Both the position numbers and the translations under genes were made by a program. From IMG/VR virus record IMGVR_UViG_3300030333_001029, positions 11,657-37,000 of that record: a DNA stretch of 25,344 nt. One strand, written 5' to 3'. Position 1 is the stretch's first letter; each line of letters starts with the position of its first letter. Under the pieces are notes generated by a model. That model made no database searches. It had not been told where the DNA came from and worked only from the letters and a program-made list of their open reading frames with translations. Shown here piece by piece: positions 1 to 25,344 of the stretch. The stretch is from a virus.

Positions 1-305
1 GTAGAGTCAAGTGTAATACCATTGTCTAGTTGTTGCTGCGTAGCATGATCAGTAAGACTGCCAGTATAGTTAATACTACCTGTGCCAGTAGTTTCTAGCT
101 CTCCACCCCAATCTCTTACAGTTCCAACTAAATTAAATCCATTTGTAGATACACTAGGTATTGTGTTGTCTACGCTTTGGTAACTGCTTGAGTTGCCTGT
201 ACCATTTGGTAACAGGTTTCCTGTGGTTATCTCTTCTGCACTTACTGCCCACGCTATCAAGAATGCAATTAACAATAAGTATCCACATTTAATCATCATC
301 TCCAT
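1..305 (-). CDS. Sec-exported protein, 3' end outside window
   Basis: This reading frame stays open to the window edge, so only about 101 N-terminal codons are visible. It starts with MEMMIKCGYLLLIAFLIAW followed by AVSA and EE, a classic signal peptide with a hydrophobic core and a likely cleavage after AVSA. The exported part is rich in Asn, Ser, Thr and Gly and contains NLLPNGTGN and RDWGGELETTGTG, which suggests a beta-rich secreted or surface protein. Three in-frame ATG codons (305, 299, 296) are possible. I chose 305 because a GGAG lies 10 bases upstream of it; the two inner ATGs fit a GGAG that is too close. It overlaps the end of the upstream gene by 17 bases, so it belongs to the same message. 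The family was not recognised. It could be a tail-associated or periplasmic protein. Confidence 0.72.
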   Translation of the reverse strand, partial: MEMMIKCGYLLLIAFLIAWAVSAEEITTGNLLPNGTGNSSSYQSVDNTIPSVSTNGFNLVGTVRDWGGELETTGTGSINYTGSLTDHATQQQLDNGITLDS

Positions 306-933
306 ACAAATCGTACTCCGTTTCTATAGGTACAAATTCTTTTTTGTTATCTATAGCTGCTCTCCTTTTTAATTTTTCTACATACTTATCATAGTCTGGT
401 CTTTCAATATCATACTTTTCCCATTGTGCTTTTGCCTCACCAGCTATCTTGCCTTCGAAAGGGCAAGGAGTCCCAGCGTGTTCCATAGCGCTAAATACTC
501 TATCGTCCTGACAAAGAATTGCGATTGATGCAACTCGCATATTAAAATCATATAGGAGCTTTGATAGTTTCATCCTCTCGCAATTCTCATCAGTTATAAA
601 TGTACCACCAGCTACACCAAATCCAGTCATTTGCACACCACCACTTACTCCTACTACACATAGATCTTGTGAATAAGAACTCATGCTAGGTGCTATTGCA
701 GAGCTTACTGGTATTGCTTGACTTTCTGTCGTGTTACTCGTGCTATTGGTCGTGGTGTTAGTCTGACCACCTGAGTAGCTGTTCGTGGTCGTTGACTGGT
801 AACCACCACTAATAGACGTATTAGAGCCTGAAGTGTTTGTTTGATTAGATACACTATTATCTGTAGCATATGCCCACCCATACAGCCAACAAGATATTCC
901 TGTTATTAATAATATAATTGATAAGATTTTCAT
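289..933 (-). CDS. Sec-exported Ser/Thr/Asn-rich protein with four cysteines
   Basis: 214 residues. Residues 1-23 form a signal peptide (MKILSIILLITGISCWLYGW then AYA), so the protein probably leaves the cytoplasm. Residues 24-75 are a low-complexity linker of Ser, Thr, Asn, Gly and Gln. Residues 90-160 form a compact part with four cysteines (92, 118, 141, 157) that could make two disulfides in the periplasm, and the C-terminus (165-214) is charged and likely helical. Its start overlaps the stop of the holin-like gene (ATGA), so it is translated after the candidate lysis genes. The Cys at residue 15 is not a good lipobox (GIS before it), so I do not call it a lipoprotein. The family is unknown; a periplasmic lysis helper or a virion surface protein are both possible. 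Confidence 0.78.
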   Translation of the reverse strand: MKILSIILLITGISCWLYGWAYATDNSVSNQTNTSGSNTSISGGYQSTTTNSYSGGQTNTTTNSTSNTTESQAIPVSSAIAPSMSSYSQDLCVVGVSGGVQMTGFGVAGGTFITDENCERMKLSKLLYDFNMRVASIAILCQDDRVFSAMEHAGTPCPFEGKIAGEAKAQWEKYDIERPDYDKYVEKLKRRAAIDNKKEFVPIETEYDLYGDDD

Positions 934-1307
934 TTTTTACCAAACATACCAGCTGCTGGTTTAAGTCCATATATCGCTCCAAAAATACCTATTAATAACC
1001 ATTGATACCATTGAGGTAATCCATTAAAGTATTGAAAGAATAGATCTAACTTTTCTTTCATCATGTCATCACCAAAAAATACTGCATATGCAAGTACCAA
1101 TATAGGTAATGATACTATCACAAGAACAAACTCATCTTTCCAACCATTGTTGTTGTCTGCTCTTACTTGTGCTTGATATTCTATCTCCCCTTGGGCCATG
1201 CGATACATATGATTTCGCTCAGCCATAGCTTCAAACCTCTTAGTTTCTTGTCTTTGTTGAAATACGTTTACTGCCGTTGAGATTACAGATCCAAATATTC
1301 CAAACAT
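930..1307 (-). CDS. Holin-like membrane protein
   Basis: 125 residues. An N-terminal helix with a possible amphipathic or weakly hydrophobic start (MFGIFGSVISTAVNVF) is followed by a charged helical stretch (17-56) and two strong membrane segments at about 59-78 (EFVLVIVSLPILVLAYAVFF) and 99-118 (WYQWLLIGIFGAIYGL). It ends in GKK. The size, the W-K/R residues just before the first segment and the position between other small membrane proteins at the end of the late operon fit the three-TM holin type known from gene transfer agents and marine phages, which pierces the inner membrane at lysis. That assignment comes from topology and resemblance, not from a clear motif. It begins with TAATG coupling to the upstream XhlA-like gene and ends overlapping the next gene. 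Confidence 0.6.
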   Translation of the reverse strand: MFGIFGSVISTAVNVFQQRQETKRFEAMAERNHMYRMAQGEIEYQAQVRADNNNGWKDEFVLVIVSLPILVLAYAVFFGDDMMKEKLDLFFQYFNGLPQWYQWLLIGIFGAIYGLKPAAGMFGKK

Positions 1308-1531
1308 TAATTAACTCCTCGTAATAATAACTCTCTTACTACTATAATCATTTGTGTTCCTGCAACTATTGCCACAGTCCACAATATTTTTTTAATACTA
1401 TTGACATCATCCTCAATGTGTCGCAAATGATTTTTTTCTATAGTTTCTATAGACTTGTGTATTAAACGAATGTCGCCTTTAATTCGTTCAATCTCTACAG
1501 TCAATTCATTATTGGTCATCATATTCGGCAT
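1307..1531 (-). CDS. XhlA-like coiled-coil membrane protein
   Basis: 74 residues from the ATG at 1531. The frame opens further to 1576, but I prefer 1531 because a GAGGA lies 5 bases upstream; ATGs at 1522 and 1519 are alternatives. Residues 10-48 are a heptad-rich helix (VEIERIKGDIRLIHKSIETI), and 49-65 form one membrane segment (ILWTVAIVAGTQMIIVV) with a short basic tail. This long helix plus one C-terminal membrane segment is the plan of hemolysin XhlA, a membrane-associated lysis protein of Bacillus phages that works with a holin. It overlaps the gene before it (stop at 1509) and is coupled by TAATG to the holin-like gene after it, so a lysis role is likely. A tail accessory protein is a less likely alternative. 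Confidence 0.6.
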   Translation of the reverse strand: MPNMMTNNELTVEIERIKGDIRLIHKSIETIEKNHLRHIEDDVNSIKKILWTVAIVAGTQMIIVVRELLLRGVN

Positions 1532-1703
1532 CGCAATCCTCGCATGGCTCATCACATTCGCAATCTGGATAAGCATTTTCAGCTTCTACCTCTGTACCAT
1601 AGATATCATGATCATCTTCTATTTCTAATAATTCTTTTAAATCATCCATATCGTTCTCAAGATCCTCTATTCGTTTTTTTAAAGACTCTAATATATTACT
1701 CAA
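1509..1703 (-). CDS. Small acidic coiled-coil protein with Cys-rich tail
   Basis: 64 residues. The start codon is TTG at 1703, directly after the stop of the preceding gene; an AGGAG about 10 bases upstream supports it, and the only later ATG (residue 19) would cut the helix. Residues 1-30 form a charged coiled coil (SLKKRIEDLENDMDDLKELL). The C-terminal part carries four cysteines at 48, 50, 54 and 57 in CECDEPCEDC, set in an acidic context, which could bind a metal or form disulfides if exported (no signal peptide is seen). The protein is strongly acidic. It overlaps the XhlA-like gene. Function unknown; the position between tail and lysis genes allows either a tail-fiber accessory or a lysis regulator. 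Confidence 0.6.
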   Translation of the reverse strand: MSNILESLKKRIEDLENDMDDLKELLEIEDDHDIYGTEVEAENAYPDCECDEPCEDCDAEYDDQ

Positions 1704-2243
1704 TTAGTTTGTTCTCCTATATATATAAAATTCATGTTCTCCACGAGTATATAGTGTACCTGTATCTGAGAAACCTAGCGAGTTTTTACACCATGCTTGT
1801 ACTAAAACATTGGATTTAGGGGGTTCACACAGGCTTATAGGTATATTCCAGCTATCTCTAAACCAGTTCATAAGGTTAATTGTTCCTGTTGTATGAGCTG
1901 TGCCAGAGTTATCTCCTGTTACACAAGCTATAGATACTGCATCTACATCTAGGGTATATCCTGTATTCTTAAAATCTTCACCAGCTCTGTGTATACTGTA
2001 ATGCCACACCATAGGTATAGATGAATCATATATAATAGTAAGCTCATTACATTGGTCTTTGTCTGTAAGTCCAGGAAAATAACTAGATGTTTTAAATAAA
2101 TCATAAGCTGTTTGTGCTTCGTCTGTTGTAATATGATGTGGCTCGTTAGTTGTCATATCTGTGTAGTTGCTAGGCACAGGGTCAGCATTACTATTAATTA
2201 CTTTTGTTATTACTCCGTTTTCAGTTACTGCATATTTTTTCAT
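1704..2243 (-). CDS. Unknown protein after the adhesin gene
   Basis: 179 residues, begins MKKYAVTENGVITKVINSNA. It is soluble, has no signal peptide or membrane segment, and is beta-rich in look (SNVLVQAWCKNSLGFSDTGT, HEFYIYRRTN at the end). It is coupled to the glycine-rich adhesin gene by TAATG and ends next to a short acidic gene. A gene just after a receptor-binding protein is often a fiber chaperone or a second part of the adhesin, and the opening phrase (KYAVTENGVI.KVI) resembles the start of tail-fiber assembly-type proteins that report on the fiber. This is inference from context only. No catalytic motif was seen. Confidence 0.65.
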   Translation of the reverse strand: MKKYAVTENGVITKVINSNADPVPSNYTDMTTNEPHHITTDEAQTAYDLFKTSSYFPGLTDKDQCNELTIIYDSSIPMVWHYSIHRAGEDFKNTGYTLDVDAVSIACVTGDNSGTAHTTGTINLMNWFRDSWNIPISLCEPPKSNVLVQAWCKNSLGFSDTGTLYTRGEHEFYIYRRTN

Positions 2244-2944
2244 TAGTTAAACTCCACATAAACAAATCCACCTTCACCAGCTGTACCATGAGCAGCACTA
2301 TTACCTCCAATTGCTCCACCAGCACCACCACTACCTATGGTTATAGTGTAACTGCTTCCATCTCCATCAAAGTCAGAAAAGGTTTTTTTGGCGAAGCCAC
2401 CACCCCCACCACCTTGTCCACCTGTTGGTGCATTAGGTCCAGTATCATTACCACCTGCTCCACCACCACCTCGTGATGAATTGTAGCCAGTTTCACCTGT
2501 GCCACCTGGGTCGCCACCTGCTCCACCTGTTGCACCAGATGGATTAGAACCTGTGCTACCAGTAGTGTTTGTATCACCACCACTTGCAGTTCCACCTGCT
2601 CCATTAGGAGGTGATGAACTGTTTTCTCCACCTTTACCTCCAGTACCACCATTTCCAATGATGTCAGTTATTCCAGATTTAGCTACTTTAGATAGTCCAC
2701 CATCAGAACCATGACCTCCTATACCTGGATTTTTTAAGTCTGAGGTTGCACCTTCTCCTCCCCCACCACCTGCTCCGTATACACGGAAGATAAGGTTGTT
2801 ATAGTGAACACCAGATTGTAGTGTAAATGTACCACTAGATGTAAAAGACTGGTTACCAGAGCTTACATCAGGCAAACCTGTAGAACCTCTTTGTCCATAA
2901 GAATTAGAACCTGCATGACCTATTGTTGTAATTACTGGTGGCAT
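2243..2944 (-). CDS. Glycine-rich tail-tip adhesin
   Basis: 233 residues, extremely glycine-rich between about 55 and 225. The N-terminus (MPPVITTIGHAGSNSYGQRG) is followed by a short beta region with FTSSGTFTLQSG and LIFRVYGAGGGGGEG, then long runs of Gly with Asn, Ser, Thr and Pro, and ends with GEGGFVYVEFN. This is the pattern of glycine-rich phage adhesins such as T2/S16 gp38, in which stacked polyglycine II helices present loops that touch the receptor. It starts at the fiber stop (TAATG), so it is made together with the fiber and likely caps it. The loop regions (about 95-190) would be where host range changes. The fold assignment is by composition; a fiber-tip adhesin is the most likely role. 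Confidence 0.75.
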   Translation of the reverse strand: MPPVITTIGHAGSNSYGQRGSTGLPDVSSGNQSFTSSGTFTLQSGVHYNNLIFRVYGAGGGGGEGATSDLKNPGIGGHGSDGGLSKVAKSGITDIIGNGGTGGKGGENSSSPPNGAGGTASGGDTNTTGSTGSNPSGATGGAGGDPGGTGETGYNSSRGGGGAGGNDTGPNAPTGGQGGGGGGFAKKTFSDFDGDGSSYTITIGSGGAGGAIGGNSAAHGTAGEGGFVYVEFN

Positions 2945-5727
2945 TATGCGAACTGTGTCTGGCTAGTCAACATTGTGAAAGCTGCATCTCCTGTTTTAAT
3001 TATACTGTATGTATATACATCTATGCTATTAGCATTACCAGATGAATAGGATGAGCCTCCTTGATTCTTTGGAGTTATACTACTACCATCTACTTGGAAA
3101 GCATTGTTGTATTTAGCTGAACTACCATTAGTAACTAAGAATACTGCAGTAACAACATCACCTGTGTCCATAATACTATTTAATGTTGTACTACCATCTC
3201 CTCTAAAATTAACTGTAAAGTTACCAGTTGCATCGCTAGTGTAATACAGTATTGATTGTGTTTTTAGATCATAATTTATTGTGCCAGTTGCTGCAGTCGC
3301 TGATATGGTTGCAGTTTCTTGTGTGTGTTTTGTAAGGGTACAAGAATCTAATGTCTTTTCAGATAGTGTAGCTACTAACTTGGCACTAGCAATACTACCT
3401 GCTAGTTCATCATTATCTACACCACCATTTTTAATTGATACTGCACCAGATGATACATCAAAGTTTGCACTAGCAAATGATGCTATACCTTTGTTAGATG
3501 TACTTGCATCTTCACCAGATATTGTAATTGTGTCTGTTGCACTAGCAGCAGTATCTATACCCTCTCCACCTGTAACAGTTAGGGTGTTGCCATCTGCAAT
3601 GGTTTGATTAGAACCACTATCACCTGCAAGTGTAAAGTTTGACATAGAACCAGAACCATCTTGTCCGTCTGCACCACTATAGCTAAAGTGTACTCCTACT
3701 CCATCATTGTCAGAAAAAGTTCCGTTGCTTACTACATGAGTAACAGGTACTTTAGTGTAACCACTTGCATCTGTAACAGCACCACTAACTTTAAATAATG
3801 CAAAGGTACTGGCTGTACCCTCTTTTGTTACTGTGATTATACCTCTTGCTGTAGAGTTAGATACATCATCAAAGCTCTGCACATAACCAGATATGTCTGC
3901 ACCTGCATCATCTGCATCATCTATATAAAGGATAGATACACTAGATAGAGTGCCATTGTTAAATGCAATCTTACCTGCACCTGGGTCAGCATCAGAGGTT
4001 GTACTTTCAAATGTCATAGATAGCTGTGAGTTTGTACCAGCTGCACCAGTTGCACCTGTACTACCAGTAGAACCAGTAGAACCTGTAGCTCCAGTAGAGC
4101 CAGTATCACCTTTATCACCATTTCTGCTGAAGTGTACGGATAAGGAATCACCAGCTGAGAATGTATTATTAGATATTAAATGTGTAACAGATAATTTGTT
4201 GTAACCACTAGCATCTGTAGTAGAACCTGTAATAGAGAATCTTGCATATGTTGATGGATCATCTGTGTCTACAATGTGTAGATAACCTTTGATCGTAGAT
4301 GTGCTATCATCCCATGTTAAAACATCTGTAGATACTGTAGCACCATTTGCATCATCATCATCTATAAAGATAGTGTTGACTGATGAGTACGTTCCGTTGT
4401 TAAATGCTATCTCTCCTGCACCAGGATCTGTGTCTGATGTACCACTATCAAATGTATATTGATATCCTGGTATTGCTCCGTCATGTCCAGACTGTGCAAA
4501 GGTAACTGCTAGGCTATCACCTGCACTAAATGTGTTATTAGATACAAGATGTGTAACTGCAAGTTTATTATAGCCAGAAGCATCTGTAGCTGTGCCAGAT
4601 ATTTTAAATCTAGCATATGTACTTCTATCGTTTATATCTGTAAATTGCAGAACTCCTTTGTGTCCTGCTGTAGAATCATCCCATGTAATAGTTTCTGTTT
4701 GTGTAGTAGCTCCGTGTTGGTCAACATCATCTATGTAAATCTCTGTAACACTTGCATATGTACCATTATTAAAAGCTACCTCACCAGCTCCAGGATCAGT
4801 ATCACTTGTACCTGAATCAAACTTGTAGAAATAACCAGGGTTAGCTCCGTCTATACCATTAGCTACAAATGAAATAAATACTTTGTCGCCATCAGACAAT
4901 GTGCCTGAAGAAGCTACATGAGCTACTGTTACTTTAGTATATCCTGTAGCATCTGTTACTGAGCCTGTTACATCAAACACTATGTACTTAGTAAGTGTTC
5001 CTGCATTTTGTATTCTTACTCTACCTCGTTTGCTGTAGTTAGTTTGGTTATCGTCAAATGTTTGTACCCATGTAGCAACATCTGTTCCGTTTGCATCTGC
5101 ATCATCTATATATAATTCAGTAACACTAGAGTATGTAGTGTTATTCATTCTAAATCCACCAGCTCCTGGGTCTGCATCTGTAGTAGTTGTGCTATATGTA
5201 AATAAAGCTGAATCTCCACCTGCTGGTAAGAAGTCTGCGACTGTAGTCAAATCACCTGATGAATCAAATCCTAGTGTTTTACTAGCTCTTGTAGTAGCAT
5301 TGTCTGTAAACTCTGATGATGATATTGTATTAGTTCTTGATACTTTAAATGACCTGTCTACCTGCTCTTGTAATTCTTGTATAGCAGCAAGGTTCTTATC
5401 AAATGCACCCTCTACAGAATCTGCTGTAAATGGGTCGTTTTCTACTAAGTCAAGTGTTTGTGTCTGTGTTGTAGATCTTCTAATAACTACTGTTTCAGTA
5501 GCCGTAGGTATATGTCCAGATTCAAAAACTACGTTACCCCCTGTTGCAACTCCTGCACCAGTTACTGTATAATGTGTTGTTAAAGTTTTAACAGTTTCTG
5601 CACCAGTAGATGATCTTATAATAACCTGTATATCTGCATCTGCAGAAATTTTAAACTGATACGCAAAGGTATCGTTAGAACCATCACCAGAATAACTGTT
5701 TTTTATAATCGTTGTTGATATTGCCAT
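2944..5727 (-). CDS. Modular tail fiber with T7-type N-terminus
   Basis: 927 residues. Residues 1-130 match the T7 gp17 N-terminal domain that docks the fiber to the tail (MAISTTIIKNSYSGDGSNDT, then FAYQF, VIIRSS, DPFTADSVEGAFDKNLAAIQ). Four related modules of about 120 residues follow at 175-295, 299-420, 422-540 and 569-692, each with DPGAG, a YIDD/FIDD motif, TDASGY.K and V(T/A)H(L/V). A collagen-like Gly-X-Y stretch (537-565) sits between modules three and four. The rest (700-927) is beta-rich with ITISGEDAS and a C-terminal head, probably the trimeric tip. The start has a GAGG-type ribosome site in a 46-base gap after the ejection protein gene. It should form the fiber shaft for host binding, with the glycine-rich protein as the likely tip. 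Confidence 0.88.
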   Translation of the reverse strand: MAISTTIIKNSYSGDGSNDTFAYQFKISADADIQVIIRSSTGAETVKTLTTHYTVTGAGVATGGNVVFESGHIPTATETVVIRRSTTQTQTLDLVENDPFTADSVEGAFDKNLAAIQELQEQVDRSFKVSRTNTISSSEFTDNATTRASKTLGFDSSGDLTTVADFLPAGGDSALFTYSTTTTDADPGAGGFRMNNTTYSSVTELYIDDADANGTDVATWVQTFDDNQTNYSKRGRVRIQNAGTLTKYIVFDVTGSVTDATGYTKVTVAHVASSGTLSDGDKVFISFVANGIDGANPGYFYKFDSGTSDTDPGAGEVAFNNGTYASVTEIYIDDVDQHGATTQTETITWDDSTAGHKGVLQFTDINDRSTYARFKISGTATDASGYNKLAVTHLVSNNTFSAGDSLAVTFAQSGHDGAIPGYQYTFDSGTSDTDPGAGEIAFNNGTYSSVNTIFIDDDDANGATVSTDVLTWDDSTSTIKGYLHIVDTDDPSTYARFSITGSTTDASGYNKLSVTHLISNNTFSAGDSLSVHFSRNGDKGDTGSTGATGSTGSTGSTGATGAAGTNSQLSMTFESTTSDADPGAGKIAFNNGTLSSVSILYIDDADDAGADISGYVQSFDDVSNSTARGIITVTKEGTASTFALFKVSGAVTDASGYTKVPVTHVVSNGTFSDNDGVGVHFSYSGADGQDGSGSMSNFTLAGDSGSNQTIADGNTLTVTGGEGIDTAASATDTITISGEDASTSNKGIASFASANFDVSSGAVSIKNGGVDNDELAGSIASAKLVATLSEKTLDSCTLTKHTQETATISATAATGTINYDLKTQSILYYTSDATGNFTVNFRGDGSTTLNSIMDTGDVVTAVFLVTNGSSAKYNNAFQVDGSSITPKNQGGSSYSSGNANSIDVYTYSIIKTGDAAFTMLTSQTQFA
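3652..5205 (-). repeat. Four ~120-residue repeat modules in the tail fiber gene
   Basis: The modules occupy about 4843-5205, 4468-4833, 4108-4464 and 3652-4023. Each encodes the ordered landmarks DPGAG, FNNGT(Y/L), (Y/F)IDD, a D-rich turn, TDASGY or TDATGY, and VTH or VAH. Modules two and three are the most alike (both YxYxFDSGTSDTDPGAGE and SNNTFSAGDSL), as expected for a recent duplication. A collagen-like stretch of about 28 residues (near 4033-4119) separates modules three and four. Confidence 0.85.
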
Positions 5728-5761
5728 ATGCTTATTCCTCTACTATTTTATCATAACATTT

Positions 5762-5767
5762 ATTATA
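5762..5767 (-). promoter_or_regulatory. Possible -10 box before the tail fiber gene
   Basis: A perfect TATAAT (minus strand) lies 35 bases before the fiber start, just where the operon has one of its few gaps. The -35 is weak (TTTGAA with a 15-base spacer), so this is only a candidate in AT-rich DNA. Confidence 0.25.
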
Positions 5768-5773
5768 TTTCTA

Positions 5774-8700
5774 TCATCGCTCTTCAAACTTCCTTGCTTG
5801 ATTGTTACCATTTTTAGCGACTTCTATCATTAAAGTATAAAGTCTGTCTAAATCTTCTACTATTTCATTTTCTGTAGGCATAAATTTAGATATAAAATTT
5901 CCTCCAGACATTGTATTTTTTATTAATGCTAGTAAATATTTATCTTCTATAGGTTTTCCAGTTTGTTCGTCTATTAAATCATAATCATTTTTAATTTTAG
6001 CTAAAATATCTTTAGCTGTTGCATTTTCTATGTTTTTCTGTGTATCTAAAATTACTTGTTCTAATTCTGGTACTGCACGTAAATCATACATTGTTTGAAC
6101 TAATTGAATTGCTTTTCGTAATTCACTTATTATTTTAACTTGTTCTTTCATTATTTGATACAAACCAAAATCTGATCTTGAAGTTATTTTTTCTAAAGCT
6201 GCAGTTCGTTCTGTTTCATCTTGTATTGCCATTGCAGCATTAAAAGCTCTATCTACATTTTTAAATGTGTTCCAATTTTCATAGAATTTTTCTAAATGAC
6301 TTGATGACATACCAGGTTGTCTAATTACAAATGCTTGGATGACAGGTAGTTTGTCAATGTTCTTAATCCAATTACTTGAGAAAGGTTGGGGAGGTGTATC
6401 TACAAAACCTAATTTTTCTGCTGAAAAATCGTAAAGTTGTTTAAATTGTTTACCTATTCCACCTGTCCATGAATCATAGATATAATCAATTTGTATCGGA
6501 CTTTTTAAAAATTTAGGTACTCGCAAATCAGCAAAGATAGAACTAAATTGTTTCGCAAATTCTGAAGTTCTAAGAGTTGATTCATATTCAGGTAAATCAT
6601 CATTTCTTAAACTCTCAGGAACAATAGGTCTGCCTGTAAAAATAGATTTGTTAAAGTACAATTCTCCAAAAGGCCTTAAAAGATCTGCTTGCAATGGATT
6701 AAATGTTGTTGCCATATTTGCCAAACCATCTAATAAGAGATTGTTAGTAACATCTGGATTTGTGCCATAAATATAATCTAATGTTCTTTCTATAGAAGAA
6801 CCAAATAACAACCCTAATTCAAAAGGTTTTGGTATTGTTATAAAATATTGTTCACTATCTGCCATTGCTTCTCGCATTGCTCTTTCTTCATCTGGAGTAC
6901 CATCTTTTTTAACATAAATTTTTAAATATTTTTTATATAGCTCTTGTGTTTTACCTTTGCCAACAGGAATATTCCAAAATAAATCTTTACGCCATTGTGG
7001 CAATCTTTGATATAATGGATCATCATGATTGCCATACCAAAAATAAATACTAGGAGCAGTAATATATAAAGCTGATTTCAATAAAGTTTGTCCTGGTCTA
7101 TTTTTTAAAGCATCAAATAGTTTATCGTAACCTCTAATACCAGATGTATAAAAAGCATTAAGTGAATTTACTCCCTCAGCAATATATCCTTGTTTTGCAA
7201 AATCAAATAAATCTCTAGCTTCAAAACCAGCTCTTTCTAAAATTTCTTGTTTTGTTAATTTACCATTTTTGTCTAATTTTAAATTTAATTTTTCTAGGTT
7301 CTTTTTTACATATAAAAATTCACCTAATTTTGTTGTTATTTCTGATGCTTCTGCACCAGCTCTTAACAATTCTACAAATCTATTTAAAGGATTAGGATTA
7401 ATTTGATTGTCTAAAGTTCTCCCTACTAATTGTTTTCTTATTGCATCATCACCATATTTTCCAAATTGTATAAAAGTAGACTGTAAAGCACCACTTCTCA
7501 TAAAATCATCTAATACTAATTGAGCTTTTTTGTTTCCTACTTTTGCTTGAAGCATTGTCCAAAAACCCTGAAAAGTTCTTACAGTAGGCACAGCAAATCC
7601 ATTTCTTGAAACAACAGCACTAAAAAAAGTATCTCTAAAAAGGTTTTTAGCCCAATAAATAGGATCAAGTATTACACCTAAACGTAATGTTTTTGTTGGT
7701 AACGAAAAACCTTTCATAAAACTTTTGCTAAAAAATGCAGCAAAAGAATTTGTTCCTGTAAGTGGCTCAATTAATTCTTTTGGAACAGTATATGTTTCTT
7801 TTTTACCTTTTCTAAAAACAGATATTTGATTACCATTAACAAAACTATCTTTTCTAAATATAGAAAAATTTTCTACCCCAGCTTTTCTTAGTAAATCTTC
7901 GCTTACATTAAAAATGTCAGCTAATTCTTTTGTTGTAACTTGAAAAGATTTTGTAACTTTTTTTGTTTTTTGAATTCCTAAATCTTTAGCTAAAGCTGGA
8001 TTTTCATCAATCATATCAAAAAAAGATTGTAATGCTTTATTGCGTTCTGCAAGTTCTACATAAAAAGCTGTGTTTCTATAAGTTTGTTCTATAGGATCTT
8101 CAAACTTACCTCTAAGTACCTTGCCAATTTTTTTAAGTGGGCTACGCACTTTTTTTGCAGAAGGTCCTTCTATGTCAAAACCTTCTCTTAATTTTGCAAA
8201 AGGAAAATAATCTTTGTTCATTTCTTCTACTGCTTTTCGTAGTTCTTTAGTTAAAAGACCTGCATCTTCTAGTAAATCTAATTGTGCTTTGTAAAATTTA
8301 TTAAGTTCTTTATTTGCAGCTTCATATTGTTTTTCTAATCTTTTAACATCCTCTCTAGCTCTTTTATAATCAAAAGGTTTGCCTTCTTCTAGCTCTATTT
8401 TAATACCACGTTTTTCTAATTCTAATGCACGTTTTGATGCACGATACAATTTAAAATTATCATACTGTTGCTGATTTTTAATAAAACTAAAAATATTTTT
8501 TAATGCTTTACTGTCGTAATATTCACCTGTAAAAATATTATAAGGATTTTTTTCTGCCCAATAAAATGCTTTTTCTATACTTGCTGGTAAGTTTCTAAAC
8601 AATTCATATGGATTTAATTTAGGAGTTTTTTTATCAAATAACTCTTTTACAACTTTTTTTATTGGAAATAATTTGTCAATAAAATTAACATGAAAATTTT

Positions 8701-9721
8701 CTTTCAATGCTGTTATATTGTCGATTGTTGTATCTTTCCATTTTTTAACACTATGTTCACCACTAAAAAAATCTAGGTTGCCTATTTTAGCTTGATCTAT
8801 TTCTTTTTTATTAAATGGTTTAGGCTGATCAGGTGTTTTGCCTTGCCATTTTTTTAAATTAATAGATATTGTTTCTTTAAACAAAACTGGTTCTTTTATT
8901 ATTTCCTTAATTACTTCATAACTGTTTTTAAAATCTTGACGTATTTTTTCATTAGCTAATTTAGTTTTACCTAATCTACCTACATTCATAGCGCCAAACA
9001 ATAGAGCATCATTTATTAAAGTTTCTTTTGTAGGTAATTGACCAGTCAAAGCAAAACCCATAGCTTCAAAAGCTACAGTTTGAGTAACAGCACTTGCAAC
9101 TAATCCTTTTGCTCCAACTAATCCTGGAAATGCTAAACTTGCGCCTAATTGTAAACCTGTTGTTGCACCTTCTGCAACTCCTTCTTTAATAAAAATATCC
9201 CACCATTCTTTAAAATTATCTACATCTCCTCTTTGTAATGCTTTTAAATATGTTGTTTTTAATGCTTGGTTAACGAATCCTCCAGAAAAACCTATTGCAA
9301 ATGGATTACCTCCAGTAGCCAAAGCAGCTGGTGCTGCACCTATTGCAAATGTAGGAATATCGAAAAGAAGGGCTGTTCCAGATTCAAGCAATCTTTCTAA
9401 TATTCCTGTATCTTCTGGTTCTTCTGCAAATGCTTTTTCCCATCCATAACCAAGTTCAGTATTAAAATAATATTGCGACATCAAAGATATATTGCTTTGC
9501 CCAAGACCTCTATTCCAATATTCAGACCATTCAGCTTCTTCACCTACCAATGAATTTCTAATAGTTTGCCAATAATTACGAGCTTCTTTTCTAACATTGT
9601 TATGCTTTGTTTTTAACGCATCTATTTTTATAGTAGTATCTTCTTCTACAATTGGCGCACTTTTATAAAGTGGTATTTCTTCTGTAACAAGTGGTGCTTT
9701 TTTATATAAAGGTGTTGCCAT
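5774..9721 (-). CDS. Large internal/ejection protein (T7 gp16 position, LPD38-like C-terminus)
   Basis: 1315 residues, a little shorter than T7 gp16. It opens with two copies of a 12-13 residue motif (PLYKKAPLVTEE and PLYKSAPIVEED). Residues about 110-230 have hydrophobic, Gly/Ala-rich segments that could enter the membrane during DNA ejection. The middle (about 330-600) is Lys/Glu-rich helix. The region around 890-1080 (RGYDKLFDALKNRPGQ, SIYFWYGNHDDPLY, PKPFELGLLFGSSIERTLDY, NPLQADLLRPFGELYFN) looks like the large polyvalent protein-associated domain LPD38 found in giant phage ejection proteins. No lytic transglycosylase motif is visible. Gene order (third internal protein before the fiber) supports a role in the internal core that forms the DNA channel through the cell envelope. 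Confidence 0.8.
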   Translation of the reverse strand: MATPLYKKAPLVTEEIPLYKSAPIVEEDTTIKIDALKTKHNNVRKEARNYWQTIRNSLVGEEAEWSEYWNRGLGQSNISLMSQYYFNTELGYGWEKAFAEEPEDTGILERLLESGTALLFDIPTFAIGAAPAALATGGNPFAIGFSGGFVNQALKTTYLKALQRGDVDNFKEWWDIFIKEGVAEGATTGLQLGASLAFPGLVGAKGLVASAVTQTVAFEAMGFALTGQLPTKETLINDALLFGAMNVGRLGKTKLANEKIRQDFKNSYEVIKEIIKEPVLFKETISINLKKWQGKTPDQPKPFNKKEIDQAKIGNLDFFSGEHSVKKWKDTTIDNITALKENFHVNFIDKLFPIKKVVKELFDKKTPKLNPYELFRNLPASIEKAFYWAEKNPYNIFTGEYYDSKALKNIFSFIKNQQQYDNFKLYRASKRALELEKRGIKIELEEGKPFDYKRAREDVKRLEKQYEAANKELNKFYKAQLDLLEDAGLLTKELRKAVEEMNKDYFPFAKLREGFDIEGPSAKKVRSPLKKIGKVLRGKFEDPIEQTYRNTAFYVELAERNKALQSFFDMIDENPALAKDLGIQKTKKVTKSFQVTTKELADIFNVSEDLLRKAGVENFSIFRKDSFVNGNQISVFRKGKKETYTVPKELIEPLTGTNSFAAFFSKSFMKGFSLPTKTLRLGVILDPIYWAKNLFRDTFFSAVVSRNGFAVPTVRTFQGFWTMLQAKVGNKKAQLVLDDFMRSGALQSTFIQFGKYGDDAIRKQLVGRTLDNQINPNPLNRFVELLRAGAEASEITTKLGEFLYVKKNLEKLNLKLDKNGKLTKQEILERAGFEARDLFDFAKQGYIAEGVNSLNAFYTSGIRGYDKLFDALKNRPGQTLLKSALYITAPSIYFWYGNHDDPLYQRLPQWRKDLFWNIPVGKGKTQELYKKYLKIYVKKDGTPDEERAMREAMADSEQYFITIPKPFELGLLFGSSIERTLDYIYGTNPDVTNNLLLDGLANMATTFNPLQADLLRPFGELYFNKSIFTGRPIVPESLRNDDLPEYESTLRTSEFAKQFSSIFADLRVPKFLKSPIQIDYIYDSWTGGIGKQFKQLYDFSAEKLGFVDTPPQPFSSNWIKNIDKLPVIQAFVIRQPGMSSSHLEKFYENWNTFKNVDRAFNAAMAIQDETERTAALEKITSRSDFGLYQIMKEQVKIISELRKAIQLVQTMYDLRAVPELEQVILDTQKNIENATAKDILAKIKNDYDLIDEQTGKPIEDKYLLALIKNTMSGGNFISKFMPTENEIVEDLDRLYTLMIEVAKNGNNQARKFEER

Positions 9722-11517
9722 TATGGTTTTTCTCTTATTTCTTGTGTATCAGGATCAATAAATTGACTACCACTTGGTATTTTTAAATAATCATTATCAT
9801 CTTTAATTATAAAAATACCATCTTGATTTCTGTCAACTCCATCTACATCAGCATAACTTTTAGGATCTGGTTTTTTCTTTTTTAAACTTACTGTTGTGCC
9901 TTTTGTTTGATCAATATATTCATTTATATTCTCATCCTGAGTAATAGAAAACTCTGTAATATCACTAAAAATGTAATATTCTGAATCTTGATCTAACAAA
10001 TCTTTAACAGTATATCTTTGACCTTTTTTTGAACCTTCTTTTATTTCTTGAAAAATTAATTCATTAAATTCTATTGTTTTGTTTACTACATAATTAGCAT
10101 ATCTTCGTTTACCAACATTAGTTTTAATTTTTCCTTCTACTTGATCATCATAACTTTTAACTTTTAGATTAAACAATCTATTAGCTTCTTTAACTTTAGG
10201 TTTTTTCATTTCTGATATTTTGTTAAGCAACTCTATTTTAGAAGAAGTATTTAAATCAGGATGACTTATAATATTAAGATTATAATATTTAGGTACCAAC
10301 TTGTCATTTGATAGTATTTGATTACCATCAGTAATTTCACCAATAGTTATTTTAAATAATAAATCTTGAAAAATTAATGTATCATCTTTTACTTTACCTG
10401 CATTTTCTACAATATCTCTTCTAGCTCTTACTAAACTATTTATTTCTGTAGAAGTTAATCCTGCATTTACTCCATCTGTTCTAATTTGTTCTTCAGTAAT
10501 ATAGGCTGTGGGGTTGTTTATATCAAAACCAGTTAAAACACTTTTTGTTAAAGATGCAAGACCTGCATCTTTTCTTTTTTCTTTTTCTATTTTGAATAAT
10601 TGTTCTTGTTTACTCTTTTCGCCTCTTGCCCATGCTAACAATTCATTTTTCATATCAACTGGTATTGCTTTACCCTGATATTCATCTTCATTCTCAATAT
10701 AATTAATAACTTTATTCCAATCGGTTACTTTATCATTTGCAAAGTCTTCGCTTTCAGGATCATATAATTCATTGTTTTTTAAAAAGATAGTACCTTTTCT
10801 AAATATTGTTTCAAATGTAGTTTTTAAAAATAATCTTTTTTCAGCATCTATTTGTGGTTGTGAACCAGTACCATCTATAGTGTTTGCAACTTTTGCATCT
10901 TTATCTATTTCTTTAAGTTCTGATTCGTACCAATTCCAAACATTTCCACTATCAATACTTTCTACTTTCAATCCGTCTGGTGCGCTATATCTTGCAGTTT
11001 TTCTTCTGTTAAGACTTATTAAAGAATCTAATCTTAACTTGTCTTGTTTTTCTGCTCTAAAAATACGTCTATTATTATTAAATATTGTATAATAAGCAGA
11101 TTCAAATTTTGCAAAAGCTCTTTCATCATTTTTAAATATAATATTTTTTAGATTATTGAGTTCTTGTTTTTCAAAGGCGTTCCATTTTAAGTTAAATTCC
11201 TCTGGTGTCCAATTAGCAAAATTAGGATCTTCTTTCCATTTATCCATTTGGAGCTGTATCCTTCTTTCTAATTTTGCAGCTTCAGTAGAATTTTTATTTT
11301 GTATTCTAACATTTTCTTCCTTTTCGTCTTGTTTAGCTTGATAGTTAGCTATTTTTGTTATTACTTCTTGAAAACCAGTACCAACAGCTTGTCCTGCTGC
11401 AACACCAATTAAATCTAAACCACCACCTACTGCTGGTTGGGCTATTCCATCTCTCACAGGTCTTGTTGCTCTTGCACCTAATCTTGCTCCAGTTTGTTTA
11501 AATATATCTATTGACAT
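9721..11517 (-). CDS. Internal/ejection protein (T7 gp15 position)
   Basis: 598 residues. The N-terminus (MSIDIFKQTGARLGARATRP) has a Gly/Ala-rich, mildly hydrophobic stretch to about residue 55, and the rest is highly charged and mostly helical (KQDEKEENVRIQNKNSTEAA, LERRIQLQMDKW). The C-terminal part has a D/K-rich, beta-like end (KLKIPSG-type phrases near residue 580). No enzyme motif was seen. It lies between the small and the very large internal proteins and is joined to the latter by TAATG, the same order as gp14-gp15-gp16 in T7, so it is likely the middle subunit of the internal core. The assignment rests on position and composition; sequence similarity to T7 gp15 itself is not evident by eye. 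Confidence 0.72.
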   Translation of the reverse strand: MSIDIFKQTGARLGARATRPVRDGIAQPAVGGGLDLIGVAAGQAVGTGFQEVITKIANYQAKQDEKEENVRIQNKNSTEAAKLERRIQLQMDKWKEDPNFANWTPEEFNLKWNAFEKQELNNLKNIIFKNDERAFAKFESAYYTIFNNNRRIFRAEKQDKLRLDSLISLNRRKTARYSAPDGLKVESIDSGNVWNWYESELKEIDKDAKVANTIDGTGSQPQIDAEKRLFLKTTFETIFRKGTIFLKNNELYDPESEDFANDKVTDWNKVINYIENEDEYQGKAIPVDMKNELLAWARGEKSKQEQLFKIEKEKRKDAGLASLTKSVLTGFDINNPTAYITEEQIRTDGVNAGLTSTEINSLVRARRDIVENAGKVKDDTLIFQDLLFKITIGEITDGNQILSNDKLVPKYYNLNIISHPDLNTSSKIELLNKISEMKKPKVKEANRLFNLKVKSYDDQVEGKIKTNVGKRRYANYVVNKTIEFNELIFQEIKEGSKKGQRYTVKDLLDQDSEYYIFSDITEFSITQDENINEYIDQTKGTTVSLKKKKPDPKSYADVDGVDRNQDGIFIIKDDNDYLKIPSGSQFIDPDTQEIREKP

Positions 11518-11518
11518 C

Positions 11519-12046
11519 TTATCCTATTGTACTCCCTGGTAAATCTGTCCTTCCTAATCCTGCTATGGGACTTGCTCCAGCAAAGGCTCCTTGTTGTCCA
11601 ATTATTGAAGGTTGTTGATCAGTTGTTTTTGGTTGTTTTCCAAGATAATAAGTATTAGCAATTCCTGATATTAAATTAACACCTCTATTATATGCTTCTT
11701 TATTTAATGCACCTGCAAGTCTAAAATCCATTTCATCTAAATCCATAGTTAATCCTTTTTCTACCCAGTATAATGTATCATTTAAATTATCTAGAACAGT
11801 TTGTGATTCTAATAAACTTGATCCTTCGCCCATTGCAATTCCTCTGGCAGCTTGTGCAGCTCTTTTTTCAGATAATATAATTGCTGCTCTTTCATTTGCC
11901 TGTATTCGTTGTTGTACTGCTTGTACTTCTCTTCTTCTTTTATCTGCCTTTGCAGCTCTACGAAGTTGCCTACTTTGATTATAAGAACCAAGTAAACTTA
12001 CTGCTGTTGATGCTCCAACTGCTATTGCTAACCAAGGTATTCCCAT
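11519..12046 (-). CDS. Internal virion protein (T7 gp14-like)
   Basis: 175 residues. A hydrophobic N-terminus (MGIPWLAIAVGASTAVSLLG) is followed by a strongly basic helix (QSRQLRRAAKADKRRREVQA), then Ala/Arg-rich helix with RAAQAARGIAMGEGSSLLES and a Gly/Pro/Gln-rich tail. This hydrophobic head plus long Ala/Arg/Glu helix is typical of gp14-type proteins, the outer-membrane channel part of the T7 ejection machinery, where (A/R)GI..GEGSS..ES is a recurring motif. It is one base away from the genes on both sides, between tail tubular protein B and the larger internal proteins, which is the T7 order. Confidence 0.8.
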   Translation of the reverse strand: MGIPWLAIAVGASTAVSLLGSYNQSRQLRRAAKADKRRREVQAVQQRIQANERAAIILSEKRAAQAARGIAMGEGSSLLESQTVLDNLNDTLYWVEKGLTMDLDEMDFRLAGALNKEAYNRGVNLISGIANTYYLGKQPKTTDQQPSIIGQQGAFAGASPIAGLGRTDLPGSTIG

Positions 12047-12047
12047 A

Positions 12048-14549
12048 TTAATCTGTTGTTACTAATGTTCCAGTAACTGCTAGAACTGTCATAGGTAGGG
12101 GTTGTGTTTGCTTTATAATTATCTGACCATCTCTATCCCAACCTAAGTTAGTAACTCTTTTATCTCCTGTAAACGCTGGTATTGGCTCACCCATTGCATT
12201 TGCCGAACTTCTGAATGGAAGTTGGTCGTTATTAATAGTTACGCCAACACTATCTAATAATCTTACAATAATTTCATTATACCTTTTTTTCCTGCCTTGT
12301 GCAGTACCTGCTTGTGCAGTACCCTCTGGTCTTAAGGTTTTTATAGTAGAAACATAACCAAGACCTACCTCTATTGTTTTACTTTCAAATGTACTTGGAA
12401 GACTAACTGTTACTGCTCCGTTAGTAACTTTTTGTGCTGGATATACTGCATCATCTATAAGTATTTGTACTGTTTCGCCTTCTAAATGATCTAAACTTGT
12501 TACTGTTGTAGATGATCCTGTAACTGTTCCTGCAAGTCCAGAATCTTGATTTAGTGTACTGTCTAAATATTCTACATATTGTACTGTTGATCCGTTAATT
12601 AATCTTTGCACAATAATATAAACTGTATCTTCTGATGCCTCTGATATTGTTGTAATACTTTTTACATCTGCATGAGTTTCGTTTTGTATTGCAAGTCTTA
12701 CAGGGCTACTACTATCTACTGTTAAAAATCCTGTGCTTTCTGGTGTAGTTTCACTAATAGTTACTTCAGCACTAGATACTGTAGCTGTAAAATCTGCATG
12801 ACCATTTATAGTTGTCTGTAAATTACTTGCTGTCGTATTGTTATTTGTTTCTGTTTTAAATTCATTTGTTCCTGCAGTCCCTGTTGTAGATGTAAATGTA
12901 ACAGTTGTGCCATCTGATTTTGTAAAAGTAAGTGTAGAACCTGATACTATATTTGCATAATCAGAAACTGTAACAGTACATGATTGTGATTTACCACCTA
13001 TAATATGTCTATGCCATGCAAGTATTTTTTCGTCTTTTAAATATGTAAGTCCAACTAGCTCACCATCATCTCTTACTGCATATAATATTCTGTCTGGTTC
13101 TTGTGCATATGCTAAATCAACAAGACCTGTGCCTGTTACATGATCTGCTAACAAGTTAAGATCTGGAGCTATGTAAGCATCATCTGCAAATCTAAACTCA
13201 AATGCTCTTACCTTTTGTCTTTGTCTTTGCACAAATAATACAGCATCATCAATTTGTACTGGCAATGTACTATGTGTTCCATATGTAGTTTGTTGTGTAA
13301 TATTTACATTGTCTGGTTTTAATGGCTCTCCAGTAGGTCTAGCGACTTTGAATTCACCACCTGCTGTTAAAATAATAAGATCTCTAGCTGGTGCTAATGC
13401 TCTAATAACATTTACCTTATTAGATGCAATAGTATATATAAATGCGTCAGATGCACTTGCATCATCTACATCAAAATTATCGAACAATCCAGACTGTGAT
13501 GCAAATATAGTTTGTGGAAATGATGTTGTTCCACCATAAATTAATCGTTGTTCAAAAAAAGTAACAGCTTTCGGAAACCCTGTTGTATCTGAAAATGTGC
13601 CTAGTTGAAAAGCTACTGTTGCATCTGTATTTGCAAATGCTTTTGTTATAGTGCAAACAACAACTGTTGTACTTGTTCTGCTAGTAATAACTGCTTCACC
13701 ACTATTGAATTTTATAAGTCTACCTACATCTGTAGTTTGAAAACCATCACCACCATTAATACCAGTTGTTGCAGATGCTGTTATATCAACACCTGTTCCT
13801 GTACTTGCTGATGCTGGTGTAAGAGTTGTAGTTGTAGTATTAGCATCTAGATATGGACCAGTTGCACCAAAATCTACATCTGCAAGTGTCCAAGATGTAT
13901 GTCCTGTTCTCGATAGTTTCTCTGGCTCATGTAAAGGATGTACTATATACATTACATCTGCTGATTGTGCAAATTGTAAATCAAATACTTGTGCTGATGT
14001 ATATGGTGTTGCAATTTCGTAAACCTTTGCTGCAGTACCACCTGATGTGTATGTAGTATAGTTAGTAGAATTTACACCTGACAATTCAAATGTATGTGTT
14101 GTTACATTTGCTATCGTGTATCTTCTGCCATTTACCTCTGTCATACCAACAACATCATTAATCCAAACATGGTCGCCATTGCTATAACCATGAGAAGTTG
14201 CTGTTACAACTGCTGGGTTTGCTTTTGTAATAGCAGATATAGATTTGTCAGCCTCTGTTATTTGTCCTTGATCTTTAAAAAATCTTATATACTGATTGCC
14301 AAACTCTAACACATATGCTTGTTCATCATTAAATTCGAAAGGTATAAGTCTTGTAGTATTCGCAGAGTTTTTGACTTCACATATGAATCTACTGCCACTT
14401 CTTCTAGTTGCACCACCTTGTGGAAACACAGTCATGTTCTCTAGTGTTTCTACACCATTGCTATACTTGTCAAGATTAGTCTGTCCAAATAGTTTAGGAC
14501 TAAGTTCACCTGCAGTAAAATTTGTTTGTATTGGATGTGTTCTAGCCAT
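12048..14549 (-). CDS. Tail tubular protein B / nozzle (T7 gp12-like)
   Basis: 833 residues. The start (MARTHPIQTNFTAGELSPKL, then FGQTNLDKYSNGVETLENMTVFPQGGATRR) is the characteristic opening of T7 gp12-family nozzle proteins, with the GELSP motif. ATPYTSAQVFDLQFAQSAD, the VMYIVHP phrase and FFEQRLIYGGT further fit the family. Compared with a plain gp12 plan, an extra Thr-rich beta domain of about 110 residues (roughly 515-628) is inserted between AWHRH and the SEDTVYIIVQR strand; it contains SGSTLTFTKSDGTTVTF, a module seen in other tail proteins. The protein closes the distal tail and would help form the channel for DNA. The start overlaps the tail tubular A stop (TAATG). Confidence 0.9.
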   Translation of the reverse strand: MARTHPIQTNFTAGELSPKLFGQTNLDKYSNGVETLENMTVFPQGGATRRSGSRFICEVKNSANTTRLIPFEFNDEQAYVLEFGNQYIRFFKDQGQITEADKSISAITKANPAVVTATSHGYSNGDHVWINDVVGMTEVNGRRYTIANVTTHTFELSGVNSTNYTTYTSGGTAAKVYEIATPYTSAQVFDLQFAQSADVMYIVHPLHEPEKLSRTGHTSWTLADVDFGATGPYLDANTTTTTLTPASASTGTGVDITASATTGINGGDGFQTTDVGRLIKFNSGEAVITSRTSTTVVVCTITKAFANTDATVAFQLGTFSDTTGFPKAVTFFEQRLIYGGTTSFPQTIFASQSGLFDNFDVDDASASDAFIYTIASNKVNVIRALAPARDLIILTAGGEFKVARPTGEPLKPDNVNITQQTTYGTHSTLPVQIDDAVLFVQRQRQKVRAFEFRFADDAYIAPDLNLLADHVTGTGLVDLAYAQEPDRILYAVRDDGELVGLTYLKDEKILAWHRHIIGGKSQSCTVTVSDYANIVSGSTLTFTKSDGTTVTFTSTTGTAGTNEFKTETNNNTTASNLQTTINGHADFTATVSSAEVTISETTPESTGFLTVDSSSPVRLAIQNETHADVKSITTISEASEDTVYIIVQRLINGSTVQYVEYLDSTLNQDSGLAGTVTGSSTTVTSLDHLEGETVQILIDDAVYPAQKVTNGAVTVSLPSTFESKTIEVGLGYVSTIKTLRPEGTAQAGTAQGRKKRYNEIIVRLLDSVGVTINNDQLPFRSSANAMGEPIPAFTGDKRVTNLGWDRDGQIIIKQTQPLPMTVLAVTGTLVTTD

Positions 14550-15127
14550 TATCTTCTAAAATCCGTAAATGTATCTGAAACAAGATCATCAATAAACCCT
14601 TCTTGTCCATCAATACTACGAGCTTCAGAAATTTTAAGCTGGTATAGCTTATACATTTGTTCTTGTACTTTTAGACTATTAGTTACTGGATATGCTAAGT
14701 CAGATGCAAGTTTAGTAATTAATGTGTCTACAAATAAAGAATCAAATAGTGTTGTGTCTGTAATCCTTGCAATATAAATTATTTTGGCAGTTTCTTCATC
14801 TGTTAACAACACCCTGCCTTGTGTTGAAAAATTTTCTACTTTGAATATATAATCCTCATACTCCATAGCTAATACTCTTAGACAATAAGGATCTGTAGGT
14901 AAAGCATATTGGTAATCATAGCCATATACAGGTGAGTCAGAAAGCTGTGTCAAACTTGCTCTTGTTATTGCAAAGTTCCAAGGATGACTTCTTAAACAAG
15001 CATCTCTTGCATCTTCGTAAAAAGCATTACATAATCTAGCTCTTTCTGAATCATCTGTTAAGGAAGTTATAGGATCATCTCCTAATCTTCTAAGTGCGTT
15101 TGAACATATTGAAACTTCTGTTGCCAT
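14549..15127 (-). CDS. Tail tubular protein A / gatekeeper (T7 gp11-like)
   Basis: 192 residues, the usual gp11 length. The N-terminus has SICSNALRRLGDDPITSLTD and ARDACLRSHPWNFA, the hallmark signature of gp11-type adaptor proteins (NxAL..LG, then R..HPWNFA). YQYALPTDPYCLRVL and the final helix that ends in DLVSDTFTDFRR also fit. It forms the ring under the portal to which the nozzle and the fibers attach. An AAGGTG ribosome site is 5 bases before the ATG, directly after the hairpin at 15140-15167. It is coupled to tail tubular B. Confidence 0.92.
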   Translation of the reverse strand: MATEVSICSNALRRLGDDPITSLTDDSERARLCNAFYEDARDACLRSHPWNFAITRASLTQLSDSPVYGYDYQYALPTDPYCLRVLAMEYEDYIFKVENFSTQGRVLLTDEETAKIIYIARITDTTLFDSLFVDTLITKLASDLAYPVTNSLKVQEQMYKLYQLKISEARSIDGQEGFIDDLVSDTFTDFRR

Positions 15128-15139
15128 AATTCACCTTGT

Positions 15140-15167
15140 AAGAGGGTAGCCGAAACTACCCCCTCTT
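15140..15167 (-). terminator. Hairpin between decoration and tail tubular A genes
   Basis: In the direction of the late message the arms are AAGAGGGGGTAG and CTACCCTCTT with a 6-base loop (TTTCGG) and a two-G bulge, giving 10 base pairs. No run of U follows (ACAAGG comes next and serves as ribosome site), so it is not a clean intrinsic terminator; on the other strand a T-rich tract does follow. Its place, right after the capsid genes and before the gp11-like gene, is where T7 has its partial terminator. A processing or mRNA-stabilising hairpin is equally possible. Confidence 0.55.
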
Positions 15168-15174
15168 GTTGTTT

Positions 15175-15684
15175 TTAGTCTACAACATATGTAACGATTA
15201 GTGTTACATCACCAGCTGCTGCTGTTGCTGCTGCATTAGACATAGTTAAAGCGATTCTTAAAGCTCCACCTGGGTCTGATGATAAACCACCATCTTCCCA
15301 TGCAAAGTTAGAAACTGCATTAACATTTCTTGCCTCGAAAGCAACTTCAGCTCCACTAGTTTCTGCAGCTTGTAAAGTTGTTATAGCTGTTGCATAACAA
15401 TCTTCATCAAGAACAGTACCATTCTCATAATATAGACCTACATTGGCTGCCAATGATGGTGAGCCATTAGAATCTAAATCATCATTAAAGAGTTTGATTG
15501 ATAATACTTTTGCATTAGATGGAATTTGTACCATCATTAATACATCATCATTATCAATGTCGCCTGTTCCTGCTGCAATCGTTCCACTTGCTACACGCAT
15601 CCTGCCCTCTAAACTTCCAGTTTCTAGGACCTCTCTAGGCGTTGCGTCTAGTGCTGTAATTTCGACTGATTTAGCTGTTGCCAT
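15175..15684 (-). CDS. Probable head decoration protein
   Basis: 169 residues, beta-rich and Ala/Thr-rich, with no signal peptide or membrane segment. Landmarks are LETGSLEGRMRVASGTI, VLMMVQIPSNAKVLSIKLFN, DLDSNGSPSLAANVGLYY and the C-terminal strand GDVTLIVTYVVD. Marine podoviruses often carry a protein of this size and look directly after the capsid gene; it is thought to be a capsid decoration or stabilising protein. AGGAGG lies just before the ATG, and only 15 bases separate it from the capsid gene, so the two are expressed together in a short unit closed by the hairpin downstream. The function rests on position and fold guess. Confidence 0.7.
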   Translation of the reverse strand: MATAKSVEITALDATPREVLETGSLEGRMRVASGTIAAGTGDIDNDDVLMMVQIPSNAKVLSIKLFNDDLDSNGSPSLAANVGLYYENGTVLDEDCYATAITTLQAAETSGAEVAFEARNVNAVSNFAWEDGGLSSDPGGALRIALTMSNAAATAAAGDVTLIVTYVVD

Positions 15685-15699
15685 TTTTGATTCCTCCTA

Positions 15700-16563
15700 T
15701 TAACTCTCAGTACATTCTATCTCAACAACTTTTTCATCTTCGATACGAGTTGCACCGATAGTCATTGACAAGAATACCTGTGTTGCATAATTTTTGTCTG
15801 CTCTTTCAGAAATTCTAGTTTGAATATCTGAGCCGACAGCAAGGCCGATACCAGATTTAGCAAATGCTAAAACTAATCTGTTGCTAGATGAATTAGTATC
15901 TAGTCTTTCTGTTCTGATAAATTTGAATCCCATAAAAGTATCAATTTCACCCTGAACAAGTGCTTTAACAGAGTTAAAGTCTGCAGATGTAATTTGTGTT
16001 ATTGCTAACAAATCTGATAGTTGTTTAGATGTGCATACTAAATATCTTTCCTCTTCAGGATCAATATCAGCAGCATCTAAGATTTCTTTTGCTTCGATCA
16101 GTTTTGTAACTGATAATCCAGCAGAGCCGTGAACAATTTTTTGCCCAGATGGTAATGCTACTGTTGTACCACCAGCTACGCCACCAAAGGCATTACCAGA
16201 AGCTGCATCAATAATTGCATCATCCATTGCTCTTCCCATAGCCCATGCACCTGCTTGTGCATATTCAGACTGTGGGCTGATAAGCATCCTTACTTTATCT
16301 TCTTGATCAATTAAGTCTGCCCAATCGTAATCATCCATACTTACTTTCCTACGTGAGTGAGGTGTGTCAACTCTTGGAGTGTCGCTATGTCTGGATGTTC
16401 TTTTTAGCGCAGCAGTTGAGCCAATTCTTTCGAAGAAATGAGATTTACCGACAACTGTTTCTGTACGAACTGCATCTCTAAGTCTTGAACCTTTTTGCTG
16501 TGCCAAATGAAATACATTACTTTTATATTGTTCTATAAAAGCTGTAGTTATTTGTACTGACAT
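15700..16563 (-). CDS. Major capsid protein
   Basis: 287 residues, short for an HK97-fold capsid protein but in the range of this family (Phage_capsid_2 type). Landmarks are FIEQYKSNVFHLAQQKGSRL, VGKSHFFERIG, the DTPHSRRKVSMDDYDWADLI segment, GAWAMGRAMDDAIIDAASGN, and AGLSVTKLIEAKEILDAADI followed by LVCTSKQLSDLLA, then FMGFKFIRTERL in the C-terminal half. These match the N-arm, E-loop and P-domain order of such proteins. It follows the scaffold gene but is separated by a 158-base gap with a promoter and a long leader, and AGGAGG lies 8 bases before the ATG, so it is set up for strong expression. Confidence 0.93.
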   Translation of the reverse strand: MSVQITTAFIEQYKSNVFHLAQQKGSRLRDAVRTETVVGKSHFFERIGSTAALKRTSRHSDTPRVDTPHSRRKVSMDDYDWADLIDQEDKVRMLISPQSEYAQAGAWAMGRAMDDAIIDAASGNAFGGVAGGTTVALPSGQKIVHGSAGLSVTKLIEAKEILDAADIDPEEERYLVCTSKQLSDLLAITQITSADFNSVKALVQGEIDTFMGFKFIRTERLDTNSSSNRLVLAFAKSGIGLAVGSDIQTRISERADKNYATQVFLSMTIGATRIEDEKVVEIECTES

Positions 16564-16698
16564 ATTTCAGTCCTCCTATAAAAATATATTATCGGTATTT
16601 ATCCAAATGGGATACCTTATAAAATACGTTTTATCAAACGGATGTTTAACGCCTATCATGGCCACCCCATCTGTTATCCTTACGGGCAGAACTTTGGT
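16564..16698 (-). promoter_or_regulatory. Long leader of the capsid gene with several potential helices
   Basis: About 135 bases with no gene on either strand. Visible pairings in the message: a perfect hairpin CGTTT-GATA-AAACG (16627-16640); GATG with CATC around an inner GCC/GGC (16641-16671); GATACC (16696-16701) with GGTATC (16611-16616); and a competing hairpin in which the same GGTAT pairs with ATACC (16594-16616). The last two cannot form together. The GATACC arm lies right at the predicted transcription start, so only longer read-through messages would carry all of it. The ribosome site AGGAGG at the 3' end appears free. I do not recognise a known riboswitch class. Confidence 0.4.
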
Positions 16699-16704
16699 AT
16701 CTTA

Positions 16705-16713
16705 ATTATAGCA
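16705..16713 (-). promoter_or_regulatory. Extended -10 promoter for the capsid genes
   Basis: TGCTATAAT on the minus strand is a perfect extended -10 element (TGn plus TATAAT) nine bases after the scaffold stop. No good -35 is found at the usual spacing (TATGGA at 17), which extended -10 promoters can tolerate. Initiation would be near 16698 and give a leader of about 135 bases ahead of the capsid ATG. It would let the host sigma70 enzyme boost capsid mRNA independent of the long late message. Confidence 0.6.
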
Positions 16714-16721
16714 CAAGAAAA

Positions 16722-17567
16722 TTAATTTCCATAAACTTTTTCGTGCAATTGCCTCATTCTTTCTACCATTGATTTATGATCTCTATGTGAAGAATCAAAA
16801 TATGGATTCTTAGGATCAGCCATAATTTGTTCTATTTCTTGTTTCGCATCAAGAGTAGAAGCTGCAATAGTATTGTTTTGTGTGTTCTTTGCCATTTCTT
16901 CTGTAACTTCTTGACCTAATCTAGCAAAAAATTTAATCATAGCTGGATCATTACCTGCTGGTCCGTTGAGAACTTCTTTAAGTCCTTCATCACCATATAC
17001 ATCAATAGCTCTCATAGCAGAACGCAGATTCTTATCATAGTCGTAACCCCATTCTTGTTTTAGAGTTTGCTCTGCTTCTTCTCGTTGCACATTCATTTGT
17101 GCTTCTTGCAACTGTCCACTATTATCTATTTGATTTACTTGATACTGCAATAAGGCATTTACCTGGTCGTTGTTAAGTCCTATCTTATGTGCAACATTCT
17201 TAAATTCACCTACTGCAGTTTCATTGAAATGTTGTTTATGAGTATCTGGAATAGATAAATCATACTTTGTAGGATCTGTAGGTCTGCCTAACTTGTTATA
17301 CAGTTCTGCTTTCTCCTCATCATTTTTAGGTAATGGTATTCTACTACCTATCATTTTTTGTTGATGAACTACTGTCTTCGCTAATGATTCTACATCATTT
17401 AGATTTTGCAAAGTTGGTTCATTTCTAAGTTCTTCTGGCAAAGATGATTTCCAATCAGTTTCTGTTTGATTATCACTTATGCCAGATCCTAATACAGATT
17501 CAGAATTTTGTTCTGTTTCTGGAGTAGGGTTGTCTGCCACTTCTGTGGTCGTTTGTTCGTCAGCCAT
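16722..17567 (-). CDS. Capsid scaffolding protein
   Basis: 281 residues, acidic, with a disordered N-terminus (MADEQTTTEVADNPTPETEQ) and helices after it. DWKSSLPEELRNEPTLQNLN, then VESLAKTVVHQQKMIGSR and LPKNDEEKAELYNKLGRPTD are the characteristic phrases of scaffold-type proteins in podoviruses. The C-terminal half (about 110-200) is Gln/Asn/Glu-rich helix, and the end (DHKSMVERMRQLHEKVYGN) has the basic helix that binds the capsid protein in such scaffolds. It should guide procapsid assembly and then leave. It overlaps the Bbp19-like gene by 8 bases and sits directly before the capsid promoter. Confidence 0.85.
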   Translation of the reverse strand: MADEQTTTEVADNPTPETEQNSESVLGSGISDNQTETDWKSSLPEELRNEPTLQNLNDVESLAKTVVHQQKMIGSRIPLPKNDEEKAELYNKLGRPTDPTKYDLSIPDTHKQHFNETAVGEFKNVAHKIGLNNDQVNALLQYQVNQIDNSGQLQEAQMNVQREEAEQTLKQEWGYDYDKNLRSAMRAIDVYGDEGLKEVLNGPAGNDPAMIKFFARLGQEVTEEMAKNTQNNTIAASTLDAKQEIEQIMADPKNPYFDSSHRDHKSMVERMRQLHEKVYGN

Positions 17568-17784
17568 TATTATTATCCTCCTTTAAAAGATTTAGTATTC
17601 TGACTATTACTGCTCTTTGCCCTTCCTTAAAAGCAGTTTCATAAGGATCTTTACTAAAAGAACTCCTATGGTAATAAGCTGATGTAAGATCAGCTAAAAC
17701 TCTTTCACCTTCTGGTGTGCTAAATGTTGCTCTATAGTCTATCTTTTGTTGTTTTAATTCTTCGTCTGAATTTTTATGCTTCAC
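17560..17784 (-). CDS. Bbp19-like small phage protein
   Basis: 74 residues. It contains DYRATFSTPEGERVLADLTS, then FSKDPYETAFKEGQRAVIVR and IL, which matches the Bbp19-like family named after a Bordetella phage BPP-1 protein: STPEG..VL.DL early, then (E/D)TA(F)xEGQR..(I/L)RIL. The biochemical role of the family is not settled; it occurs close to portal and scaffold genes and is presumed to work in head morphogenesis. It overlaps the portal stop by 11 bases and the scaffold start by 8, so it is translationally coupled to both. Confidence 0.72.
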   Translation of the reverse strand: MKHKNSDEELKQQKIDYRATFSTPEGERVLADLTSAYYHRSSFSKDPYETAFKEGQRAVIVRILNLLKEDNNNG

Positions 17785-19441
17785 CTGCTACCTCTTCCTC
17801 AAGCTCTCCAGCTACTTGTTCTAATACTTGTTGTGCGCCAGGATCTGCTGCATCTTTTAATGCTGCTGATTGTTTAGCTGCAATCTCTGCTTGTTGTTGT
17901 TGCATCATCATTTGCTGTTGCATCATCTGCGCCTCCATTCTAGCTTGTCTAAGTTCATCTACTTCTGCTCTACCTCTAAGTACAGATTTAGGTACACCAA
18001 GTAATTCGGCTCTCATTCTAACTGCCTCATCATTATTCAAGATATCCATGACTGATGGATCAGCTTGTCCTAGTTGCATAGCTAACTGATACAATCTTTC
18101 TACTGCAACTGCTTCTTCCATACGCTGTGATCTTGCAAGTGGACCTACATATTCAATATCTATAGATTGTCCTTGCAATAATTCTGGTGCTGGTAGAAAA
18201 GCATCTGCTCGGAACATAATACCAAACACTCTCTCTATAAGTGGGTTTAAAAACTCTGATTGGAATCTACCAAGTGTAGGACCTAGAAGTCTTTGCATGA
18301 GTTCGTATCTTACTTGTACTTCTGTAGCTGTCATTTGTGGTCCTTGTTGTAACTGTAACTGGTCTGAATAGTATGCTTGTCTTATTGCAGTTTTAAGTTC
18401 GTTTTCTTTGAAAGCATTTAATTGCATATTTGCACCAGACTGAAATGGTTTTACTGCAGCATCACTTCTAATAACTGTAATACCACCAGGTGTCATTCTT
18501 ACTCTACCTATAACACCATCATCCTGTACTAATAGTGGAGGATCAATGGCCTTTGACCATGCTTTAAGTCCTAGCTCTACAGCTTTGTTTAATGTTTTAA
18601 TATCTGGTAAAGCATTGTAGGACGGAGAACGACCATATACTTCACCAGTAGCCTTTGACCATCTAGGTACAAGATATGGAAACTCATTGTATCCACCAGT
18701 TCTAACAACCATCTTATCTTGTTCACATACATGACAAGAATGGAATGGTAACTTTGTATTAGATTTACCTAATGCTCTTTCATAATCTTCTGTAGGTTCT
18801 ACTGCGTGAATAAAATCAAACTTTTTATCAGGTTTCATTCTAGCTGCTTCTTGTATTTTTGGTCCTACATTTTCTTCACCAAATTCTTGTATTGCTTGTC
18901 TTGCAGTTAATTTATATCTTCTGTATAAACAATCTATATATCCACTTACATTTTCTCCAATGTAAAATTCTGATATGTGCATTGTTTTAAAATGTATAGA
19001 ATCTATATCGTATCCCTTATTACCTTCCTCTACAAATAGACATCCTGTTCCTATAGAACAAAGATCAAGATATAGTTCATGTACTTCTGTGTTAAAATTA
19101 GTTTGGTTAAATACATCGTACATTCTTCTTGCAGAATCTTCTAACCATAACTGCACATCTCTATCTTGATTTATTTCATCATCTCTAATTTTTAAATGAA
19201 ACCATTGTAGTGATGGTGATGTAAGAGTTCCCTGTAAACTAGCAGCTAATAAATTGTTTGCAGTTATAGCTGTAGAATCAAACAAGACCTCAGTTCTTTT
19301 ATCTCCTTTTACTCTAACAAAAACTACATCTGCTTTACGAGGCATAACATAGTCTAATATTTCTTGCCAATGATCTTCCCATGTGCCTCTATTAGATGAC
19401 ATCTCTGAGTATCTTTTTTTTATATAATCAAACTTTTCCAC
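17774..19441 (-). CDS. Portal / head-to-tail connector (T7 gp8 family)
   Basis: 555 residues, the usual size. The N-terminus has RYSEMSSNRGTWEDHWQEIL followed by DYVMPRKA, then FDSTAITANNLLAASLQGTL and SPSLQWFHL, the signature of the gp8-like connector family. DPPLLVQDDGVIGRVRMTPG and LQGQSIDIEYVGPLARSQRM are typical further on. The C-terminal 60 residues are Gln/Met/Ala-rich helix (MMQQQMMMQQQQAEIA), the barrel or crown part. The start codon is GTG at 19441, which overlaps the preceding stop (TAGTG) and has AGGTGG six bases upstream; no earlier ATG fits. It forms the dodecamer through which DNA is packaged and ejected. Confidence 0.93.
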   Translation of the reverse strand: MEKFDYIKKRYSEMSSNRGTWEDHWQEILDYVMPRKADVVFVRVKGDKRTEVLFDSTAITANNLLAASLQGTLTSPSLQWFHLKIRDDEINQDRDVQLWLEDSARRMYDVFNQTNFNTEVHELYLDLCSIGTGCLFVEEGNKGYDIDSIHFKTMHISEFYIGENVSGYIDCLYRRYKLTARQAIQEFGEENVGPKIQEAARMKPDKKFDFIHAVEPTEDYERALGKSNTKLPFHSCHVCEQDKMVVRTGGYNEFPYLVPRWSKATGEVYGRSPSYNALPDIKTLNKAVELGLKAWSKAIDPPLLVQDDGVIGRVRMTPGGITVIRSDAAVKPFQSGANMQLNAFKENELKTAIRQAYYSDQLQLQQGPQMTATEVQVRYELMQRLLGPTLGRFQSEFLNPLIERVFGIMFRADAFLPAPELLQGQSIDIEYVGPLARSQRMEEAVAVERLYQLAMQLGQADPSVMDILNNDEAVRMRAELLGVPKSVLRGRAEVDELRQARMEAQMMQQQMMMQQQQAEIAAKQSAALKDAADPGAQQVLEQVAGELEEEVAGEA

Positions 19442-19686
19442 TATCTACCACCTAACAATGTTTTGCCAACATTAGCTTCTTCTTCAACACCAGTACCACC
19501 AGTTAAAATAGTAGACATATAACCCATTTGTTTACCAGATATAAGTCTTTGCCTTTCTTGTTGTGCCATAGCTTCTGCTGCTCTTTCTCTTTCAAGAAGT
19601 TCTGCATCAGGTCCTGCTGGTAACTTTGGCATTTTTGGCGATAAGACAGGTCCAATAATTGGTATAGATCTTACTGCTGAACCCAT
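19441..19686 (-). CDS. Small virion-region protein, paralogue of the 20099-20347 product
   Basis: 81 residues. MGSAVRSIPIIGPVLSPKMP, a charged Ala/Glu/Gln helix (30-50) and a C-terminal motif STILT (58-62) with KTLLGG (75-80). The gene at 20099-20347 encodes a protein of the same size with STILT (60-64) and KTLLGG (77-82), a 17-residue spacing in both, and a similar start (IIGSVAGK against IIGPVLSPK). The GNAT gene lies between them, so a duplication with an inserted or trapped gene is likely. AGGAGG precedes the start; the end overlaps the portal start (TAGTG). Function unknown; the C-terminal phrase recurs in marine phages in my recollection. Confidence 0.7.
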   Translation of the reverse strand: MGSAVRSIPIIGPVLSPKMPKLPAGPDAELLERERAAEAMAQQERQRLISGKQMGYMSTILTGGTGVEEEANVGKTLLGGR

Positions 19687-20099
19687 TTACAGTCCTCCTT
19701 TTGCATACCATATAATGCAATGTCATATAGTTTATCATGTTTTTTCACAAAATTCTTTAAATATCCTTCTTGTTTGAAACCAACACCTTCAATTAATTTT
19801 CTAGATTTAGTTTTATGAGAGTAACAAGTTGCAGTAACTCGCTGACATTTTGCTTGATTAAAGATGTAATCAAACATTAATTTTATAAATCTTCGTTGCA
19901 CGTGTTTAGGAGAATCAGATGCTATATGCACATAAATATTATTCCCATCATAATTACAAAAAAGTATTACACCTACAATATTATCCCAGTCATCTAGAAA
20001 ACCAATAGTAACATAATCATCAGTATCTATATCTGCTCTAGGTTGTAGCCATTCATAAAACTTTTTTTTCCAAGATTGATCTAGTATTGGTTTAATCAT
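19671..20099 (-). CDS. GNAT-family N-acetyltransferase
   Basis: 142 residues. DDYVTIGFLDDWDNIVGVIL is the first strand pair, HVQRRFIKLMFDYIFNQAKC the helix of motif A, QRVTATCYSHKTKSRKLIEG with VGFKQEGYLKNFV the C-terminal strand-helix-strand that ends in GF.xEG, as in GNAT enzymes acting on small substrates or proteins. The classic (Q/R)xxGx(G/A) loop at motif A reads HVQRRF, without the glycines, so acetyl-CoA binding may differ from the norm. In several marine and other phages a GNAT protein of this type lies between terminase and portal. Target unknown. It overlaps the downstream 81-residue gene by 16 bases and is coupled to the upstream one by TAATG. Confidence 0.78.
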   Translation of the reverse strand: MIKPILDQSWKKKFYEWLQPRADIDTDDYVTIGFLDDWDNIVGVILFCNYDGNNIYVHIASDSPKHVQRRFIKLMFDYIFNQAKCQRVTATCYSHKTKSRKLIEGVGFKQEGYLKNFVKKHDKLYDIALYGMQKEDCKWVQQ

Positions 20100-20347
20100 T
20101 ATCCACCTAATAAAGTTTTTTTAGTTGTTGCAGTTTCACCTAAACCTTCTGCGCTTGTCAATATCGTTGAACCACCATATTGTGATGCAAGTCTTTGTGC
20201 AGTTGGTTGGGCAACTTTTTCTGTCATTTGCTCTACTGGTGCTGGTGTCGGTTTTCTAGATTTTTTACCAATCTTCAAAGCACTTGATATTGCTTTACCT
20301 GCAACAGAGCCAATAATACTAGATACTATAGCTGCTGGTCCACCCAT
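20099..20347 (-). CDS. Small virion-region protein, paralogue of the 19441-19686 product
   Basis: 82 residues. A hydrophobic, Gly/Ala/Ile-rich start (MGGPAAIVSSIIGSVAGKAI) leads into a basic, Pro-rich middle (KIGKKSRKPTPAPVEQ), and the C-terminus has STILT (60-64), GLGETATT and KTLLGG (77-82). The same C-terminal signature occurs at equal spacing in the 81-residue protein on the other side of the GNAT gene. TAATG coupling at both ends. Role unknown; possibly a minor head or tail-collar protein because of its place next to the portal. Confidence 0.7.
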   Translation of the reverse strand: MGGPAAIVSSIIGSVAGKAISSALKIGKKSRKPTPAPVEQMTEKVAQPTAQRLASQYGGSTILTSAEGLGETATTKKTLLGG

Positions 20348-20502
20348 TATTTTTTACTCCTTTTCTTTGGTGCATTTTTATGCACTTCTGTGAATGACTT
20401 ACCTTTCAACAGTTCTTTTTTTATCTTTGCAAGTGTAGCTTTTGTATGATGTTTACTATGTCTTTTCAAAGTTTGTTCTTGTCGTTTAGTAAGTTTCTTC
20501 AT
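20347..20502 (-). CDS. Very basic 51-residue protein
   Basis: MKKLTKRQEQTLKRHSKHHT then KATLAKIKKELLKGKSF and a basic end, 51 residues. Nineteen of them are Lys or Arg and three more are His; three are Glu. It is likely one or two helices (KRQEQTLKRHSKHH, ATLAKIKKELLKG). Small proteins with the KKLTKRQ..TLKRHSKHHT start occur in marine phages in my memory of the family; the function is not known. The start overlaps the stop of the upstream 50-residue gene (ATGA) and the stop overlaps the next start (TAATG). DNA or RNA binding is the natural guess from the charge. Confidence 0.72.
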   Translation of the reverse strand: MKKLTKRQEQTLKRHSKHHTKATLAKIKKELLKGKSFTEVHKNAPKKRSKK

Positions 20503-20651
20503 TTTTTCTTTGCAGTTTTAGCTGCCCTTCTAAAATTAGCTGCAGTTGGTGCGCCTTTAGATCCAGGCTTTCTCATTTTTTCACCACTACCTGCTTTGAT
20601 CCTTTTACGTTTTTTATGTATGTTTGCATACAGTCCTGGTTTTTTCGCCAT
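20499..20651 (-). CDS. Very basic 50-residue protein
   Basis: MAKKPGLYANIHKKRKRIKA followed by GSGEKMRKPGSKGAPTAANF and RRAAKTAKKK, 50 residues, 18 of them basic and one acidic. The start MAKKPGLYANI is shared by a small conserved protein of many marine phages, so this is a true gene although it was too short for a standard ORF cut-off. It is likely unfolded alone, with K-G-P turns, and may bind nucleic acid or sit inside the head. It overlaps both neighbours: TAATG with the 49-residue gene, ATGA with the 51-residue gene. Confidence 0.75.
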   Translation of the reverse strand: MAKKPGLYANIHKKRKRIKAGSGEKMRKPGSKGAPTAANFRRAAKTAKKK

Positions 20652-20800
20652 TATTTTTTCTTCCTCTTCATGTTTTTTGCAATAGCATTAGCTACAGCTT
20701 TTGGCATCTTTGGGTTTTTTGCCATTAATTTTTTTGCACCATTTTTCTTTTTTGGTGGCCTACCTTTTTTACTTCCGTATGTTCCTTTACCCATTGGCAT
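20651..20800 (-). CDS. Very basic 49-residue protein with AT-hook-like motif
   Basis: MPMGKGTYGSKKGRPPKKKN, then GAKKLMAKNPKMPKAVANAI and a K/R end, 49 residues with 18 basic and no acidic residues. KKGRPPKKK resembles an AT-hook (GRP core flanked by basic residues), which binds the minor groove of AT-rich DNA; this genome is AT-rich. AGGAGG is placed well before the ATG at 20800. The gene opens a chain of three overlapping basic micro-genes (49, 50 and 51 residues). A role in condensing or marking phage DNA during packaging is inferred only from charge and place after the terminase gene. Confidence 0.75.
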   Translation of the reverse strand: MPMGKGTYGSKKGRPPKKKNGAKKLMAKNPKMPKAVANAIAKNMKRKKK

Positions 20801-20812
20801 AATATATTCCTC

Positions 20813-21097
20813 CTATGCTCTACTAGTTTTTTTCTTCTTGTGTCTGTTAGCAAAATTTCTTGCTGATTCAACACTAGCAAATCCCCATTTTTTTAGGGCT
20901 AATGCTTTTCTGGTTGGTCGGCCCTTACTATCTTTCATAGGGCCTTTCATACCAGCAAATCTTGCAGCGAAACTAACACGTCTAGGGTTAGTGCCTTTAC
21001 TGACAGGAGGTTTTAAATTAGATCCTTCTTTTTTTTTAAAGTATCTTCTACCTGCTGCAGTAAGTCCACCAGTTTTACTTTTGTGTTCTTTTCTCAT
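20813..21097 (-). CDS. DUF6321-like basic protein
   Basis: 94 residues. HKSKTGGLTAAGRRYFKKKE followed by GSNLKPPVSKG, then RRVSFAARFAGMKGPMKDSK and ALALKKWGFASVESARNF. The order GGLTAAGR.(Y/K)(F).....GSNLK.PV, (R)(R/K)SF.AR..GM(K), then K.AL..W.(F) matches the DUF6321 family of small basic phage and viral proteins. The end is HKKKKTSRA. Strongly basic with few acidic residues, so a nucleic-acid contact is likely, though the family has no proven role. It overlaps the terminase large subunit stop by four bases (ATGA) and is followed by an AGGAGG site for the micro-gene next to it. Confidence 0.78.
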   Translation of the reverse strand: MRKEHKSKTGGLTAAGRRYFKKKEGSNLKPPVSKGTNPRRVSFAARFAGMKGPMKDSKGRPTRKALALKKWGFASVESARNFANRHKKKKTSRA

Positions 21098-22506
21098 GCA
21101 AAGATATTAAACTCCGATTCAGCCTGAATGTTCATAGGCTCATAGTTTCTAATTCTTGCTTTTCGTAATGACATAACTGCATAACGCATAGCAGATATAA
21201 CATCATCATGAGCTGCAACAATTTTACCATTCTTCCTATGATACATTCTTAGCTCAGTTAAAAGTTTATCTTGATTCTTAAAAATTTTCAATCTTTTTGT
21301 TTGCATTCTTGTATATATTTCCATAATACCAGCTTCAACTGAGTTACCACCTGAACCTTCTTTCTGTCCCTGTGCTGGTGGATTACTAAAATGCTCTTTT
21401 GTCATATTCACACCTTCTGACCTGTACTGCTCAGTAAGTGATTTACCAGAACCTTTGTCAGCTTGTCTGCCGTCCATAGGCCAGATCACAGGTATCCAGT
21501 TACCTCTTGATTTTATTGCACTTGCATGAATAGGCACAGCCTCTTGTCGTAGTGCATAGCTATCATAAACATATGCCACATCAGCATCTCTGTCCCATGC
21601 AATCCATACTGCTGCAGTCGGGTGATCCCAACCAAAATCTAGCCCACATATTCTTGTCCAATGATCTGGTATATCTATTGGGTCGCATACTATTTCATCT
21701 TCTGCTACAGGAAATACAAGACCAGAACCTATTTGTGGTACACCTTGCTCACGCATCTTTCTTTCGTGTGGTGGTAGTGCAGCAAGTATCTGCTCTCTTA
21801 CGTCTGATGTCATGTGAGGTGCATCATCCCACCCAGCTTGTAATAGTGCTTGACCAGGTCTTAGATCATTCATGAACTGTGCTACTGTTTCTGTCATGCC
21901 TGACTCAGGTGTAAATGTCATATACACTATGCCACCTCTGTCTGCAGTTCTAGTAAGTGCTTGTGTGTAAATTTGTGTAGGTGGTTCTTCATCTAGCCAG
22001 ACCACATCTACAGCTTCACCCATCCATTTTTCTTTGCCCATTTCATATGCTTTGAATGCAAGTCTTGACCACCCACCACTAACGTGCTTAACAACTAAGC
22101 TGTTCATAGCATTTGGCACACCTGGTTTTCTAGTTGTATCTCCTATATCGTCAAGTGGTATAGATCCTGTACCTTTAGCACTAGGATCATCTGGTTGACC
22201 TACAAGTTCTTTCTGACATACATCTCTAGTCGTTTCATTTGACACACCACCTACCCAGGCCCTTATAGGCTTATCAAACTTCTTGCCTTTCCACCAGTCA
22301 GGGTACTTGCCAGTTAAGTGATATGCCATCTCCATAGCACCACAAAAAGATTTACCTATCCTGTTACCAGCCATAAGTAGTCTTTGAGATGCTATAGTAT
22401 TGTGAAAATTTACTTGATAGTCATATGGTTTGTAATATTTAAGTGTATTAGTTGCTTTTCTACGCTCAAGCTCTTTTGCTATTTCTACTGCTCTTTCTAA
22501 ACTCAT
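21094..22506 (-). CDS. terL: Terminase large subunit (packaging ATPase/nuclease)
   Basis: 470 residues. Walker A is AGNRIGKS (46-53) and Walker B is DVVWLDE (167-173); the coupling region with MTFTPESG follows at 196-203. The nuclease half has GLDFGWD (288-294) with the first catalytic Asp at 290, VYDSY (313-317) and the last motif HDDVISAMRYAV near 433-444. These are all expected for an active motor that cuts and translocates phage DNA into the procapsid through the portal. GAGGA lies about ten bases before the ATG. It overlaps the upstream Cys-rich gene by 41 bases; there is no later ATG before residue 45, so the start is firm. Confidence 0.96.
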   Translation of the reverse strand: MSLERAVEIAKELERRKATNTLKYYKPYDYQVNFHNTIASQRLLMAGNRIGKSFCGAMEMAYHLTGKYPDWWKGKKFDKPIRAWVGGVSNETTRDVCQKELVGQPDDPSAKGTGSIPLDDIGDTTRKPGVPNAMNSLVVKHVSGGWSRLAFKAYEMGKEKWMGEAVDVVWLDEEPPTQIYTQALTRTADRGGIVYMTFTPESGMTETVAQFMNDLRPGQALLQAGWDDAPHMTSDVREQILAALPPHERKMREQGVPQIGSGLVFPVAEDEIVCDPIDIPDHWTRICGLDFGWDHPTAAVWIAWDRDADVAYVYDSYALRQEAVPIHASAIKSRGNWIPVIWPMDGRQADKGSGKSLTEQYRSEGVNMTKEHFSNPPAQGQKEGSGGNSVEAGIMEIYTRMQTKRLKIFKNQDKLLTELRMYHRKNGKIVAAHDDVISAMRYAVMSLRKARIRNYEPMNIQAESEFNIFA

Positions 22507-22675
22507 TTAAAAATTCTTCCTCTGTATATAAGCATTTATTCCAACAAAATACATAATTAGCACCATCATTATTTTGTACTATGTCAAGAGCATAATCGCA
22601 ACAAGGACAGTTATAAAACCCCTCGTCATCACTTGAATTGTTTTCTTGCCAGTTTTCTAGTAGATATTCGTCCAT
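22466..22675 (-). CDS. Small Cys-rich, zinc-ribbon-like protein between terminase genes
   Basis: 69 residues: an acidic N-terminus (MDEYLLENWQENNSSDDEGF), then CPCC (23-26) and, after a short beta hairpin-like stretch (YALDIVQNNDGANYVF), C44 and C48, and a basic end (RKSSRNSKRA). Two Cys pairs around a hairpin suggest a small zinc ribbon. It is coupled to the terminase small subunit (TAATG) and overlaps the large subunit by 41 bases, so it is made with the packaging proteins and may contact DNA or terminase. No known family was recognised. Confidence 0.65.
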   Translation of the reverse strand: MDEYLLENWQENNSSDDEGFYNCPCCDYALDIVQNNDGANYVFCWNKCLYTEEEFLNEFRKSSRNSKRA

Positions 22676-23097
22676 TAATTAAGATCATCATTGCTAGAAG
22701 GCCCTACTTTTATTACTGATAGCAGTTTCCCTAGTTCGTGTTGAAGCTCCTCGTCTGTCTTTTTGTTTGTTACATCTTCAATCCTATTTACTGTCTGATA
22801 ACCTGTCCTGTCAAGTAAAGAATTAATAGCACCTAGCTTTACTGACTGTGTAGTTTTCTCATCTTCTACCAGTTTTATAAGTTTATCTATAGCCAAAGGT
22901 GCAGCACTTGCCATCAACTTCCTAGTATGCTCTGTAATCTCGTGAGATAGCTTGTTTTTTAGCTCATATCCCTGTTGTTCTGCAGTTTTTTCTGAATATC
23001 CTGCCTTTATTGCAGATGCTGTAGCATTTCCTGTTTGTGAAAAGTGTTCTATAAAGGCTTTTTGCTTTTCTGTAAGCTGTCTACTTATCATATACAT
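22675..23097 (-). CDS. terS: Terminase small subunit
   Basis: 140 residues, or 138 from a second in-frame ATG at 23091. ISRQLTEKQKAFIEHFSQTG then NATASAIKAGYSEKTAEQQG is the helix-turn-helix of the Terminase_2 family (LT.KQ..F...(F/Y)..(T/G)NA..AA..AGYS..TA...G). The C-terminal part (LINKLVEDEKTT-type, then LLDRTGYQTVNRIED) is helical and would make the ring. Neither ATG has a ribosome site; a sigma70-like promoter (-10 at 23100-23105) would start transcription near 23093, just before the ATG at 23091, so the message may be leaderless and the true start 23091. It recognises the packaging site and recruits the large subunit. Confidence 0.88.
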   Translation of the reverse strand: MYMISRQLTEKQKAFIEHFSQTGNATASAIKAGYSEKTAEQQGYELKNKLSHEITEHTRKLMASAAPLAIDKLIKLVEDEKTTQSVKLGAINSLLDRTGYQTVNRIEDVTNKKTDEELQHELGKLLSVIKVGPSSNDDLN

Positions 23098-23099
23098 AC

Positions 23100-23128
23100 A
23101 TTCTAAACAATTTATCTTGTATATGCAA
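23100..23128 (-). promoter_or_regulatory. Sigma70-like promoter for the late operon
   Basis: On the minus strand, -35 TTGCAT (23123-23128) and -10 TAGAAT (23100-23105) are 17 bases apart. The -10 has five of six consensus bases. The transcription start would fall near 23092-23093, so the mRNA would begin at, or within a base or two of, the inner ATG of the terminase small subunit. AT-rich DNA produces such matches by chance, but spacing and place are right. Confidence 0.5.
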
Positions 23129-23224
23129 GTGTTTAGTAGTATTAACTACAGGTTAATATAAAAAAATACCCCTACAATGTGCGATCTAATCCATATATAT
23201 ATAGCAGTTGCTGTTGTTTGGGGG

Positions 23225-23278
23225 GGTACTACCCTTTTATACCATACTTTCTTTTTATACACTATAAACTTTTTATAC
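23225..23278 (-). repeat. Three tandem 18-bp units (GTATAAAAAG type)
   Basis: Read on the minus strand the units are GTATAAAAAGTTTATAGT, GTATAAAAAGAAAGTATG and GTATAAAAGGGTAGTACC. The first 9-10 bases are conserved and the period is exactly 18 bp. The last unit contains GGTAGTACC, part of an inverted repeat GGGTA-G-TACCC. Such spaced short boxes are typical of binding sites for a regulator or initiator protein. Confidence 0.6.
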
Positions 23279-23325
23279 TGTAGCCTTGAAAATGAATGTA
23301 TGCGTGTATAGGAAACGATAATTTT

Positions 23326-23361
23326 TAGATCCTCCAGGTTATATAGATCCTCCTTGAATTA
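23326..23361 (+). repeat. Two 18-bp units with TAGATCCTCC
   Basis: TAGATCCTCCAGGTTATA and TAGATCCTCCTTGAATTA follow each other with the same 18-bp period as the GTATAAAAAG set upstream. The core GATCCTCC is the exact complement of GGAGGATC, the ribosome site in front of the gene at 24189. Half-related boxes (TAGATTGT) occur again at 23374 and 23415. Confidence 0.55.
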
Positions 23362-23432
23362 TATTATATATATTAGATTGTAGTAACACTTCAATATTGC
23401 TTGAAATCTTTTCCTAGATTGTCAGCCGTTCA

Positions 23433-23527
23433 GCTAAAGTAGTTAATAATATTATTAAGTAATAAATATAATAAGAATCTATCTATATATAAATATACCT
23501 GCTAAAGTTTTTAATTAATATAATAAG
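23433..23527. repeat. AT-rich imperfect direct repeats with a 16-bp palindrome
   Basis: GCTAAAGT occurs at 23433 and 23501 and both copies are followed by similar AT-only sequence; ATATAATAAG is repeated at 23466 and 23518. Between them lies a perfect 16-bp palindrome, TTAATAATATTATTAA (23443-23458). The stretch has very few G or C bases and would melt easily. TATAAT boxes at 23467 and 23519 could also be rightward promoters for the small-gene arm, but -35 matches are weak. Confidence 0.5.
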
Positions 23528-23620
23528 TATAAATAAATTATTTAATAAATTATAAAATAATTGTTGCAATATATTATTAAATTATGTACTCTTAATATAT
23601 CTTGACATGGAGGTCTTAAA

Positions 23621-23875
23621 ATGAAAGATAAAATAATTTATTGGTTAAATGATGATAATGATATAATGATTCCTTATCGTTATTTATCAAAGGCTAGACA
23701 AGGATTAAAAGCATTTAAAAGAATGGGTTTTAATCTATATCCTGAAATATGGGAATATGTCGGCCACTATGAAAATCACGGTTTTACCAAAAAAGAATTA
23801 AAAGAGTTAAATATGTCTGGATACATTCCAGCATATTTTATGCCGTGTGTAGAGAGAAAGGAGGTCTTAAAATGA
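23621..23875 (+). CDS. Unknown small protein, first gene of the rightward arm
   Basis: 84 residues starting MKDKIIYWLNDDNDIMIPYR. It is aromatic-rich (IYWLN, IWEYVGHYEN) and mixed in charge, with a Lys-rich middle (SKARQGLKAFKRMG) and the phrase TKKELKELNMSGYIPAYFMP near the end; it is probably a small helical domain. GGAGGTCTTAAA precedes the ATG, and the same 16 bases (GGAGGTCTTAAAATGA) recur at the next gene start. The end overlaps that gene (ATGA). No family recognised. Position as first gene after the control region suggests an early host-directed function. Confidence 0.68.
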   Translation: MKDKIIYWLNDDNDIMIPYRYLSKARQGLKAFKRMGFNLYPEIWEYVGHYENHGFTKKELKELNMSGYIPAYFMPCVERKEVLK

Positions 23876-24189
23876 GTTTATTTATAGAATATGAAGAAAT
23901 TCGTCCATCAATACCATATAATCTAACTTTACCTGATGACTATGATTTAATGGATATTTTAGATACTGAAGACTTGCCGCAGGGTTGGAATTCAGAAAGT
24001 TTTACAATTAAGGATTTATTACAACAATCCGATGATTATAAAACAAAAACAATTAATACAATATCAATATTTCTAGGTTCTTCTGAATTTGAAGATTATA
24101 CAGAAATGGCCGATTGTAATATAGAGCAACAAGAATATGAAATGATTGATTATGATTATGAAATTGATGAAGATGGAGGATCAGAATAA
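23872..24189 (+). CDS. Very acidic small protein
   Basis: 105 residues from the ATG at 23872; the frame opens earlier with GTG at 23845, but the strong AGGAGG site lies just before 23872, so the shorter form is right. About 29 Asp/Glu against four Lys/Arg give a net charge near -25. Acidic stretches such as DDYDLMDILDTEDL and DYDYEIDEDGGSE resemble DNA-mimic proteins (Ocr-like or similar anti-restriction proteins), but no known family can be claimed. It overlaps the first gene by four bases and the next by one (TAATG). Confidence 0.7.
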   Translation: MSLFIEYEEIRPSIPYNLTLPDDYDLMDILDTEDLPQGWNSESFTIKDLLQQSDDYKTKTINTISIFLGSSEFEDYTEMADCNIEQQEYEMIDYDYEIDEDGGSE

Positions 24190-24440
24190 TGAATATAGAA
24201 TATAGAATAATTGTTAATGATTCAGCTTTTAAAATAGATGAATCTTACGAAATTGAAAAAGATGCTGATGAATCTTATGAAGATTATGAAAAAAGAGCAT
24301 TCAAAGAATTTGAACAATATAAAAATTTTCCCCGTGATGAGTGGGAATCGTTTGAATTAAGAAAATATGACTTAGATGAAGATGATTATCTTGATTGGGA
24401 TATGACAGAATCAAAATATTATAATGGAGGTCAAAAATAA
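24189..24440 (+). CDS. Acidic small protein
   Basis: 83 residues, about 26 acidic and 12 basic. MNIEYRIIVNDSAFKIDESY, then a helical part SYEDYEKRAFKEFEQYKNF and an acidic end DLDEDDYLDWDMTESKYYN. It is preceded by GGAGGATC, the complement of the GATCCTCC boxes at 23326-23361, and starts with TAATG coupling. A beta-hairpin plus helix domain seems likely. Family not recognised. The net charge near -14 again fits the acidic early-protein class of this arm. Confidence 0.68.
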   Translation: MNIEYRIIVNDSAFKIDESYEIEKDADESYEDYEKRAFKEFEQYKNFPRDEWESFELRKYDLDEDDYLDWDMTESKYYNGGQK

Positions 24441-24622
24441 TGACAAAGGAAGAAATAAAAATGATAAAAAGAAAATTTGAATATGGCGATTTAACATATG
24501 ATGATGGCGATGGTGTTGAATATGAAATATGGTTAGATGAAGACACAGGAAAAAAGTATAATGTACCTATTCAAATAAATAGATATTTTGAAGAAATGGA
24601 GGAGGTCAAAGAAAATGACTAA
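24440..24622 (+). CDS. Acidic small protein
   Basis: 60 residues: MTKEEIKMIKRKFEYGDLTY, then DDGDGVEYEIWLDEDTGKKY and NVPIQINRYFEEMEEVKEND. A short basic helix is followed by two or three beta strands and an acidic helix. About 18 acidic against 9 basic residues. GGAGG lies before the start, which overlaps the preceding stop (TAATG); the end overlaps the next gene by eight bases. No family recognised. Confidence 0.65.
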   Translation: MTKEEIKMIKRKFEYGDLTYDDGDGVEYEIWLDEDTGKKYNVPIQINRYFEEMEEVKEND

Positions 24623-24776
24623 CTATAAAAACTTAAAACAATATATTAATGATGTTTTTAATTTTGACCTTTTTGATTTACCAGTTTATCAAATAGGAAT
24701 TATAAAACATTATTATAAACTTGGTAAAACTAAAGTTATAAAAGATTATATAAGTGAGGTTGTTAAAAATGTCTAA
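24615..24776 (+). CDS. Small helical protein
   Basis: 53 residues from the ATG at 24615: MTNYKNLKQYINDVFNFDLF, DLPVYQIGIIKHYYKLGKTK and a short Lys/Val end. The frame is open further upstream (24588), but GGAGGAGGTC at 24599-24608 points to 24615. Rich in aromatic and Lys residues, likely two or three helices. It overlaps both neighbours by eight bases, a tight coupling. No family recognised. Confidence 0.62.
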   Translation: MTNYKNLKQYINDVFNFDLFDLPVYQIGIIKHYYKLGKTKVIKDYISEVVKNV

Positions 24777-24984
24777 GTACAAATTTACTCTAGAATTTGA
24801 TCTTGAAATAGATTTAAAAGATACAATTTTTGCAGATGATGAAGAATTAAATGAAAACACATTGCAAAATTATTGGTATTTTTGGTTCGGTGAAAATGCA
24901 AATCAAGACTTAAAAGATTTTTTAAAAGAATATCAAGCCACTTTAATAAACTACACAATAAAAAATATTGTAGAAAAAATTTAA
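24769..24984 (+). CDS. Acidic small protein
   Basis: 71 residues from the ATG at 24769 (an upstream in-frame GTG at 24754 is possible, but the GAGGTT before 24769 fits better). MSKYKFTLEFDLEIDLKDTI has alternating hydrophobic and acidic residues, a beta-hairpin pattern, then LNENTLQNYWYFWFGENANQ and an amphipathic helix at the end. Overlaps the previous gene by eight bases. Followed by a 53-base gap with a promoter. No family recognised. Confidence 0.63.
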   Translation: MSKYKFTLEFDLEIDLKDTIFADDEELNENTLQNYWYFWFGENANQDLKDFLKEYQATLINYTIKNIVEKI

Positions 24985-24987
24985 TGA

Positions 24988-25016
24988 TTGATTTTATAAT
25001 TAATTTAAAGTATATT
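24988..25016 (+). promoter_or_regulatory. Rightward sigma70-like promoter
   Basis: TTGATT (24988-24993) and TATATT (25011-25016) are 17 bases apart in the only gap of the plus-strand cluster. The -10 has five of six consensus bases. Transcription would start near 25023, directly at the AAGGAGG ribosome site of the gene at 25038, so the leader would be very short. Confidence 0.42.
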
Positions 25017-25037
25017 ATTAATAAAGGAGGATAGAAA

Positions 25038-25298
25038 ATGAAAGAAACAATTTATAGTATAGTGAGGCATGTTTCACAGTCTGGAATGACTAGGCACATA
25101 TCTTTTCATTATATTGAAGATGGGAAAATGTATTCTATGAATCACCTTATAGCAGAAGCAACAGGTTATAAATTTAATAAAAATTATGATGCTTTAGTTG
25201 TCAAAGGTTGTGGGATGGATATGGCCTTTCATGTTGTCGAGCATTACAGTCGAGCAACAGGCAGGGAAGGAAATTATTATAGAAGTCAAATTTTATAA
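25038..25298 (+). CDS. Conserved small phage protein (VKGCGMDM type)
   Basis: 86 residues: MKETIYSIVRHVSQSGMTRH, then a DGKMYSMNHLIAEATGYKFN segment and LVVKGCGMDMAFHVVEHYSR. The paired signatures RHVSxSGMTRHI and V.GCGMDMxFH occur in a widespread family of small phage proteins of unknown function (from recollection of the family). The Cys, His and Asp residues of GCGMDMAFHVVEH could bind metal. AAGGAGG is well placed before the ATG; a promoter candidate lies upstream. 19 bases separate it from the next gene. Confidence 0.78.
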   Translation: MKETIYSIVRHVSQSGMTRHISFHYIEDGKMYSMNHLIAEATGYKFNKNYDALVVKGCGMDMAFHVVEHYSRATGREGNYYRSQIL

Positions 25299-25317
25299 AT
25301 ACAAAGGAGGTTAGACA

Positions 25318-25344
25318 ATGGAATCATGGAGCATAAAAGATCTT
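25318..25344 (+). CDS. Start of a further rightward gene, cut by window end
   Basis: Nine codons (MESWSIKDL) after AAGGAGGTTAGACA, a strong ribosome site. The rest lies outside the window, so no function can be given. Confidence 0.55.

Follow-up and report, generated by a model that had tools for sequence, protein, structure and literature searches.

The window, by which we mean the whole analysed stretch of 25,344 nucleotides, extends from base 11657 to the end (base 37000) of a virus record of 37,000 bases, whose nearest named relative is Pelagibacter phage Baldr. The window had a single near DNA match in 50,697 phage records, the portal (head-tail connector) gene of Pelagibacter phage EXVC032P Baldr (79% identical), and its terminase protein shares 79% identity with that of Baldr; from this relationship, SAR11 bacteria are probably the host group. 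The structural genes run leftward from those coding for the small (23097) and large (22506) terminase subunits, and a rightward block of small genes begins at 23621, which is presumably early to judge from gene order and orientation. In this region the GC content goes down to 0.24 and both skews become positive. The promoter search returned 20 sigma-70-like sites with 19.7 expected, and none of them can be claimed. Genes for a helicase, an exonuclease and a DNA methyltransferase are found further along the same record, the last of them (phrog_363) at 4621-5517 of L003, a locus of this record outside the window, on the minus strand and opposite to the surrounding early-side genes. In addition, one gene seems to be split between positions 25319-25344 of the window and the start of L003, with intact copies (judged by eye) in two other collected loci, L087 and L006. 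With a gene divided in this way over both ends, the record probably comprises an entire genome, cut circularly, in which case the small genes of the block would continue into L003. Further along the block, g7 (25038-25298) corresponds to phrog_12365, and a possible diverged second copy lies at 1601-1930 of L003 (34% identity over 56 residues). Beside the terminase, at 20347-21097 on the minus strand, there is a run of small, very basic proteins (e.g. +18 in 49 aa and +17 in 50 aa); similar ones occur in L085, and two match PHROGs families of unknown function.

The first six genes of the block are all on the plus strand and tightly packed. The first gene, g1 (23621-23875; 84 aa, net charge +3), overlaps by 4 bases with g2 (23872-24189), which codes for a protein of 105 aa with 29 Asp/Glu and 4 Lys/Arg residues (net -25). 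A stop-start overlap joins g2 to g3 (24189-24440; 83 aa, net -14), followed by g4 (24440-24622; 60 aa, net -9), a member of a family with a GDGVEYE core, then g5 (24615-24776; 53 aa, net +3), which is not acidic and lies between g4 and g6, and finally g6 (24769-24984; 71 aa, net -8), so that acidic and non-acidic small genes alternate along the block. A purine-rich ribosome-binding site precedes each of the six genes; in the case of g2, g3, g4 and g5, a GGAGG is located within the 3' end of the gene before. That of g3 (24175-24179, plus strand) lies within the end of g2 and encodes the Gly-Gly of its DGG tail, and that of g4 (24426-24430, plus strand) lies within the end of g3. The terminal Gly-Gly or Glu residues of g2, g3 and g4 are therefore partly fixed by ribosome binding, which is unrelated to the proteins themselves.

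L085 and L086, contigs that hardly differ from each other in this region, both carry orthologues of g2 to g6 with the gene order unchanged, and L087 holds orthologues of g3, g4 and g5. Identity to L085 is 45% for g2, 74% for g3, 88% for g4, 87% for g5 and 81% for g6 (80-81% over L085/L086). The g3 orthologue has a net charge of -16 in L085/L086 and of -21 in L087, where it is 106 aa long and 55% identical, and g5 has relatives in L085, L086, L087, L006, L008 and L009. The dN/dS values against L085 (g2, 0.63; g3, 0.21; g4, 0.14; g5, 0.31; g6, 0.18) are below 1 in all five genes compared, which therefore appear to be under constraint, g2 least. The strong ribosome-binding sites, the tight overlaps and the conserved order of the orthologues in related contigs indicate that the four acidic genes g2, g3, g4 and g6 are real. 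g1 is absent from L085/L086, where a g5-like gene of 61 aa (4496-4681 of L085) stands in its place; the first gene of the block is thus swapped between close relatives.

An earlier note on this DNA had described a cluster of strongly acidic proteins; the four gene starts that it gave (23872, 24189, 24440 and 24769) are correct and its figure of about 29 acidic against 4 basic residues for g2 was reproduced exactly in our recount. The description itself applies to part of the cluster: g2 is exceptional and g3 moderate, but g4 and g6 are only mildly acidic and the positively charged g5 lies amid them. Among mechanical ORFs passing a ribosome-binding-site filter, a background that misses some real genes (e.g. 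12048-14549), proteins as acidic per residue as g2, g3, g4 and g6 or more so number 2, 25, 36 and 72, respectively, in a set of 784 unique small ORFs (up to 130 aa, from the collected loci, orthologues included), and 1, 11, 15 and 31 of 153 early-side small genes from the 26 terminase-bearing relatives, out of 80, that had upstream sequence. The 784-ORF analysis kept an overlapping ORF over positions 755-907 of L003, which left a very acidic 50-aa gene outside the 34 small genes of the phage itself. For annotated proteins of 40 to about 130 aa, the same four levels are reached by 1 (Ocr), 1, 2 and 2 of 27 proteins in T7 and by 0, 2, 4 and 12 of 91 in two stretches of T4; in T7 only Ocr and gp5.9, an annotated inhibitor of RecBCD, are found at the acidity of g4 or beyond. 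When residues were drawn from the plus-strand genes of the phage, a crude independent-residue model uncorrected for the number of genes gave chance probabilities of about 2e-5 for g2, 0.01 for g3, 0.04 for g4 and 0.10 for g6. The acidity is far beyond chance in g2, moderately so in g3 and hardly so in g4 and g6, and mild acidity says little, given that 12 T4 proteins are at least as acidic as g6. Furthermore, T4 Arn, which is named a DNA mimic in PMC7261183, has a net charge of only -9 in 92 aa, which shows that mimicry does not require a strong charge. Acidity alone selects mixed things, and in the g4 family the charge is not conserved.

In g2, where Asp and Glu make up 27.6% of the residues, the charge is gathered at both ends (-9, -1 and -15 by thirds), leaving a nearly neutral middle, and the last 46 residues include no Lys, Arg or His. 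The L085/L086 orthologue, 45% identical, has a net charge of -23; the two proteins have 23 acidic positions in common, and at 11 others an acidic residue faces a neutral one and at 1 a basic one. In L085 the orthologue comes second in the block, as g2 does in the window. Conservation of g2 rests on these two sequences, as it is known from one other phage lineage only: a single-sequence scan of viral contigs gave no relative, and a two-sequence profile scan returned only the contigs behind L085/L086, previously found through g3. No tblastn match was obtained for g2, g3 or g6 among the 50,697 phage records, and a profile search with g3 over 44 chosen locus records found three, all of them the known ones. 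The AlphaFold model of g2, with two sequences as input, had a mean pLDDT of 47.4 and was unusable.

The four acidic proteins had no significant match in Pfam, PHROGs, NCBIfam or PDB sequences, which bears out the earlier suggestion that they may be undescribed, and keyword searches of the literature, mostly at listing level, found none of them described. Among the anti-CRISPR and anti-restriction families of NCBIfam nothing came near the curated cut-off. The Ocr families PF08684 and phrog_2568 gave no match to g2, g3, g4 or g6 at E up to 1, with T7 Ocr as a control scoring 215 bits (Pfam PF08684) and 194 bits (PHROGs), and g2 showed no similarity to Ocr by BLASTP or hhalign. PF25708, the family of T7 gp5.9, matched none of the four.

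A profile scan with g4 found 15 viral stretches. Twelve members, including that of the window and leaving out duplicates or near-duplicates (L086, L112, L113, L116 and L118), were aligned and share G-D-x-V-E-Y-E, with an I and an R further on. Their net charges go from -14 to -1, with L109, L110 and L117 at -1 to -2, and the family is held together by its GDGVEYE core and not by charge. Four cysteines are present in 4 of the 12 (L108, L111, L114 and L115), as two close pairs, one on each side of the core, a spacing suggestive of a zinc ribbon; g4 of the window lineage has no cysteine. The model of g4 consists of a helix and three strands (best model pLDDT 91.5, the other four 56-73). It matched no PDB entry at E of 0.001 or less, and with VIA-align the best Z was 3.0 (rmsd 8.9 over 52 residues), no zinc ribbon being among the rows; one uncharacterised viral model was matched (E 9.3e-4). 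By tblastn among the 50,697 phage records, g4 gave only three weak rows (E 0.09), and no member of the family was found in two genome-contig scans, weak searches with a single peptide pattern. Ten neighbours of g4-family genes from five loci were checked, of which 5 had a match at E up to 0.01, one of them below its cut-off. Two of the neighbours in L110 carry, respectively, an ArdC N-terminal domain and a YqaJ recombinase domain, and in L107 an ERF recombinase gene is near the g4-family gene; this setting amid recombination and conflict genes is weak evidence of a role.

Other acidic early families were observed outside the window. The 50-aa protein encoded at 755-907 of L003, on the same record, has a net charge of -15 (-0.30 per residue), is more acidic per residue than g2 and is shared by more phages, which makes it a better candidate than g2. 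By tblastn over the collected loci it was found in L085, L012, L088, L008, L087, L021 and, in part, L015, with homologues placed at 6536 of L085, 2323 of L087, 1809-1633 of L008 (minus strand) and 769-614 of L012 (minus strand). Members of this family have 50-59 aa and net charges of -12 to -18; at E up to 0.01 neither PHROGs nor Pfam gave a match for the L003 protein, and the L008 homologue has none among named phages. A second family, of about 96 aa and net -17 to -19, is encoded at 1445-1735 of L087, 2586-2299 of L008, 491-201 of L006 and 2513-2220 of L012, and its members in L087 and L008 match phrog_9974, a family without assigned function.

All these data suggest that a rightward and presumably early block of small host-takeover genes very likely starts with this region. 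Within this block g2 could be a charge-based decoy, a possible but doubtful role suggested by its charge, its position and the conservation of its charge. It would bind a host DNA- or RNA-binding protein (a nuclease, RNA polymerase, a nucleoid protein or a restriction enzyme), with its C-terminal third, free of lysine and arginine, as the likely contact surface, and g3 may act likewise. g4 would have arisen from a zinc-ribbon-like fold by loss of the cysteines and serve as a small adapter protein, with a charge that is incidental, and g5 and g6 would be unrelated small proteins. Taken as a whole, this account is tentative and falls somewhat short of probable. The charge per residue at the level of Ocr, kept in an orthologue of 45% identity, would support the decoy role of g2, and its near-neutral middle third, the lack of similarity to Ocr and the existence of only two sequences argue against it.

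It is also conceivable, though not probable, that the acidity is incidental, the proteins being ordinary small phage products whose charge has no role, from a genome that is rich in AT and purine-rich on its coding strand. The low GC and the positive skews of the region are consistent with this, as are the near-neutral g4 relatives in L109, L110 and L117 and the position of g4, g6 and partly g3 in the usual range of the relatives' early genes (15, 31 and 11 of 153); it covers g2 poorly, however, whose acidity is reached by 1 of those 153 genes and by none of the 91 T4 proteins and is kept in the orthologue. That g2 has an acidic disordered tail through which it partners another phage protein (g1 or g5, for example, at +3 each) in the manner of a chaperone or an antitoxin seems improbable to us. 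The concentration of charge in the last third with its 46 residues free of Lys, Arg and His, the alternation of acidic and non-acidic genes and the low model confidence, which fits disorder, would agree with such a partnership, but L085 has g2 and lacks g1, and a low pLDDT obtained from two sequences does not demonstrate disorder.

A true anti-restriction or anti-CRISPR function of g2 and g3 is very unlikely. In its favour are the charge of g2 at the Ocr level, the DNA methyltransferase gene carried by the same phage, and a gene within a few hundred bases of the g4-family genes of L110 and L112, which in L110 bears an ArdC N-terminal domain. Against it, neither Ocr nor any of the anti-CRISPR and anti-restriction families was matched, and few known defences are reported for SAR11, a host group that is itself inferred. 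In one survey, 19 of 172 Ca. P. ubique genomes have putative anti-phage systems, all of them restriction-modification, and none of the bloom MAGs has any (PMC11066056); similarly, another study reports no CRISPR or restriction genes in the surveyed Pelagibacterales genomes (PMC9516812). This scarcity of known defences lowers both the anti-CRISPR and the anti-restriction versions and, if the host is SAR11, would make another host DNA-binding protein an at least equally plausible target for a decoy.

The proposal that these proteins are DNA mimics therefore stands as a reasonable lead for g2 alone, for which it is a live reading given a charge at the Ocr level that is kept in the orthologue; mimicry is possible for g3 and unlikely for g4, some of whose relatives are near-neutral or zinc-ribbon-like, and g6 is not unusual. 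A DNA-mimic label for the whole cluster was rejected, with g5 at +3, g6 ordinary and the charge of the g4 family not kept: the cluster is not one functional class, and the gene in its middle is not acidic. More broadly, g2, perhaps together with g3 and the 50-aa family, might represent new, sequence-unrelated families of DNA-imitating decoys in marine phages, whose target would be a DNA-handling protein in hosts poor in defences, as opposed to a classical defence system, although we regard this as unlikely. If g2 is a decoy, Ocr-like host takeover would extend to phages of abundant ocean bacteria with few known defences, and would give a hint of the host DNA-binding protein whose silencing these phages require; otherwise, the block adds one more set of small unknown early genes.

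Ocr-like DNA mimics carry surface charges arranged like DNA phosphates on a dimer shaped like bent DNA, and inhibit type I restriction and BREX. T7 Ocr (gene 0.3, PF08684) resembles g2 in length (117 and 105 aa) and in charge per residue (-28/117, or -0.239, and -25/105, or -0.238), a level that g4 and g6 do not attain, and it is found at the start of the early block, as g2 is near the start of its presumed early block. It differs from g2 in sequence, with no similarity and no PF08684 match, and in the distribution of charge by thirds (-6, -8 and -14 against -9, -1 and -15, with the charge of g2 at the two ends). According to PMC7261183, Ocr binds several nucleic-acid-binding proteins and other DNA mimics failed to block BREX, so mimicry alone predicts no target. 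T7 gp5.9 (PF25708; 52 aa, net -8) is close to g4 in charge density, but none of the four proteins matches its family, and Lar-type and other phage zinc-ribbon proteins (PF14354, phrog_6504) are weakly matched only by four-cysteine relatives of g4 (L115 to PF14354, E 0.047, below the curated cut-off; L111 to phrog_6504, E 0.0046), g4 itself having neither cysteines nor a match. Lastly, Gp44 of SPO1, a phage host-takeover protein, has an acidic stretch free of lysine and arginine and is proposed to bind RNA polymerase by imitating single-stranded DNA; it shows that a disordered segment of this kind can have RNA polymerase as its target (PMC8208478). Gp44 shares such a stretch with g2 and differs from it in its size (27 kDa), its folded N-terminal domain and a segment with 57% Asp/Glu.
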